Assembly: GCF_029360705.1 (NCBI RefSeq)
Contig: NZ_JARKMX010000014.1
Location: forward strand, 682,001-746,000
Length of the DNA: 64,000 nucleotides
Direction: 5' to 3'
Source: Paraflavitalea pollutisoli
GTDB lineage: Bacteria > Bacteroidota > Bacteroidia > Chitinophagales > Chitinophagaceae
The notes under the pieces are model-generated. The model saw nothing but the letters and a program-made list of their open reading frames with translations. It was not told the origin of the DNA and made no database searches. Both the position numbers and the translations under genes were made by a program. Below are positions 1 to 64,000 of the stretch, one piece after another; position 1 is the stretch's first letter, and each line of letters starts with the position of its first letter.

Positions 1-700
1 CAGACAACTTCGAGCCGCCGTCGCGACCAAATCCATCATGGTCGGCATCGATATAATATCGTTTCATTGGTAATCCTTCATCGATCTCACCGTCGCAATC
101 ATTGTCACGGCCATCGGCCAGTTCCGGTGCACCCGGATAGATGGCGGCATCCCAATCGATGCAATCACCGCCTACCAGCACCATGCCGGCAATCGGTATC
201 GCCGACAACCTTGAACCTCCGTCGCGACCAAATCCATCATGGTCTGCATCGATGTAGTATCGTTGCAGGGGTAATCCTTCATCGATCTGTCCGTTACAGT
301 TGTTGTCTTTCCCATCGGCCAGTTCTGGTGCACCGGGATATACACTGGCATCCCAGTCGATACAATCACCGCCTACCAGCACCATGCCGGGAATTGGTTT
401 CGCCGACAATACGGAACCACCATCGCGACCAAATCCGTCATGATCCGCATCGATGTAATAGCGTTGCAAGCCACAACCTTCATCCACCAGCCCATCGCAA
501 TCATCGTCGATGTTATTGCCACAGATCTCGGTAGCGTTGGGATGCACGGCCGCGTTGTTGTCATTACAATCCTTGTTATTGGTTACATAACCAGCCGGAG
601 GAGCACAGGTGGTACCTTGTTTCTTATCGGTAGGGGAACCAAATCCATCTCCATCCGCATCGCGGTAATAGGTAATGATGAAGCCTTCATCTATTTCACC
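1..700 (-). repeat. MopE-type Asp-rich repeats, 201-bp (67-aa) period
   Basis: Near-identical coding repeats lie at about 11, 212 and 413, with a more diverged copy near 638. Each encodes YYIDADHDGFG, then a Gly-Met-Val segment, then a D-x-D-C-D/N-G-x-I-D-E-G loop. The similarity of the first three units at DNA level suggests recent tandem duplication. The array continues past the left edge. Confidence 0.85.
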
Positions 701-3700
701 ATCGCAATCATCATCCACGCCGTTGCACACTTCCTCCGTGCAGTCGTCAGTGATCCTGATGGCGGTTTCCGCTATCAGCTTCATAGCTTCCACGTTACCG
801 GTATTGTCTGCAGCTATCACAAAAAAACCATAGGTGTTACCAGCTGCACCGGAGAACTGGAGAGCTGTGTCGGCACTCGCAGCCTGTACCGGTTTGAATA
901 CACCGCCATTCTCCGACACATACAAACTATAGTCGCGTACCCCCGACCCACCGGCATCGTCGACCCCATGCCAACTGACGCGGAAGGACGCCTCCTTACC
1001 CGTGGCAGGCAATGCCTTCACCTTACTGACCGGAGCTACCGCATCGATGGTGTTGAAGATGGACGGCGTTTCAATGGCCGCATTGACATCGAATACGATG
1101 CTGGCTTTCGCATGGAGGGTATCACCAGTCTGCGTATCGGCTCCCGGGCTGATGGTATAGGTAACGAAGCCCTCGCCCTTGCCGGTAGAATCGTTGATCG
1201 GCAAAAAGCCCAACAATGCATTGGCTGGTGGCAATCCGGTATTCGGATCTTTCGACTCGAAGATCCAGAACACTTCGCGTTTTGTAACATCGATACCAGC
1301 TACCACATCTACCACTACACCCAGCGAATCCAGCAGGTTGAGGCGGGTAGTATAATAAGTTTTATCGGCCGGTACCGCAAAGGTCATATTGGCAAAACCA
1401 TAGTCACCGAGGCGCAGCGAATATAGATTGGCATTGGCATCGATGGGATGGTTGATCTTCACTACCTGAGCTGGCGCGGAAGCAAACTCCGGATCATTTT
1501 CGAATCGCACCATATACGAATGACGCTTCGACCTGGCGATCATCTTCGCCGGCCCATAACCCTCGGGGCCTACAATATCGTTGGGGTCGCGTGAACATAC
1601 AATGGGAACAAAAGTGACCTGGCCGCCCTTTGTTTGCGAGCAACCTCCTTCCAGATCCTTCACCGTTACGGAATAGTAACCCGAGGAACTGACAGTCTTC
1701 ACGCCGCCCGGCCAGCTGTATTCATAATTGCCCGAGCCATTGGAAGCCGAAGCCACCAGGGTGATCGAGGGATTTTCGTCCTGGCAGAACTGTACCGATC
1801 CGAAGCCCGCTACATCCACCTGCAGGCCCTTATCCTCCAGCTCGAAGTCTTTGGGAAATTCGCATTCCGTATCCTTTCTGCGCACCACAGCGGTGTGTTT
1901 ACCGCCAGCAAGTTTCTTGAAAGTATTGGAGGCCTGCCAGGGTGAACCATCTACCCGGTATTCGAACGGACCTTCATCGCCTGTCACTACGATCTTTGCC
2001 GTACCGTTCTTGTTCTTACAATCGGTGGGCGGCGTAGTCTCCACCTCGATCTCCAGGTCGATGAGCTTGAACTCATGCAGGTCATCCTTGCGGGTCACGC
2101 CGCCGGGCTTCCAGGTGTCATCGGGTTGGTGTTTGTCCATCATCTCGCCCGACTTGGCACCTTTGTCACCAAAACCCTGCAGGCCGTTATCACATAGGTC
2201 GTGCCCATCGATCTCCAGTTTGTGTGGTCCTTCCGGTCCCTCCTTCGTCAGCTCAGCAGGGATCTCGAATTCGAAGATCTTGCCATCACCGCCGCCATCG
2301 TCGCCGCTGGCCTGGTCTTTCCAGTTGAGGCCTGGCACTTCCACCGTTACATCCTTCATCGGTTCGCTGAATTCGATACGGATGCGGATAGTGCCACAGG
2401 CTTTCTCATCGTTCTTATCTTCTTTGAAGGTCAGCTTGTTCGATCCTGTGTTCCAGATCCAGCTGCCTTTGTATTTGAACTTACCACCTTCGATCTCCAC
2501 CACCTTCGCATACGGTCTGAAGTTATCGACCTTGAACTCTTCAAATTCGGTTTTGCTATGCTTCAGATCACCCAGTACAATGCCTACCCGGTACCGCAGA
2601 TCGGGAAACAACGCCTCGTCAATGATACGCGCTTTGTTGTAACCGGGCCGGTAACCATTGGGCTGCGATTCGGACTTACGGGCATCAGTGGCCCAGTACT
2701 GCTCTTTGTCGATTTCCGTCGTCAACCCTTTTTCCCCTTTGGTATTGGTCACCGTATAGGAAAACCACTGCTTCCAATCATAGCCCAGCGGCGTACTCGG
2801 AATCTTACTTTGGAACTTGTCATCGTAATCGACGATCTGGGATACCAGCTCAAAGTTTGGGGTGCCAGGGTCGCTTTCGTACCAGATATTGGAGTTGAAG
2901 ACTACATACGGTTTGTCTTTCGTCTTGACCGACTTCTGCCAGTCACCCTCTTCAAACTTCTCTATAAAATACCCCACCAATCCAGGATTGGTCCAGGGAT
3001 TGTCCCTCGATTGCCGGTCAATGGCTTCTGCAATGATGTCGACACCGTTGTGCACCTTACCATCATCATAAAACTCCTCCAGGTCGGGCGCCTTCTTATA
3101 ACGGATTTTTTTGCCGTCCTGGTTCATATCCATCAGTTCGGGCGCCATCAGGTAGGGATCCCGGTGTGCCCCGTTTTCAAACAAGGTGAAAGGGTTCAGT
3201 TCCAGGTCAGGCAATTCGGCCGGCGAATAACCAAAGTGGGTATGGTTCGAGAGGCCGCCCCAGGTACCCGTATGAATGGTGCCGATCTTTTCACCCATCT
3301 CTACCGTTTCTCCTTCTACAATATTGCCGGGTATACCACCAAGGTGATTGAACGACAGGAAATACTCGACGCCGCGGATCTTAACCAGAATGATGACACC
3401 GGTGTCGCTGGTCGTTTCTCCCGGACTGGCCGAGGCCACGACGCCGCCAACCGGCGCACGTACGATCTCCCCATTCCTGTCATTAGGTCCTTGCATGTCT
3501 ACGCCTTCATGGAAGTATTTTTTGTTGTTCGTTCCGATGGCTTGTCCAAAACCATGCAGGATGTCGTGACTTTCATGCGTTGGATCGCCGGGCTCTGTCA
3601 CAGGCCAGGTCATCTGGAAACCGTTTCCTTTCACGTTCGACTCTTTCCAACTACCATTGATCCTTTCACGCACCTGGTAATAATACCAGTTGCCTTCATT

Positions 3701-3958
3701 CAGTCCCTCGTCGAGGTAAAATTGAGCGGCAGTATCCCGGGGTTCCCAGGCACCCCAGGGACCGTTATTGACCCGCCGGCGGAATTCGACCGAATCGGAA
3801 CTGGCAGACCGGGTCCACTTGACCAGCATCTCCCCTTTATACAGGCTGGGATAAGCCATTTCCATTCTTAGCTGTTGCGCCCTTCCGGACAAACTGCCCA
3901 GGACTGCCGACAGGAAGATCAGCGTACAGAGAAGCCGGCGGCGTACAATATGTTTCAT
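1..3958 (-). CDS. Secreted M23-type metallopeptidase with MopE-like metal-binding repeats (3' end beyond left edge)
   Basis: The frame is open from an ATG at 3958 to the left edge (at least 1,319 residues), with no stop in view. It starts with a signal peptide ending near SGRAQQ. An M23 peptidase-like domain follows at about residues 120-260, with both halves of the zinc site visible: HEGVD and NHTHFG (HxH). The middle contains beta-rich modules, including a stretch beginning RDPNDIVGPEGYGP that is common in large Bacteroidota surface proteins, then an Fn3-like module. The left 750 bp encode at least four MopE-type putative metal-binding repeats (DADxDGFG ... DNDCDGEIDEG), three of them near-identical at a 201-bp period. 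It is the last visible gene of a three-gene operon, 22 bp after its neighbour. A role in wall hydrolysis or as a calcium-stabilised surface protein is inferred. Confidence 0.85.
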   Translation of the reverse strand, partial: MKHIVRRRLLCTLIFLSAVLGSLSGRAQQLRMEMAYPSLYKGEMLVKWTRSASSDSVEFRRRVNNGPWGAWEPRDTAAQFYLDEGLNEGNWYYYQVRERINGSWKESNVKGNGFQMTWPVTEPGDPTHESHDILHGFGQAIGTNNKKYFHEGVDMQGPNDRNGEIVRAPVGGVVASASPGETTSDTGVIILVKIRGVEYFLSFNHLGGIPGNIVEGETVEMGEKIGTIHTGTWGGLSNHTHFGYSPAELPDLELNPFTLFENGAHRDPYLMAPELMDMNQDGKKIRYKKAPDLEEFYDDGKVHNGVDIIAEAIDRQSRDNPWTNPGLVGYFIEKFEEGDWQKSVKTKDKPYVVFNSNIWYESDPGTPNFELVSQIVDYDDKFQSKIPSTPLGYDWKQWFSYTVTNTKGEKGLTTEIDKEQYWATDARKSESQPNGYRPGYNKARIIDEALFPDLRYRVGIVLGDLKHSKTEFEEFKVDNFRPYAKVVEIEGGKFKYKGSWIWNTGSNKLTFKEDKNDEKACGTIRIRIEFSEPMKDVTVEVPGLNWKDQASGDDGGGDGKIFEFEIPAELTKEGPEGPHKLEIDGHDLCDNGLQGFGDKGAKSGEMMDKHQPDDTWKPGGVTRKDDLHEFKLIDLEIEVETTPPTDCKNKNGTAKIVVTGDEGPFEYRVDGSPWQASNTFKKLAGGKHTAVVRRKDTECEFPKDFELEDKGLQVDVAGFGSVQFCQDENPSITLVASASNGSGNYEYSWPGGVKTVSSSGYYSVTVKDLEGGCSQTKGGQVTFVPIVCSRDPNDIVGPEGYGPAKMIARSKRHSYMVRFENDPEFASAPAQVVKINHPIDANANLYSLRLGDYGFANMTFAVPADKTYYTTRLNLLDSLGVVVDVVAGIDVTKREVFWIFESKDPNTGLPPANALLGFLPINDSTGKGEGFVTYTISPGADTQTGDTLHAKASIVFDVNAAIETPSIFNTIDAVAPVSKVKALPATGKEASFRVSWHGVDDAGGSGVRDYSLYVSENGGVFKPVQAASADTALQFSGAAGNTYGFFVIAADNTGNVEAMKLIAETAIRITDDCTEEVCNGVDDDCDGEIDEGFIITYYRDADGDGFGSPTDKKQGTTCAPPAGYVTNNKDCNDNNAAVHPNATEICGNNIDDDCDGLVDEGCGLQRYYIDADHDGFGRDGGSVLSAKPIPGMVLVGGDCIDWDASVYPGAPELADGKDNNCNGQIDEGLPLQRYYIDADHDGFGRDGGSRLSAIPIAGMVLVGGDCIDWDAAIYPGAPELADGRDNDCDGEIDEGLPMKRYYIDADHDGFGRDGGSKLS

Positions 3959-3980
3959 ATAAATCAGGAATTAAATAGTG

Positions 3981-4727
3981 TTATTTCAACCTTACAGATA
4001 TATACTCGAGTTCGGTGCCTACCTGGATCGTTCCATTTGCGATAGTACCCCGGTGGGTATGGATCAGTCGGCCCGCCCGGTCGTATACCATCGTTTTCAT
4101 GGTATACTCGTTGGAAAAGAACATGGACACAGCCACGAACTGGTTGTCTTCGGTAAAGTATACCCGCGACAGGTGGGCAGCAGGCAGCATTACCGACCAG
4201 TTCTTGTCACCGGCAGCATTATAGACAGAAAGCAAGTACAAAGCCTTTCCTTCCCGCGCCACATTGCCTGCAAAGGCCAGGGCGCCATTGTTGCCAACAA
4301 CCGCCATATAAGGCTTTTTGGCCAGCAGGCCCAGCGAACGGATCAGTTGACCGGAACCATCATAAACATTGGCGTAACCGTTGGTGGCCGAATGGTTGTA
4401 CAGCGTATCGCCAAACACCCAGATCCTGCTGCCGTCATTGGCCACGGCCACATGCGTGAGCGCCGGTACCAACGCTTCCAGGTTCCTGCCGGAAACGTGG
4501 TAATACAGCGCACCATCCCTGTTCTCCCCTTTGATGGAAAGGCCCTGTCGGTCAGCCACCAGCGAATCGGTGCCCGGTGTCTGCTGTACCCGGCCCGCTA
4601 TATTGAAAGTATCGGCAGGCTCAGCTGGCTGGGCATAGGATTGCGTTGCGGTCAGCAGCAGCAGGCAACAGGCTATGCCGTGCGGGAAGGCAAACCGGCG
4701 TTTTATGTATTGAATCATTGCTTTCAT
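3981..4727 (-). CDS. Exported hypothetical protein, probably beta-propeller-like
   Basis: The product is 248 aa if translation starts at the ATG at 4727, which gives a clean signal peptide ending SYAQ; an ATG 33 bp upstream would overlap the preceding gene. The mature part has repeated short blade-like segments (RIWVFGDTLYNH, ANVYDGSGQLIRSL, KALYLLSVYNAAGDKNW, KTMVYDRAGRLIHTH), typical of proteins that fold as partial beta-propellers. I recognise no catalytic motif. It sits between the giant CARDB protein and the M23/MopE protein with about 22-bp gaps on both sides, so it is co-transcribed and probably exported with them. Function unknown. Confidence 0.75.
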   Translation of the reverse strand: MKAMIQYIKRRFAFPHGIACCLLLLTATQSYAQPAEPADTFNIAGRVQQTPGTDSLVADRQGLSIKGENRDGALYYHVSGRNLEALVPALTHVAVANDGSRIWVFGDTLYNHSATNGYANVYDGSGQLIRSLGLLAKKPYMAVVGNNGALAFAGNVAREGKALYLLSVYNAAGDKNWSVMLPAAHLSRVYFTEDNQFVAVSMFFSNEYTMKTMVYDRAGRLIHTHRGTIANGTIQVGTELEYISVRLK

Positions 4728-4749
4728 GGTTTGTCGTATTGAATGAATC

Positions 4750-7700
4750 TTATTGATCATTATCCATCAGCATGAAACCCAGCACGGTGGTGGCCTTCGC
4801 ATATACGATGACCGTTCCTTTCGCACCCGGGCGCAAGCGCCCGGCCGGGCCGCCCACTTCCTGCAAATGCAGGGTAAGCGTCTTGCCGGCAGTCTCTATA
4901 TCGCCTGGCTTCAGGGCAATGGGCGCTCCGCCAAGGCTGGTAACCCTGACCACCGGATTGATGATATCGGTATGGCCGGTATTGGCAAAGGCCACCTGGA
5001 AGCTTAGCACATTGGAGGGACGGGCATTGGGTGGGCTCACGATGCTGGTACTCAGCACAGCCCCTGTACCGGCTACCACGGTAAAACTTTGCGGCAGTAC
5101 GGCCGTGTCGCCGTCGATATTTTCCGCTACCACATCGTATACACCGGCAGCAACACCTTGGAGGTCGATGCGGGCATACAGGCTGGTAGGATTGATGATC
5201 TCCACACGGGCAGCCTTTACGGATTGACTGCCCTGCTGCAAACAAATGGTACGTACCGTATTCAATTTAGCGCCCTGTACTAGCACCGTCACCTCACCGG
5301 TATTGCCGCCTTCCTTGGCCTCCACTGTCCGTATGTCGAAATGTAGCACGGAAGCTTTCACCGATACAGATTGCGCTTCCAGTGTCCGCGTACGGCCATG
5401 GACGAGCACATAATAGGTACCGCTGCGCAGTGCAGGGATGATGATCTCCTGGTTGGCCTGGTAAGGCACCTCACCCGAAAGATCATGAACGGCCATACCC
5501 GCTACATCGCCGTAGCGCACATACATACCATTATCACCTTTGGCCGTATCACCCTGTAGCGTGATCAGCAGCGAAGCGCCTACCAGTGAATCGGGTACAT
5601 CGAAGCGGTAGTATTTATCTTTTGCATGACCAAGGATGGATTGTTTTACCTGTTCCGGTTCGAGCGCTTCCATAGCTACCTGTACAGGTTGCCGTGAAGG
5701 AGAAATATTATTGTTTTCATCTACCTCCGGCATATTGTTCTGCACATCCGCATGTACCAGTGCATAGTATGGACGCAGTGATACGCCCTTGAGCGAAACG
5801 GACATCGACTGCTCTATGGCTCCGCCCGGCGCCAGGTTGGCACGTACCGGAATAGAACCCACCAGCACATCCGCTACATCTTTTACATCATCGGCCGACA
5901 GGAAAATGCTTTGCAGGAAAAACCCATTTGCCGGATGAGTACCCGTGTTGCGCACTTTCCACTTGACCATCACTTCCTCGCCCGCCTGGGCCGATGCAGG
6001 CACCTGCACATCGGTGACGACCAGGTCCGACAGCTCGTCTTTCACGATAGTGATCAAAGTGGTGGACAGGTTCTCTTCTGCGTTGTGTTCGTACACGTTG
6101 TCGTTGGCATCCGATTGGAAAATGAGCACATGATTGCCCAGGTTGGTCATCGGTAGCAATACTTCCATACTGTCTTGGTATTGGGCACCCGCAGCCAGCG
6201 CTCCCTTGCGCACAAAGGCGCCCAGTTGCACATCCAGCGGATCGAGATGAATATCTTTAGAGAGGAAGATCTTTTCGGTCCAGCCGCTCTTGTTGGTAGC
6301 GCCAGTTCCTTTGTTCTGCACCACCCATTTTACCGGGAGCGGTTGGCCGGCAAAACCTTCATCGGGGATTGTCAACTTCGTTACCACCAGGTCGGCAGGC
6401 GGCGTCAACACGATACCGATCGGTACAGGTTGACCGCCGTTGCGTACCAGGCCATAGTTGTTGCCGGGCTGTGCATCATAGTTTACATTTTCCGGGTCGG
6501 CTACTACCAGCAGGTAAAACCGGCCGGCAAGCCCGTTGGGAAGCTGCAAGGTCTGTTCGCTGGTATAAGCTCCTTGTGCAGGCAGATCGCCCCGGTGTAC
6601 AAAAGATTGGAGGCGCTGATCATTGCCATCCCATACCGTATCGGCAGAGAGATACACGGCATCGGTCCATTGTCCCGGCAACGTAATAGCCTCACCCTTG
6701 TTCTGCACTGTCCATTGCACGGAGAGGGGCATGCCCGATTGTCCACTTGCCGGCGCGATGACCGGACCAACGACAATATCTACCGGAGGATATTTTTTGA
6801 TATAGAAAGCCTTGCTGCGGCCTGTATTGTTATTGGAGTCTTTGTGTTCGTACAATTGGTGGCCGGCATTGGTCACCACGAATAGATAGTAATCACTGCC
6901 ACCCACATGGCCCGGCAGCATCACCGACGTAGACACACGGTACATACTGTCTTTATCGATGGCCGCTTGTTGCCCAAGCGTGCGCAACAGCACTACTTTG
7001 GCAGCATCCCAGGTCGGTTGTTGGGATACATAGATACGGTCGGTCCAGTTGCTGTCGTTGGTAGACCGGTTGCCTTTATTCACCACCGTATAGCTGATGG
7101 CTGCCAGTGCACCGCCGGCGGCCTGGTCGGGCACCGCTATAGCACTCACCTGCAGATCGGCCCAGGGGCCGAAACTTACCTCGATCGCTGCCACGCTACG
7201 GCCGGTATTGTTGTTTTGGTTGGTTTCATAAACAGTATCGGTCACGTCTGTTTGAACATATAAGTAATAGCTTCCCGCAATGCCTTCCGGCAGTACCACA
7301 GACACCGACTTGCCGGTATCACGCCCGGCCTCGAGGCGGCCGGTCGCATAGCTATGCAGTTTCACGACGGTGCTGCTGGCAGCATCGAAAGCCGGACTTT
7401 TGCTGATCAGGATACGGTCGGTCAGCCGGGTATTTTCAAGCGCACTGCCATTGTTTTTCAGGGTATAGTGGATATTGATCGCCTGCCCGGAAAGACCAGC
7501 AACCGGCATAGTGAGTTGAGCGATGGAAAGATCGGGTGTCGAGACCTGCATGGGCAGAGGGCTAACAATGATATTGTTGTGCTCGGCCTCGTATTCAAAT
7601 ACTTCCTTGAATACATCTGTTTGTACCGCCACATAAAAAGTGCCGGCGAGATGCCTGGGCAAGAGGAAGGTTCTTTCAACCGGGTAGAACTCACCCGCAT

Positions 7701-10629
7701 TCAAAGCTGTCGATCTTGTTACCGTACTCAACTCAATAGCGGTCTGCGCGTTGAAAACAGGTGTGGTAGAAAGGTAAACAGCATCGCGCCAATAGGTATT
7801 GTTGGTAGCAGCACCGCCAGCATTGCCTACCTTCCAGCGCAATGTTACTTTACTGTTTTCCGCAGCGGCGGCAGGGGCTTCGATAGCCTGCACCACAAGG
7901 TCTACCGGAGGCGCCTGGATGATATTGACGATGCCGCTCTTGTTGGTATTATTGTCTTCGGCCGCATGCTCATATAGGTCATCGGCCCAGTCGGTTACTA
8001 CATGCACGTAGTAATTACCGGCAACCGTATCTGGCAGGCGTACGGTCATTTTCTGCGTGTAACTGCTGGTGGACGTGAGCTCAGCGCCATGGTAAAGCAT
8101 GCCGAGTTTAACAGCCTTATTCCTGTCCAGAACTGCCTCCTTTGTCAGGTATAGTACATCCATCCAGCCCGCACCGCTCGCTTTGCCGATTCCGTCATTG
8201 TTCACGGTCCAGATCACTTCCACCAGTTGGCCCGAGAAGGCATTGTTTGGCGGGGTAACCGTACTCACCTGCAGATCGGGCGGCGGCGTAAGTTGAATAT
8301 TGACAGGAGTTGCACTGAAGCCAAGGTTGTTGGCATCGTCCTTTTCCAGCAGCTGATCGTAATCGTTGGCTGCTACGATAAAGTAATATTTGCTGTAGAG
8401 GCCATTGGGCAGGTTGAAGGTAGCGGTTCCGGTGTAACTGCCACCGCTGTTGAGGGCGCTGGTATTGGCTACCGATATACAACTGATATCATGTTCATCG
8501 AGCACCAGGTCGGTAGAGAGATAGACCCTGTCGAGCCAGTTACGATCGAGTGTAGCACCCTGCCCCGCATTTCTCACTTGCCAGCTTAGCGAAATAGACT
8601 GGCCCGAAAAAGCCGTGGCGGGCGCCTGTACATTGTTGACTGTGAGGTCGGGCAAGTGGCGCAGCTGGAAGGTCTGCACGGCACTTTCGAGCAAGGCACA
8701 GACACCACGCGCCACCACACGCCATTTATAGGGCTTGCCATACTCCAGCAGTGTGCTGTTGTATAAAGTATGGTTGATATCCGTGATCCCTTTGATCAGG
8801 GGCACCTTGGGTTGTACGCCCTCGGCGGGCCATACATAAATATCGTAAGAGACCGCTTTTTCTACCGGGAACCAGGAGAAGGTTAGCGGAAAGGACACGC
8901 TGGTATTCCCGTCCGAAGGCAGCATCTTGCCGATGGAGCCGGTCAGCGGATTGGAGATTACCTGCACGGCGAGGGTACTGGCCGATCCGGCTGCACTACA
9001 ATCGGAGGAATAGGATACTGCTATCTGGTGGCTGCCGGGTGATGACCACAGCACCGTGATTTCATTACCTTCGGCTTCAACTGCGACGCCGTCTACCGTC
9101 CAGTGATAGGTGGCGCCATACACCAAGGGCACCTGATAAATAGATTCAAACTGCAGGCAGCCGGTAGGATCGCCCGTTATGGCGCCCGGCTTTTTGACCG
9201 GCACACATACCGTGGCATCTTCAAACACCATCGTTTGCGCGCTTTCATTGAATGCAAAGGCACGCACTGTCACCGAACCGACACCGGTGGTGATCAACGT
9301 ATCGTCTTCAACATACCCGGGGCCCGACAAAACATTATAAACGATCTCTTGTCCATTGCTGGCAGTAGCCTTGAGTGGGTAACGCCCATCGCCATCTTCA
9401 TCGACGGGCAGGGGAAAGCTGATTACCGGTGCATCTTGTTTGATCCAGATGAGCAGGGTGGCCGTGGTGACCTGTTGCGGATGGCCATTGTCGGTGGCCG
9501 TCATGTAGAGAAAATGAAAACCCGCATTACAAGGGTCACCTTCTATTTTGATCTTGATCCGTGAAGTGGGGCCATTGGTGACGGTATAGTTCAGTTTGCA
9601 GATCGATCCTTCATCGGCCAGCACTTCGGTGGTCACCGTTTGGCCCGCTTCTGGTGCAGTAAAGAAAGGTTCGATCTCTATGGTTTGTCCCACATTGAGC
9701 TCGATGACGCGGCTCAGTTCATCGTAGTTGAACTGCGGAGGCAGGTTGGGTAGGGTCCGTACATCGTACGAGAAACATTTGTTGGCCAGGTATTGAATAC
9801 CGTCATGCTGGCCGCCGGGACCATCGTAGCTGTCATCCAACTTTCCAAATCGGCCGATCTGCTGGTAGTACTGGAAAAAATCGCCATTGATACCTACGAG
9901 TGCGGGGAAATCGCCGGCTTCGTAAGCAGTAGTCCACTGCATATCGCCGTAGTTCATTTTCAGGTTGGTGTTGGGGCCCAGCAGTTCGTCGCCGGGTACA
10001 CCGATGATGACCTGGAAGGTATTGAGTTTGTCGCCTTCCTGGTCAGCATAGCCAACATGGTCCCAGGTTACGATGAGGTGAGTAGGTGTTACCTTGTAAT
10101 ACACCTGGCCGCTGTTGGCGTGGCGGGTATCGACATCGCCCCAGAAAGGGGCGATCACGGGTTGGTAATAAGGTAGCGCGATGGGCAGGTACTCTTCGAT
10201 CGGCTCGGTAAAAGAGATCGTACCATCCGTATTGATATAAACTTCGTTGTAGGTAGTACCGTACAGGTTGAACGAAAAGGGAAGATGAATGGCGTCGGAG
10301 CTGTTGCCGTCACCACGGGGAAGCGCCGTAAAAGAGGCGTCGACCGGCACGAGACAGGCAGGCGCAACGAGCGCCTTGTTGGTGATAACTCCTTTGGTCG
10401 TCGCAGGCGATTGGTTCTTTACAGGCGATTGGGCCGCTACCTGCGTTTTGCGTGCCCGCAGGGCGCTTGCGCCAGGTGCTACAGCCTTGCGTTTACTTTT
10501 CAGGAGGAGCTCCTTCCAGGCAGCGCTGCCGGAAGAGAGGTCTGGCTTAGGAGTGATCTGGGCATTGCTTTCGATGCCTGCCAGCAAGAGGAGCCAACAA
10601 AAAAAAATGACCCGCAATATGATCTTCAT
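4750..10629 (-). CDS. Giant secreted NIDO + CARDB repeat protein
   Basis: The product is 1959 aa with a signal peptide (hydrophobic core FFCWLLLLAG, cleavage near SNAQ). A NIDO-like (nidogen extracellular) domain lies at about residues 110-290 (VYINTDGTISF, APFWGDVDTR). Ig/Fn3-like modules follow to about 655. Then come eight CARDB units of about 115 aa, each opening with a D-L-x-V-x-x-hydrophobic-x-x-P phrase and ending in an N-N (DNNxGRS-type) strand. The last 350 residues are mixed beta domains. I see no obvious T9SS-type C-terminal sorting domain. It is the first gene of the operon that continues with the exported protein and the M23/MopE protein. CARDB domains are thought to act in cell adhesion; a role as a surface adhesin or matrix protein is inferred. 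Confidence 0.9.
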   Translation of the reverse strand: MKIILRVIFFCWLLLLAGIESNAQITPKPDLSSGSAAWKELLLKSKRKAVAPGASALRARKTQVAAQSPVKNQSPATTKGVITNKALVAPACLVPVDASFTALPRGDGNSSDAIHLPFSFNLYGTTYNEVYINTDGTISFTEPIEEYLPIALPYYQPVIAPFWGDVDTRHANSGQVYYKVTPTHLIVTWDHVGYADQEGDKLNTFQVIIGVPGDELLGPNTNLKMNYGDMQWTTAYEAGDFPALVGINGDFFQYYQQIGRFGKLDDSYDGPGGQHDGIQYLANKCFSYDVRTLPNLPPQFNYDELSRVIELNVGQTIEIEPFFTAPEAGQTVTTEVLADEGSICKLNYTVTNGPTSRIKIKIEGDPCNAGFHFLYMTATDNGHPQQVTTATLLIWIKQDAPVISFPLPVDEDGDGRYPLKATASNGQEIVYNVLSGPGYVEDDTLITTGVGSVTVRAFAFNESAQTMVFEDATVCVPVKKPGAITGDPTGCLQFESIYQVPLVYGATYHWTVDGVAVEAEGNEITVLWSSPGSHQIAVSYSSDCSAAGSASTLAVQVISNPLTGSIGKMLPSDGNTSVSFPLTFSWFPVEKAVSYDIYVWPAEGVQPKVPLIKGITDINHTLYNSTLLEYGKPYKWRVVARGVCALLESAVQTFQLRHLPDLTVNNVQAPATAFSGQSISLSWQVRNAGQGATLDRNWLDRVYLSTDLVLDEHDISCISVANTSALNSGGSYTGTATFNLPNGLYSKYYFIVAANDYDQLLEKDDANNLGFSATPVNIQLTPPPDLQVSTVTPPNNAFSGQLVEVIWTVNNDGIGKASGAGWMDVLYLTKEAVLDRNKAVKLGMLYHGAELTSTSSYTQKMTVRLPDTVAGNYYVHVVTDWADDLYEHAAEDNNTNKSGIVNIIQAPPVDLVVQAIEAPAAAAENSKVTLRWKVGNAGGAATNNTYWRDAVYLSTTPVFNAQTAIELSTVTRSTALNAGEFYPVERTFLLPRHLAGTFYVAVQTDVFKEVFEYEAEHNNIIVSPLPMQVSTPDLSIAQLTMPVAGLSGQAINIHYTLKNNGSALENTRLTDRILISKSPAFDAASSTVVKLHSYATGRLEAGRDTGKSVSVVLPEGIAGSYYLYVQTDVTDTVYETNQNNNTGRSVAAIEVSFGPWADLQVSAIAVPDQAAGGALAAISYTVVNKGNRSTNDSNWTDRIYVSQQPTWDAAKVVLLRTLGQQAAIDKDSMYRVSTSVMLPGHVGGSDYYLFVVTNAGHQLYEHKDSNNNTGRSKAFYIKKYPPVDIVVGPVIAPASGQSGMPLSVQWTVQNKGEAITLPGQWTDAVYLSADTVWDGNDQRLQSFVHRGDLPAQGAYTSEQTLQLPNGLAGRFYLLVVADPENVNYDAQPGNNYGLVRNGGQPVPIGIVLTPPADLVVTKLTIPDEGFAGQPLPVKWVVQNKGTGATNKSGWTEKIFLSKDIHLDPLDVQLGAFVRKGALAAGAQYQDSMEVLLPMTNLGNHVLIFQSDANDNVYEHNAEENLSTTLITIVKDELSDLVVTDVQVPASAQAGEEVMVKWKVRNTGTHPANGFFLQSIFLSADDVKDVADVLVGSIPVRANLAPGGAIEQSMSVSLKGVSLRPYYALVHADVQNNMPEVDENNNISPSRQPVQVAMEALEPEQVKQSILGHAKDKYYRFDVPDSLVGASLLITLQGDTAKGDNGMYVRYGDVAGMAVHDLSGEVPYQANQEIIIPALRSGTYYVLVHGRTRTLEAQSVSVKASVLHFDIRTVEAKEGGNTGEVTVLVQGAKLNTVRTICLQQGSQSVKAARVEIINPTSLYARIDLQGVAAGVYDVVAENIDGDTAVLPQSFTVVAGTGAVLSTSIVSPPNARPSNVLSFQVAFANTGHTDIINPVVRVTSLGGAPIALKPGDIETAGKTLTLHLQEVGGPAGRLRPGAKGTVIVYAKATTVLGFMLMDNDQ

Positions 10630-11149
10630 TGTATAAAAGTTGAACGATATGATTCAGTTGGTTTAGTATGGGCACAGCGAATCCCTCACCCGGTCTGCGC
10701 ATGAATTTGCCTGCCGGGCATAGGAAGTTCGATGCAGGCCCGGGCCTGCATCACCTTGGTAAATGCTAAGTGATAATGGATTGAAACCTGCCTGGCAGGG
10801 TTTCGTTGAGGGGGTGATTCAGCATAGAGCAAGGCATAGCTAATCGGCACGGAGTAGGCATAAAAACAACTTGCTCACGATAAACTTTCTCAAAAGTAGT
10901 GGACCGTGGATACTACAATCACCACTATCTGACGAATTGTTAAAATTTCCGATCAATTGAGGAAAGGTATGCCTGTATAGATGGAGTGTATAATTAGCGT
11001 CACGAATGGTGGAGGCATGTTTTACCGGAGTACATTTTTTACATGTAGGTAGTCCAGCGTGTGTTGAAATAATCTGCGAAGATGAACTTGGCTAGCTTCA
11101 ATTGTAATTGTAAAACGATCCTGAATTTTCATTAACTTTAGTATTACCA
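10630..11149. other. Intergenic region upstream of the CARDB operon
   Basis: These 520 bp separate the CARDB operon (leftwards) from the tRNA. The operon promoter must lie here but no exact TAnnTTTG box is obvious close to the ATG at 10629. I see no gene, long hairpin or repeat. Confidence 0.5.
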
Positions 11150-11225
11150 GCGGAAATAGCTCATTTGGTAGAGCGATAGCTTCCCAAGCTATAGGTGGCG
11201 GGTTCGAGCCCCGTTTTCCGCTCCA
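11150..11225 (+). tRNA. tRNA-Gly (anticodon CCC)
   Basis: This is a complete cloverleaf with an encoded CCA end. The acceptor stem is GCGGAAA/TTTCCGC, the D-arm is GCTC...GAGC, and the anticodon stem ATAGC/GCTAT encloses the loop TTCCCAA, so the anticodon is CCC. The T-arm is GCGGG TTCGAGC CCCGT. The discriminator base is T, followed by CCA. Confidence 0.95.
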
Positions 11226-11243
11226 CTTGCATCAACGCCTCAT

Positions 11244-12329
11244 TCAGGTCGTTACCGACGTATTAGCTCCTGCGATCAACGGCTTCTTTGCATCACTGCC
11301 AAAGAACCGCCGCGCCCCCTCGCGGCCGCTTTCCAGCAACTCCTCCACCACCTTCTTCGGCAGCTTGCGCACCCGGCCCGAATGATTCAGTGTGCTGATC
11401 GTCACTGTACGTTTCCATTGACTGGTATTTGCCGCCTCCGGACTGACCTTATCGATCAGCGTTACATACACCGCTTTCATATAGTCTTTGAGGCTTTTAA
11501 TGCGTATGGGCGCATTGCCCGCATGCTGGCGGTTATAGGCGATCTGCTCCGGCGACTCCATCATCAGCCCCAGGGTTTCCGGGTTCTCCATCATCACATT
11601 ACGCGGCAAGTGTATCCCACTCACATACTTCGACGAATCGAACAGGAACAAGGGATAGTTACTCAGCGCACCACCATCCACCATCAGGTGCAGGCTCACC
11701 CCTTCCACCTTCTTATCGTACACCGCACCACAATCGTCGATCAGCACCGGTTTAAAGTACAGGGGAATCGATAGCGAGATGCGTACCGCATCCTTCACCC
11801 GCATATGCGGGTATTGTTCGTATGAAAAAATGCGCAGACATTGGTAGGTAAGGTCAGTGCCCGTTATATAGAGGTCTTTGTATCCTTTGGTCGCACGCAA
11901 CCGGTGCAGCTCACCCAGGGTGATATCACCATTGCCCGTTTTCGCAGCGATCAGGTCATGCAGCCATTGGCTGATCTTCTCTCCTTTGTAGTAACCAAAA
12001 TCCTTCTTCAACCGGTGTACGCCCGTTCCGAAGAACCACGATCCATCATTGAATTCCTGGGGCTTTACATAAGCCGTCAATTGCAGAATCTCACAGGGTG
12101 TATAGCCCACCGACAGCAAGCAAGCCTGTATCGCCCCAGCCGAGGTCCCTCCTACCCGCTCGATGCCTTTCAACACCTGCAGGCTATCCAGTACTTCAAA
12201 AGCCCCGGCATAGGCAAAACCTCGCACCCCGCCGCCTTACAGCACCAGGTTCTTATAACAAACCGGCTGCGCCATGGCCGTACCGGCCAGTGACACTGTC
12301 AATAATGCGATAAGTAGTATTTGCTTCAT
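11244..12329 (-). pseudogene. Patatin-like phospholipase interrupted by an in-frame TAA
   Basis: Read from the ATG at 12329, the gene encodes a signal peptide ending AMAQ, then PVCYKNLVL, then a TAA stop at 12239-12237 (codon 31). In the same frame it continues GGGVRGFAYAGAFE and a further 320 residues. Patatin enzymes normally read NLVL(S/E)GGGxRG at this point, so one codon such as TCA or GAA has become TAA. All else is intact: the oxyanion loop GGGVRG, nucleophile motif GTSAG, and catalytic Asp motif VDGG. A restart at the GTG at 12227 would lose the oxyanion glycines and the signal peptide. Upstream there is a plausible promoter (TTG, 18 bp, TATTTTCA). It is either a recent pseudogene or an assembly or sequencing error. 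Confidence 0.85.
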
Positions 12330-12333
12330 TCCC

Positions 12334-12362
12334 TGAAAATACCAGAACAGGTCCGGAAGCAA
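12334..12362 (-). promoter_or_regulatory. Candidate promoter of the patatin gene
   Basis: On the minus strand a TTG (12362-12360) is followed after 18 bp by TATTTTCA (12341-12334), an imperfect match to the Bacteroidota -33/-7 pair TTG-N19-TAnnTTTG. The ATG is 5 nt further downstream, so the transcript would be nearly leaderless. Confidence 0.35.
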
Positions 12363-12588
12363 AAGCACCTCAACCCATTTAACGTTTTTTTAGACGAGTC
12401 TTCAATCACTTTTCGCCCGAGAATAATACTCATGGAGGATTGAAAAATATTTCGGTAAACGCAACGACACCAGCTTATTAAGCGTCTAATGTAACCGCCA
12501 TCACCTACCTGCCTTCTCAACCTTGCCGCCGGGCAGCGACAGGAGCCAGTAATGTCTTCTACACCCGCCCCTACGACGCCCCCTTATA

Positions 12589-12643
12589 GAGACCTTACCG
12601 AGACCTTATAGAGACCTTATAGAGACTTTACCGAGACTTCATC
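12589..12643. repeat. Five tandem 11-bp units, GAGACCTTATA type
   Basis: The units are GAGACCTTACC, GAGACCTTATA, GAGACCTTATA, GAGACTTTACC and GAGACTTCATC, directly abutting with no spacer. The sequence lies outside any gene. Confidence 0.9.
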
Positions 12644-12788
12644 CCCTATCCGCTCCATACCTTACCCAGTTCTTACAGGTATCAAACGGTAGCTTCTGCC
12701 ACTTTCTCCCCCATAAATGCCCGGATAATGCCTGACTACGACTTCCACCTTGCCCGCCTCATCACACCCCCTACGACACTCCCTGCCT

Positions 12789-12879
12789 ACTCCTATACTA
12801 CTTCTATATTACTCCTATAACACTCCTATACTACTGGTATAGCCATATACCAGTAACATACCAGTCTGATACCAGTCCC
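12789..12879. repeat. Two further 11-bp tandem repeat families
   Basis: From 12789 there are four direct units ACTCCTATACT, ACTTCTATATT, ACTCCTATAAC and ACTCCTATACT, then a variant ACTGGTATAGC. From 12847 there are three units ATACCAGTAAC, ATACCAGTCTG and ATACCAGTCCC. Both families have exactly the same 11-bp period as the cluster at 12589 but a different sequence. Confidence 0.85.
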
Positions 12880-12973
12880 CTACCACTCTCCCGCACGGGT
12901 AATAGGAATCCGCAGGCAGTCGCCATAAACCCCGAACGAGGTTTCAAAGCATTAAAGTCAACAGGAAAGCCGC

Positions 12974-15553
12974 TTAAATAGGTTTACCGATGGGCGCAGC
13001 GGCTGCCGGTTTTCCAGCCGGTTGTTTCGCCGGAACGGCTTTCACTGGCGTACCAGTGCCCTTGGCCGGCATGGCCTTGACCGGGGCACCGTTACCCGCC
13101 ACCTGCTTCACGGGCATGGCCTTTCCACCGCCCTGCAAAGGCGTTGGCTTCTTCTTGCCACTGCCCGCCAGGTTGGTGAAATTGTAGCTCACCGTCAGTC
13201 GGTAACTGCGCGTGCGCGCATTGCTGAAAGACTCGAGGTTGTAATTGGGACCAAAGGTGTACGTAGTATATTTCTGCTGGAAGATCGGATCGATCGCGTT
13301 CAACGTGAGCACCAGCTTCTTGTTAAACAGTTTACGTTGCACAGCCAGGTTCATTCGCACGTTGCTGCGCACCGTACCCTGCGGATTGGCAAAACGGTTA
13401 AGCGTGAAATTGCCATTTACATTCCATACATCCAGCGGCGCCCAGTTGGTATTGAAACTGGTCGTGATGGAACCACCATCGCGGTATTTGTTCTTCTCCT
13501 TGTCGTACTGGCTGTACTTATTGTAGGTATAGCTGGCACTAAAGTTCATCCGGAACTGTTTGGAAACCGTATAACCACTCCAGGAACTGATTTCATATTC
13601 ATGGCGGTCATCGATATTCTGCCAGGAGGTCTCCGTTTTGCCATCGGGCAACAAGGTACGGATCTGGCTGAAGATGCTTTGCACCACATTATAGCCCATA
13701 CCAATATTCGCGTAGTATTTATCGGTATTGCGCCCAACCACCACATCGAAGTTGTGTGCCATCGTTGGCTCCAGTTCGGGATTACCATAGCGCAGGTTGT
13801 TGGGATCACCGTAGTCGATACTGGGGTTCAGCTGGGTGATACCTGGCCGGCGGATCGTTTTCCGGTAAGAGGCACTCAGGTTCACAATATCTTCCCAACG
13901 TTTGTTGAAATTAACAAACGGCAGCCAGCTCGTATAATCGTTGTTGACGGTTGTTTTGTCTTTCAGGTCAAACTGGATTTCCGTCACCTCTGCATTCACC
14001 CCCGCGGTGATACTCATCAGTTCCGTGATCAGCTGCTTCATCGAGAACCGGGCATTGTGCACACCCTGCCGGAAACCGAAATCATTACTCAACACATCAC
14101 TCTTCACATATTCATTATCAGGCTTCCTTAAATATTGTGTATTCAGCACCACATGGCTGGCGTCGACCACTGTACCGGCACCCACCGAAAAGGAAGTACT
14201 CTTGTTATCGAGCAACTTATCGTAGTTGACACGTACGCTGTAGCCATGGTTCCAGCTATCGTTCAATTGTTGCTGCGTACTGTCTACGCCAGTAGGCGTA
14301 CGATCGGGCTGCAGGAACTGCTGGAAGAAAGTGCGGTCATTGCGGTTGTAAGAATAATTGGCGCCTGCGATCAGCCGCAGGGTTTCCCCTGGTTTCTTGC
14401 CCTTGTGGGTATAGGTCAGGTTCATCGCCGGATTCAAGTTCTCGCCTTCAGTTTGCACATAGCGGTTGCTCAGTTTGCTGATCTGCTCAAAACGGTTGAG
14501 GTTGGTATACTCGTTTTCACTGCGGTTCCTGAAATCATTGTAATTGAACAGAAGCAATACGTTCACAATATTGTACCGGTCGATATCATAATCGATGCTC
14601 AGCCTCGCCCCCGGCCGCGTATTGCGGTTGCGGTAACTATTGGTGGTATTGAAGAAGTTGGTGGAATCCTTATAGATATTCTCCCGCTTGGAATACCCGT
14701 TGCCGCTAACCCGGTTATCGCCCGTGTTGACGTTGAGGTTGATGGCCAATCCCTTTTTCCTGAAGTTGAAATTGCCACTCACATTGCGCTCTCCATTGGT
14801 CCCGGCAGACACCGCCAGGCGGGCGCCAGCCCCTACCCGACCTTTGCGGGTGATGATATTGATCACACCGCCCTGTTCGTTCGCATATTGGGGTGGTGGG
14901 TTGGTCATGACTTCAATGCGCTCGATCATACTGCCGGGCAGTGATTCCAGAAAATCCTGCAATTGTTGGGCATTCAGGTCTACCGGTTTATCATCGATGA
15001 GGATACGGGGCTCTTTACCGCGTACCACCACCTTGCCATCCGGATCATTGGCTACCAGGGGCACACTTTTCAGCAGTTCGCTGGCCGTGCTGCCCGCACT
15101 CAAGGCCGACTCGCCCGCATTGAAGGTAATATTGCCATCCCGGCTCTGGATCAGCGGTTTTTCTGCATACACCACCACTTCCTGCATCTGGTCGTTGGTG
15201 CCGGACTTCATCACCAGGTCGTTGAGGTTGAAGTCGAACCGCTCGGTACGGAAATGCAGGCTGTCGATCACCAGCGGCTGAAAACCCACGTAGGTCACCT
15301 TGAGGCGATACCAGCCAAAAGCGATGTTGGAGATCGAAAAATTACCGTTCTTATCTGTGATGGAAGATCGGCCGGTCAGCGAATCGGCCATCAATTGAAG
15401 TTCTACAGTGGCATCGGCCACGGCTTTTTGTTTATCATCGAGCAGGTTGCCGGTGAGGATACCTGGCGACTGGACCCCAGATTCTTGAGCATTCAAGGAA
15501 AAGGTCCAAATGATAGCAAATATCAACAAAAAGCAGCGGTGTAGTAGGGTCAT
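12974..15553 (-). CDS. Outer-membrane beta-barrel receptor (TonB-receptor-like)
   Basis: The product is 859 aa. Signal peptide to about residue 22; a CarboxypepD_reg-like domain at about 30-110 (GNLLDDKQKAVADATVELQL, DKNGNFSISNIAFGWYRLKVTYVGF); a plug domain at about 125-240 (EVVVYAEKPLIQSRDG, VVVRGKEPRILIDDKPV, ERIEVMTNPP, GGVINIITRKG); then a large C-terminal barrel with alternating aromatic strands. The final 60 residues are a low-complexity K/P/A/G tail with repeats of KAMPVK/KAVPAK type. The layout matches the Bacteroidota family of TonB-dependent-like outer membrane proteins without a partner SusD. Substrate unknown. It is transcribed alone, with a TAACTTTA box at 15568-15561 upstream. 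Confidence 0.9.
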   Translation of the reverse strand: MTLLHRCFLLIFAIIWTFSLNAQESGVQSPGILTGNLLDDKQKAVADATVELQLMADSLTGRSSITDKNGNFSISNIAFGWYRLKVTYVGFQPLVIDSLHFRTERFDFNLNDLVMKSGTNDQMQEVVVYAEKPLIQSRDGNITFNAGESALSAGSTASELLKSVPLVANDPDGKVVVRGKEPRILIDDKPVDLNAQQLQDFLESLPGSMIERIEVMTNPPPQYANEQGGVINIITRKGRVGAGARLAVSAGTNGERNVSGNFNFRKKGLAINLNVNTGDNRVSGNGYSKRENIYKDSTNFFNTTNSYRNRNTRPGARLSIDYDIDRYNIVNVLLLFNYNDFRNRSENEYTNLNRFEQISKLSNRYVQTEGENLNPAMNLTYTHKGKKPGETLRLIAGANYSYNRNDRTFFQQFLQPDRTPTGVDSTQQQLNDSWNHGYSVRVNYDKLLDNKSTSFSVGAGTVVDASHVVLNTQYLRKPDNEYVKSDVLSNDFGFRQGVHNARFSMKQLITELMSITAGVNAEVTEIQFDLKDKTTVNNDYTSWLPFVNFNKRWEDIVNLSASYRKTIRRPGITQLNPSIDYGDPNNLRYGNPELEPTMAHNFDVVVGRNTDKYYANIGMGYNVVQSIFSQIRTLLPDGKTETSWQNIDDRHEYEISSWSGYTVSKQFRMNFSASYTYNKYSQYDKEKNKYRDGGSITTSFNTNWAPLDVWNVNGNFTLNRFANPQGTVRSNVRMNLAVQRKLFNKKLVLTLNAIDPIFQQKYTTYTFGPNYNLESFSNARTRSYRLTVSYNFTNLAGSGKKKPTPLQGGGKAMPVKQVAGNGAPVKAMPAKGTGTPVKAVPAKQPAGKPAAAAPIGKPI

Positions 15554-15910
15554 GCAATCGTAAAGTTAACTTTTCATGAATAATATCTAAAACCTTTGGT
15601 TCAAAAAGTAGATTTCAGGTATGAGCGGAAAAGCCGTTTCTTTCCCCCAGTGTCGTGCTCATGATGGCACGCCGGGATTCGCCGTTCAGGGGCATATTCC
15701 GGCTTCGGAAAGCAGCTTCGCTGGCAATTTCCCGCAGCGGGTTCCCGGAACGGTGAAATGCTGACCCATCGCCGCATAGGACGCTTTTTCAGGTCCGGCC
15801 CTTGTACACCCATTCCCGTTTTTTTAACCCCATTTTCATTTACCGCCAACCATTCAATCGTTTATAGAAAATCAGGTAAACGCGGACCCAGCACCCCTGC
15901 CATCCTGTCA
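15554..15910. other. Divergent intergenic region
   Basis: About 380 bp lie between the outward-reading barrel gene and miaB. The left edge holds TAACTTTA, a near match to the -7 box, for the barrel gene; the right edge holds the miaB promoter. The open frame in the middle (15601-15849, minus) has no support and looks spurious. Confidence 0.5.
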
Positions 15911-15939
15911 TTGTTTCTCCCTCATTTTAGCTATCTTTG
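15911..15939 (+). promoter_or_regulatory. miaB promoter (TTG / TATCTTTG)
   Basis: A TTG at 15911 and TATCTTTG at 15932-15939 are separated by 18 bp, a good match to the Bacteroidota primary promoter. This places the transcription start near 15946 and supports ATG 15964 over the upstream TTG as the miaB start. Confidence 0.7.
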
Positions 15940-15963
15940 CCCCTTTCAAATTTTCAACAGCTG

Positions 15964-17388
15964 ATGCCGGATCTGATTACCCATACCAAACAGGACGAAA
16001 GTCGCCAGGGAGAGGCCTACGCGCCATTTGTGAATGACCCTGTTTCCTATGGCAAGAAGTTTTACATAGAGAGTTATGGATGCGCCATGAATTTCTCCGA
16101 TAGTGAGATCGTGGCTTCTATCCTGCAGGAGAATGGTTTTGGCGCCACCCGCAATTACGCTGAAGCCGACCTCATACTGATCAATACCTGCTCCATCCGC
16201 GAAAAAGCCGAGCAAACCGTGCGCAAGCGGCTCAATGACCTGCGCACCATCAAGGAAGACAAACCCGGCGCCCTCATCGGCGTATTGGGCTGTATGGCGG
16301 AGCGACTCAAGTCCAAACTGCTGGAAGAAGAAAAGCTGGTTGACCTCGTGGTAGGTCCCGATGCCTATCGTACCCTACCCGGACTGATCGAAGAAGCCAA
16401 TGACGGTCAGAAAGCCGTGAACGTACTGCTCAGCCGCGAAGAAACCTATGCCGATATTTCCCCCGTTCGATTGAACAGCAATGGCATCAATGCCTTTGTG
16501 AGCATCATGCGGGGTTGTAACAATATGTGTTCCTTCTGCGTGGTGCCCTTTACCCGTGGCCGCGAACGAAGCCGCGATGCGGACTCTATCGTGAAGGAAT
16601 GCCAGGATCTTTTCAATCAGGGCTTCCGCGAAGTAACCCTGCTGGGACAGAATGTGGACAGCTATTACTGGAACACGGGTGTCAATGGCGAGATCGTCGT
16701 GACCTTTGCCCAGTTGCTGGAACGAGTAGCCCAGGTAAGTCCCTTGCTGCGGGTTCGCTTCTCCACCTCCCACCCCAAAGACATTACCGATGATGTACTG
16801 CATACCATGGCCCGGTATGAGAATATCTGCAAATACATTCACCTCCCCGTACAAAGCGGTTCTACGCGTATCCTTCAGCTGATGAACCGTACCTATACCC
16901 GTGAGTGGTACCTGGCCAAGGTAGACCGCATCAAAGCGATCATGCCCGACTGTAGCCTCAGCTCCGATATCATTGCCGGCTTCTGTACCGAAACGGAGGA
17001 AGACCACCAGGATACGCTGAGCATCATGGAATACAGTGGCTACGATTACAGCTATATGTTCTTCTACAGCGAACGTCCAGGTACGCTGGCAGCCCGTCGC
17101 TACCAGGATGATATTCCTGAAGACGTCAAGAAGAGAAGGCTCGATGAGATCATCAACATGCAGCGCAAGCTGAGCCATGAAAGCAACCTGAAGGATCTGG
17201 GCAAAACCTTCAAGGTCCTGATCGAAGGAGATTCCAAAAAGAGTGACGCAGACTGGATGGGGCGCACCAGCCAATACAAGGTGGTCGTTTTTCCGAAAGC
17301 AGGTCATGCACTGAACAAAGGAGATTACGCGATGGTTACTATTGACGATTGTACCGGCGGTACGCTGCTGGGAAAGATCGTTCAATAA
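15964..17388 (+). CDS. miaB: tRNA-2-methylthio-N6-dimethylallyladenosine synthase
   Basis: The product is 474 aa and methylthiolates the i6A37 base of tRNAs reading UNN codons. The UPF0004 N-terminal domain carries three Fe-S cysteines ([24 protein letters not shown]). The radical-SAM core holds CNNMCSFC at residues 185-192 (CxxxCxxC). A TRAM domain ends the protein ([13 protein letters not shown] ... GTLLGKIVQ). It reads towards the sigma-54 activator 70 bp downstream and may share its transcript. Confidence 0.97.
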
Positions 17389-17459
17389 CACCGGCTGTAT
17401 ATACAGGAAGATGGCAGGAATTGTGAAACCAGATTAATTGAGCTAAAAGAATCGTGACT

Positions 17460-18707
17460 ATGGATATCCAATCAATCAAAAACCGCTTTGGCATCATTGG
17501 CAACTCACCCGCATTGAATTATGCCTTGCAGGTAGCTGTCCAGGTAGCCAATACAGACCTCACCGTACTGATCACCGGAGAAAGCGGTGCCGGTAAAGAA
17601 GCCTTCTCCCAGATCATTCACGCCTTATCCAACCGTAAGCATAACCCCTTCATTGCGGTCAACTGCGGTGCCATTCCCGAAGGAACCATCGATTCCGAAC
17701 TGTTTGGTCACGAAAAAGGATCCTTTACCGGTGCGGTAGATTCCCGCAAAGGCTATTTTGAAACCGTCAACGGCGGCACCATCTTTCTCGATGAGATCGG
17801 TGAAATGCCTCTGGGCACTCAGGCGCGCCTGCTGCGCGTACTGGAAACCGGCGAATTTATCCGCGTAGGTTCTTCCAAAGTACAGAAGACAGATGTACGC
17901 GTCATTGCCGCCACCAATAAAGACCTCCTTGAATTCACCACCAACGGCAAATTCCGGGAAGACCTTTACTACCGTTTGAGTACCGTTCCCATCCGGGTAC
18001 CTGCGCTCCGCGACCGGAAAGAAGATATTCCCCTGTTGTTCCGCCGCTTTGCTGTTGACTTCGCAGAGAAATACAAAGCCTCCCCGATACAGCTGGAAGA
18101 CGAGGCGAAAGATGTGTTAATTAACTATGGCTGGCCCGGAAATATTCGTGAATTGAAGAATATTGCGGAGCAGATTTCCGTTCTTGCCAGCGACAAGCAG
18201 GTAACAGGTCCGGAACTCAGGCGTTTTCTGCCCGACCGCGATGCGTCCAACCGGCTCCCGATCCTCGTGGGGGGCGGTGGCAGCACCAGCAACGGGCATG
18301 AGTTTGCCAACGAACGCGAGATCCTGTACAAACTCTTCTTCGATATGAAGAAGGACGTGACCGAGCTGAAGAAGATGTTTGTGGAGATATTGCAGAACCC
18401 CGGCATGGCGCAACAGCACCAGTCCCTGATCAATGAGCTCAAAGGCAATAAAGAGATCATGGCGCCGGCCATTATGCAACAACCAACCGTCACCACCGCG
18501 CAGCCGGTGATGCTGCACCACAATGACGACGCCATCCATCACCATGAAGAAGTGGAAGATTCCCTCAACATCATGGACATGGAAAAAGACCTGATCATGA
18601 AGGCGCTTAAAAAGCACAAAGGCAAAAGAAAAGACGCCGCCACCGATCTGGGCATCAGCGAAAGGACCTTATACCGCAAGTTAAAAGAATATGATATCAA
18701 GGAGTGA
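17460..18707 (+). CDS. Sigma-54-dependent activator without receiver domain
   Basis: The product is 415 aa from the ATG at 17460 (a GTG two codons upstream is possible). The AAA+ domain starts almost at once: Walker A GESGAGKE at about 40-47, a GSFTGA loop at about 87-92 (a variant of the sigma-54-contacting GAFTGA), Walker B IFLDEIGE at about 107, and an FREDLYYRL sensor region. A His- and Gln-rich linker follows, then a C-terminal Fis-type helix-turn-helix ([23 protein letters not shown]). There is no N-terminal receiver or GAF domain, so its input is not visible. It sits directly upstream of lptE (10-bp gap). Envelope-related targets are an inference from position only. Confidence 0.93.
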
Positions 18708-18717
18708 CCTATCTACC

Positions 18718-19287
18718 ATGAACGATAACCACCAATACAGGAACACCACGACCGGCTTACAACGCATCAGGCTCACCAGGATTAGCAACCGCCTCCTCGC
18801 GGGTATCATCCTGCCCGTATTGCTGCTGTTCAGCGGTTGCTACTCTTTCAAGGATGTCAGCATCCCCCCCGAGGTAAAGACCTTTCACATAGACCTGATC
18901 GGCAACAAAGCACGCTATATCAACCCACAGTTGAGCCCCCAGATTACCGACAAACTGCGGCAGAAGATCGTGGGCCAAACGAGGCTGTCGCCGGTGCAGG
19001 ACAATGCGCATTACGAGATCTCAGGTACCATCACCGATTATTCGGTGACCACCTCGGGTATCTCAAACCAGCAGGCGTCCATCAACCGGTTGAATGTGGG
19101 TATCGAGCTGGAACTCAGGAATACCGTGAATCCCACCGATCCCAAGACGAATTTCAAGGCACAGGTGTCGCGCAATTTCGATTTCAACGCCAACCTGTCG
19201 CTCACCCAGGCCGAACCGCAATTGACACCCGACATCATCAAGAACATGGTCGATGAAATGTTCAACCGCTTATTTTCAAACTGGTAA
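18718..19287 (+). CDS. lptE: LPS-assembly lipoprotein LptE
   Basis: The product is 189 aa from the ATG at 18718, preceded by AAGGAG. An earlier ATG at 18691 would overlap the activator gene. A hydrophobic segment ends in the lipobox LLFSGC. The short beta-rich lipoprotein with motifs YSFKDVSIPPEVKTF, PQLSPQITDKLRQK and YEISGTITDYSV matches Bacteroidota LptE-like proteins, which plug the LptD barrel and guide LPS to the outer leaflet. It lies in the miaB-activator-lptE-secG run. Confidence 0.85.
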   Translation: MNDNHQYRNTTTGLQRIRLTRISNRLLAGIILPVLLLFSGCYSFKDVSIPPEVKTFHIDLIGNKARYINPQLSPQITDKLRQKIVGQTRLSPVQDNAHYEISGTITDYSVTTSGISNQQASINRLNVGIELELRNTVNPTDPKTNFKAQVSRNFDFNANLSLTQAEPQLTPDIIKNMVDEMFNRLFSNW

Positions 19288-19295
19288 TCCGATAC

Positions 19296-20477
19296 ATGCA
19301 ACAACACATTCATACGATTGTCAAACATTTTTTTCAAAAAGACAGCCTGCAGGAAGTGTCCGAGCAGACCCTCCGGCAATTTACGGAAGAGCATCCCTAC
19401 TCTTCTGTAGGTCATTGGCTGCTGGCAAAGAAAGTGCATGACACGGCACCCGACCGGGCTGCCGAACAATCGGCAGAAGCCGTTGCCTGGTTCAACAATC
19501 CGCTGTGGCTCCACTGGACACTGCAGGAACACGAACCGGTAGCAGAAACCTTGTTCATTCCTTCCCCCAAGGAAGAAACGGTCGTACACCGGTACGAAAA
19601 ACCGGTGGCACCGGTAGAAGAAGTGAGTGCGCCGGCTGTGTTGGCACCAGCAGCCCAGATCGCGGAACAAGTCGTTGCAGACGAAGTCGATCACCTGGAG
19701 GAGACAGAAATACTGATTCCCGGCGTATCGAGCCCCGTGAGCCTGGTAGAAGTCGCCACTGACGAAGAAGAAGAACCCGCCACCGCCGATCCCATCACCG
19801 GCATCACGCCCGATGCGGAAAGCGACTTCGAGATCACGGAAACGGTTGAAGAAAGCGTACCCACCATCTCCATTCCTGTCGATGAACAAGATTATACCGA
19901 CAGCGAAGCGGAGGCAGACGATACGGAAGGGCCCGAGGAAGTGCACGATACACCGCTCCATATTTCTTTGCAAGGCATTGAGAACGTGCAGGATATTCCC
20001 GCTCCCCAAACCGACACACCGCCCCCTGCCCAGCCCTTACCGGGTATTGCCGGCCTCATGGAGGCCTTCAAGCCTGTACTGGCCGACAGCGAGGAACCCG
20101 TGTTTGAGCCCTACCATACCATCGATTATTTTGCTTCCCTGGGCGTCAAACTGCGCCAGGAAGACCTCAAAGACAAGTTGGGTATACAACTGAAGAGTTT
20201 TACCGAATGGCTGCGGGGCATGAAAAGGATCACCCCTACCACCCCGATTCCTGAAGAGATCACCCAGCAATTCGACGATGCCCTGGCACAGGTGATCCAG
20301 GAAATTGCCGGTCACTCCGTAGAGGGTAAAGAGGTCATCACAGAAGCCATGGCCGAGGTGTGGGTAAAGCAAGGTAGCAAACAGAAAGCCATAGCGATAT
20401 ACGAGAAATTAAGTTTGCAGAATCCCGCCAAATCCCCTTATTTTGCAACTCGTATTGAACAAATAAAAGCACTGTGA
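19296..20477 (+). CDS. Hypothetical acidic protein with low-complexity middle
   Basis: The product is 393 aa and begins 8 bp after lptE. The N-terminus (about 1-80) is helical and TPR-like (QTLRQFTEEHPYSSVGHWLLAKKV). Residues about 90-250 are Pro/Glu/Val-rich and strongly acidic, probably disordered. The C-terminus (about 265-393) is again ordered, ending with a TPR-like helix pair (AMAEVWVKQGSKQKAIAIYEKLSLQNPAKSPYFATRIEQIK). There is no signal peptide, so it is probably cytoplasmic. The conserved place between lptE and secG suggests an envelope-assembly role, but I do not recognise a family. Confidence 0.85.
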   Translation: MQQHIHTIVKHFFQKDSLQEVSEQTLRQFTEEHPYSSVGHWLLAKKVHDTAPDRAAEQSAEAVAWFNNPLWLHWTLQEHEPVAETLFIPSPKEETVVHRYEKPVAPVEEVSAPAVLAPAAQIAEQVVADEVDHLEETEILIPGVSSPVSLVEVATDEEEEPATADPITGITPDAESDFEITETVEESVPTISIPVDEQDYTDSEAEADDTEGPEEVHDTPLHISLQGIENVQDIPAPQTDTPPPAQPLPGIAGLMEAFKPVLADSEEPVFEPYHTIDYFASLGVKLRQEDLKDKLGIQLKSFTEWLRGMKRITPTTPIPEEITQQFDDALAQVIQEIAGHSVEGKEVITEAMAEVWVKQGSKQKAIAIYEKLSLQNPAKSPYFATRIEQIKAL

Positions 20478-20478
20478 T

Positions 20479-20808
20479 ATGATTTTCTTCCTGATCCTGA
20501 TCATTATAGCGAGCGTTGCAATGGGCTTGTTCATCCTCATCCAGAATCCCAAAGGTGGTGGATTGGCTGGTAACATCGCTGGCTTCAACTCCCAGTTCAT
20601 GGGTGTGAAACAAACTACCGATGTACTGGAAAAAGGTACCTGGGTCATGGCAGTAGCCATCGCATTGCTTTGTCTGTCTTCTGCTTTCTTTATCAAAGGA
20701 GGCGTTAGCGATGTAAAAGACGGCAATATCCGCCCCAGCACACAACAAACTGCACCTGCCAGCACTGCACCAGTTCCTGGCGCATTACCTGCTCCTGCAG
20801 CCAAATAA
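20479..20808 (+). CDS. secG: Preprotein translocase subunit SecG
   Basis: The product is 109 aa with two membrane segments (IFFLILIIIASVAMGLFILI and VMAVAIALLCLSSAFFI). Between them is the family hallmark QNPKGGGLAGNIAG. SecG joins SecYE and eases SecA-driven export. The C-terminal tail is Ala/Pro-rich. It starts 1 bp after the preceding gene, so they are translationally linked, and it ends at a strong terminator. Confidence 0.95.
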   Translation: MIFFLILIIIASVAMGLFILIQNPKGGGLAGNIAGFNSQFMGVKQTTDVLEKGTWVMAVAIALLCLSSAFFIKGGVSDVKDGNIRPSTQQTAPASTAPVPGALPAPAAK

Positions 20809-20831
20809 GACAGCATAAACTAAACATATTC

Positions 20832-20859
20832 AACCCTGCCATTTACGGCAGGGTTTTTT
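20832..20859 (+). terminator. Terminator after secG
   Basis: AACCCTGCC / GGCAGGGTT forms a perfect 9-bp stem with a 6-nt loop, followed by six T. Confidence 0.9.
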
Positions 20860-20904
20860 ATTGTAAATCCTTTGACTATTTTACAGCGTCAATCTTATAT
20901 ACCT

Positions 20905-21954
20905 ATGTGGAAGAAGTTGATACTGATCGTACTGATTATCCTGTTAGCCGGCGCTGCATTCATCGGCTGGCGTTTCTTTCTCGGCAATACCCCGTTTGAA
21001 GAAAAACGTAAGTTCCTGTACATACGTACCGGTCACGCCAATTACGAAGAAGTGCTGCAGACCATCAAAGACAGCAACTTTGTTCGGAACCCTGGCTCGT
21101 TCGATTTCCTGGCCCGTCGCCTGGACCTGCCCGAGCTGGTGAAGCCTGGTAAATATGAGATCACCAAGGGCATGAGCCTGTCGGCCATCGTACGCATGCT
21201 GCGTAATGGACAGCAGTCGCCCGTCAACCTCGTGGTCACCAAAGTACGCACCAAAGAAGACCTGGCCGGTATCATCGGCCGGCGCTTCGAATGCGACTCC
21301 GCTTCGGTAATGGCCTATATGAGCAATGAAGATACCCTGCGCCATTATGGTTTCGATGCCAATACCATTATGGCCACTGTATATCCCAATACCTATACGT
21401 ACTTCTGGAATACGACGCCACCTGCCATCTTCAAAAAGCTTTTTGCCGAATACAAAAAGGTATGGACACCCGAACGGTTGCAACAGGCACAGGCATTGGG
21501 TCTGAGTCCCGTACAGGTATACACCTTTGCCTCCATCATTGAAGAGGAAACACAGAACAACAGTGAAAAAGACACGATGGCCAGTGTCTACATCAACCGC
21601 TTCCGCAGCGGTATGCCCCTACAGGCCGACCCTACGGTGAAGTTTGCCTTACGTGATTTCACCCTCAAACGCATTTATGAAAAGCACCTGCAGGTGGAGT
21701 CGCCCTACAATACTTACCGCAACAAAGGATTGCCCCCCGGCCCTATCTGTACCCCTTCGCTGATCACCCTTGACAAGGTGCTACAGTCGCCGAACACGAA
21801 GTATTTGTATTTTGTGGTAAGCCCTGACCTCACCCGCCATATTTTTACGGAGAATTATAAAGATCATATGACCTATGCCCGTGAATTTCATAAGTCAATG
21901 GATGAAAGGGCCCGCAGAAAAGCAGCGCAGGATAGCAGTGCCGCTTCTAAGTAA
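20905..21954 (+). CDS. mltG: Endolytic murein transglycosylase MltG
   Basis: The product is 349 aa from the ATG at 20905. The frame extends to a TTG upstream, but the ATG gives a proper membrane anchor (LILIVLIILLAGAAFIGW). A LysM-like part (about 35-115) precedes the YceG domain. The catalytic Glu is in FASIIEEET at about 213. LQADPTVKFAL and PYNTYRNKGLPPGPICTPS are family signatures. MltG cleaves nascent glycan strands and sets glycan length at the inner membrane. Confidence 0.95.
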   Translation: MWKKLILIVLIILLAGAAFIGWRFFLGNTPFEEKRKFLYIRTGHANYEEVLQTIKDSNFVRNPGSFDFLARRLDLPELVKPGKYEITKGMSLSAIVRMLRNGQQSPVNLVVTKVRTKEDLAGIIGRRFECDSASVMAYMSNEDTLRHYGFDANTIMATVYPNTYTYFWNTTPPAIFKKLFAEYKKVWTPERLQQAQALGLSPVQVYTFASIIEEETQNNSEKDTMASVYINRFRSGMPLQADPTVKFALRDFTLKRIYEKHLQVESPYNTYRNKGLPPGPICTPSLITLDKVLQSPNTKYLYFVVSPDLTRHIFTENYKDHMTYAREFHKSMDERARRKAAQDSSAASK

Positions 21955-21975
21955 CAAAAGCCTGGAATAGCGATC

Positions 21976-22938
21976 ATGACCAAACTGGAACGTATTCTGC
22001 TGAATTTACCGCCCGTTAAGTTCGTAACGGAGAAGAGCAAACACATCATTTTGCCCGGGTTCGATCGCGTGCCCCTGTATGATGTAGGCGTGTTCTTCAT
22101 TCAGCAGGTCAACAAGGTAGGGCTTACAGAAAGGGCTTCGGCGGTGTCGTACAACTTCATCATGGCCATTCCGCCTACCTGCCTGTTCCTGTTTACGCTG
22201 ATCCCCCAACTACCCTTTATCCGCCAACGGTCCATCCGCTGGCAGCTCAAATCGCTGATCCGGGAAATGATCCCGGCTCCCGAATACAACAAAGGCATCA
22301 TTGACTTTGTCGACAGCTTTTGGGAAAGCAGCCGTATCGGTCTGCTGTCATTTGGTTTCGTGTTACTGATCTTCTTCGCCTCCAACGGCATGATGGGATT
22401 GATGCGTTCCTTCAGCAAGAACTACGTGGGTTTTCAGCGACGTACCAGTCTGCAAACACGATGGGCCGCCATCAAACTGACCCTGCTGATGATGGGGCTC
22501 ATTTTTGCGTGCCTGGTATTGCTCTCCCTGCAGGGCATTGTACTGAACTGGATGGGTATCAGCAGCGAATTTGTGAAGACGGTAATCCGCAGTCTCCGCT
22601 GGGTTTTCTTAATAGCGTTAATCTTTTATGCATTCGGATTTATTTACAAATATGCGCCTGCTATCAAGAAACGTTGGCGCCTCGCCTCTCCAGGAGCCAT
22701 CCTGGCTACCTTCCTCAGCATTTTGTCGACCGTGGGCTTCTCCCTCTTCGTGAGTATGTTTGGCAAATACAACGCCCTGTATGGCTCTATTGGCACCATC
22801 ATTGTGCTGATGATCGTGATATATATCAATTCACTGGTGTTACTGATCGGCTACGAATTGAATGTCAGCATCCACTCGCTCAAGGCACTCGCAGAAGAAC
22901 GGACCAAACATGAGACAAGCGGTCAACTGGTGAAGTGA
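21976..22938 (+). CDS. YihY/BrkB-family inner-membrane protein
   Basis: The product is 320 aa with about six membrane segments. The family signature RASAVSYNFIMAIPPTCLFLFTLIPQLP is near residue 55, and YGSIGTIIVLMIVIYINSLVLLIGYELN is near the C-terminus. This family was formerly mis-named ribonuclease BN; its function is uncertain, possibly transport. It starts 21 bp after mltG and is probably co-transcribed. Confidence 0.92.
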   Translation: MTKLERILLNLPPVKFVTEKSKHIILPGFDRVPLYDVGVFFIQQVNKVGLTERASAVSYNFIMAIPPTCLFLFTLIPQLPFIRQRSIRWQLKSLIREMIPAPEYNKGIIDFVDSFWESSRIGLLSFGFVLLIFFASNGMMGLMRSFSKNYVGFQRRTSLQTRWAAIKLTLLMMGLIFACLVLLSLQGIVLNWMGISSEFVKTVIRSLRWVFLIALIFYAFGFIYKYAPAIKKRWRLASPGAILATFLSILSTVGFSLFVSMFGKYNALYGSIGTIIVLMIVIYINSLVLLIGYELNVSIHSLKALAEERTKHETSGQLVK

Positions 22939-22971
22939 TTTTTTCAGTAACTTGTAGTAAACAAATTAACC

Positions 22972-23577
22972 ATGAACAAGCTTGTAACTGGCCTGGTGCT
23001 ACCGGTCTTAGCATTACTGGCCTTCACGATTAAGAACGACCCGCTGCCCATCGGTGCGGCCCTCCCCAAAGCAGACAACAAGATCAAAGATATCTCCGGC
23101 AAGGAGCTCACCCTCAAAAGCGCTACAGGCGACAATGGCCTGCTGGTCATGTTCAGCTGCAACACCTGCCCTGTAGTGATCAACAACCAGTCGCGTACCA
23201 ACGAAGTTTGTCAGTATGCGCAAGACAAGAAGGTGGGCGTGGTATTGCTAAATGCCAATGAAGGCAACCGGGCCTCGTCCGAATCGCTCGAAGCGATGAA
23301 GCAGTACGCAACAGGCCAGGGCTTCAGGTGGTACTATGCCGAAGACAAGAACCATGAGCTCGCAGACGCATTTGGTGCTAGCCGGACACCCGAGTGCTTC
23401 CTGTTTGACAAAACAGGTAAACTCGTGTACCACGGCGCCATCGACGATAATCCAAACAATGCTGAAGCAGTTAATCGCAAACACCTTAAGGAAGCAATTG
23501 ACGAAGTGACCACCGGTAAGGATGTGAGCGTAAAGCAATCCCGTTCTATCGGATGCTCTATTAAGAGGAAGTCATGA
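22972..23577 (+). CDS. Thioredoxin-fold redoxin family protein
   Basis: The product is 201 aa with an N-terminal signal or anchor (LVLPVLALLAFTI). The AhpC/TSA-like domain has the redox motif CNTCPVV (CxxC) at about residues 60-66 and cis-Pro region SRTPECFLFD. The C-terminal SIGCSIKRK is typical of this Bacteroidota group. It probably acts as a periplasmic thiol-disulfide protein or peroxiredoxin-like enzyme. A terminator follows 30 bp downstream. Confidence 0.88.
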   Translation: MNKLVTGLVLPVLALLAFTIKNDPLPIGAALPKADNKIKDISGKELTLKSATGDNGLLVMFSCNTCPVVINNQSRTNEVCQYAQDKKVGVVLLNANEGNRASSESLEAMKQYATGQGFRWYYAEDKNHELADAFGASRTPECFLFDKTGKLVYHGAIDDNPNNAEAVNRKHLKEAIDEVTTGKDVSVKQSRSIGCSIKRKS

Positions 23578-23608
23578 GCACCCCGTTTTTAAAATCTTGG
23601 CACGAAAG

Positions 23609-23636
23609 AGCCCGCCGGTATGGCGGGCTTTTTTTT
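23609..23636 (+). terminator. Terminator after the redoxin gene
   Basis: AGCCCGCC / GGCGGGCT forms an 8-bp GC-rich stem with a 5-nt loop, followed by seven or more T. Confidence 0.9.
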
Positions 23637-23776
23637 ATGCTTAAAGTGGTATGGCTGGATGGAAACGATCAGTTGCCGCTGGTCCGCCAGCAAACCCCAG
23701 TGATCTTCTTTACGAACATGGGTGAAAATGCACAGGCGGTTGCCTTTGTCGGCTGACCAATTAGTTGCTGGTTCCT

Positions 23777-24562
23777 TTAGAAAGCAGTATAGTCTTTGGG
23801 CAGCTTCCCTTTGCAATCATAATTGATCTGTGCAAGGGCACCGTAGTAGTAGCCGGCAAACTGTCCTCCTGTACTGCTCAATGTATAATGGGAAGGCAGT
23901 CCCGTATCGTGCCAGGCGGTAGCATAACCATTGTTGAGGCTGTAGTTGCGGTCGATAAACATCCAGATGCGGCTGGTGCGGTGCATACAGGGCTTGTTGT
24001 CATAAACTACACCGGGCAGCACCAGGTTGCCGACAGCATCGTAGGTATAATAAGTATGTAAGGGATTATCGGGTATAGCATACCATGTTTGCGCGGTATG
24101 AACGATACGCTCGTATTGATCATAGTCATAGGTCACCACGGCAACGTCATAATACACGTCGGGCGCCCCGTTGACCACCGTACCCCAGAAGTAAACGGTA
24201 TCAGCTACTACCCGCCCCTTCTTGTCGTAGGCATACTGGTGCCAGAACTCGAAGAAGTTGTCGTCGTACAAGCCTATATAATCCGTGAGTTGACGCTTGT
24301 TGTTGTACCAGAACACACCATCGGGGTGGCCCGTACCTGTCTGTGACTGGCGCACCCGGCTGGGGTCGCCCCATTTATTGTATTCGATGTTTACTTTGAT
24401 GGAATCCTGCTGATAGAGGTAGGTCATGTTGGTAATGCGGCAATCATCGATGGTGGCCAGCGGGTCTTTTTTGAGTTCCTGATCAACTTTCTTACAACCG
24501 GCAAAGATCATGGCAAGGAAGATCGCACTGCATAGCAGGTAGAATGGGTAGCGTTGGTTCAT
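23777..24562 (-). CDS. Lipoprotein with YD/RHS-like repeats (paralogue 1)
   Basis: The product is 261 aa from the ATG at 24562 (an ATG two codons upstream is also possible), with lipobox MIFAGC. The body consists of short tyrosine-rich segments resembling YD/RHS repeats (FWHQYAYDKKGRVVADT, VVTYDYDQYERIVHT, YYTYDAVGNLV). It is related to the next two genes: the order of segments and the closing NYSLNNGYATAWHDTGLP correspond. Probably anchored to an outer-membrane leaflet. Function unknown. Confidence 0.82.
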   Translation of the reverse strand: MNQRYPFYLLCSAIFLAMIFAGCKKVDQELKKDPLATIDDCRITNMTYLYQQDSIKVNIEYNKWGDPSRVRQSQTGTGHPDGVFWYNNKRQLTDYIGLYDDNFFEFWHQYAYDKKGRVVADTVYFWGTVVNGAPDVYYDVAVVTYDYDQYERIVHTAQTWYAIPDNPLHTYYTYDAVGNLVLPGVVYDNKPCMHRTSRIWMFIDRNYSLNNGYATAWHDTGLPSHYTLSSTGGQFAGYYYGALAQINYDCKGKLPKDYTAF

Positions 24563-24672
24563 AGACACATTTTGTAAACTGGTTCAATCAAATGTGAGGC
24601 CACGGTAAAAACGATCATTCTGCCCGATTACCTAAATCGCCCAATAAAAATTGGGGAAAGGAATACCAAAAC

Positions 24673-24702
24673 AAAAGGTTCCGGGAGCACCCGGAACCTT
24701 TT
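24673..24702 (-). terminator. Terminator of lipoprotein paralogue 2
   Basis: AAAAGGTTCCGGG / CCCGGAACCTTTT is a perfect 13-bp stem with an AGCA loop and T-tracts on both strands. It lies 50 bp after the stop of the minus-strand gene at 24752. Confidence 0.85.
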
Positions 24703-24751
24703 GCACAATTGCACGGGGAAATTCCACTGCCATGTTGCAGGTAGCTACTCC

Positions 24752-25546
24752 TTATTCGTAGGTGATCCAGACACGGGTATTGGGCCAAATATTCGTCAGA
24801 AAGCGGAATGGCCCCTGGTTCTGCCCAAATTGAACGCGAACCGGCAGTCCGGCATCATTGTATTCAGCGGCTACAAACTGGTTATTGACGCTATAGTCTT
24901 TGGACACCAGTTGCCACACCGGATGAATACTAACCAGGCTGGTTTCCGTATCAAATACATTGGGCAGGTAACTCCTGACCAGATTACCATTGGCATTGTA
25001 AGGATACAGGTCCACCATGGGCGTACTGGATGGGAGCATCGTTGTCGTGGTACTGGTAACTCTGTGCAAGGAATCGTAAACATTGTTGACTAATAGCTTG
25101 TACGTTGGCGAGACCGGACCACCTGGCGTAATCATGCCATACCAGTACAATGAATCATGCGTTGGCCGACCCGCGCTATCGTATTGGTAGCGGCTCCATT
25201 CATAGAAAATAGAGCCGGAATAAACTGTATAATAATCTGTGAGCCGGTGTAAAGAATCGTACCGGAAATACATATTATACCGCCCATAATAGGGAGAGGC
25301 GCTAAAGATAATAGAATCCGGGTTGCCGTAGGCGTTGTAACTAAAAGTAGCGATCGTCGAGTCATAAATGGACCATCCTGCGATGCTTTTGATACGATAC
25401 CCTGAGGAACTGGAAAAGGTACTAAGCGTTTCCGTAGTGGATTGCTCCCCTTTGGTCTCTACAAGATCTACGGCTTTTTTACAGCTGATGCACAACAGGA
25501 GTGTGCAGATGCCCAATATAAAGGACATACGATTTCCTTTCATCAT
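24752..25546 (-). CDS. Lipoprotein with YD/RHS-like repeats (paralogue 2)
   Basis: The product is 264 aa with lipobox LLCISC. It shares its layout with the flanking paralogues: DSTIATFSYNAYGNPDSIIF, then YYGRYNMYFRYDSLHRLTDYYTVY, then a YD-like SRYQYDSAGRPTHDS, and an end WQLVSKDYSVNNQFVAAEYNDAGLPVRVQF ... RVWITYE. It closely matches paralogue 3 at both ends. Function unknown. Confidence 0.82.
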   Translation of the reverse strand: MMKGNRMSFILGICTLLLCISCKKAVDLVETKGEQSTTETLSTFSSSSGYRIKSIAGWSIYDSTIATFSYNAYGNPDSIIFSASPYYGRYNMYFRYDSLHRLTDYYTVYSGSIFYEWSRYQYDSAGRPTHDSLYWYGMITPGGPVSPTYKLLVNNVYDSLHRVTSTTTTMLPSSTPMVDLYPYNANGNLVRSYLPNVFDTETSLVSIHPVWQLVSKDYSVNNQFVAAEYNDAGLPVRVQFGQNQGPFRFLTNIWPNTRVWITYE

Positions 25547-25887
25547 GTCTGAAGAAGATTTAATGGTTGAATGAAAACAATAAAAGACCAGTCAGGCTAC
25601 TACCGGTAAGCAGCCTGGATGGTTTTCAGGAAATGGAATTGTAAAAACTGGTTGTTAACAACAACAACTGGCGAGGGAGCGTGCGTGCATTCCAAAAATA
25701 GGAAAAACATATATAGCACACCGTTTGTATTGGGCTATTTTTTTGACAACAACAAATTCTACGTATAAATACTGCCGTTATCAGGTATAGATACACGTTT
25801 ACATCAAACATGAAGAGGCGTAAAATATAAAATCAGTGTCTTAAAATCAAGTACACAACCACAATTCCCCACCAAAGACCCGAATAG
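25547..25887. other. Intergenic region between lipoprotein paralogues
   Basis: About 340 AT-rich bp upstream of paralogue 2. It presumably holds that gene's promoter, but I see no exact TAnnTTTG box and no gene. Confidence 0.4.
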
Positions 25888-25926
25888 AAAGAGGGTGTAT
25901 CTTCAAACTTTTGATACACCCTCTTT
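25888..25926 (-). terminator. Terminator of lipoprotein paralogue 3
   Basis: AAAGAGGGTGTATC / GATACACCCTCTTT is a perfect 14-bp stem with an 11-nt loop, 20 bp after the stop of the gene at 25947. Confidence 0.85.
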
Positions 25927-25946
25927 ATATTGACTGCAAAATTCCC

Positions 25947-26732
25947 TTATTCGTAGGTCACCTTTATGCGTGCACCAGGGATATTGTGTTGTAAAAAATG
26001 AAAATATACAAACTCGTCTTGCATGTGAAATTGTGTAGGCAATCCCGCCTCATTATATTCGTCCACTAAAAACAGGTTATTGCGACTGAAATTCTTATTG
26101 ACCAACTGCCAGACATCGTGCGTTCGAAAAATACTGATCTTTGAATCATACTGATACACAAAATCGCCCGGCACCAGGTTGCCTCGTATATCGTATTCAT
26201 AAGTACGTTCGAAGCGGCCGCCAGTGTTCGGAATGAGTACATGGGTATTCGTTCGGGCAACACGTCCATACCTGTCGTAGGTATAATCCGACACCAGCAG
26301 TGTCTGGTTTTGCAAAGGACCATCAGGACCAACGACACCCATTTGATAGAGCGTGTCCTGGATCACACGTCCACTGCTGTCGTACACATATCGCCACCAA
26401 TGTTCAAAATGGCTACTATCGTACATGACAAAATAATCCCTTAATTGGCGGTTTTGTTGATAGCGGAAGAAACCATTCAACCTGCCTGTGGTAGTATGGC
26501 TAAAAATAATACTGGTGGGGTCACCCGCTTCGTTATAGTTAAAATAGGCGATCGTGCTGTCTGTAGGATGCCATGCAGACATGGTCTTGATGCGGTATTT
26601 TTGTGGGACCGACTTGCTGACCACCCGATCATCCCGGCCTTGCTCTGTCATTTCAAGCAATTTGTTACAGCTTGCCAATAACAACAGGGCGCCAACGCCC
26701 AACCCAAAGGATATACGCTTTCCTTTCTTCAT
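25947..26732 (-). CDS. Lipoprotein with YD/RHS-like repeats (paralogue 3)
   Basis: The product is 261 aa with lipobox LLLASC. Segments match paralogue 2: DSTIAYFNYNEAGDPTSIIF, GFFRYQQNRQLRDYFVMYDSSHFEHWWRYVYDSSGRVIQDT, VSDYTYDRYGRVART, WQLVNKNFSRNNLFLVDEYNEAGLP, and the closing IKVTYE. A TAACTTTT box lies at 26754-26747, 15 bp upstream of the ATG. Each of the three copies seems to have its own promoter and terminator, so they are duplicates rather than an operon. Confidence 0.82.
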   Translation of the reverse strand: MKKGKRISFGLGVGALLLLASCNKLLEMTEQGRDDRVVSKSVPQKYRIKTMSAWHPTDSTIAYFNYNEAGDPTSIIFSHTTTGRLNGFFRYQQNRQLRDYFVMYDSSHFEHWWRYVYDSSGRVIQDTLYQMGVVGPDGPLQNQTLLVSDYTYDRYGRVARTNTHVLIPNTGGRFERTYEYDIRGNLVPGDFVYQYDSKISIFRTHDVWQLVNKNFSRNNLFLVDEYNEAGLPTQFHMQDEFVYFHFLQHNIPGARIKVTYE

Positions 26733-26754
26733 ATTTGAAAAGATTTAAAAGTTA

Positions 26755-27115
26755 ATGAAACAACGAAATGATATACGGGCAGCGACCGGCCGGCAACCCG
26801 GGTGTTTTTAGGAAACAGGAATCAAATGATTGTTTGTCGACAAATTCTCTGGAGGGGAATACAAATTTACCGGTAAAACCAATAGGCATGGCCGATGTAA
26901 GGCGGCTTATAGCATGGAATGGGGAATTAGATTGCCCAATGGCAGGTTGCAATAGCTGTGCGGGCGGAGATGCTGCCTGCACATTGGCAGGGAATGATTT
27001 TATGTGTTTACCTGGTCTCCCTGCTGCTGGTATCGGATAAAAAGAAGCAGCCAGTGCTAGAAACCATGAGCGCAACAGTCCATTAGTCACTGTCTTACCA
27101 CTACAACGAGTTTTA
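26755..27115. other. Intergenic region upstream of lipoprotein paralogue 3
   Basis: About 360 bp. Overlapping open frames on both strands (26752-27090 minus, 26768-27040 plus) show no recognisable protein and I do not call them. Nothing else seen. Confidence 0.4.
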
Positions 27116-27601
27116 TCAGGGAATGGCTTTCAGAGCCGCTTTGATCTCCGGTACCACCTGCCGGTCGGTAAGCGCCCGGTCGAAGAAACGGCGGTACCCG
27201 GTCTTCTTATTGACGAAGAGGGTAGCCGGTATGCCGCCATCCCAGCGTTCGTTGACCTTGGGGCAGAAGTAGTCGGCATTCGTTTCGTCGAGCCAATACA
27301 ATGTTGCTTTAATGTTCTTCTTTTTGATGAATGCTTCCAGCGTTTGGGGAAAGTCGCGGGGAAAATCAAGACTAACGAGTACAAGCTCTACCTGTTGATC
27401 GGCAAACTGCGCTACTCCCTCCTGCAGAAACGGCAACTCCTCTACGCAAGGGGCGCACCAGGTCGCCCAGAAATTGATCACCAGTGGATGATCGCTGCTG
27501 TCGATATGCCGCTCCAGATCGGTGATCTTGATCTTTTTGACCTGGGCATAGCCAGACGCTGTGCCTGCGCATAAGATCAATATCATCCATAAACATTTCA
27601 T
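27116..27601 (-). CDS. TlpA-like thioredoxin (periplasmic)
   Basis: The product is 161 aa from the ATG at 27601, with a signal peptide ending GYAQ. The thioredoxin fold has active site WATWCAPCVEELPFL (CxxC) at about residues 50-55. The cis-Pro is in GGIPATLFVNKKTG. It probably reduces or relays electrons to exported thiol proteins. It stands alone between the lipoproteins and trmH. Confidence 0.92.
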   Translation of the reverse strand: MKCLWMILILCAGTASGYAQVKKIKITDLERHIDSSDHPLVINFWATWCAPCVEELPFLQEGVAQFADQQVELVLVSLDFPRDFPQTLEAFIKKKNIKATLYWLDETNADYFCPKVNERWDGGIPATLFVNKKTGYRRFFDRALTDRQVVPEIKAALKAIP

Positions 27602-27754
27602 AGTCATTGTTAGCGTTGATGAAAATTGCCAATATATGTTTGCACGCCCCGGTTGACGGTATGCCGTGGCCGATTTGCCTCGTTGTATTGCCTTTCGTCC
27701 TCGATGCCTGTTTGCCTTGGTGCCTCGTTGCCTTTTTTCCTCGCTGCCTTCCCA

Positions 27755-28357
27755 TCAATCCAACTCCTTATCCTCTCCCAGAAAACCCCACTCATCAAGC
27801 AAGGTACCGAGTTGCGGCTCCTGCAATTTACGCTGATCGTAATGTCCCGCGTTTTTCTTCTGCCGGTATGCCTCATACAAGGTAACGGCACAGGCAACCG
27901 AAATATTGAGCGATTGTATGATCCCCTGCTGGGGGATGATGAAGTTGCCATCGGCCATGGCTCTTATCTCGTCGCTCACCCCCGAATGTTCGTTACCAAA
28001 GACCAGGGCCATCGACCCGGTGAAGTCGACGCTGTACAGATCCACCGCATCACTGCTCAGGTGGGTCGTCAAAATTCGATCGTACCTGCTGCGCAAGACA
28101 GTCCAGCACTCCCGGACATCCGTATACTGATGGACCGTAAGCCATTTAGCCGCGCTGCTGCTGCTTTTGGCGCCCCATTTCTTATGCGGACCGATACGGG
28201 TAGTCAGTACGTAAAGCTCCTGGATACCCACCGCATCGCAGGTTCTCATCACGGCAGAAATATTATGTGGGTCAAACACATTCTCCAGTACAATCGTCAG
28301 GTCATTTTGCCGTTTATTAAGAACCGATAAGAGCTTTTCCCGTCTTTCTGGCGTCAT
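27755..28357 (-). CDS. trmH: TrmH-family tRNA (guanosine-2'-O)-methyltransferase
   Basis: The product is 200 aa from the ATG at 28357; the open frame extends further upstream but that part overlaps the AsmA gene on the other strand. SPOUT trefoil-knot motifs are all present: NVFDPHNISAVMRTCDAVGI, LVFGNEHSGVS, and IPQQGIIQSLNISVACAVTLYEA. The short form without an N-terminal L30e-like domain fits TrmH acting on G18 of tRNA. It is divergent from the AsmA-family gene. Confidence 0.9.
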   Translation of the reverse strand: MTPERREKLLSVLNKRQNDLTIVLENVFDPHNISAVMRTCDAVGIQELYVLTTRIGPHKKWGAKSSSSAAKWLTVHQYTDVRECWTVLRSRYDRILTTHLSSDAVDLYSVDFTGSMALVFGNEHSGVSDEIRAMADGNFIIPQQGIIQSLNISVACAVTLYEAYRQKKNAGHYDQRKLQEPQLGTLLDEWGFLGEDKELD

Positions 28358-28369
28358 ATTTGTAAAAGA

Positions 28370-28400
28370 TTGAATGCTAAAGTACAATAAACTATTTTTG
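28370..28400 (+). promoter_or_regulatory. Promoter of the AsmA-family gene
   Basis: A TTG at 28370-28372 and TATTTTTG at 28393-28400 are separated by 20 bp, a match to the Bacteroidota -33/-7 pattern. The ATG follows 33 bp downstream. Confidence 0.65.
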
Positions 28401-28433
28401 CAAGCTGCAAACCACAGCAAACCCTGATAGCCC

Positions 28434-31400
28434 ATGTTAAAAAAAATACTCAAGATCACCGGAATCTCCTTGCTGGTACTCGTCGTGATTCTCTTTACCG
28501 CCCCTTTTATCTTCAAAGGGAAGATTGTAAAGATCGCCAAGGAACAAATCAACAAAAATATCAATGCGAAAGCCGACTTCAAGGATGTGAGCATTTCCTT
28601 CTTCCGTCGCTTTCCCCGGGTGTCACTCGCTCTGGAAGGACTACAGGTGACCGGCCTCGGTGAATTTGCCAAAGACACCCTGATCAGTGCCAAAGAGATC
28701 GATGTAGCCGTGAACCTGTTCAGTGTATTCAGCGCCAAAGACATGAAAGTGTATGCCATCAATGTCGACGAGCCCCGCATTCATGCCCTAGTCAACAAAG
28801 ATGGTAAGGCCAACTGGGACATCGTAAAGCCCGACACCGCCACAGTCGCTACACCCGAAGAACCGGCCAGTCCGTTCAAACTGAACCTGCAAAAATATGC
28901 GATCAAGAACGGCTATCTCTACTACGAGGATGCCAGTGCAGGCATGAGCAGCGAGATCGTCAACCTCAACCACGAGGGCAGCGGCGATTTCACCGCTGAC
29001 AACTTTATCCTGCAAACCGGCACGACAGCCGATGCGGTGACCTTCAACTACGGTGGTATCCCCTACCTGGCCAGGACCAAAACCGCCATCGACGCCGACC
29101 TGCAGATCGATATGGTCAACAGCAAGTACAGCTTCAAGACCGATGAGATCGCCGTCAATGACCTCAAGCTGAGCAGCGAAGGATTTTTCCAGCTGGTCAA
29201 TGACAGTACCTACAACATGGACATCGCTTTCAAAGCGCCTTCGACAGAATTCAAAAGCATCCTGTCGCTGGTCCCTGCCGTATACCAACAGGATTTTGCC
29301 AAGATCGAAACCAAGGGTAAAGCGATTTTCGATGGTTTTGTAAAAGGTACTTACAGCCCCACGCAGATCCCGGCTTACAATATCAACCTCGGCATCCAGG
29401 ACGGCTTTTTTAAGTATCCTGACCTGCCCCAGCCGGTTAAGAATATCAACCTCGAACTCAAGGTCAACAACCCGGATGGTGTAACCGATAATACGGTGGT
29501 GAACATTCCCAAGGCACATATCGAATTTGGCAACGATCCTTTCGATTTCCACCTCGAATTGAAGAAGCCCATGACCGACCAATACATCGATGCCGGTGCC
29601 AAAGGTAAACTCAACCTCGCCAGCATCACCCAGTTTGTAAAACTGCCCGACACCAAGCTGTCGGGTACCGTGAGTGCCGATGTAACAGCCAAGGGCAATA
29701 TGGCTGTAGTGACCCAGCAAAAGCCCGGCGAGTTCAGCGCCAAAGGTTTTGTCGACATCACCAACCTCTTCTACGCTTCGAAAGATTTTCCGCAGCCGAT
29801 TCAAAATACGAATGCGCGCATCAATATCGACAATCCGGATGGAGTGCCCGATCATACAACCGTGCACATTCCCGCTGCCCACGTAGAGGTGGGCAAGGAT
29901 GCGGCAGATATTACCCTGTTATTGAAAACACCCGCCTCCGATCCCTACTTCGAAGGAACAGTAAAGGGCGGTTTGAATTTGGCCAATATTGCGCAGTTCT
30001 ATGCCTTCGAGGCGGGTACCAGCCTGGCAGGTCTGCTCAATGCCGACTTAGCCTTCAAAGGCAAGAAATCCTATATCGATAAGAGTCAGTATGAAGCTTT
30101 CCAAACCTCCGGCACGATCAAGGCTGCTAATGTGGTCTACAAATCGAAGGACTATCCGGATGGTGTAACCGTTAGCAATACCGGTCTCACTTTCAACCCG
30201 AAGAATGTGACGCTGAACACCCTCGTTGGTAATTTCATGGGTACTAATTTCAATGCCAATGGCAGCTTCGATAACCTGATCGGTTATGCCATGAAAGATG
30301 AACCACTGGCAGGCACCCTCAATGTATCGGCCGATAAGGTAGACCTCAATAAACTGATGGGTGCTACCACCGATGCAACAGACACCGCCACGGTTGCCAC
30401 CGAATCAGCTCCCTTCGCAGTTCCAAAAAATATTCAACTGACCCTGAATACCAAGGTCGACCAGGTTAAATACGACAAAGTAGAATACAAGAACATCAGC
30501 GGTACACTGGCCCTCAAAGATGAGACCGTAGCCCTGAAAGATCTCAAGATGAATGCCCTCGACGGCAACATCGGCCTGAATGGCTCCTATTCTACCAGGC
30601 TTAGCAAGACTAAACCTGATATCACTTTGGCTTACGATGTTCAAAACCTGGATGTACAAAAAACCTTCACCGCCTTTAACACAGTACAAAAACTGATGCC
30701 CATTGGCCAGTTTATCGCTGGTAAACTGACTTCCAAAATGACGATGAAAGGTAAACTGGGTGAAGACATGATGCCCGACCTCAGCTCGCTGACCGGTGAG
30801 GGTACCCTGTTTTTGCTGGAAGGGTTTCTGGCTAAATTCCAGCCGCTGGAGAAGCTGGCTTCTACCCTTAACATCAATGAGCTGCAATCCATCTCGGTAA
30901 AAGACATCAAAAACTACTTCGAATTTGCCAATGGCAAAGTGCTGATAAAACCTTTCAATGTAAAAGTGAAGGACATCGATATGGAAGTAGGCGGTATGCA
31001 CGGTCTCGATCAATCGCTGGACTACGTGCTCAACCTGAAAGTGCCTCGTGCCAAGCTGGGTGAAAAGGCCAATAGCCTGGTCAACAACCTGGCATCACAG
31101 GCTAACAGCAAAGGCATTCCGGTGAAGCTGAGCGATATCATCAACTTCAAAGTGAATGTTGGTGGCAGCATCACAAGCCCCACGATCAAAACCGATCTGA
31201 AAGATGCCGGCTCCAGCCTGGCCCAGGATATGAAAGACCAGGCCAACGAGTTTGTAGAAGCGAAAAAAGCAGCAGCCGACAGTGCCATCGCTGCCGCGAA
31301 ACAAGCGACGAAGGATTCCATTGCTTCTGCCAAAAACCAGGTGGTAAAAGGATTGAAGGATGAGCTGGGGAAAGCAATCTCAGGACAAAAAGATACCACT

Positions 31401-31508
31401 GGAACCAATACTACCAAGGATACGAAAAAGGCGCTGGAAGAAACTGGAAAAGGGTTGCTCAACAACCTGCTGAAAAAGAAAAAACCAACGGATAGTGTGA
31501 AGCAGTAA
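28434..31508 (+). CDS. AsmA-family envelope protein
   Basis: The product is 1024 aa with one N-terminal membrane anchor (ISLLVLVVILFTAPFIF). The N-terminal AsmA domain (about 30-260) has FFRRFPRVSLALEGLQVTG and AINVDEPRIHALVNKDGKANWDI. Two repeats of 121 aa start at about residues 346 and 467 (NPDGVTDNTVV and NPDGVPDHTTV). The AsmA C-terminal region follows (GEGTLFLLEGFLAKFQPLEKLASTLNINELQ), then an Ala/Lys-rich coiled tail. AsmA-like proteins are proposed to be bridge-like lipid carriers between inner and outer membranes; the repeats fit a longer bridge. Monocistronic, with its own terminator. Confidence 0.9.
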   Translation: MLKKILKITGISLLVLVVILFTAPFIFKGKIVKIAKEQINKNINAKADFKDVSISFFRRFPRVSLALEGLQVTGLGEFAKDTLISAKEIDVAVNLFSVFSAKDMKVYAINVDEPRIHALVNKDGKANWDIVKPDTATVATPEEPASPFKLNLQKYAIKNGYLYYEDASAGMSSEIVNLNHEGSGDFTADNFILQTGTTADAVTFNYGGIPYLARTKTAIDADLQIDMVNSKYSFKTDEIAVNDLKLSSEGFFQLVNDSTYNMDIAFKAPSTEFKSILSLVPAVYQQDFAKIETKGKAIFDGFVKGTYSPTQIPAYNINLGIQDGFFKYPDLPQPVKNINLELKVNNPDGVTDNTVVNIPKAHIEFGNDPFDFHLELKKPMTDQYIDAGAKGKLNLASITQFVKLPDTKLSGTVSADVTAKGNMAVVTQQKPGEFSAKGFVDITNLFYASKDFPQPIQNTNARINIDNPDGVPDHTTVHIPAAHVEVGKDAADITLLLKTPASDPYFEGTVKGGLNLANIAQFYAFEAGTSLAGLLNADLAFKGKKSYIDKSQYEAFQTSGTIKAANVVYKSKDYPDGVTVSNTGLTFNPKNVTLNTLVGNFMGTNFNANGSFDNLIGYAMKDEPLAGTLNVSADKVDLNKLMGATTDATDTATVATESAPFAVPKNIQLTLNTKVDQVKYDKVEYKNISGTLALKDETVALKDLKMNALDGNIGLNGSYSTRLSKTKPDITLAYDVQNLDVQKTFTAFNTVQKLMPIGQFIAGKLTSKMTMKGKLGEDMMPDLSSLTGEGTLFLLEGFLAKFQPLEKLASTLNINELQSISVKDIKNYFEFANGKVLIKPFNVKVKDIDMEVGGMHGLDQSLDYVLNLKVPRAKLGEKANSLVNNLASQANSKGIPVKLSDIINFKVNVGGSITSPTIKTDLKDAGSSLAQDMKDQANEFVEAKKAAADSAIAAAKQATKDSIASAKNQVVKGLKDELGKAISGQKDTTGTNTTKDTKKALEETGKGLLNNLLKKKKPTDSVKQ

Positions 31509-31567
31509 TGCCAGGTAATTAGTCTTTTTGTTTCAAATTCGATCGCCGTTATTCCCTCAACATATTG

Positions 31568-31600
31568 ATCCCCGGCCAGGTGGCCGGGGATTCGTTTTTT
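31568..31600 (+). terminator. Terminator after the AsmA-family gene
   Basis: ATCCCCGGCC / GGCCGGGGAT is a perfect 10-bp stem with an AGGT loop, then TCG and six T. Confidence 0.9.
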
Positions 31601-31942
31601 ATTATCGCCAGACGTCTTCCCGGCGCAACGTACTGGAAACTGCCTTTCTCTTACCCAGCTAGCCTGCAACCCGCTTGATCGTATTACTCCAATTGCCTGC
31701 AGGTCGCACTGGCTACCAATGAAAAATGCTACTTGTAGGCCTATCCAGTGCGACCTTGAAACCCTATTCCGGCAGTAAACAGGCTATGTGAGTCAGTTTT
31801 GGTCCGAATGGTTGATCAACCGCCTACGCCTCGGTTACCGCCTATAAACCATGCCGCCCGGCAACGGCAACCCGATCATAACCCACAGAAAAACACCCCT
31901 CGACTCACCTGTCATCCGGCTGCAAAAAAATCCACGTCCACA
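31601..31942. other. Gene-free region upstream of hppA, with inverted repeats
   Basis: About 340 bp without a gene. It contains a perfect 12-bp inverted repeat, AGGTCGCACTGG (31701-31712) and its complement (31745-31756), 32 nt apart, with CTAC/GTAG able to pair inside. A 12-bp palindrome, GGTTGATCAACC, lies at 31810-31821. Confidence 0.5.
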
Positions 31943-31972
31943 TTGAATTAGGGGCCTATTACCTTATATTTG
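31943..31972 (+). promoter_or_regulatory. hppA promoter
   Basis: A TTG at 31943-31945 and an exact TATATTTG at 31965-31972 are separated by 19 bp, the canonical Bacteroidota arrangement. The leader to the ATG at 32012 is about 33 nt. Confidence 0.8.
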
Positions 31973-32011
31973 TCAACCTTAAAAACAAATTCGAATCAGA
32001 ATCAACTACTT

Positions 32012-34222
32012 ATGGACAAATTGCTCTATCTCGTCCCTGTGATGGGAGTTATTGGCCTGCTATACACCCTGGTGAAATTCAACTGGGTATCCAAGCAGGA
32101 CGCCGGCACTGATCGTATGAAGGAGATCAGCACGTACATTGCTGAGGGTGCCATGGCTTTTTTGAAAGCAGAATGGAAGGTCCTCGGCTACTTCGTGGTA
32201 CTGGTCGGAATTTTGCTGGGCGTTATGGCACAAGCCAACCCACACTCACATTGGTCTATCGCGATTGCCTTTGCTATTGGAGCCGTATTCAGCGCTACCG
32301 CCGGTTACATCGGTATGCGTGTTGCCACCAAAGCCAATGTTCGTACAGCACAAGCCGCCAGAACCAGCTTAAGTAAAGCCCTCAACGTTTCCTTCACCGG
32401 CGGTGCTGTGATGGGATTGGGCGTATCCGGCCTGGCCGTTCTTGGTCTGGGTGGCTTATTCATCCTCCTCAAATCATTCTTTGGCGCCACAGAAGTCTCT
32501 TCGGAAGAAATGCTGAAGACCATCGAGGTACTGACAGGTTTCTCCTTGGGTGCTGAATCGATTGCCCTCTTCGCCCGCGTAGGCGGCGGTATCTATACGA
32601 AAGCTGCCGACGTAGGCGCTGACCTGGTAGGTAAAGTGGAAGCCGGCATTCCCGAAGATGATCCCCGCAACCCTGCCACCATCGCCGACAACGTAGGTGA
32701 CAACGTGGGTGACGTAGCCGGTATGGGCGCCGATCTGTTCGGTTCTTATGTAGCTACCGTACTCGCTACAATGGTCCTAGGACAGGAAACAGCTTCTGTC
32801 GATGAATTTGGCGGATTTGCTCCTATCTTACTGCCCATGCTGATTGCTGGTGTAGGCATCATTTTTTCGATCATTGCCACCCTCTTCGTGCGCATCAGTG
32901 AAAATGCAACTATCAGCACCAGTGTTGTACAAAAAGCCCTCAACATGGGTAACTGGGGATCTATCGTCCTCACTGCAGCAGCTTCCGCCGCCCTGGTTTA
33001 TTATATTCTTCCCGAAGAAATGGTACTGCGTGGTGAAACATTCACCAAGTGGGGCGTACTCGGCGCTATTGGCGTAGGCCTGGCCGTGGGAACCCTCATG
33101 AGCATCATTACTGAATATTATACTGCGATGGGTAAAGGTCCGGTCATGAGCATTATCCGTCAGTCGTCAACCGGCCACGCTACCAACGTCATTGGTGGTT
33201 TGGCAGTGGGTATGGAATCAACCTTCCTGCCGATCATCGTCCTGGCTGCCGGTATCTATGGATCTCATGCCTGCGCTGGTCTGTACGGTGTAGCAATCGC
33301 AGCTGCCGGTATGATGGCAACCACTGCGATGCAGCTGGCCATCGACGCCTTCGGTCCTATTGCCGATAATGCCGGTGGTATCGCCGAAATGAGCGAACTG
33401 CCCAAGGAAGTGCGTGAAAAGACCGATGTGCTCGATGCCGTCGGTAACACCACGGCAGCAACGGGTAAAGGTTTCGCCATCGCCTCTGCGGCCCTCACGG
33501 CGCTGGCCCTTTTTGCGGCATTCGTGGGTGTGGCAGGCATCCAAGGCATCGACATCTACCGTGCTAATGTATTGGCCTGTCTGTTTGTCGGTGGCATGAT
33601 CCCCTTTATCTTCTCTTCGCTGGCTATCCGCGCTGTGGGACAGGCGGCCATGGCCATGGTGGAAGAAGTGCGTCGTCAGTTCCGCACCATTCCCGGTATT
33701 ATGGAAGGAACCGGCAAACCGGAATACGACAAATGCGTGGCGATCTCAACGAGTGCGTCCATCAAGAAAATGATGCTGCCTGGTGCCATCGCTATTATTT
33801 CTCCCCTCATTATTGGTTTTGCCTTCGGCCCTGAGGCACTAGGTGGCTTCCTGGCTGGCGCTACCGTGAGTGGTGTACTGATGGGCATGTTCCAGAATAA
33901 CGCCGGTGGTGCGTGGGACAATGCCAAGAAGTCTTTCGAAAAAGGTGTTGAGATCAACGGCCAGACTTACTACAAAAAATCAGAGCCGCACAAGGCATCG
34001 GTTACCGGCGATACAGTAGGTGATCCATTTAAGGATACTTCCGGTCCGTCGATGAACATCCTCATCAAACTGATGTCGATCGTGTCATTGGTAATTGCTC
34101 CCACGCTGAAGCAGATCTTTTTTCCTGAACCGGAAGTGTTCAATCCTGCCGGCTCAAAAACCGAACAGGTGGTGGTAAAGAGCAGTACAACGACAACGAA
34201 TGCAACGGTGGCAAAATTCTAA
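32012..34222 (+). CDS. hppA: K+-dependent membrane pyrophosphatase (ion-pumping)
   Basis: The product is 736 aa with about 16 membrane segments; the start is the ATG at 32012. It hydrolyses cytoplasmic PPi and pumps Na+ and/or H+. The substrate loop [21 protein letters not shown] and [23 protein letters not shown] (about 200-240) supply Mg-PPi ligands. The K+-dependence motif reads [10 protein letters not shown] near residue 478; Ala here (Lys in K+-independent enzymes) predicts K+ requirement. K+-dependent members include Na+-pumps and dual Na+/H+ pumps, and the sequence alone does not settle which this is. Monocistronic with a strong promoter. Confidence 0.95.
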
Positions 34223-34617
34223 CGTTTTTTTTACAGGCAACACCTGTTTATTCAGCTGCAACCACTATATTTGCAGCTCATAACTAAAGGCACTATATCA
34301 TACCAAATACCAAAGTCCCCATGTTTCCACATGGGGTCTTTACATTTCAGGACCCTCCCATTGTTTTTCTGCACCGGATCGGTCATCCTACCGACCAATT
34401 CCGACAGTCACCCACCGCATCCGGTCCGCATCCAGCTTAAAAGTTTCCCCGCTTTAAGAATGTCTTGATCGCCGCATCGCCTTACAGCACCCTACGTCCG
34501 GTTTCATGCCTGATTTTGCCCTTCTCTGCCTCACCGCCCAACCCGGGTTTATCCCCATTCACCTAATTAACCTGTGATTAAAATGACCTGTTTCTTACCT
34601 TCCCCTTAACAATTCAT
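34223..34617. other. Intergenic region after hppA with a possible small RNA
   Basis: About 395 bp without a protein gene. It contains TATATTTG at 34266-34273 inside a short inverted repeat (AGCTGCAA at 34254, TTGCAGCT at 34271), then a hairpin at 34312-34341. The rest shows nothing recognisable. Confidence 0.4.
34312..34341 (+). terminator. Hairpin, possible terminator of hppA or of a short transcript
   Basis: CCCCATGT / ACATGGGG is an 8-bp stem with a TTCC loop, flanked by AAAG and CTTT that can also pair. The T-tract is short. It lies 90 bp after the hppA stop. Confidence 0.5.
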
Positions 34618-34633
34618 TACGAAATATGTCGTA
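34618..34633. promoter_or_regulatory. Candidate BlaI-type operator
   Basis: TACGA-AATATG-TCGTA is a perfect 16-bp dyad 25 bp upstream of the blaI-like ATG. It overlaps TATTTTTA at 34632-34639, a near match to the -7 box. BlaI/MecI repressors bind similar dyads (TAC...GTA with an AT-rich centre), so autoregulation is likely. Confidence 0.6.
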
Positions 34634-34658
34634 TTTTTAGAGCAAATGTTGTTCTGCT

Positions 34659-35042
34659 ATGTCAACCGTTAAAACTATCAAACCTACAGAGAGCGAACTG
34701 GAAATCCTCCAGGTGATTTGGGCGAAGGGTACTGCCAGTGTACGCGAAGTGCATGAGGAGCTGTTGAAAGTGAAAGAAGCGGGTTACACCACCACGCTGA
34801 AACTCATGCAGATCATGTTCGAAAAAGGACTGGTAAAGCGCGATGATTCTGTGAAGACGCACATTTATCAAGCCGCTGTAAGCCGGGAAAAGACGCAAAA
34901 ACATTTGGTCGGCAAAATGATCGACTCCCTATTTGGTGGATCTCCTACCGAATTGGTCATTCAGGCGCTGGGCAATCATAAAGCAACGGCCGATGAATTG
35001 GAAGCGATTCAGCAACTGATAGACAACCTTAAAAAACAGTAG
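34659..35042 (+). CDS. BlaI/MecI/CopY-family repressor
   Basis: The product is 127 aa. The winged helix (about 8-75) has TESELEILQVIWAKGTASVREVHEELLKVKEAGYTTTLKLMQIMFEKGLV, a clear BlaI/Penicillinase_R signature. The C-terminal helices (about 80-127) form the dimer. The downstream M56 gene starts 3 bp later; in known systems that protease inactivates the repressor after a wall or envelope signal. A dyad matching the family overlaps the promoter. Confidence 0.93.
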   Translation: MSTVKTIKPTESELEILQVIWAKGTASVREVHEELLKVKEAGYTTTLKLMQIMFEKGLVKRDDSVKTHIYQAAVSREKTQKHLVGKMIDSLFGGSPTELVIQALGNHKATADELEAIQQLIDNLKKQ

Positions 35043-35045
35043 TAG

Positions 35046-36917
35046 ATGAACCTGGTCAACCAATCCGCTTTTCTTAAGGCATTGGGATGGTCATTATTAG
35101 ACAGCTTGTGGCAATTAGGCATTTTATGGCTGCTCTATGTTGTACTGACTGCCAATGGAAAAAAATTCACCGCACGCCAACGTCATACGCTGGCCCTGTT
35201 ATCACTGGCCGGAGGTTCCGCGTGGTTCCTCATCACGCTGGTGATCAACTTTTATAATGCGGCCGCTACGCCTACGATTATTACCCTCCTGGTACAAGCG
35301 GGGGAATTGATCCATCTGCCAGCTACCAAAGGCAATTTCAGTACACTTATGGAGCAAATGTTGCCCTTCCTCAGCGTTGCTTACCTGCTGGTGGCCATGC
35401 TGCTCTTCGTTCGCTTCTACCGTCAATATCATTTTACAAGACGGCTGTTTACCCAGGGACTGCAAAAAATCAATCCCGAATGGCGTGTGTTTGTACAGGA
35501 AACGGTACTGCACATGAGCATACCCCGCAAAGTAAGCATCTGGTTGTCCTCCAGGGTAGATACGCCACTCACCATTGGTTTCTGGAAACCCATTATTTTA
35601 CTGCCTGTCGCAGCCGTCAACAACCTCAGTATAGAACAAACGGAAGCCATCATCCTGCATGAGCTCCATCACATCAAACGCAACGACTACCTGGTCAATC
35701 TGCTCATCGCCAGCACCGATATCATTTTCTTCTTTAATCCATTTGCCCGCCTGCTGGCAGGTAATATGCGTCGGGAGAGAGAGCATAGCTGCGACGATAT
35801 GGTATTGCAGTTCAGGTACGACGCTACCCAATATGCACGCGCCCTGCTGACACTTGAGCAAAACCGCTCTTCGCTGACGCCTGCACTGGCCGTAGCAGCA
35901 ACCGGTAAAAGCAACAACCTGCTGCTGAACCGGGTAAAACGTATGCTGACGAACGAACCTGCCGCCAATGCTGTCAGCCAGAAACTGGCCGCCTGGCTGG
36001 TATCAGCTTTCCTGATTGGTTTTATTGGCTGGTACAATCCCGGTAAAGCCATCGTTACCCAAATCGAAGAAATTGCCATAAAGACGCCGCAAACCACCTC
36101 TGTTGAGTTTGCCTCCAACATCAGTACGCCTCCTGCTGCCCCGGCTGTAGCAGATCAATCCCTAGAGCCCGCTGCGCCTCTAACGGATGACCAACGCCCC
36201 TGCACCGGGGAGGAAGAGTCTACAGAGGACGACACCGATGGTGAAGCGCTCCTCTCCGACCGTGACCTGGCTGCCCTCCAATTGGAAATGAGCCTGTTTG
36301 CCGCACAACAGCAACAAGCAGCGCAACAAATGGTGAAGCTGGTGGCTTCTACAGAAATGCGTGATTACTCGTTACAAGTTACTCAGGAGGCTATTGCGGC
36401 GGTAGGCCCTGTCCTCAACCACCCCTATATTCCCGGCAACAGTTTCCTGGTTCAGATCATAGAAGATACGCTGCGCCCCAAGCAGTATGTCATGAGCCAG
36501 TCTGAAAAAGAGGCTAAAGAAGCGATGGACAAAGCCATGAAAGCGCTGGAACAAGTCGATTGGCAGAAGATAGAAAAGGAACTCAAAAACGCCACCGGCC
36601 AGATAGATGGACAGCAACTCCAACAGGAGATCATCAAAGCGATCAAAAGAGTAGATTGGAAAAAGATCAGCCAGGATACCGAAAAGGCGCTGCAACTGTC
36701 GAGCCGTCAACTGGCTGAAGAGCAAGCCATGCTGAAAGCCAAACTCGAGCAATATGGCCGTCAGCGCCAGGAAAAACAAGAGAAACTCAGGCAACTGCAG
36801 CAACAGGTTGTGTTGGACCGTCTCCAGCAAAATGAGAAATCCAATAATTGTGAGCAATCCGGCACCACTGACGCAGAACAAAAAATCACCCGGAAAAAGA
36901 AGATTATTGTGATCTGA
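35046..36917 (+). CDS. M56-family (BlaR1-like) membrane metallopeptidase
   Basis: The product is 623 aa. The first 330 residues hold four membrane segments and the zinc protease motif HELHH at 205-209, followed by a downstream Glu-containing helix (NMRREREHSCDD). After the last membrane segment (LVSAFLIGFIGWYNPGK) there is no penicillin-binding sensor domain. Instead a roughly 290-residue tail is Gln/Glu/Lys-rich with coiled-coil heptads and two VDW(Q/K)KI repeats. The signal sensed is therefore not predictable as a beta-lactam. It pairs with the upstream BlaI-type repressor. Confidence 0.92.
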   Translation: MNLVNQSAFLKALGWSLLDSLWQLGILWLLYVVLTANGKKFTARQRHTLALLSLAGGSAWFLITLVINFYNAAATPTIITLLVQAGELIHLPATKGNFSTLMEQMLPFLSVAYLLVAMLLFVRFYRQYHFTRRLFTQGLQKINPEWRVFVQETVLHMSIPRKVSIWLSSRVDTPLTIGFWKPIILLPVAAVNNLSIEQTEAIILHELHHIKRNDYLVNLLIASTDIIFFFNPFARLLAGNMRREREHSCDDMVLQFRYDATQYARALLTLEQNRSSLTPALAVAATGKSNNLLLNRVKRMLTNEPAANAVSQKLAAWLVSAFLIGFIGWYNPGKAIVTQIEEIAIKTPQTTSVEFASNISTPPAAPAVADQSLEPAAPLTDDQRPCTGEEESTEDDTDGEALLSDRDLAALQLEMSLFAAQQQQAAQQMVKLVASTEMRDYSLQVTQEAIAAVGPVLNHPYIPGNSFLVQIIEDTLRPKQYVMSQSEKEAKEAMDKAMKALEQVDWQKIEKELKNATGQIDGQQLQQEIIKAIKRVDWKKISQDTEKALQLSSRQLAEEQAMLKAKLEQYGRQRQEKQEKLRQLQQQVVLDRLQQNEKSNNCEQSGTTDAEQKITRKKKIIVI

Positions 36918-36955
36918 TTAGCCTGTTCTATAAGGATAGCTATCAACCTATATTC

Positions 36956-36978
36956 AATGCCCCTTTGGGGCATTTTTT
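36956..36978 (+). terminator. Terminator after the M56 gene
   Basis: AATGCCCC / GGGGCATT is an 8-bp stem with a TTT loop and four further T. Confidence 0.85.
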
Positions 36979-37161
36979 ATTTGCGCAAGTATTCGGGGAA
37001 GTCAGACCTGACAGCAACGACCCGTGCCACGGCCTGTTTGGGCCAATTCTATCGCCTTACTTACAGGATTGACCTGATAGCTGACCAGTTCACTTGCCAA
37101 ACGCTAAGGACCTGCTTACGGCCATAGAGGATCACAGGTTCAAACTGAGACATCATAAAAT

Positions 37162-37194
37162 GCATAGGCCAGGACTCAGTGTCCTGGCCTATGC
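37162..37194 (-). terminator. Terminator of the FKBP gene
   Basis: GCATAGGCCAGGAC / GTCCTGGCCTATGC is a perfect 14-bp stem with a 5-nt loop, 20 bp after the minus-strand stop at 37214. The T-tract (TTTTAT) is short. Confidence 0.7.
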
Positions 37195-37213
37195 CTATCC
37201 CTAAACAGGAAAT

Positions 37214-37684
37214 TTATTTCACATCCAGTATATCGACATCGAATGCCAGGACTGCATTACCAGGGATCGGACTGGACCCTTTACAGCCATACCCCAAATT
37301 GGGAGGAATAACCAACTTAATTTTACCCCCTTTTGCCACTTTGGTAAGACCTATCTGCCATCCCACTACTACCTGGCTTACAAGAAATGCCACATTACTT
37401 CCTTTGTCGAAAACCGTTCCATCTGTAAGTTTACCAGTATAATTGACCGTAACACGGGAATTGATCGTGGGCTTATTACCAGTTCCTTCAGCCAGCACCT
37501 GATAATACATACCACTTGGATCTTTAGTGCCCGTAATGCCATTAGCAGTCATATAGGCCTGCATAGCAGCATCATTTTCCGCATCAGTAGTCGGTGTACA
37601 GGAATTGCTGTTGTTGCTGTTTTTGTCACATCCCCACAGGGTCATGGCCAACGCCACACTCAGAAAAATAGAAAAAAAACGCAT
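37214..37684 (-). CDS. FKBP-type peptidyl-prolyl isomerase lipoprotein
   Basis: The product is 156 aa. Signal peptide with lipobox LWGC, then an Asn/Ser-rich linker. The FKBP domain (about 55-156) shows VTVNYTGKLTDGTVFDKG, GWQIGLTKVAKGGKIKLVIPPNLGYG and PIPGNAVLAFDVDILDV. It is predicted to catalyse cis-trans proline isomerisation on exported proteins while anchored to a membrane. Monocistronic. Confidence 0.95.
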   Translation of the reverse strand: MRFFSIFLSVALAMTLWGCDKNSNNSNSCTPTTDAENDAAMQAYMTANGITGTKDPSGMYYQVLAEGTGNKPTINSRVTVNYTGKLTDGTVFDKGSNVAFLVSQVVVGWQIGLTKVAKGGKIKLVIPPNLGYGCKGSSPIPGNAVLAFDVDILDVK

Positions 37685-37990
37685 GGTTCAGAAGTTTGGT
37701 CGCAAATATAGGGTGCAGCGCCGGATTAACAGATAATATTAACAGCCATATCACAGTCTGCGAGAGGAATAAATCAGACATTATGGTCCGAGACGCTTTA
37801 CCAGTTTTCGCTGCTGCATGACAAAGTAAAGGTTCCCAGAAAACATACAGTTTAATTTAATATATAATTCTACGAATGGCCACATAATGATAGCCTTCAC
37901 AACACATACGTATAAACAACCTTCCGTCGTCCGTTCGATTTTATATCCCGACCTCTTCAATAGCGCACCAGTCACCTCAAAACATCGATC

Positions 37991-38004
37991 GGTCAATATA
38001 GACC
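37991..38004. repeat. Isolated exact dyad GGTC-AATATA-GACC
   Basis: An exact copy of the 14-bp array consensus, 3.5 kb left of the main array. A weaker copy, GGTC-ATAAAA-CACC, follows at 38084. Confidence 0.75.
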
Positions 38005-39185
38005 TTTTTCATGGCTAGTACTTCTGAAATGATCTTCCCCCACCATCAGTAGCAGCACCTCAAATACCGGCGCAGCTCTACCAGGTCATAAAACACCTAC
38101 CAATCAATGTCTTCTTGCATCTGCCCTCCCCCTCAATTTACACCGTCAAATTGCAGGCTATTCCACAGACTATTTACGAATCATTTAATAAGCGCGCTGG
38201 AAGCCCTAAAATGATCAAGGAGGAGTCCTTTTCACGCGGTACCCATCGACCCTCCCCACGTGCTTGACAGGTCATTGGATCGAGTTCCTTTGCACTAAAA
38301 ATGGATGGACCAACCTCGGACACAGTCCCTGGAAAATGGAGAGGAATTGCCGGTTTAGACACCTCCCTATCTACCCTTCTCATTGGCCACATATTCCACC
38401 CTCCCACTGCCAGTTTGGCCGTCCACTAAATACGTTTTGCATTACCTGGTGTGCTTGGTTACAACTGCAGTTTTCCGCAGATCACCTCTCCAGATATCCT
38501 CATCGTCGCCAACCTGATACGCTTGCGACGAGTTGCATGACTAACGGAAAATTCAGACAGATCGATCCCCAATGGTTCAGCCAATTTTCTCTTCACCACT
38601 CTCACGTGCTAGTGAGGGGCCGCATTCTCAAGTAAACCAGGCCGCCGTTATTTTGATCGGGGGCACACTACCACGCTGCCCCTTTTCTATCATCCATCCT
38701 CGAAGTTGTTCACGGCTATCAATAACCTTGCATCGCCACGTCGGCAGCACCTTTATATTGAAGCCAATACACCGAGCGCGACTTACACGTCAGTGCGTTG
38801 GTCAACTATTATCGCGCACGTCAACTAGACGAACCGCCACAAAGCAGCCGTTCCACCCAACGGCTCTTACCAAAGCGCTATCCTCGTCAAACGTATTCAT
38901 CAGCAGCAGCAGCACGTCGCCTTAAAAGTGCGCCACCTTCCCATTAAACATAAAATAGATACTTGTTTTTATACATCTGTTTTTGAGCAACAGCCGACGA
39001 TAGCCGGAGCACGTACACTTTACGAGGCTTCGAAAACTCACGCTCCGTTGCGGACAATTTATTACAGCATTCAGCTAGCTGGTCACCGGAGAGGTGGTAG
39101 GCCGAAATAGTGCCCCGTTTCACCGAGCCTGTTCCCCTTTCACCTTTACACACAAACCGGGCTTTCGGAAGTAAATTTTAGCAAC

Positions 39186-39247
39186 GGTCAAACAAGACTT
39201 CATTCAGGTGAATGAAAAAGGAAACCCAAAATGGGTCTTATTTGACC
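39186..39247. repeat. Pair of array dyads
   Basis: GGTC-AAACAA-GACT (39186) and the exact GGTC-TTATTT-GACC (39234) are 48 bp apart, like the 42716/42763 pair in the main array (47 bp). Confidence 0.7.
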
Positions 39248-40153
39248 ACGACAGACAAGGCACGGAGTAGAACAATAAGCGCAGCCAGCGCAGGGCATTT
39301 TTTACTGGTCATACACCCACGACAAATGTTGACTGAAAACTTCAAAAAAACAAAGCCAGCTTTTTCTGTCCTCTTCGAACTGGGTCTGTTTCGCCGGAAA
39401 GGTTTCCGCGTCCCTGGAGATACGAGGATCTTGACACAAAAATGGAAGGAGGGAAAATGACTCTCCAAAAGGGGGCATCCAGAAAGTTGATGCCAGCGGG
39501 AGTCGGTGGTTTGTAATGGAAAAAAAGGACGGCTTAGGATGATTTTCAATAAAGCAACTCGTACCCGCCACCATAAGTTCGCGGGGAACAATTATCGTGT
39601 AAAATGGCCCGTCGTCTAATTCAATGCGAAATACAGGCAGATCCTCTGCGAGCATTTGGGGCATTTTCCTTATTGCCCAGAAAATGCATCGCCAGTCAAT
39701 TATTGCAATTGAAAGAAATATGAATCTCTCTTAAGGGATCTGAGGTGCGTCAATCCAAATTCCACAATTGGGAATCACCTGCATACTAATTACGGCCTTG
39801 GCAAACTTCTCCAACACCTGGTTTGCGAGCCAGCAGAAGTTATCTGCATCTCACTCCACTAATTCACTGCCGGCGTTCAGTATCTTTTATCAAATCGTAC
39901 CAGCTGAATGATCATTCCGTAGGTGGCCATCTGTTACTATAGTTATGCAACCTGTCAGAAAATAACATTCCCAAACTTTTTGCTACTCCGCGAAAAATGT
40001 TGCTTCAACCTCGTAATCATCTACACTCTCTGAAGAGGGAAGCCCAAACAAAAATTAAACAATATTCATATTCAATAAATTACAATAAGTCACGAAAGGA
40101 AGTTCCGTTTCAAATTCACATATAGCGAATTTAATATTCTTTCTATTTACCAT

Positions 40154-40777
40154 TTAATTGGCCTTCAAAAGAGCCCGGGCATTTTTGCCCTCACAGCACA
40201 ACAGGTCCAAAATTGAGCAATGTGGGAGGAATCCTGTACGGTCTTCAAATACCTGTCGATACAGAACCGGCGATCGAAATCTCTGGTGTATATTTTTGGG
40301 CAAAACTTCATTCCGCAGATCAAGCCATTCTGTCACTTCTATTTTTTCAACAGGCTGCGTCGTCAGGCTGATCGAAGTTGACCAACCCAATTGCCTGATC
40401 GTCCATTCCCAACATGCCATGTTCCAGTCGACGAGAAAATTTACCTGCCTCGAATAGAGACTTTCCAGTTCATCCCGGTAGAATTCGAACCAGGGCGACC
40501 GGTTGTAACAAGACACGATCGTTTTCCAATGTTGGGACTGCCAGGAATACCGGTTAGCTATTCGGACGTCCTTCGTCATCTTTCGTTGTCCCCGGCCTTC
40601 CTCGAGGGGAATACTTAAGCTTACAGGTCCTCCGGCACCTGCCAGCACCAATCTGTTCCTAAAACTCATTTTTTGCCAGTTCTCATATACGTCAAACTCT
40701 ATATGCGAAAAGTTATTTGCTATTTTATAAACATCAACTGGCGCTAAATATTCTATATCAATCAATAATGTACTCAT
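40154..40777 (-). CDS. WbqC-family protein
   Basis: The product is 207 aa. It has the WbqC-like pattern: YLAPVDVYKIANNFSHIEFDVYENWQKMSFRNRLVLAGAGGPVSLSIPL, then VRIANRYSWQSQHWKTIVSCYNRSPWFEFYRDEL. The family occurs in polysaccharide and other loci in many Bacteroidota; biochemical function is unclear. It is one of only two convincing genes inside the 37.7-44.3 kb region and is flanked on both sides by non-coding DNA. Confidence 0.9.
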   Translation of the reverse strand: MSTLLIDIEYLAPVDVYKIANNFSHIEFDVYENWQKMSFRNRLVLAGAGGPVSLSIPLEEGRGQRKMTKDVRIANRYSWQSQHWKTIVSCYNRSPWFEFYRDELESLYSRQVNFLVDWNMACWEWTIRQLGWSTSISLTTQPVEKIEVTEWLDLRNEVLPKNIHQRFRSPVLYRQVFEDRTGFLPHCSILDLLCCEGKNARALLKAN

Positions 40778-41069
40778 TGTAATACTTTATTTAGAAAGGC
40801 TTAGAGTGTTCCACGAAAACAGTGCAATTGGCTGCTTACTGGGTGGAAACACCGCTACAAAAATTACCAATGACTAAAGTTAAAATACTTAAAACTACTT
40901 AAATAGCTATTAAATTATAAGCTAACTATATTAGATGTTGATTAAGAGACGATTTCAGTTTTTAGAAACCTCGCTGCACTAATATTCTTAGCATAGATTC
41001 CGTTAAAAGTACTTCCTCATTTTTGGCGGAAAAAATTATTCCCCTACTTTGTGTCCACAAAAAATAGAC
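40778..41069. other. AT-rich intergenic region between divergent genes
   Basis: About 290 bp between the outward-reading WbqC-family and LEA14-like genes, so it must carry both promoters. A TACTTTG resembling a -7 box lies at 41045-41051. I found no array dyads here. Confidence 0.4.
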
Positions 41070-41519
41070 ATGAATAAAAGGCTTCTAATGGGCTTATTCC
41101 CTATCCTGGTTTTGTCGTGTGCAAAGCCAACTGGCTTCCAGTACCTGGGGGTTAGAAATGTTAAAGTGATCAAATTCGGACTTAAGGAATCAACGGTTTC
41201 TTCGGAGGTCGGCTATTACAATCCCAATAAATTTCCGGTTACCATGAAACAGGCGGAGGTGGATGTTTATGTGAACAACATTCTTTTTGGGCATAGTATT
41301 TTGGATTCAACGATTCGAATTCCCAAAAGAGACAGCTTCTATATTCCCGTCCTATTAACTGTCAATATGTCTACAACAGCCATGAGTTTGATTCAAACAC
41401 TGGGTGGCGGGCAAGACAGTGTGAAGGTCAAACTTGACGGAAAAGCCAGAGTGGGTCGAGGTGGAATTTTTATCAATTTTCCCATTAAATACAAGGGAAT
41501 GCAGAAACTGAAGTTCTAA
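41070..41519 (+). CDS. LEA14/WHy-like lipoprotein
   Basis: The product is 149 aa from the ATG at 41070 (a TTG 21 bp upstream is less likely). Lipobox LVLSC. The single domain has the LEA type 2 pattern of beta-strands: VKVIKFGLKESTVSSEVGYYNPNKFPVTMKQAEVDVYVNNILFGHS, then RDSFYIPVLLTVN. Such domains act in desiccation or stress tolerance in other organisms; the role here is not known. A long perfect hairpin follows and may terminate it. Confidence 0.85.
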   Translation: MNKRLLMGLFPILVLSCAKPTGFQYLGVRNVKVIKFGLKESTVSSEVGYYNPNKFPVTMKQAEVDVYVNNILFGHSILDSTIRIPKRDSFYIPVLLTVNMSTTAMSLIQTLGGGQDSVKVKLDGKARVGRGGIFINFPIKYKGMQKLKF

Positions 41520-41552
41520 ATGCGGCCAGATGCTGTAAAATAGTTTTCATTA

Positions 41553-41598
41553 AAACAGGTCATATAAGACTTTTAATATTGTCTTATATGACCTGTTT
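41553..41598. terminator. 18-bp perfect hairpin built from two array dyads
   Basis: AAACAGGTCATATAAGAC (41553-41570) and its exact complement (41581-41598) flank a 10-nt loop. Each arm contains one copy of the array dyad. It lies 34 bp after the LEA14-like stop, so it could act as that gene's terminator and also marks the array's left edge. Confidence 0.7.
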
Positions 41599-44255
41599 CA
41601 TTTTAACTCATCCGTATACACATTTTTTATAAATAGTCTATTTTTTGCCAAAACACCAATTTCAAGCATTCTGAAGTACTGATTATTGCAGCATCAAAAC
41701 CCTAACCGGTCGTTGGAAAAACTAACTGAAGGAGCAAACAAAAGGTCATAAATGACCTATTCCAATTTTTTGACTTATACTGTTTTTTACCGAAAACCGC
41801 CTAAACAGGGGTACTGCAAGAATCCTGGCAGCGGTCATTTTTGACACATTCGATAAGGTGTGAAAAACTGAAATTGGCGATTGTCAACTATAAAATGTCA
41901 GGCAACCATAGGTCTTATTTGCCCCGACACGATTTGCAGCGAGTTACCAAATTACATCCCACTGCAGTTTTTCGAAGTGCGAAACAGGGTTGCCTTGAGA
42001 GTCATTTTAGACTTGGCGCGTAACTGTAACTGAGTAGGAAGATCTTAAAATTTCCAAATTTGAAACTCCCCAAAATGTTAGATTAATGTTGAGAACATCG
42101 GTCTTTTTAGACAGCTGCTTAACGAAGTCGTCCCAATTTTTTTCCTCCCCATTTGCTGGAGATTCCCTAACCTCCACTCGCTCGATAGGTCTTATTTGTC
42201 CTTTCGTAGTTACGCTTAGGCCGTTCCCGACGCGCCCCAGGTTAGCAATTTTAGCCATATCGACTTTAAAATTCCGACTATGATAGGTCGTTTTTAACCG
42301 CCGTAAAAAGCGCTTTCAACAACTGAACTTATTAAATACAGACAAACCAATACGTCCTGTTTGACCTGCTTAGGCCGTTCAGAATTTCGCCCACTTGACC
42401 TGAAGCCAGGAATTCTTGGTCGCATTTTCTTAACCTGGTCGGTCATTTCCCATCAAACAGTCATCAAAAGGCGCGTCAACGAAGGTCTATTTTGACCTCA
42501 TCGAAAGTTATCAGCAGCAGAAAGGTGGGATATTCAAGCTGTTTTGAAAGGGAAAAAAAGGGCAAACTTGACAGTTCATCTTACCATATATATAAGGCAT
42601 AAATTAGTGGACGGCCACCTGCAAGTTTCGGGTAGGTGAAATGGAAGCAATCGGAGATTCCAGAACGAGTCATTTTTACCCTACTCCACTGGACTTATGC
42701 CTTCTCTCCAAAGTGGGTCATTTATAACTTATTTTCATCGTACACGGCAGTGACGGCAAGTGGGTCAAACTAGACATACAAATCTGAAGTACGGCCTACA
42801 GCAGTCCTAAAATCCTATCCGCACATTAGACATATTTGACCTATTTATCTACACTGCAGAGGACGGTATTTAAAGCAGTTTGAGATAATTTGAAGGCTGC
42901 CAAGGTATTTGTGGTGGGATAGATCAGGTCACAAAAGACTTTAAATGCGTCATCATCAAAGGTCTTTTAAGACCTTCCTGCAGGCCAAAAGTCAACAGCC
43001 CGGCGCCCTCAAAAGTGTCGGAGATTCGCTAAAGAAGGGGTCATATGGTCTCAGAAGTCCCTCTTCCAAAACGTCATAATAGACCTACATAAATGATTAT
43101 CCAAGTATGCCGGAAGGGTTAAATCAACCCTCCTTTATTGATTTACTGTGGTCAAAAAAGACATTTCATTTTGCCCTGCACGGGAGCTGGCAGCTGCCGG
43201 TCTCACGCACGGCAAGGTCAAAATTGATCTTCACATTAGGGGCAACTGGAATCGTTTTACTCACTAGTAAATAGCTTAGCTGGTCAACTAATTAGCATTT
43301 CAGGCAATTACTAGGCTCACCAGAAAGGAAAAACAAGCCCTGCAAAAAGGTCATATTTACCCTGTTTATTGCATCAGAAATTGGCTGGTAAATGGTCCCC
43401 CACCCCCAAAGGAAGGTCTGCCGTAAAGCACAAAGCCACCATCAGACATAGTCATAAAAGACCATTTTCGGATAATAATTATTTGTCTAAACAGACAGTA
43501 GCTGCCTCCTATTTTTTAGCAAATAACTGGGAATGCAGGTCGTTAATAAGCATCAAAACAGCGAAGATATTATCATCCCTGGTACCTACAAGTTGTCTAA
43601 TAAGACCTTAATAACCAAAACATGAAAACGTCTACTTCGACGTTAGCTAGGGCTATTTGATAGGTCGTATAAACTAACAGGTAACAGCCATAATGTCAGA
43701 AATGCAGCCCGTTTTGTTGCTGTTTTTAGACTGGAAGACGGGGCTGCTCGACTTCATTATAGGTGTTTATTGAGGTTTTTTTGAAGAAAATGACTTCCCT
43801 AGCTTCCAATAACATAGCAGAAAAAAGCTTTTCCTTATCGCTTCGGCCGTATAAAACGGGCACCTATTTAACTAAAAACTTTCTTTACGCATCTACCTCA
43901 ACCAGCAAAAGGCAGGTCTATTTAGACCTCCCTTCGATTACTACCTATTAGATCATAAATAACCTTTTCAAAAAGTGTTATAAACTCTTCCGCTTGCATC
44001 TCAGGATTTCGATTTCAACAGGTCATTTATTACCCGGTAAAGACCTCAGTCCCTTTTACCCAAATGATGACTTTCACCTAGTCCTTTTTGACCTTACCGC
44101 ATCAAAACTAAAAAAGACAAAATAGACTTAGTAGCCTGTATCCTAAAAGTCTGCTGTCATCCGGTTACGAAACGTCATAGATGACCAAATCAATAAACTC
44201 TAATTACGTCATCTATGTCCATCTTGTTGCACCATCAAAAAGGTCAAATAAAACT
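41558..44255. repeat. Helically phased array of about 40 copies of the 14-bp dyad GGTC-W6-GACC
   Basis: Degenerate copies share two 4-bp half sites and an AT-rich gap of exactly 6 bp. Exact copies start at 41744, 42484, 42961 and 43915. One- or two-mismatch copies start at 41558, 41833, 41911, 42000, 42100, 42188, 42286, 42353, 42763, 42828, 42927, 43072, 43150, 43216, 43349, 43450, 43484, 43594, 44021, 44080, 44173 and 44207. Weaker ones fill gaps. Successive distances cluster at 33-36, 45-48, 54-59, 65-67, 76-78, 88-89 and 98-100 bp, that is 3 to 9 times about 11 bp. Copies differ in the W6 core and intervening DNA is unique, so this is neither a simple tandem repeat nor a CRISPR. No gene within is convincing. 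The geometry suits a dimeric DNA-binding protein contacting one face of the helix. Confidence 0.85.
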
Positions 44256-44301
44256 CAATATTTGTCACTTTGGTTTTGCTCCTATATCCCGATTTAGGGC
44301 A

Positions 44302-44332
44302 TAAAAAAAGCCATTTCCTGCTGGAAATGGCT
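44302..44332 (-). terminator. Terminator of the HMA-domain gene
   Basis: AGCCATTTCC / GGAAATGGCT is a perfect 10-bp stem with a TGCT loop, followed on the minus strand by seven T. It separates the gene at 44357 from the dyad array. Confidence 0.9.
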
Positions 44333-44356
44333 GTATTCAAATAGATTATTTTATAT

Positions 44357-44710
44357 CTACATTCCTCCCCCATCTTCGGGTTTCTTGCAGCATTTAGGCA
44401 GCTTTTTATAAGCCTCAGCGTCTGCAGTTACATCATCAGCATCATAGCCTGCGTTGGCAATAGCGGTCTTTACGTTTTCGACATTGGTGCGGTCACTGAT
44501 GAATGTCACTTTGGTCACTTTTTTCTTGTAATCAACGGTGACTTTTTGAACGCCATCCTCACGTTTCAGGAACTCTTCAATGCGCTTCTTGCAGCTTTCA
44601 CATTGTACGGTGGGGGTCTTGATCGTAACGTTTTGCACGGCCTTGGTCTGGCTAAATCCAGTTACCAGTAAGCCCAGCACAGCGATCAACATAAGAATTA
44701 GCTTCTTCAT
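44357..44710 (-). CDS. Exported HMA (heavy-metal-associated) domain protein
   Basis: The product is 117 aa from the ATG at 44710; the frame runs further upstream but the signal peptide (LILMLIAVLGLLVTGFSQ) fixes the start. The HMA domain has VQCESCKKRIEEFL (CxxC), then GVQKVTVDYKKKVTKVTF and NVENVKTAIANAGYDADDV. A Cys-Cys pair (KCCKKPEDGGGM) ends the protein. It probably binds copper or another soft metal in the periplasm. Its promoter lies within the last codons of pyrE. Confidence 0.9.
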   Translation of the reverse strand: MKKLILMLIAVLGLLVTGFSQTKAVQNVTIKTPTVQCESCKKRIEEFLKREDGVQKVTVDYKKKVTKVTFISDRTNVENVKTAIANAGYDADDVTADAEAYKKLPKCCKKPEDGGGM

Positions 44711-44726
44711 ACAGACATAGTTTTGC

Positions 44727-44734
44727 CAAATATA
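44727..44734 (-). promoter_or_regulatory. -7 box of the HMA-domain gene
   Basis: TATATTTG on the minus strand is an exact match to the Bacteroidota -7 consensus, 16 bp before the ATG. It overlaps the end of the pyrE region, so the gene can be transcribed independently of pyrE. Confidence 0.65.
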
Positions 44735-44735
44735 G

Positions 44736-45371
44736 CTATTTCCCATTCCAGTTGCCAGGATCCTGGCTCCACTTTAACAAAACCTCCTGCTGATCCGCAG
44801 AAACCAATCCTTTTTCAATAGCAAGATCTATGAGCACGGGATAATTGGTTAGTGACTTATAGGTAATTCCCGCTTTTTCAAAGGCATCCTTTGCCACCGG
44901 AAAACCATAGGTGAAGATAGAAACCATACCAATTACTTCTACACCAGCAGCTTTTAACACGTCAACCACCTGCAGGCTGCTTTTTCCTGTAGAGATAAGG
45001 TCTTCTACGACCACGACTTTCTGGCCAGCGGAGTAAGATCCCTCGATCTGGTTACCCAATCCATGCTCTTTGGGTTTGGGACGTACATATATATAGGGAA
45101 GTTTGAGCTGGTCGGCGGCCATAGCTCCCCAGGGAATACCTGCCGTTGCTACACCTGCCAGCAACTCCGCTTCGGGAAACTGTTCGAAGATCACATTACA
45201 CATTTCCGACTTTACGAAATCACGGATATAGGGAAAAGACAGCACCTTGCGGTTATCACAATAAATGGGACTTTTCCATCCTGAAGCCCAGGTAAATGGT
45301 TCCCCTGGATTCAATTTAATAGCATTAATTTGTAGAAGCTTTTCGGCTACTGCCTTCTCATTCTGGGACAT
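44736..45371 (-). CDS. pyrE: Orotate phosphoribosyltransferase
   Basis: The product is 211 aa and converts orotate plus PRPP to OMP in pyrimidine synthesis. The PRPP-binding motif VVVEDLISTGKSSLQVVDVLKAAG is at about residues 118-140. LNPGEPFTWASGWKSPIYCDNR at about 15-40 and YVRPKPKEHGLGNQIEG are family signatures. It is divergent from the Nudix gene (61-bp gap). Confidence 0.97.
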   Translation of the reverse strand: MSQNEKAVAEKLLQINAIKLNPGEPFTWASGWKSPIYCDNRKVLSFPYIRDFVKSEMCNVIFEQFPEAELLAGVATAGIPWGAMAADQLKLPYIYVRPKPKEHGLGNQIEGSYSAGQKVVVVEDLISTGKSSLQVVDVLKAAGVEVIGMVSIFTYGFPVAKDAFEKAGITYKSLTNYPVLIDLAIEKGLVSADQQEVLLKWSQDPGNWNGK

Positions 45372-45432
45372 AGTGTGATTTTATTCGATCCGGCGAAATT
45401 GGCGGATGGGCCCGGAAAATGGAAAATTATTT

Positions 45433-46059
45433 ATGCACATCAAGATATACTTTAACGACAAACCTTTGTTCCTTACAGACTCGATCACACCCGAGATCGA
45501 GCCGTATGCACACCACGACGATGCCGTGCTGATCGATGAATTCTCCACCCCTGGCGTTAATTCGATGATACACGAGATGCGGCAGGAAAAGATCCATGCT
45601 GGCATCTACTTACATAGTAATCTTGATGAACTGGAAAAGACTTTTCGGAAGAAATTTACCCTCGTTCAGGCTGGTGGCGGCCTGGTGTTGAATGACGACG
45701 GGGACCTCCTGATGATATTTCGTCGCGGGAAATGGGACTTACCCAAAGGAAAATTGGATGCCGGTGAGTCACTGGAAGCCTGTGCTGTACGGGAAGTACA
45801 GGAAGAGACCGGCGTTCAGCAGGTGGTATTGGAGAAGCCTTTGGTGGTGACCTACCATACTTATGATGAAAGCGGTAAACATATCCTGAAAGAATCACAT
45901 TGGTACCTGATGAAAGCTCCGGGTAATCAGGCGCTGATACCACAAACGGAAGAACAGATCTCAGCACTTAAATGGGTCCCTGCCAGTGAGGTTACGGACT
46001 ATAGCAAAAACACTTTCCCTTCTATTATAGACGTATTGCAGGCTGGTGGCTATTTGTAA
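45433..46059 (+). CDS. Nudix hydrolase
   Basis: The product is 208 aa from the ATG at 45433. An N-terminal extension of about 85 residues precedes the Nudix domain. The Nudix box is complete: GKLDAGESLEACAVREVQEETGVQ (G-x5-E-x7-REVQEE-x-G). The substrate is not predictable. The extension (HIKIYFNDKPLFLTD...) is shared by Bacteroidota homologues. It is divergent from pyrE and convergent with the thioesterase gene. Confidence 0.92.
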   Translation: MHIKIYFNDKPLFLTDSITPEIEPYAHHDDAVLIDEFSTPGVNSMIHEMRQEKIHAGIYLHSNLDELEKTFRKKFTLVQAGGGLVLNDDGDLLMIFRRGKWDLPKGKLDAGESLEACAVREVQEETGVQQVVLEKPLVVTYHTYDESGKHILKESHWYLMKAPGNQALIPQTEEQISALKWVPASEVTDYSKNTFPSIIDVLQAGGYL

Positions 46060-46083
46060 ACAGCTGCACGCGGAATTGCTTTC

Positions 46084-46509
46084 TTATTTTCTGGCCAGGA
46101 TAGCCACCGTCAGACGGCTAATGCATACCAGCTTATCCCGCTCATCGACAATGCGGATATCCCAAACATGGGTGGTAGCACCGATATGAATCGGGCTGGC
46201 TGTACCAGTCACAAAGCCGCTACGCACTCCTCTCACATGGTTTGCATTGATCTCAAGCCCTACGCACATAGCCTTCGACTGGTCAATAACCAGCGCAGAA
46301 GCTACGCTGCCCAGTGTTTCGGCGAGTACACAGGACGCACCGCCATGCAACAAGCCAAATGGCTGATGCGTACGCTGATCTACGGGCATACGTGCTTTAA
46401 GAAAATCAGGACCTACTTCGGTAAACTCAATACCAATCACCTCTGCAATGGTGTTTTTACCAAGTGGATGCAAGTCCTGCACCTGTACGTCTTTCTGAAA
46501 CCAGATCAT
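46084..46509 (-). CDS. Hotdog-fold acyl-CoA thioesterase (PaaI/YdiI type)
   Basis: The product is 141 aa. The hotdog helix has QPFGLLHGGASCVLAETLGSVAS, with the H-G-G and downstream catalytic Glu typical of the YdiI/MenI group. EINANHVRGVRSGFVTGTASPIHIGATTHVWDIRI forms the central sheet. It may hydrolyse DHNA-CoA in menaquinone synthesis or aroyl/acyl-CoAs; the family does not settle which. Downstream of coaD on the same strand. Confidence 0.88.
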   Translation of the reverse strand: MIWFQKDVQVQDLHPLGKNTIAEVIGIEFTEVGPDFLKARMPVDQRTHQPFGLLHGGASCVLAETLGSVASALVIDQSKAMCVGLEINANHVRGVRSGFVTGTASPIHIGATTHVWDIRIVDERDKLVCISRLTVAILARK

Positions 46510-46594
46510 AAAAGGTAAGTTGATTTACCACAGCAGTGCGTAGTGGTCTCCGGACGGAAAACGGTTATTATCCTCTAGCAAAACCATCCACTAA

Positions 46595-47071
46595 TTACCT
46601 GGGGTTTTGTAACGAGCGCGCCACCACCTCAGGTAAGAAACGCATCACGTCGCCCCCATTCCGCAGCACGTCCCTGACCAGGGTAGAAGCTATCGAAGTA
46701 TATTGGGGTAGGCAGGTCAGGAATATCGTTTCTATATTGTTATCGAGACTGCGATTCATATCTGCAATCGCTTTCTCGTATTCGAAGTCGTTTACATACC
46801 GAATGCCTCTTACGATGAAATTGGCGCCTACTTTCCGGCAGCAATCCACCGTCAACCCTTCATATAACATGGCGCTTACTTTAGGAGTATCCTTGTAGAT
46901 CTCCTGTATCCAGCTGATCCTTTGCTCGTCGGCAAACATGGGTGTTTTATTGATGTTACGCCCAATGCCTATCACCAGTTTATCGAACAATGGCAGCGCC
47001 CTGTTGATGATGTCGAGGTGACCGACTGTAATAGGATCGAATGTTCCGGGAAATAAAGCAATTCGTTGCAT
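46595..47071 (-). CDS. coaD: Phosphopantetheine adenylyltransferase
   Basis: The product is 158 aa and makes dephospho-CoA from 4'-phosphopantetheine and ATP. The nucleotidyltransferase motif TVGH lies in FPGTFDPITVGHLDIINRA. VRGIRYVNDFEYEKAIADMNRSL and the C-terminal SIASTLVRDVLRNGGDV (a variant of ISSSxVR) are present. It follows pyrB by 33 bp and is probably co-transcribed. Confidence 0.96.
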   Translation of the reverse strand: MQRIALFPGTFDPITVGHLDIINRALPLFDKLVIGIGRNINKTPMFADEQRISWIQEIYKDTPKVSAMLYEGLTVDCCRKVGANFIVRGIRYVNDFEYEKAIADMNRSLDNNIETIFLTCLPQYTSIASTLVRDVLRNGGDVMRFLPEVVARSLQNPR

Positions 47072-47104
47072 AAAATGGATTGTACGATGACAAGGACTCC
47101 ATCC

Positions 47105-48040
47105 TTAATTCATACTTCCTCTCCCGCCTGAAAGCAGGTACAAAGCAGCCATACGAACGGCTACACCATTCTCTACCTGGTTAAGGATGATGGATTGTTT
47201 GCTGTCTGCCGCATCACTGTCCAGTTCTACGCCCCTGTTGATGGGGCCGGGGTGCATGATCACCACCTCTTTATTAAGGCTATCCAGCAGCTGTTTGTTG
47301 ATGCCATAGGCCAGACTGTATTCACGTAAAGAGGAGAACAAAACCTGATTTTGACGCTCGAGCTGTATGCGCAATACATTTGCCACATCACACCACTCCA
47401 ATGCCTTCCGCAGGTTGTATTCAACACGTACATCAAAAGCTTCCTGAATGTATTTGGGGATCAATGTGGGCGGACCTGCTACCATGATCTCCGCTCCCAT
47501 TTTTTTCAACAGGTAGATATTGCTCATGGCTACACGGGAGTGCATGATATCGCCAATGATCGCCACTTTCAGCCCTTCCAGTTTGCCTAATCGTTCACGC
47601 ATGGAGAATGCATCCAACAACCCTTGTGTAGGATGTTCGTTGATGCCATCTCCGGCATTGATGATTGCTGCAGGAATATGTTTGGCGAGGAAATGCGGTG
47701 CACCGCTGGCACTGTGTCGCATCACCACCATATCCACTTTCATGGAAAGGATGTTGTTGACAGTATCCAGGAGGGTTTCTCCTTTTGAAACGGAAGAACC
47801 GCTGGCTGTAAAATTGATGGTATCGGCACTCAGGCGCTTTTCTGCCAATTCAAAAGAAATACGGGTGCGGGTGGAATTCTCGTAAAATAAATTCACGATG
47901 GTCACATCCCGCAGGGAAGGTACCTTTTTGATGGGTCGCTGTAATACTTCTTTGAATTCCGTAGCAGTATCTAAGATAAGCTGGATGTCCTGATGGGTAA
48001 GATCCCTGATGCCGAGCAAATGTTTAACTGAAAGTTGCAT
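47105..48040 (-). CDS. pyrB: Aspartate carbamoyltransferase catalytic chain
   Basis: The product is 311 aa from the ATG at 48040 (four codons shorter than the longest frame). Carbamoyl-phosphate loop STRTRISFELAEKRL, HPTQGLLDAFSM, and HPGPINRGVE are all intact. It catalyses the committed step of pyrimidine synthesis. It lies 69 bp after pyrR on the same strand. No pyrI is seen next to it. Confidence 0.97.
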   Translation of the reverse strand: MQLSVKHLLGIRDLTHQDIQLILDTATEFKEVLQRPIKKVPSLRDVTIVNLFYENSTRTRISFELAEKRLSADTINFTASGSSVSKGETLLDTVNNILSMKVDMVVMRHSASGAPHFLAKHIPAAIINAGDGINEHPTQGLLDAFSMRERLGKLEGLKVAIIGDIMHSRVAMSNIYLLKKMGAEIMVAGPPTLIPKYIQEAFDVRVEYNLRKALEWCDVANVLRIQLERQNQVLFSSLREYSLAYGINKQLLDSLNKEVVIMHPGPINRGVELDSDAADSKQSIILNQVENGVAVRMAALYLLSGGRGSMN

Positions 48041-48109
48041 GTCGGGCAGCAAAATTAGAGCAAATAATGTTATGGTGCAAAATAAGGTATCTCACAGGAT
48101 ACTAACATC

Positions 48110-48631
48110 TTACATTAACACAACTTCTTCTTTTCCATCCCTTTCCTTCCAGAACACTTTTACCTTCTGGGAAATAATGGAATCGATCGACTTTCCTACA
48201 TAGTCTGCCTGTATGGGCAACTGGCGGCTAAAACGACGATCAATCAGGATACACAATTCGACCTTGGCAGGCCGGCCAAAGTCCAGCAGGGCATCGAGCG
48301 CAGCCCGGATGGTACGACCGGTCCAGAGTACGTCGTCGATAATCACTACATTCTTATTTTCAATACTAAAAGGGATGTCCGTATGATTGGGGGCGTGAAG
48401 TGACGTTCGCACGTCATCGCGGTAAAAAGTGATGTCGAGCTTGCCATATTTAACCAATACGGGCGGCACCAACTGGCGGATCTCCTGTACAATCTGGTCT
48501 GATACAAAAATCCCCCGGGGCTGAATGCCAATCAGTACCGTATTTTCCAGGTTTACGTGATTTTCCAGAATCTGGTGCCCCAATCGCTTGATGGTAATAG
48601 CCAGTTGTTGCTCGTTCAAAACCGTTTTCAT
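48110..48631 (-). CDS. pyrR: PyrR regulator / uracil phosphoribosyltransferase
   Basis: The product is 173 aa from the ATG at 48631. PRPP-binding motif VVIIDDVLWTGRTIRAALDAL; LIGIQPRGIFVSDQI at about 40; VELCILIDRRFSRQLPIQADYVGKSI near the C-terminus. PyrR proteins bind pyr mRNA or act as UPRTases. It is the first gene of a pyrR-pyrB-coaD run. I see no obvious anti-terminator upstream, so RNA-based control is not shown by the sequence. Confidence 0.95.
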   Translation of the reverse strand: MKTVLNEQQLAITIKRLGHQILENHVNLENTVLIGIQPRGIFVSDQIVQEIRQLVPPVLVKYGKLDITFYRDDVRTSLHAPNHTDIPFSIENKNVVIIDDVLWTGRTIRAALDALLDFGRPAKVELCILIDRRFSRQLPIQADYVGKSIDSIISQKVKVFWKERDGKEEVVLM

Positions 48632-48712
48632 ATCAATAGAATTAATCTCCACCAAGCCGCCTGAACGCTTGACTCAGGCTCTTTTCAATGGAAAAATTTC
48701 CATAAAAATAAG

Positions 48713-48737
48713 AAACCACTGTCAATGACAGTGGTTT
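48713..48737 (-). terminator. Terminator between the barrel gene and pyrR
   Basis: AAACCACTGTC / GACAGTGGTTT is a perfect 11-bp stem with a 3-nt loop, followed on the minus strand by a T-rich tract. It would end transcripts of the gene at 48904. Confidence 0.85.
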
Positions 48738-48903
48738 TGCCTTAAAGAATATGTTACAGCATGAGCCAGGGGGCTACCGGCTATTGGGGCTCGCGTAGAA
48801 GAGGCTTTCATACGCCGCAACACACCTGATCCACAATATTGCTACCGGCAATAACGTTCATTTTTCATGGCGGAGTTTCCCCCCTGCTGCTGCATCCTGC
48901 TCC

Positions 48904-49488
48904 TTACTTGCTACCCAGTATGTAAAATGCACCGATCTGTATAACGCTGTTCTTGACTTTGTAGTCACCAGACTCTTTGCCCAGGTTGCTAAGTCCCAGG
49001 TTGAAACGCGCGTTGAAACCGATATTCGATTTGGTTACATAACCAGCACCAAAAGCCCAGGCAAAATCAAAAGTTTTGTAACCATCCTTAAGGTCCTCCT
49101 TTTCTCCATCAGACTTAGCTTTGGCACTTAACAGAAAACCCAGTTGGGGACCAGTGTGCGCAAAGAATCCGCTTTCGTGGTTGTATTGGGCAAGTAAAGG
49201 CAAATTGATGTAGGTGAGGTTAATGGTCGATTTGCCAGATACGCCTTCATATTCCCAATCACTCTTTGCTCCTTGTGTTGAGAATACCAACTCAGGATGG
49301 AAACTGAATTGTTCAGCAAACGCTACGTCGGCAAATCCACCGAAGTGAATACCCAGTTTCATTTTATTACCTTCCACATCACCTGCTACATTGGAAAGGT
49401 TCAAACCAGCCTTGGCGCCATACTTTACCTGTCCAAAAGACAACAGATTACCACCTGCGAGCAAAAGAACTAAGAAAAACTTTTTCAT
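48904..49488 (-). CDS. Outer-membrane beta-barrel (PorT/porin-like) protein
   Basis: The product is 194 aa from the ATG at 49488, with a signal peptide ending LSFGQ. The body has the small Bacteroidota outer-membrane barrel pattern: VKYGAKAGLNLSNVAGDVEG, LGIHFGGFADVAFAEQFSFHPELVFSTQGAK, INLTYINLPLLAQYNH, FAHTGPQLGFLLSAKAK, and a last strand VIQIGAFYILGSK. Function unknown, probably structural or adhesive. Confidence 0.9.
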   Translation of the reverse strand: MKKFFLVLLLAGGNLLSFGQVKYGAKAGLNLSNVAGDVEGNKMKLGIHFGGFADVAFAEQFSFHPELVFSTQGAKSDWEYEGVSGKSTINLTYINLPLLAQYNHESGFFAHTGPQLGFLLSAKAKSDGEKEDLKDGYKTFDFAWAFGAGYVTKSNIGFNARFNLGLSNLGKESGDYKVKNSVIQIGAFYILGSK

Positions 49489-49827
49489 GATCACGTTTTA
49501 TTGGTTAATGATAGTGCAAAACTCAGCTAAATCAGTCCTGCCGGCAATAACATGAAGATGTGGTTTTATCGCCCGGATACTCACCATCACTCGTACTCGC
49601 TACCCACCCAATTGTCGCTAGCAGGTAATGAAATGTCGAATTAAGCGAATGAATCACACAATACCACCCGGATTGAATGTGTGACATGTATAACGCTTAA
49701 TCAGCAAACCAATCTTGTAGTGATAAAATCTAGCAGACACACACAATAAAAATTACGTTTATACATTTTTATACGGCATTGCTACATGTAGTATGGATCC
49801 GATTTCTTATTTCACAAAAACCACAAA
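49489..49827. other. Divergent promoter region between two barrel genes
   Basis: About 340 AT-rich bp. TACATTTT at 49762-49769 resembles the -7 box for the rightward gene. No gene or repeat seen. Confidence 0.4.
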
Positions 49828-50370
49828 ATGAAAAAGGTTTTATTCGCAGCATTAATGACAATTGCAGCTCAAGGTGTATTTGCACAAGTAAACAAAGGTC
49901 AATGGTTGGTCGGTGGTAACGCCTCCTTCAGTTCCCAAAAGACCGGCGATTCTGATGCAGGAAAGAGCACCAGCTTTACGATTAGCCCCAATGCAGGTTA
50001 TTTTTTCATCGACAAACTTGCCGGCGGTCTACGTGTTTCATTCGAAAGTGATAAAAACAAGAGTGACGACGATGCCACAAGCACCTTCCTCATCGCTCCT
50101 TTTGCCCGTTATTATTTCCTGCCAGCAGCAGAAAAACTGAACATCCTGGCAGACGTTAGCTATGGCTTTGGTAGTACCGGCAAAGGAGATAAGCAAAGTC
50201 TTAGCGGTTTCACGATCGCCGCAGGCCCTGCATTATTCCTTACACCCAATACTGCGCTCGAATTCACATTGGGTTATGAGTCTTTCAAGCTCGAACACGC
50301 TGCCGACAGAACCAATTCTTTCGGTGTTAACGTAGGCTTCCAGATCCACCTCGGTGGCGGAAAGAAATAA
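49828..50370 (+). CDS. Outer-membrane beta-barrel protein
   Basis: The product is 180 aa with a signal peptide ending GVFAQ. Eight-stranded-barrel-like pattern: GQWLVGGNASFSSQK, SFTISPNAGYFFIDKLAGGLRVSFESD, FLIAPFARYYFLPA, LNILADVSYGFGS, FTIAAGPALFLTPNTALEFTLGYESF, and a last strand SFGVNVGFQIHLGG. Function unknown. It is convergent with pruA and ends at a shared terminator. Confidence 0.9.
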   Translation: MKKVLFAALMTIAAQGVFAQVNKGQWLVGGNASFSSQKTGDSDAGKSTSFTISPNAGYFFIDKLAGGLRVSFESDKNKSDDDATSTFLIAPFARYYFLPAAEKLNILADVSYGFGSTGKGDKQSLSGFTIAAGPALFLTPNTALEFTLGYESFKLEHAADRTNSFGVNVGFQIHLGGGKK

Positions 50371-50394
50371 TTGATTCAAATATAGCCAATAAGA

Positions 50395-50436
50395 AAGGGC
50401 CGTCTTCCATTCGCGATAGAAGACGGCCCTTGTATT
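50395..50436. terminator. Bidirectional terminator between the barrel gene and pruA
   Basis: AAGGGCCGTCTTC / GAAGACGGCCCTT is a perfect 13-bp stem (50395-50407 and 50419-50431) with an 11-nt loop and short T-tracts. Confidence 0.85.
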
Positions 50437-50455
50437 TTATACCCTACAGGTGAAG

Positions 50456-52087
50456 TTATGCTTCCTGCAGGAATGGATAACGATAATCGGTAGGGGGCAC
50501 GAATGTCTCTTTGATCGTACGCGCACTCAACCAGCGATACAGGTTCAGGATAGAACCAGCTTTGTCGTTGGTACCGGAGGCACGGGCACCACCAAAGGGT
50601 TGTTGTCCCACTACAGCGCCTGTCGGCTTGTCGTTGATGTAGAAATTGCCTGCAGCATTGCGCAGCTTGTTGGTAGCGAGCTCCACTGCTGAACGGTCCT
50701 GCGAAAGGATAGAACCTGTCAAGGCATAAGGAGAAGTGCTGTCTACCAACGCCAGTGTTTCTTCAAACTTGTCGGCGTCGTATACATAGATGGTCAAGAC
50801 GGGTCCAAAGATCTCCTCGCACATGGTGACGTACTTAGGATCTTTTGCTTCGATCACTGTAGGCTGTACGAAATACCCTTTCGACTTATCGCAGTCGCCG
50901 CCTACCCAAATCTCAGCTTTCGGATCTTTCTTTGCGTTGTCGATATAGCTCTTGATCTTGTCAAAGCTCTTTTCATCGATCACCGCATTCACGAAGTTGG
51001 TGAAATCTTCCACTGTCCCTACTTTAAAACTCTTTACGCCTTCGATCAGCTTTTGCTTTACTTCCGCCGCCATATTCGAGGGAATATACGCACGAGACGC
51101 AGCAGAACATTTCTGGCCCTGGAATTCAAAAGCGCCGCGCAACAAAGCAGTCACCACCGCATCGGGCAATGCACTTTTGTGTGCCACTACGAAATCCTTA
51201 CCGCCTGTTTCGCCTACAATACGGGGGTATGAGCGATAGGAAGACATGTTTTTGCCAATGGTTTCCCACATGTTATTGAATACGCCTGTAGATCCTGTAA
51301 AATGCACACCGGCAAAATCACGATGCGTGAAACATACTTTACCCAGTGTAGGCCCGTCTACGTAAATCAGGTTGATCACACCATCCGGCAGACCAGCTTC
51401 CTGCATAATACGCATGAACATTTGTGCAGAATACACCTGTGTATTGGCTGGCTTCCATACTACCACATTACCGCACATGGCTGCAGATGCCGGCAGGTTG
51501 CCACCAATAGCCGTGAAGTTGAATGGCGTCACTGCCAGCACAAAGCCTTCCAGCGGGCGGAACTCCAGCCTGTTGTGCATACCAGGACTACTGATGGGTT
51601 GTTGCTTATAGATCTCACTTAAAAAGTGTACGTTGAAGCGCAGGAAATCGACGATCTCGCAGGCAGCGTCGATCTCAGCCTGGTAGGCGTTCTTGCTTTG
51701 CCCCAGCATGGTGGTACCGTTCATATAAGGACGGTATTTGGTAGCAATAAGATCTGCCGCTTTCAGGAAGATGTTGGCGCGGTTCTCCCAGCTCATGGCT
51801 GCCCAGCTTTCTTTGGCTGCCAACGCTGCGGTGATCGCTTCGGTGATATGTTTTTCTTCTCCATGGTGAAAATAGCCCAACGTATGTGCTATTTCATGCG
51901 GAGGATGGATGGCTACTTTATTTCCGGTACGGACTTCTTTTCCGCCGATGTACATGGGAATATCGGCCTCCTGGCTTTTCAACTCAGCCAGCACCTCTTT
52001 CAATCTTTTCTTTTCTGCCGAACCCGGTGCATAATTCAGCACAGGATCATTGACCGGCATGGGATACGAAAAATAACCTAAGCTCAT
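50456..52087 (-). CDS. pruA: L-glutamate gamma-semialdehyde (P5C) dehydrogenase
   Basis: The product is 543 aa. It oxidises glutamate semialdehyde to glutamate in proline catabolism. NAD-binding and catalytic motifs: AVTPFNFTAIGGNLPASAAMCGNVVVWKPA, FTGSTGVFNNMWE, VGETGGKDFVVAH (Glu), GAFEFQGQKCSAASRAYIP (nucleophile Cys), and CEEIFGPVLTIYVY. This is the stand-alone type; no proline dehydrogenase domain or gene is adjacent. It lies 15 bp downstream of the lipoprotein gene. Confidence 0.97.
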   Translation of the reverse strand: MSLGYFSYPMPVNDPVLNYAPGSAEKKRLKEVLAELKSQEADIPMYIGGKEVRTGNKVAIHPPHEIAHTLGYFHHGEEKHITEAITAALAAKESWAAMSWENRANIFLKAADLIATKYRPYMNGTTMLGQSKNAYQAEIDAACEIVDFLRFNVHFLSEIYKQQPISSPGMHNRLEFRPLEGFVLAVTPFNFTAIGGNLPASAAMCGNVVVWKPANTQVYSAQMFMRIMQEAGLPDGVINLIYVDGPTLGKVCFTHRDFAGVHFTGSTGVFNNMWETIGKNMSSYRSYPRIVGETGGKDFVVAHKSALPDAVVTALLRGAFEFQGQKCSAASRAYIPSNMAAEVKQKLIEGVKSFKVGTVEDFTNFVNAVIDEKSFDKIKSYIDNAKKDPKAEIWVGGDCDKSKGYFVQPTVIEAKDPKYVTMCEEIFGPVLTIYVYDADKFEETLALVDSTSPYALTGSILSQDRSAVELATNKLRNAAGNFYINDKPTGAVVGQQPFGGARASGTNDKAGSILNLYRWLSARTIKETFVPPTDYRYPFLQEA

Positions 52088-52102
52088 ATTCTATGTGGTT
52101 TA

Positions 52103-52633
52103 TTACTTGTTATTAATTCCAACGATTAGATAACGGTTGCCAGACTGACGGAACCATACTGCTCCATCCCCGATCATAGCGCCCTGGTCACGACGGAAAA
52201 TCTGCCGCAGGTTTTGCTGTAGCAGCGCCGTACGCACCTTTTCATTGAACAGCGAATCGTATTGTTGCAGGAATTGTTGCTGGTGGGCAATCTTCGGATT
52301 GCGCAACGGATAGTCGACCACCTGCGCAACGCTATCCCGCTGGCCGTTGGTCACCCAGCCGCGTAAACGTATCAGAAACTGCTTGAAACCGACAGGATCA
52401 GAAAAGCCGGCGTTCTCCCAGCTGGCCGGGATACTGCCATCCGTAAAGACACTGTCATCCCCCAATGGGTCCAACGCTGCCTGCTGGTCATGCGCTGGAA
52501 TCAGTTCCCTCGCATTACTGGTTGCCGGCGATTGGGCAACAGTATCTTCTTGGCCATTGGCAACTTCCTTCCCTGCCCCGTCACCGCAGGCGGTAAAGGC
52601 CATCAACACCGATAATAACAACAAGCGACTCAT
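52103..52633 (-). CDS. Hypothetical lipoprotein
   Basis: The product is 176 aa with lipobox MAFTAC, then a Ser/Thr/Gln-rich linker. The ordered domain (about 75-176) has FKQFLIRLRGWVTNGQRDSVAQVVDYPLRNPKIAHQQQFLQQYDSLFNEKVRTALLQQNLRQIFRRDQGAMIGDGAVWFR, a layout like small NTF2-like modules, and closes with YLIVGINNK. It is probably co-transcribed with pruA. Function unknown. Confidence 0.82.
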   Translation of the reverse strand: MSRLLLLSVLMAFTACGDGAGKEVANGQEDTVAQSPATSNARELIPAHDQQAALDPLGDDSVFTDGSIPASWENAGFSDPVGFKQFLIRLRGWVTNGQRDSVAQVVDYPLRNPKIAHQQQFLQQYDSLFNEKVRTALLQQNLRQIFRRDQGAMIGDGAVWFRQSGNRYLIVGINNK

Positions 52634-52718
52634 GTTATCTGTTTTAGTTCAACATTGACATTGAGCGGCAAGGGTCGCTGTCTGACCAGGGGTTAATTAC
52701 CGGGAAAAGCGTACAGTT

Positions 52719-53811
52719 TTAGACCTGTGCTTCTTTTTCCATCATCAGGTAAGCTTTGATAAAGCCGTCCAGTTCTCCATCCATCACCGGCTGCACGTTA
52801 CCTACTTCAAAATCGGTGCGGTGATCCTTGATCATTTTGTAAGGATGGAATACATAACTGCGTATCTGGCTTCCCCACTCGATCTTCTTTTTATTGGCAT
52901 TTGCGGCATTTTTCAATGCTTCGCGCTTGCGCATCTCTTCTTCGTAAAGGCGGCTTTTCAACATCTGCATGGCCATCTCCCGGTTTTCTCCCTGTGTGCG
53001 CGCCTTCTGGCACTCCACAATGATTCCACTGGGATTGTGCTTCAATCGTACAGCTGTTTCCACCTTGTTTACGTTCTGTCCGCCTTTACCACCGCTTCGG
53101 TAGAATTCCCATTCCAGGTCAGCCGGGTTCACGGCCACTTCGATGCTATCGTCTACCAGCGGGTATACGTAAATAGAAGCGAAGGAGGTGTGACGCCTTG
53201 CATTGCTGTCGAAGGGGGAGATACGTACCAGGCGGTGCACACCGCTTTCCGCTTTCAGGAAGCCGTAGGCAAACGGACCGTCAAACTGCAGCGTAGCGCT
53301 TTTAACGCCTGCGCCATCTCCGTCTTGCCAGTCCAGTTCGGTCACCGACCACCCCTGCTTCTCGCCATACATGCGGTACATACGTGCCAGCATTTCGGCC
53401 CAGTCCTGGCTTTCAGTACCACCTGCACCGCTATTGATCTGCAGCACCCCTGGCAATTCATCTTCCGGCTGGTTCAGTGTGCTCTTGAACTCGGCTTCCT
53501 CCAATTGCAGCAGCGAGCGCTCATAGGCTTCCCGTGTTTCCTCTTCAGACGCCTCGCCCGCTTTCCAGAAGTCGAAAAGAACGGCAAAATCCTCTACAGA
53601 AGCCTCCGACTGCTCATACAGTTTTACCCAGTACTCGTTCAGTTTGGTGTTCTTAAGAATGTCGGTAGCGCGCTTGTTGTCATCCCAAAATCCGGGCGAC
53701 AACGATAATTGTTTATCCTGGTTTATCTTATCACGTCTGTTATCGACGTCAAAGAAACCTCCTCAGGACCACAACACGGTCCCTCATAGCTTTGATAGAT
53801 TCTTGTGTCAT
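52719..53811 (-). CDS. prfB: Peptide chain release factor 2, with programmed +1 frameshift
   Basis: The full product is about 363 aa. ATG at 53811; the zero frame reads 20 codons then CTT TGA (TGA at 53751-53749). Skipping one T puts GAC (53750-53748) in frame and the rest reads to 52719. RF2 motifs are intact: stop-recognition SPF ([17 protein letters not shown]) and GGQ ([22 protein letters not shown]). RF2 releases peptides at UAA and UGA, so low RF2 favours the shift and autoregulates it. The downstream frame alone would start at a TTG and lack the N-terminus. Confidence 0.95.
53748..53763 (-). promoter_or_regulatory. prfB programmed frameshift site
   Basis: On the minus strand a Shine-Dalgarno-like AGGAGG (53763-53758) is followed after 3 nt by CTTTGAC. 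This is the classic arrangement: the SD element pushes the ribosome at CTT into +1 when the in-frame UGA is read slowly. Confidence 0.93.
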
Positions 53812-54097
53812 AAGGGCGCAAAGATAATGATTAGTTCCGTTGGCCGTCAGTCAGCAGGCCGGGCATAATAATTATGGTTAAGCATTGATTAATAGGCGAT
53901 CAATGCGGGAAAAATTCTCTTATTTCGTGCGAAGAAATGGCAGCCGACCGGCAAGCCCTGTGTCAACCCTGTACGATCATTGTGTTTGCCATTGGTGCCT
54001 CCGGGGTATTAAATAGCTGGCTCGTACCTGGATGACACATACCCCGCACAAGGCCCCCACCCGATTTCTACCAGTTTCAAACAACAAAATGTTATAT

Positions 54098-54934
54098 ATG
54101 AAGTATGTATCTTTTTTAGCTACCTCCTTGACTTTCATCCTGTTCCTCGCCGCCTGCGGTGATGCTGGCACCAAAACGGAGCCCGAAGCCGCCAAAACGG
54201 ATTCGGTGCGCCTGTTCGAAGGCCCGGTCGACTATGCCGCTGATACCACCAAGCTGGTTGGTTTCGTGGCTTATAACGAGGCTTCTACTGAAAAAAGACC
54301 TGCTGTTCTGATCGTTCCGGAATGGTGGGGATTGAATGAATACCCGAAAACACGGGCCCGCCAGCTGGCCAACCTGGGCTATGTAGCCCTGGTTGCGGAT
54401 TTCTACGGCAACGGACTGGCGGTTGATAGCCCTTCACAGGCCGGCAACCAGGCAACGAAGTTCTACACGAACCCAGCCCTGATCAATGCCCGTTTTACAG
54501 CCGCATTGAATAAGCTCAAGAGTTATCCCCAGGTGGATACCACCAAACTGGCTGCGATCGGCTATTGCTTTGGCGGTTCCATGGTGCTGAATGCGGCCAA
54601 AATGGGCGCCCCGGTTAACGGGGTGGTTAGCTTCCATGGAGACCTGCGCGGTGTGCCTGCCGATAAAAACCTTTTGAAGGCAAAGATCCTGGTATGCCAT
54701 GGTGCTGCTGATTCTTTCGTTCCGCAGGAGCAGGTAGACGCCTTTAAAAAACAAATGGACTCTATCGGTGCCGACTACACCTTTAAGGCTTACCCCGATG
54801 CTGTACATGCTTTTACCAATCCGGGTGCTACTGAAATTGGTCAACGCTTTGGTATGAACATCAAATACAACGCAGCAGCCGATACGGCGTCGTGGAAGGA
54901 GATGCAGGATTTCTTCGGTAGGATCTTCCAATAA
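54098..54934 (+). CDS. Dienelactone-hydrolase-family lipoprotein
   Basis: The product is 278 aa from the ATG at 54098, with lipobox LFLAAC (an ATG three codons upstream is possible). The alpha/beta-hydrolase has the DLH-type triad elements: PEWWGLN (Glu), nucleophile GYCFGG (Cys at about 157), GAADSFVP (Asp) and PDAVHAF (His). Cys in place of Ser marks the DLH family. Being a lipoprotein is less usual for DLH; the substrate is unknown. Confidence 0.9.
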   Translation: MKYVSFLATSLTFILFLAACGDAGTKTEPEAAKTDSVRLFEGPVDYAADTTKLVGFVAYNEASTEKRPAVLIVPEWWGLNEYPKTRARQLANLGYVALVADFYGNGLAVDSPSQAGNQATKFYTNPALINARFTAALNKLKSYPQVDTTKLAAIGYCFGGSMVLNAAKMGAPVNGVVSFHGDLRGVPADKNLLKAKILVCHGAADSFVPQEQVDAFKKQMDSIGADYTFKAYPDAVHAFTNPGATEIGQRFGMNIKYNAAADTASWKEMQDFFGRIFQ

Positions 54935-54955
54935 GTTAACGCCATCATAATATTC

Positions 54956-54994
54956 AGCCCGGCTGCCCGTAAAGGGCTACAGCCGGGCTTTTTT
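54956..54994 (+). terminator. Terminator after the DLH-family gene
   Basis: AGCCCGGCTG / CAGCCGGGCT is a perfect 10-bp stem, with CCC/GGG also able to pair in the loop, followed by a run of T. Confidence 0.9.
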
Positions 54995-55009
54995 GGCCCT
55001 ATGCCGGTT

Positions 55010-55038
55010 TTGCATCCCCGTGGGATTTGCTATCTTTC
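55010..55038 (+). promoter_or_regulatory. Candidate promoter of the barrel gene at 55060
   Basis: A TTG at 55010 is followed after 18 bp by TATCTTTC at 55031-55038, one mismatch from TAnnTTTG. The ATG is 21 bp further on. Confidence 0.5.
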
Positions 55039-55059
55039 TCTTCCAAAACCCATCGAGCC

Positions 55060-57108
55060 ATGCGAACTGCCCCATCCCTACTGCTTGCAGCAGTCAGTAT
55101 GTTGGTACTTTCTCAAAAGAGTACAGCACAGGATTCCACTTCCTCTTCCACACTCACCCTTGGCAGGGTGACCTTACAAAAAGAATATACGCAATCCATC
55201 ACGATCAAGGGTACTGACCTGGAAAGAATGCCTTTTGCGTCCCTGTCCGAGGCACTGCAGGCGTGGAGCCTTGGCTACCTGAGCACCGATAACAACATCA
55301 TCTTTGCGGTCGACGGCGTGATCATCAATGATGTGAATGTGTATAGCAAATATGATATAGAAGAAGTAGTGCTGGTGCAGAATGCGGTCAGTACGCTAAA
55401 TGGTGCCACCACCTCGCAGGTGCTGGCCCTGGTCAAGACAAGACGCCGTGGCCTTGGCAGTTCCGGACTCACCGTGGCTGGGCAGTCGTACCAGGTTAGG
55501 GCCGATCGGAAACAACATCCCAATCTACCAACGGATGCCACATCAACCATAAACTATTTTCATACCTATCACGTGGGAGGCTATTACAACAGCCGGTCCG
55601 TTCAATTCAATGTATCAGCCAATTACCTGCGCGATGTCTCACCCTTTTTAGCCTCTCCGGGTGTACAGGTCATAAAGCCGATGAGTAATGACCGGTTAGG
55701 CATCAATGGCTGGCTACAGGCACAACTAGGACGAGCCCATGAACTTACCTTTCGCATCAACGCCACGCCGCAGTTTGGCGGGTTTGAAGAACGCATTGAC
55801 AGAACCAATCCCGTTTGGAACTATTTCAATACACGCAAAGACAGGATCTCCATTGTCAATCCCTCATTGGGCCTAAGGTCCAGCTTAGCCAAAGGATTAA
55901 CGAATGAATTCACGGTCGTTTACGCCACGGGTACAGGCAAAGTGGATGTTGAAACCGAACAGAAAGGGGCCGCCATTTCTTATTATAAGGGACACTCCAC
56001 CACGAAAGCCAATCAATGGGTAGTCATGGACAATGTCACTTACCACGCGCCGTTGAATAAAGATTGGTCACTGAACCCTTCACTGAGTTTGTTTTACCGA
56101 CATGTTCAGCATGAAATTACATCCTCTTCCAGTACCCAGGCACCTGGCGGCGGATTGGGTGGCGGAGGTAGCCTGAGTTCCAGTACCACGAAACAAAAGG
56201 GGGCTATCTTCCTCCTGACCCCCTCCATCAACCTGTATTACCGTAAGAGCTTTAATCTCCAGGCGGGTGTTCAAACCAACCTGTCTAAAACCAATGGAGC
56301 GCAAATCAACAAAGTACTACCCTTCGCCACCACCAGTATTGATGTTGTGAAGCTCTTCAGGCCACAAGGAACCACCAGCTTGCAGTTATTCGGTTCCATT
56401 GGCCAGGCCGACAACCTGGGCGATTACCGGCTGAATCTCGAAACGACTGTCTATATCCCCACCTTTGGCTATTTAACTTACCTGCCTGCCATTGCTCCTT
56501 TTCAACGGAAACAATCGCTGTGGAACTGGCATACGGGTACCAGACTAGGCTTATGGAATGGCCGTTTAACAGCTAACTATGCGTATGAAAGTCGTAGTTA
56601 TGTTGGTATTCTTTTCCTCTCGGGGCCTCAAGGTCCATTGGTCACATTTGAAGAGTTGCTATCGCAGTCGCACAATCTCAACCTGCAATGGCAGGTGATG
56701 AATAACCAGTCGCTTAACTGGCGCACCAGTGTAAGTGCCGTGGCCACCCAACATCAAGTCAAGGGTTTGCAGCCCACTACTCCCACCCCACCCAATCCGG
56801 CCATATCACTCGACAACAAATCGACCTGGACGGGCGGTTGGGCAAACCGGGTAATAGCCTTCCAACGCCTGACAGCCGGTATAGATGTTCTCTATGCATT
56901 CAATCAGCCTAATTATGTATTGGGACTGGATATGGAACGCAAAGATGTAGTGTCGCTGGCCAATGTGTATGTGGGTTATGTATTTTCGTTGAAGGGCGCC
57001 AGCACACTGGAGTGTTATGCCAATAGCAGAAACCCTGCCCAAGACAAAGACCTGAACAACATTGCTTCTTACAAATATTATGGATTGGGATTCAAGGCTA
57101 CATTGTAG
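55060..57108 (+). CDS. TonB-receptor-like outer-membrane protein
   Basis: The product is 682 aa from the ATG at 55060 (the frame extends to a TTG). The signal peptide ends STAQ. There is no CarboxypepD_reg domain; a short plug-like part comes first (LERMPFASLSEALQAWSLGYLS, IIFAVDGVIINDVNVYSKYDIEEVVLVQNAVSTLNG). The C-terminal barrel has many aromatic strands and ends with YYGLGFKATL. It resembles SusC-type receptors reduced to plug and barrel, without a SusD neighbour. Substrate unknown. Confidence 0.82.
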   Translation: MRTAPSLLLAAVSMLVLSQKSTAQDSTSSSTLTLGRVTLQKEYTQSITIKGTDLERMPFASLSEALQAWSLGYLSTDNNIIFAVDGVIINDVNVYSKYDIEEVVLVQNAVSTLNGATTSQVLALVKTRRRGLGSSGLTVAGQSYQVRADRKQHPNLPTDATSTINYFHTYHVGGYYNSRSVQFNVSANYLRDVSPFLASPGVQVIKPMSNDRLGINGWLQAQLGRAHELTFRINATPQFGGFEERIDRTNPVWNYFNTRKDRISIVNPSLGLRSSLAKGLTNEFTVVYATGTGKVDVETEQKGAAISYYKGHSTTKANQWVVMDNVTYHAPLNKDWSLNPSLSLFYRHVQHEITSSSSTQAPGGGLGGGGSLSSSTTKQKGAIFLLTPSINLYYRKSFNLQAGVQTNLSKTNGAQINKVLPFATTSIDVVKLFRPQGTTSLQLFGSIGQADNLGDYRLNLETTVYIPTFGYLTYLPAIAPFQRKQSLWNWHTGTRLGLWNGRLTANYAYESRSYVGILFLSGPQGPLVTFEELLSQSHNLNLQWQVMNNQSLNWRTSVSAVATQHQVKGLQPTTPTPPNPAISLDNKSTWTGGWANRVIAFQRLTAGIDVLYAFNQPNYVLGLDMERKDVVSLANVYVGYVFSLKGASTLECYANSRNPAQDKDLNNIASYKYYGLGFKATL

Positions 57109-57134
57109 GTAGTAGCTCTAAGCTGGCTTTACTA

Positions 57135-58529
57135 TCAGGCTACCTGATCCTTATAAAGGGGCAATGTGAAGGAGAATGATGTTCCTTTACCGGGTTCGCT
57201 TTGCACAGAGATGTCGCCACCATTCTTTTGCAGAAACTCTTTACACAATTTCAGGCCAAGGCCCGTACCTGTTTCTGCATTGGTGCCTTTGGTGGTAAAA
57301 TAAGCATCGCCGAAAATGCGCTGCATATGTTCGTGGCTCATACCAACGCCCGTGTCTTCGACCGTCACCTCTACCTGCATGGACTTTTCTGTTGCTCCTA
57401 CATATACGGTTCCATGTTTGGGAGTATACTTGATCGCATTCGACAGCAGGTTGCGCAATACGAGGTTGACCATCTCCCGGTCTGCATAGCAATACATGGG
57501 TTCATCCAGCCTGCATTCCAGGTACACCTCTTTGTTCTCTGCCTGCAATTGCAACAACTGTAGTACCTCGATCATCATGCGTTGCACATCCAATACTTCG
57601 GGATTGACGGTAGCATGTTTCATTTGCGATTTGGCCCATTGCAGCAGGTTTTCCATCAGACTGGTCGTATAATTCATTTCTGTGGCAATACCAGGCACCA
57701 TTTCTACGATCTCCTGTGGCGATAATTTATAGCGCTGCATGTTGTAAAACAAGTTGCGTAAAGCGTACATGGGCGTTTTGAGATCGTGTGCTATGACGGA
57801 GAACAGCTTGTTCTTTACCTGGTTCAGCTCCGACAATTCGCGGGTCTGTTGCTCCAGCAGTAAGGCCTTTTCTGCAATCACCTGTTTCTGCCGGGTGATC
57901 TCCATGGTCCTGCGGTGCAGCTCACGGCTTTTCCCTATGATGCTTTGCTGATAATCAGTATTTTCCTTTTTGATCAGGAAAAGCGTATAGAATATGAACC
58001 CAAGTGCCGTGATATGATGAAAAACAAACAGCCAGTAATTAACAGCCGCCAGCCTGAAGTAATAATCATGAGGCACCACCGTAGCAGCCAGATAGCAGGC
58101 TGCCGACCAGCAGAAGGCAAAGATGATGCTGGGCAACTTCTGGAGGAAAAATACGGCCATCACGCCATAGAGGATGAAAAACAGGGAAACACCGGCATCT
58201 ACTTTTCCCAGGTAAACCAGACAGGTAACCAGGGGATATATGCTGAAATATACCAGTCTTGCAGCCTCATAATAATGTTCGTAGGTCAGCCACAGAATGA
58301 TCACACCAATGGCCAATGGTGACACCACTACATACCAGACCAGGGGTGGTAAATGATCGTTGCTGAAGATCCCTGCCAGGGTGAGCAGCAGGCCCGCCAG
58401 CATGCTGAAGAAATTAAGCTGGTTGAAGATACTGAGCCGCCGTTTCTCATATTCCTCCATATTACCGTGTACGCCGATCGATCTGATGAAATCCCATAGC
58501 TGGTTCATCGATTGGAGGATGGGCTGCAC
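57135..58529 (-). CDS. Membrane-bound sensor histidine kinase
   Basis: The product is 464 aa. About six membrane segments (35-190) form the input module, followed by a coiled-coil linker rich in Gln and Glu. The HisKA H-box is FSVIAHDLKTPM (His about 248). The HATPase has N-box LVLRNLLSNAIKYTP, G1 DTGVGM, F-box (FTTKGTNAETG) and G2 GTGLGLKLCKE. No response regulator is adjacent, so it is an orphan kinase. It is convergent with the receptor gene. Signal unknown. Confidence 0.93.
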   Translation of the reverse strand: MQPILQSMNQLWDFIRSIGVHGNMEEYEKRRLSIFNQLNFFSMLAGLLLTLAGIFSNDHLPPLVWYVVVSPLAIGVIILWLTYEHYYEAARLVYFSIYPLVTCLVYLGKVDAGVSLFFILYGVMAVFFLQKLPSIIFAFCWSAACYLAATVVPHDYYFRLAAVNYWLFVFHHITALGFIFYTLFLIKKENTDYQQSIIGKSRELHRRTMEITRQKQVIAEKALLLEQQTRELSELNQVKNKLFSVIAHDLKTPMYALRNLFYNMQRYKLSPQEIVEMVPGIATEMNYTTSLMENLLQWAKSQMKHATVNPEVLDVQRMMIEVLQLLQLQAENKEVYLECRLDEPMYCYADREMVNLVLRNLLSNAIKYTPKHGTVYVGATEKSMQVEVTVEDTGVGMSHEHMQRIFGDAYFTTKGTNAETGTGLGLKLCKEFLQKNGGDISVQSEPGKGTSFSFTLPLYKDQVA

Positions 58530-58766
58530 GGGAGATGATTTCCCAGGATTGAATTTGATTAGGCGTATCAGGGTTGGTGGTTTTAAGAGATATGAGGAAA
58601 GATAGTCATAAAACTGTTGTAATGCAAGCTTGGGGCAGGCTTCATCTATTATAACAATACAATGTGTTGGAAAACATATCGATAAGGCTGTTGCTTTTTC
58701 AAAACTCCCGTTGGAAATCCAAAATATATGTTAATTTCACCGCTTTAATTACCCAAATTAATCACT

Positions 58767-59192
58767 ATGAAAAGACTTACACTCCAGCTTTTTCTTTGTT
58801 TGATCCTGATTAGTGCAGTAATACCCGGCAGCTATGCAGCCACCGCCTCCGAGCCTGTTACAACTACTGCACCTGCTTCTGCTGAGCCCGATCCCAACAC
58901 CGTCAATGCTGCTATGAAAGAGTTCAAGAGCCTTTCCCGCGCTGAAAGAAAATCAAGGATGAAGGACGCCAAGAAACTGCTGAAGCAGTACAAGGCTGAT
59001 AAAAAGGCTGGGAAAGACGCCGAGACCGACCAGGTGCTGCTCGCCATCCTGGCTATCCTGCTGCCACCGCTGGCGGTTTACCTGAAAGTAGGTGAAATAA
59101 ACGGGAAGTTCTGGTTGAGCCTGATCCTGACCCTGCTTTTCTGGATCCCCGGTGTGATCTACGCTTTACTCGTTGTATTCGACGCAGTATAA
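58767..59192 (+). CDS. YqaE/Pmp3-family membrane protein with signal peptide and extension
   Basis: The product is 141 aa. A signal peptide ends near SYAA, followed by a Thr/Ala/Pro stretch and a basic helix (MKEFKSLSRAERKSRMKDAKKLLKQYKADKK). The last 50 residues are the two-helix Pmp3 domain: LLAILAILLPPLAVYLKVGEINGKFWLSLILTLLFWIPGVIYALLVVF. Pmp3 proteins are usually about 55 aa; the extension is found in Bacteroidota members. They affect membrane potential and salt tolerance in other organisms. Confidence 0.9.
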   Translation: MKRLTLQLFLCLILISAVIPGSYAATASEPVTTTAPASAEPDPNTVNAAMKEFKSLSRAERKSRMKDAKKLLKQYKADKKAGKDAETDQVLLAILAILLPPLAVYLKVGEINGKFWLSLILTLLFWIPGVIYALLVVFDAV

Positions 59193-59214
59193 TCGAACAT
59201 ATTGTAACCTTTTA

Positions 59215-59251
59215 TAAAAGCTTCTCTCCTAACCGGAAGGAGCTTTTTTCT
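59215..59251 (+). terminator. Imperfect terminator after the Pmp3-like gene
   Basis: AAAGC ... GCTTT with an inner CTCCT/AGGAG stem, followed by six T. Confidence 0.5.
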
Positions 59252-59334
59252 TTTATACAAGTAATTGTTAAAGCCCCTGCTGCCGTATGTAGCCGTTCCC
59301 TTTCCTGCATCCAGTAACCATAAAATCATACGTT

Positions 59335-59766
59335 ATGCAAAAATTAATAGCTGTCCTGACATTGATGATCCTGTTTGTCGCCTGTGCTCCCAAAAGCCGT
59401 CCTACAGTCAGTGAAAGAGCCGATAGCCCGTTGACCAATACCCGTTGGAAACTAGTCAAGCTGACCAGCCTGCCCAATGGGCTACCCCCATTAACCAAAG
59501 ATGTATTCATTCAACTGGATACCGGGAGGATCAAAGGGTTTGGTGGTTGTAACAATTACTTTGGGGGTTATACCCTGTCTGGCCAAAGCCTGCGGTTTAC
59601 AGGCGTTGGCAGCACCAAAATGTTTTGCCAGGAAACCATGGAGGTAGAGAACAAGTTGTTTAAGGCCATCAACAGCACCAATCAATACCGGATCACGGGC
59701 ACTAAACTGGAACTGCTACAGGATAAAGAAGTGCTGGCAAGTTTTGAGGCGCTGTACCTGCAATAG
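59335..59766 (+). CDS. META-domain lipoprotein (HslJ-like)
   Basis: The product is 143 aa with lipobox LFVAC. The META domain has LTNTRWKLVKLTSLPNG, IQLDTGRIKGFGGCNNYFGGYTLSGQSLRFTGVGSTKMFCQETMEVENKLFKAINST and ends with a strand LELLQDKEVLASFEALYL. HslJ in E. coli is heat-induced and linked to novobiocin resistance. It may share a transcript with the next gene 22 bp downstream. Confidence 0.92.
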   Translation: MQKLIAVLTLMILFVACAPKSRPTVSERADSPLTNTRWKLVKLTSLPNGLPPLTKDVFIQLDTGRIKGFGGCNNYFGGYTLSGQSLRFTGVGSTKMFCQETMEVENKLFKAINSTNQYRITGTKLELLQDKEVLASFEALYLQ

Positions 59767-59788
59767 GTCTAAATTGTATTTTTGGTTC

Positions 59789-60583
59789 ATGGTACAAGCG
59801 TATAATTTTCTGGCCAGCTGGCAGCTGTTTCCCGAAAAAGGCAGTTATGAGTTTGGTGACAGGCCCCGTTCCGGTATCTACAAATTGGAGACGGTTGAAA
59901 ACGAGCGGTTGTTGGTGGTCAACATGAACTGGGTTACCCTGGAAAACCAGGCTTTTGAATCGAAATATGTACTGGTACCCGATGGCCAGGTGCATAGTTT
60001 TGAGAATACGGAGATCGCCGACAGCTTTAAGGTCAACTTTATAGATGGTATTACCTTCGAAACGGAGTTCTTTAAGAACAGCCTTCCCGTTCTTCATGTC
60101 ACCAACGAGATCATGCCCAATGGCTATATGAGGATCACGCAGAAGGGCTTCACGCCTGCACAACGGGAGTATACCAATGTGGAGTATTATCACAAGCAGC
60201 TAAGTGTGCTACCCTATGCAGCGTCTGTGTCGGGCGCCCTGGTCAAGGCTACGGAAGAAGGGGTGATCCGCCACAAAGCCCTGACGGCAATGGAAGAGCA
60301 GACCAATATGCAGTTGGTGCAGATCCGGAAGCAGATCGAATTGCTGGCCCTTCAGGCGCAGGAGATCCAACAACGAAAAGAACTATCGATGTTGATCTAT
60401 AATGCCAAATTAAGTTTTGCCCCCGTGATCGGACAAACCTATTACCTGTACGAAAAGAAAGACGACAGTCATTTGTTGTCGTTGGTCAGCCCCCGGGAAT
60501 GGGGCGGCGGCGCAGGTCCCTATAAGCGATTTGTAGCCACCGTGAAGTTACTGGCCGACCACACCTGGATGGAGATGGTATAA
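59789..60583 (+). CDS. DUF2452-type protein
   Basis: The product is 264 aa from the ATG at 59789. The N-terminal half is beta-rich (SYEFGDRPRSGIYKLETVENERLLVVNMNWVTLENQ). The C-terminal half has the DUF2452-like helix-strand pattern: IRKQIELLALQAQEIQQRKELSMLIYNAKLSFAPVIGQTYYLYEKKDDSHLLSLVSPREWGGG. There is no signal peptide, so it is cytoplasmic. TATTTTTG ends 5 bp before the ATG, so either the transcript is leaderless or the box is fortuitous and the gene is transcribed with the META gene. Confidence 0.85.
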   Translation: MVQAYNFLASWQLFPEKGSYEFGDRPRSGIYKLETVENERLLVVNMNWVTLENQAFESKYVLVPDGQVHSFENTEIADSFKVNFIDGITFETEFFKNSLPVLHVTNEIMPNGYMRITQKGFTPAQREYTNVEYYHKQLSVLPYAASVSGALVKATEEGVIRHKALTAMEEQTNMQLVQIRKQIELLALQAQEIQQRKELSMLIYNAKLSFAPVIGQTYYLYEKKDDSHLLSLVSPREWGGGAGPYKRFVATVKLLADHTWMEMV

Positions 60584-60629
60584 GATCAACAGCTTCATAA
60601 CTGAGTTGGCCTACACCAGACCACATAAA

Positions 60630-60660
60630 AAAAGGGTACCTCATAACGAGATACCCTTTT
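60630..60660. terminator. Bidirectional terminator between convergent genes
   Basis: AAAAGGGTA / TACCCTTTT (9 bp) with an inner CTC/GAG stem, T-tracts on both strands. Confidence 0.85.
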
Positions 60661-60677
60661 GCCATAGTATAGGTTGC

Positions 60678-61157
60678 TTAATCCTGTTTTTTGGATTGGA
60701 GGATAGGCTTGGCAGGCAAAGCCTTCTTACCTTCCTTACTGTCAATAGCGGCATCCTGTGTAGGTAATATACCTGGATTCACCGGTGTGACGGGCTTTTG
60801 CTCTACAGCCTTCTGGTCACTAGGCAGGTTGCTGTTGCCTTGCAATCGGGCAGCCGGACGTATGCTCCGTTGCGCACTACGGGCAACACCACCGCCGCCG
60901 GCATATTGCACGCCTTTCAATGAATTTCTCTTGATGAGGCTTCCGGCCGTTTCCCTGCCTTCATTGGGATCTTTCGCTGCTTTCGCTACCCGGGCCGACC
61001 TGTTTATGCTGGGACCAAACTTCAATCCAGGCGCTGTGCCATTCTTCAATTGACTACCGATGCTTTCATCTGTTTTGAATTCCTGTGCACTTGATTGAAA
61101 AGTACAGGCCAACAGTATGCCCAATACAATCGCGCAATTTTTAACTGTATGCTTCAT
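60678..61157 (-). CDS. Small exported hypothetical protein
   Basis: The product is 159 aa from the ATG at 61157, with a signal peptide ending QSSAQ. The mature protein is basic, Gly/Ala/Pro/Lys-rich and probably disordered (GGGGVARSAQRSIRPAARLQGN, KKALPAKPILQSKKQD). It starts 17 bp after the fibre protein's stop, so both form one operon. No family recognised. Confidence 0.75.
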   Translation of the reverse strand: MKHTVKNCAIVLGILLACTFQSSAQEFKTDESIGSQLKNGTAPGLKFGPSINRSARVAKAAKDPNEGRETAGSLIKRNSLKGVQYAGGGGVARSAQRSIRPAARLQGNSNLPSDQKAVEQKPVTPVNPGILPTQDAAIDSKEGKKALPAKPILQSKKQD

Positions 61158-61174
61158 GGTCATTCTTTTTCTGG

Positions 61175-64000
61175 TTACTTAATGCTTACCAATATGTTGA
61201 TCTTTCCAATGCCCTGACCATTATAGTCCTGCAGGGCTTTACCGATCACCTGTCCTACTTTCACTTTATCGGGGTCAGCTTTCATAGCGACACCGGCGAT
61301 AGAGGAAGTAACGATCAGATCGCCGCGCTTAATAGCGCCGCCTTCCAGGCATACCTTCGTTGGCAGTACGCCAATTACACCCATGGGTACCTTGCCGGTC
61401 AGGTCGGCGTCGATGTTCTCTTCTGTGAGCAATACACCGGGCTTAGTCGCGTATACACCTGCTACGAGCATGGAATACGGTTCGGCTGATTTCTCCACGG
61501 CACGGTCCTTATCAGTAGCAATGACCAGCACATCACCAGGTTCGTATTGGTTGATTGTACCCGTGACATCGAATGCTTCCGCTACGTCTGCGCCGCTTGC
61601 CTGTGTACCACCGTTGAAGAAACCACGGCCGGCTTTGTTGATGCGGGCTACGTTGGTACCACCGCTCTGGTAAACTGCCAGGCTGCCACTGGCTCCTGTA
61701 TGGTTGATGAGCAAGGTGTTGCCAGTACCATTAGTACTTATTTGTACAGTAGGTTGCCCATTGGCTGCGTTGAAGTTGGCAAAGCGACCTGCCTTACCTG
61801 TACCGAAATTGGGGATCCATCCAAAGATCGCATTGCCACTACCGTCGCAGGTGGCTTCTACACCGTCACCGGTACCACCCGCATTGGCTGTGATACCATT
61901 ACCTGCACCTTCTGTCAATGCCAGCAAGGCTGGGCCATTGCCGGCAGGGTTACTGGCATAAAATAAACCTGCATACCCGCCTGTACCTGAAGACTTACCG
62001 TAAACACCGGCTGTGCCAAAGTTGGCAAAGATGGAGTTTACTTCCCCCATCACTGCTGGTGACGTACCTGTTGTTCTGTCGACCATGAAGTTACCCGCAG
62101 TACCATTACCCACGGTTTTCACGGTTATTACATCGCTTTCATTGTCTTCGTTGTAGATCTGGAACCGTCCTGCACGTCCGGTAGCAAAAGTGGGAACCCA
62201 GGCATACAGGGCATTACCGCCGCCATCGATGTTGGCTTCTATGGCATTACCATCCTTACTGGCATTGGCGGTGATCGCATTGCCATTACCATCGGTGATC
62301 GCCACTAAGGAAGCGCCATTCCCCGAAGGATTGGAAGCATGGAACAAGCCAGCAAAACCACCAGTACCAGAAGATACACCGAAGATACCCGCAGCACCAA
62401 AGTTGCCGAAGATCGTCTTTACCTCTCCACGTACGGCCGCTCCTACACTATTGGTATTGTCTACCAGGAAGGAAGCAGCATTACCTTGTGTATTATCAGG
62501 AATATTACCATTGCCGTTGGTCTCTACTTCGAGGGTGTTACCCAGGTCATTGTCACTGTTGGTATTGGTGAAACGACCAGCGCGGCCTTTACTGCTATTG
62601 ATACCCACCTGCCCCAGCACACCAACACCTGTACCGGTGGCATTGGTAGCCAGGAAACCCCTTACGCCATAACCACCGCCATCGTTGCGACCTACTACCG
62701 CACCGGCAATATCGCTGGTAGTACGACCTACAACCGCTTCACCAGCGCCATTGTTGTCGCCGACGATACCAGCCGAGGTCTGTTGGTTAGTAATACCATG
62801 GATACCAAATCCAGCACCGGTAGAGCTCCGAACACCTGCTCCATTACCTGTTGTAGATACGTTAACAACTGTACCATTACCCACCGAATTGGCATTCAGC
62901 ACCGTATTGTTATTTGAATTATTGAATATGGATATGCTGGCAGGGATACCATTGTTGGAGGTGGCCGTTAAACCAGTACCTGAATTGCTATTGGCATATA
63001 CACCAGTTCCATTGGCACTGGAGTTGCCATAGACACCGAGGCCATTGGGGGTAACACCATAAACACCCCAGCCAGAACCAGCTTGAGATCCCCATACACC
63101 TATACCAAGACCACCGCTGCCGTTATTAATACCGCGTACAGCGGAAGAAAAGCCTCCAGGAGCTGTCGAGGTAATGATGCCGCGTACCGCGGCAATGCTG
63201 GAAGTAGTGGTATTGTTGATCCCTTCTATGGAAGTACCATCACCATCGTTCTCTATTGAGAACAGCGTACTGGCGTTGTTTTCAAGTGTGATGTAGGGTA
63301 AAGCAAATCCTCCACCTCCCAACGCAGAGGGAGCCCAGTTGATACCATCGAATTTCAATACCTGACCAGCTGCAGGCGCCGTGTTAACAACTGGCGTCCC
63401 CTGCAGTTTAACCACTATCGGACTGGGATAGGTACCACCGAGATCACCGCTGGCAGGACCTGTTGCACCAAAGGTGATACCCGGGTCGAGCTTGGCCAGC
63501 GTAACAGCACCATCGGCCAGTTTGGGCGTGGTGATGTTGGCATCAAGCACCTTCACAGTAGTTACTGCATTATCGGCCAGTTTAGCGGTCGTTACGCTCA
63601 TGTCAGCGAGCTTGGCTTCTGTAATATTCGCGTCAACCACTTTCGCTGTCGTGACTGCATTGTCGGCCAGTTTCGGCGTAGTCACTGAACCATCGGCCAG
63701 CTTGGTGGTGCCTACCGCACCATCCATGATCTTGGTAGCGCCTACCGAGTTATCCGTAAGCTTTGCCCCTGTGATATTGTTGTCGGCTACCTTGGCGGTA
63801 GTAACAGCGTTATCAGCGAGCTTCGGCGTAGTCACTGAACCATCGGCCAGCTTGGGTGTACCCACTGCACCATCCATAATCTTGGTGGCGCCTACAGAGT
63901 TATCAGCGAGCTTGGCGGTAGTAACAGCTCCATCGGCGAGTTTAGCGGCAGTGACACCTGCATCCATGATCTTTGCGGTGCTGACGGCATTGTCGGCAAT
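61175..64000 (-). CDS. Fibre-like repetitive surface protein (5' end beyond right edge)
   Basis: The frame is open to the right edge; at least 941 residues are visible. The right part encodes about 15 tandem repeats of 10-11 aa of the type ADNAVTTAKL/DGSVTTPKL, as in phage tail-fibre and surface-stalk proteins. Next is a Gly/Asn-rich region with GVYG-type and TGLTATSN segments, containing two longer duplicated blocks (VGAAVRGEVKTIFGNFGAAGIFGVSSGTGGFAGLF and the SPAVMGEVNSIFANFGTAGVYGKSSGTGGYAGLF copy). The C-terminus (last 130 aa) is a compact domain, DVAEAFDVTGTINQYEPGDVLVIATDKDRAVEKS ... GKINILVSIK, similar to the capping domains of such fibres. Probably a secreted trimeric filament. Confidence 0.85.
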   Translation of the reverse strand: MADNAVSTAKIMDAGVTAAKLADGAVTTAKLADNSVGATKIMDGAVGTPKLADGSVTTPKLADNAVTTAKVADNNITGAKLTDNSVGATKIMDGAVGTTKLADGSVTTPKLADNAVTTAKVVDANITEAKLADMSVTTAKLADNAVTTVKVLDANITTPKLADGAVTLAKLDPGITFGATGPASGDLGGTYPSPIVVKLQGTPVVNTAPAAGQVLKFDGINWAPSALGGGGFALPYITLENNASTLFSIENDGDGTSIEGINNTTTSSIAAVRGIITSTAPGGFSSAVRGINNGSGGLGIGVWGSQAGSGWGVYGVTPNGLGVYGNSSANGTGVYANSNSGTGLTATSNNGIPASISIFNNSNNNTVLNANSVGNGTVVNVSTTGNGAGVRSSTGAGFGIHGITNQQTSAGIVGDNNGAGEAVVGRTTSDIAGAVVGRNDGGGYGVRGFLATNATGTGVGVLGQVGINSSKGRAGRFTNTNSDNDLGNTLEVETNGNGNIPDNTQGNAASFLVDNTNSVGAAVRGEVKTIFGNFGAAGIFGVSSGTGGFAGLFHASNPSGNGASLVAITDGNGNAITANASKDGNAIEANIDGGGNALYAWVPTFATGRAGRFQIYNEDNESDVITVKTVGNGTAGNFMVDRTTGTSPAVMGEVNSIFANFGTAGVYGKSSGTGGYAGLFYASNPAGNGPALLALTEGAGNGITANAGGTGDGVEATCDGSGNAIFGWIPNFGTGKAGRFANFNAANGQPTVQISTNGTGNTLLINHTGASGSLAVYQSGGTNVARINKAGRGFFNGGTQASGADVAEAFDVTGTINQYEPGDVLVIATDKDRAVEKSAEPYSMLVAGVYATKPGVLLTEENIDADLTGKVPMGVIGVLPTKVCLEGGAIKRGDLIVTSSIAGVAMKADPDKVKVGQVIGKALQDYNGQGIGKINILVSIK
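63480..64000 (-). repeat. Tandem 10-11-aa coding repeats of the fibre protein
   Basis: Repeats of the type TTAKLADNAV and TTPKLADGSV occur every 30-33 bp. A longer block (DNSVGATKIMDGAVGTPKLADGSVTTPKLADNAVTTAKV) occurs twice, near 63910 and 63745. The array continues past the right edge. Confidence 0.85.

What the first reader, a model, noticed from the sequence alone, without database searches (positions are those of the whole stretch)
41558..44255. Helically phased array of about 40 GGTC-W6-GACC dyads in 2.7 kb of non-coding DNA
Seen: a 14-bp dyad with half sites GGTC/GACC and a fixed 6-bp AT-rich gap recurs from 41558 to 44255. Four copies are exact and over twenty differ at one or two half-site bases. 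Distances between successive copies (for example 89, 78, 89, 100, 88, 98, 67, 65, 66, then 34, 78, 33, 45, 33, 66, 66, 67, later 34, 54, 56, 35, 34) fall near multiples of about 11 bp, so most copies lie on one face of the helix. Cores differ and the DNA between is unique, which excludes simple tandem duplication. Inference: an array of sites for a dimeric DNA-binding protein, such as a centromere- or nucleoid-organising element, a regulator sink, or a structured locus-control region. I know of no described element with this design.
Basis: partly seen in the sequence, partly recalled or inferred. Interest (0 to 1): 0.9.

Follow-up and report, generated by a model that had tools for sequence, protein, structure and literature searches.

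The report
Helically phased DNA-dyad array
A soil bacterium and its four sequenced close relatives carry, at one fixed place between two genes, about 3,000 bases of DNA in which 30-40 copies of a short palindrome, and the A/T-rich patches between them, recur at the pitch of the DNA helix, as if the DNA were shaped to be bent or coiled by an unknown protein.

Summary
Confirmed and extended. In 41520-44260 there are 4 exact, 19 one-mismatch and 15 two-mismatch GGTC-N6-GACC dyads; shuffles average 0.01/0.42/5.83. All 5 held genomes of the genus (Paraflavitalea, by one named record) have such an array at the same place (LEA_2 > array < HMA-PyrE), 2.5-3.3 kb with 32-43 scored sites. The arrays are nearly unalignable between species, yet keep the dyad and a neighbour-spacing rule of about 2.4+10.9n bp (held-out: 130 of 156 spacings within 1.5 bp, 28% expected). 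New: the DNA between dyads is helically phased too. In duplicated units half-sites are kept better (130/136) than spacers (610/783). No second array was seen in these genomes. Of four g3 sister-genus gaps examined, three are clearly and one weakly A/T-phased, without dyads. Best reading: a DNA-encoded architectural element (bent, plectoneme-prone DNA) with sites for an unidentified dimeric protein. An 11-bp duplication process is the main rival. Binder and function are unproved.

The parts
41558..44255 (+). Array: 32 PWM-scored dyads (genus consensus aaaaGGTC-W6-GACCt, core T-rich on its 3' side in most copies), helically phased with A/T-rich spacers
41744..41757 (+). exact dyad GGTCATAAATGACC
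42484..42497 (+). exact dyad GGTCTATTTTGACC (matches the genus core pattern exactly)
42961..42974 (+). exact dyad GGTCTTTTAAGACC
43915..43928 (+). exact dyad GGTCTATTTAGACC
41553..41598 (.). inverted repeat made of the first two dyads just after the LEA_2 gene; could serve as its transcription terminator (inference)
   Evidence: self inverted repeat at array 34-79
41049..41519 (+). left flank: LEA_2-domain gene ending at the array; anchor for finding the place in relatives
44357..44746 (-). right flank: HMA (heavy-metal-associated) domain gene, convergent toward the array
44736..45371 (-). PyrE-like gene (Pribosyltran domain), conserved synteny
40154..40777 (-). WbqC-like gene, divergent from LEA_2, conserved synteny
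37685..40153 (.). second stretch, mostly without long ORFs, with two exact dyads (37991 GGTCAATATAGACC, 39234 GGTCTTATTTGACC) and weak A/T periodicity (5 of 300 shuffles reach it); possible outlying or eroded part. On this side the relatives show only isolated sites

Best explanation
The locus is a DNA-encoded architectural (nucleoid-organising) element. Shown by sequence: 2.5-3.3 kb of DNA between two convergent genes carries A/T-rich patches about every 11 bp, and every 2-9 or more helical turns one of these patches is a full dyad GGTC-W6-GACC. Inferred: a homodimeric helix-turn-helix-type protein binds each dyad through GTC/GAC major-groove contacts one turn apart. Neighbouring dimers contact or bridge each other along the phased DNA. 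The 10.9-11.2 bp pitch (longer than 10.5) favours right-handed plectonemic coiling of negatively supercoiled DNA, so the array nucleates a compact bridged or wrapped nucleoprotein filament at one chromosomal place. The extra ~2 bp per step could be untwisting or writhe taken up at each bound dyad. Likely role: a fixed supercoil-domain or folding point between convergent transcription units. The protein is unknown; what it does for the cell is the least certain step.
For: 5 of 5 genus genomes have it at the same synteny. Sites are dense only here: 0 positions at 15 bits or more in 400 kb of G002 versus 18-32 per array. A one-mismatch scan of five whole genomes gave 71 matches, 40 of them inside the ~3-kb arrays (19 of 25, 12 of 16, 3 of 10, 4 of 12, 2 of 8 in G001, G003, G000, G002, G004); the rest do not cluster. 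Spacing rule on held-out genomes 130 of 156; with held-out PWMs and one common rule 125 of 150. A/T periodicity of arrays, dyads included, 0.031-0.059 versus 0.0032 in pooled G002 noncoding sequence, 0 of 300 block shuffles each; dyads masked, tracts 0.147 versus shuffle maximum 0.130 and A/T autocorrelation z up to 5.4 with tandem zones left out; tracts locked to dyads (R 0.45-0.48). Half-sites 130/136 versus spacers 610/783 identical in duplicated units, Fisher p 1.2e-7; net spacing changed by 0, 1, 2 or 11 bp. Sister-genus g3 gaps: 0 of 300 shuffles in G105, G227, G006, p 0.01 in G268; 0 of 8 background segments of G227 reached 0.01. Precedent: PMC5418058 (passages).
Against: No binder identified, no experiment. 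A first candidate, a G004 gene near two strong dyads, has no match in three of five genomes. The window's own array fits least well (16 of 26; masked tracts z 2.7). A plain 11.23-bp lattice without offset fits only somewhat worse (rms 1.52 versus 1.18 bp). Half-site conservation is partly ascertained (sites defined by the motif in either copy), and two of the four comparisons share a unit. Spacer identity peaks at lag 45 (z 5.0), a sign of old duplications. 5 of 34 long G002 noncoding segments pass the periodicity test at 0.01, two with a best period near 11. g3 gaps lack the dyad, and five Niastella/Longitalea gaps are not phased at 0.01 (p 0.015-0.21). Whether ~11-bp periodicity bends or compacts DNA is disputed (PMC7537859, abstract).
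Confidence: 0.5

Rival explanations
1. Mutational satellite: the genus has many 11-bp tandem repeats of unrelated sequence, and an 11-bp duplication/deletion process acting on an old tandem array leaves spacings in steps of 11; phasing would be a by-product, only the dyads (or nothing) being selected.
For: 9 period-11 repeats with 3 or more copies in 800 kb of G002, second only to period 7 (33) and just above period 8 (8); short 11-bp repeats of different sequence inside 3 of 5 arrays; one 11-bp deletion between duplicated units; spacer identity peak at lag 45 (z 5.0); 268-bp and 91-bp tandem units in G002 and G004.
Against: Dyad-masked spacers show only weak base identity at lag 11 (z 1.9) but clear A/T periodicity (z up to 5.4 at lag 22); fitted step 10.8-10.9 rather than 11 in all leave-one-out fits, though steps near 11 are not firmly excluded; half-sites outlast spacers; tracts are phase-locked to dyads.
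Confidence: 0.15
2. Titration sink or decoy: many sites soak up a regulator (host or phage/plasmid protein).
For: Many near-optimal sites at one place, downstream of both neighbours; 20 viral contigs hold pairs of the same kind of dyad, 14 of them 62 bp apart; three strong intergenic single sites elsewhere (L148, L151, L152).
Against: A sink needs no helical phasing of sites or spacers; no shared intergenic target site was found; the 62-bp step of the viral pairs does not fit the array rule.
Confidence: 0.12
3. Segregation, terminus or centromere-like element (array bound by a partition-type protein), perhaps of mobile origin.
For: Multi-site single-locus array with fast sequence turnover and a kept rule, as in satellites. 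If dnaA marks the origin in G002 (7.47 Mb), the array (3.70 Mb) is only 0.45 Mb from the opposite pole.
Against: TA skew, with some exceptions, and a parS-like site at 6.05 Mb put the origin near 6.0 and the terminus near 1.75 Mb, so the array is mid-arm. parS-like matches occur in all five genomes, but the reversed control pattern matches about as often (1, 2, 1, 3, 1 versus 1, 0, 1, 2, 4 in G000-G004), so these are not secure. No partition gene among ten neighbouring proteins scanned.
Confidence: 0.08
4. Transcribed array: each dyad is a small RNA hairpin in a long non-coding RNA (protein-sequestering RNA).
For: Most dyads have the same orientation; at pair 1-14 double changes are complementary more than expected (15 versus 8.1, p 0.004).
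Against: Pair 3-12 shows no compensation (2 versus 3.9); pairs 2-13 and 4-11 have no double changes and say nothing; spacing quantised by the DNA pitch; no Rfam match in the array.
Confidence: 0.05

Closest known systems
H-NS negative regulatory element of E. coli proV (PMC5418058, passages read)
   Same: Two high-affinity sites ~10 helical turns apart on DNA with ~11-bp sequence periodicity, said there to favour plectonemic coiling and bridging
   Different: Two sites at a gene's start versus 32-43 dyads in a convergent intergenic gap; the dyad is not an AT-only motif; H-NS was not searched for here
Lrp/AsnC (feast/famine) octamers such as Sa-Lrp and LrpC (PMC3584215, PMC8481266, passages read)
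   Same: AT-rich sites, DNA bending and wrapping by dimers assembled into octamers; right-handed wrapping by LrpC is known here only from the title of Beloin 2003 in reference lists
   Different: The targets described in the passages are promoter regions with few sites; no Lrp was tested as binder here
ParB-parS clusters (recalled)
   Same: Several copies of a palindrome at one chromosomal place
   Different: Sequence, gap, position and phasing differ
REP/BIME palindromes (PMC12306157 seen in search listing only)
   Same: Palindromes in intergenic DNA, often between convergent genes (recalled)
   Different: REPs are dispersed over the genome (recalled); here dense only at one locus
Genome-wide ~11-bp A/T periodicity (PMC4132750, PMC7537859, abstracts read)
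   Same: Same period
   Different: Here concentrated in one locus, about 10-18 times the pooled average of sampled noncoding DNA

Membership tests
ParB/parS centromere | parS-type palindrome (recalled consensus) | tested here: not met
   TGTTCCACGTGGAACA with up to 3 mismatches: 0 in the window
ParB/parS centromere | origin-proximal position | tested here: not met
   G002: array 3.70 Mb; origin near 6.0 Mb by TA skew, or 7.47 Mb if dnaA marks it; far from both. Origin inferred, not mapped
REP/BIME | dispersed in many copies over the genome | tested here: not met
   0 positions at 15 bits or more in 400 kb of G002; outside matches in five genomes are scattered singles
CRISPR array | near-identical direct repeats with spacers of one length | tested here: not met
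   degenerate 14-bp dyads, spacings 22-312 bp
Helically phased architectural-protein element (proV NRE-like) | sites an integral number of helical turns apart on ~11-bp periodic DNA | tested here: met
   with a constant offset of ~2 bp per step
Helically phased architectural-protein element (proV NRE-like) | bound, bridged or wrapped by a nucleoid-associated protein | not testable with these tools
   no binder known
Lrp/AsnC wrapped operator | bound by an Lrp/AsnC-family protein | not tested
   -
Structured RNA | known family | tested here: not met
   only a tRNA in the window reaches a gathering score
Structured RNA | covarying stem | tested here: inconclusive
   pair 3-12 does not covary, pair 1-14 does a little, the other half-site pairs are uninformative

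The most novel reading that the evidence does not exclude
A previously undescribed class of bacterial chromosomal locus: a 'programmed chromatin' array in which the whole 3 kb is written at the helical pitch of supercoiled DNA, with a dedicated dyad-binding protein assembling step by step along it under a nearest-neighbour rule (about 2.4+10.9n bp). It keeps its rule while its sequence turns over almost completely between species, as satellite centromeres do, and it arose on older phased, dyad-free DNA at the same place, still seen in a sister genus.
Probability: 0.35. Interest if true: 0.92.

Novelty: new variant of a known kind. Interest (0 to 1): 0.8.

Why it matters
If right, it is a natural, genetically definable bacterial locus whose conserved information is DNA geometry plus a repeated dyad. 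That makes a long-standing question testable at one place: whether helical phasing of sites and A/T tracts is selected to fold bacterial DNA. It also offers a bait for finding a chromosome-folding protein in a phylum where few are known (recalled), and the fitted step (10.8-10.9 bp) may be a read-out of the DNA helical repeat in the cell.

Tried and rejected
RNA hairpin array: disfavoured by pair 3-12 and Rfam; pair 1-14 goes the other way. Origin/terminus/centromere role: dnaA, parS, skews. Plain GC skew was uninformative; TA skew gave a two-phase picture with some exceptions (e.g. samples at 5.205 and 6.049 Mb). dnaA does not sit at the inferred origin, and if it marked the origin the array would be near the opposite pole. 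Regulon of the binder: 33 places outside arrays fetched (29, 4); 27 overlap an open frame of 80 codons or more, 6 do not (L130, L138, L145, L148, L151, L152); no shared intergenic site, one homologous pair in a gene (L124/L139). One candidate gene (G004, L151) dropped: 2 of 5 genomes match, one only weakly. Array in other genera by exact pair pattern: 8 of 294 family genomes match, 3 of them in this genus (of 5); the other 5 look collagen-like or chance by eye, and the reversed control pattern also matches in many genomes, so this probe is crude. A relaxed 46-bp pair: 2 of 107 genomes, G002 (array) and G010 (one place, not pursued); of the two genus members drawn it misses G000. Viral contigs: 20 hits, two or three dyads each. 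g10 gaps (G013, G112, G182) are A/T-periodic too, 0 of 200 shuffles each, but G013 holds CACGGAT-type repeats and a gene-like stretch (by eye), so g10 was not counted as support. G179 (104 of 200 shuffles) and G033 (182 of 200) are not phased; G117 and G187 have gaps of 136-137 bp, not tested. For G105 only the first 1100 of 2444 gap bases were used, because the rest looks coding. From, 11 of 16 genomes were fetched; G177 (contig edge), G010, G109, G230 and G270 were not, so g3 rests on four of its five genomes there. In one search a fifth comparison (997/1535) was left out of the counts because it repeats two others; core positions (92 of 102 identical) were counted in neither class. A search of the paper library for six spellings of the dyad found 0 papers; searches listed none describing such an element.

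Full report
What was claimed and checked. The window is bases 682001-746000 of contig 6 of an 8.76 Mb genome. In 41520-44260 there are 4 exact GGTC-N6-GACC dyads, 19 with one and 15 with two half-site mismatches. Dinucleotide shuffles of the array give means of 0.01, 0.42 and 5.83 and maxima of 1, 3 and 13. The rest of the window, leaving out 37700-40150, has 1, 23 and 209 in about 59 kb. No ORF of 100 codons or more lies in the array. The two-mismatch copies are only about twice the background and should not be counted one by one.

Same place in relatives. The LEA_2 gene before the array was used as an anchor. All five held genomes of the genus have it. In the four others a gap of 2.5-3.3 kb follows before the HMA and PyrE genes, full of the same dyads; I did not list ORFs in those gaps. 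An EM-derived 22-bp weight matrix finds 32, 39, 34, 43 and 32 sites in G000, G004, G003, G002 and G001, 180 in all. G2, C4 and C13 are at 99% and G11 at 90%; the six-base core is A/T-rich with a T-rich 3' side, so sites have a direction, the same in most copies.

Dense at one locus only. In 400 kb sampled evenly from complete genome G002 no position reaches 15 bits, while the arrays have 18-32 such positions each. A scan of the five genomes for GGTCWATTTTGACC with one mismatch gave 71 matches. Of these, 19 of 25 (G001), 12 of 16 (G003), 3 of 10 (G000), 4 of 12 (G002) and 2 of 8 (G004) lie in the ~3-kb arrays; the rest are scattered over about 8 Mb each and do not cluster. Of 33 outside places fetched, 27 overlap an open frame and no shared intergenic site emerged; three intergenic ones score 22-25 bits (L148, L151, L152) and may be real single sites.

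Spacing rule. Distances between consecutive sites cluster at about 24, 35, 46, 57, 68, 78, 89 and 100 bp. The pooled best period is 10.9 bp (power 107, n = 166), against at most 19.4 when each distance is jittered by up to 6 bp. A straight-line fit gives 2.55 + 10.84n with 1.18 bp rms; a fit without offset gives 11.23n with 1.52 bp, and 3.13 bp is expected for random distances. Fitted on four genomes and tested on the fifth, 130 of 156 spacings fall within 1.5 bp (G000 16 of 26, G004 32 of 35, G003 22 of 29, G002 34 of 38, G001 26 of 28), where 28% is expected. With weight matrices held out and one common rule, 125 of 150 do. First to fourth neighbours have phases 2.09, 4.08, 6.10 and 7.76 bp at 10.93 bp. 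So the rule links neighbours; it is not one global face. An untwisting or writhe of about 2 bp at each occupied dyad would bring the sites back to one face; that is inference.

The spacers are phased too. With dyads included, A/T autocorrelation has a period of 10.9-11.2 bp in every array, amplitude 0.031-0.059, against 0.0032 in 48 kb of pooled G002 noncoding sequence and 0.0029 in coding sequence; none of 300 block shuffles reaches it in any array. With dyads masked and tandem zones left out, A/T autocorrelation stays periodic (z up to 5.4 at lag 22). Masked A/T tracts of all five arrays together give 0.147 against a shuffle maximum of 0.130, strongest in G004, G001 and G003 and weak in G000 and G002 (z 2.7 and 2.5); tracts are phase-locked to the dyads (R 0.45-0.48). 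In 36 spacers of 99-102 bp, A/T-rich patches sit near 35, 46, 55 and 78 bp after a dyad centre, with weaker ones near 15 and 67.

Selection. Between species the arrays are almost unalignable: at most six short local matches per pair, the longest 116 bp at 71%, though the flanking LEA protein is 71-85% and PyrE 89-94% identical. Inside arrays, duplicated units allow a test: in four comparisons, two of which share one unit, 130 of 136 half-site positions are identical against 610 of 783 spacer positions (Fisher p 1.2e-7); spacings changed by 0, 1, 2 or 11 bp. Sites were defined by the motif in either copy, which favours this result somewhat. Position pair 3-12 shows no compensatory change while pair 1-14 shows some: a DNA dyad fits better than an RNA hairpin, not decisively.

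Where on the chromosome. In G002 the array is at 3.70 Mb. TA skew at four-fold sites changes sign near 5.9 and 1.75 Mb, with some exceptions, and a parS-like site lies at 6.05 Mb; that makes the array mid-arm. dnaA is at 7.47 Mb; if it marked the origin, the array would be 0.45 Mb from the opposite pole. Either way it is not near the origin. parS-like matches occur in all five genomes (1, 2, 1, 3, 1 in G000-G004) but the reversed control pattern matches about as often (1, 0, 1, 2, 4). The array lies between convergent genes, so it is not the promoter region of either.

Origin. Sister lineages keep the gene order. G033 (254 bp gap) has neither dyads nor phasing. Five Niastella and Longitalea gaps are not phased at 0.01 (p 0.015-0.21). 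Four genomes of sister genus g3 have 0.7-2.4 kb gaps. The tested part is A/T-phased at 10.9-11.15 bp in G105 (first 1100 bases), G227 and G006 (0 of 300 shuffles) and more weakly in G268 (11.6 bp, p 0.01); 0 of 8 other long noncoding segments of G227 and 5 of 34 of G002 pass p 0.01. Motif search recovers the dyad from G000 alone (LLR 147 versus 20 shuffled), but in g3 only A/T tracts alternating with G/C. The dyads look like an addition, in Paraflavitalea, to phased DNA present at the same place in a sister genus.

Mechanism. The data fit a DNA-encoded architectural element bound by a dimeric protein. For H-NS at proV, ~11-bp periodicity with sites about ten turns apart is said to favour right-handed plectonemic coiling and bridging (PMC5418058, passages); Lrp-type proteins bend and wrap DNA (PMC3584215, PMC8481266, passages). 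Against a simple bending story stands PMC7537859 (abstract). The strongest rival is mutational: 11-bp tandem repeats are frequent in this genus, three arrays hold some, and spacer identity at lag 45 betrays old duplications. It explains steps of 11 but not well the phase-locked A/T patches with little base identity at lag 11, nor the retained half-sites. I put the architectural reading at 0.5.

Novelty. Six text searches listed no description of this element. The principle of phased architectural sites is known; a genus-wide 30-40-site array of this design is not, as far as searched.

Noticed in passing
window 12582-12889: Three adjacent tandem repeats of 11 bp with unrelated units (CCTTATAGAGA, CTACTCCTATA, ATACCAGTCAC) in one intergenic region; such 11-bp repeats recur in the G002 sample.
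   Followed up: partly
L075, L076, L077 and other IMG/VR contigs: 14 of 20 viral contigs hold a pair of GGTC-W6-GACC dyads 62 bp apart; in L082 a third dyad with one mismatch lies 22 bp before. In L075 the pair lies near what looks, by eye, like a large-terminase gene. Possibly a phage operator.
   Followed up: no
G002 samples: Four-fold-site GC skew of G002 swings widely between samples (for example +0.47 near 1.41 Mb, -0.58 near 7.74 Mb), genes on both strands often moving together, while TA skew shows a roughly two-arm pattern.
   Followed up: no
window 3-468: 201-bp tandem repeat, 2.3 copies.
   Followed up: no
L013 about 11540-11660 (G001 array): A cluster of 11-bp CCAGAGATATT-type repeats followed by an inverted copy inside the array.
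   Followed up: no
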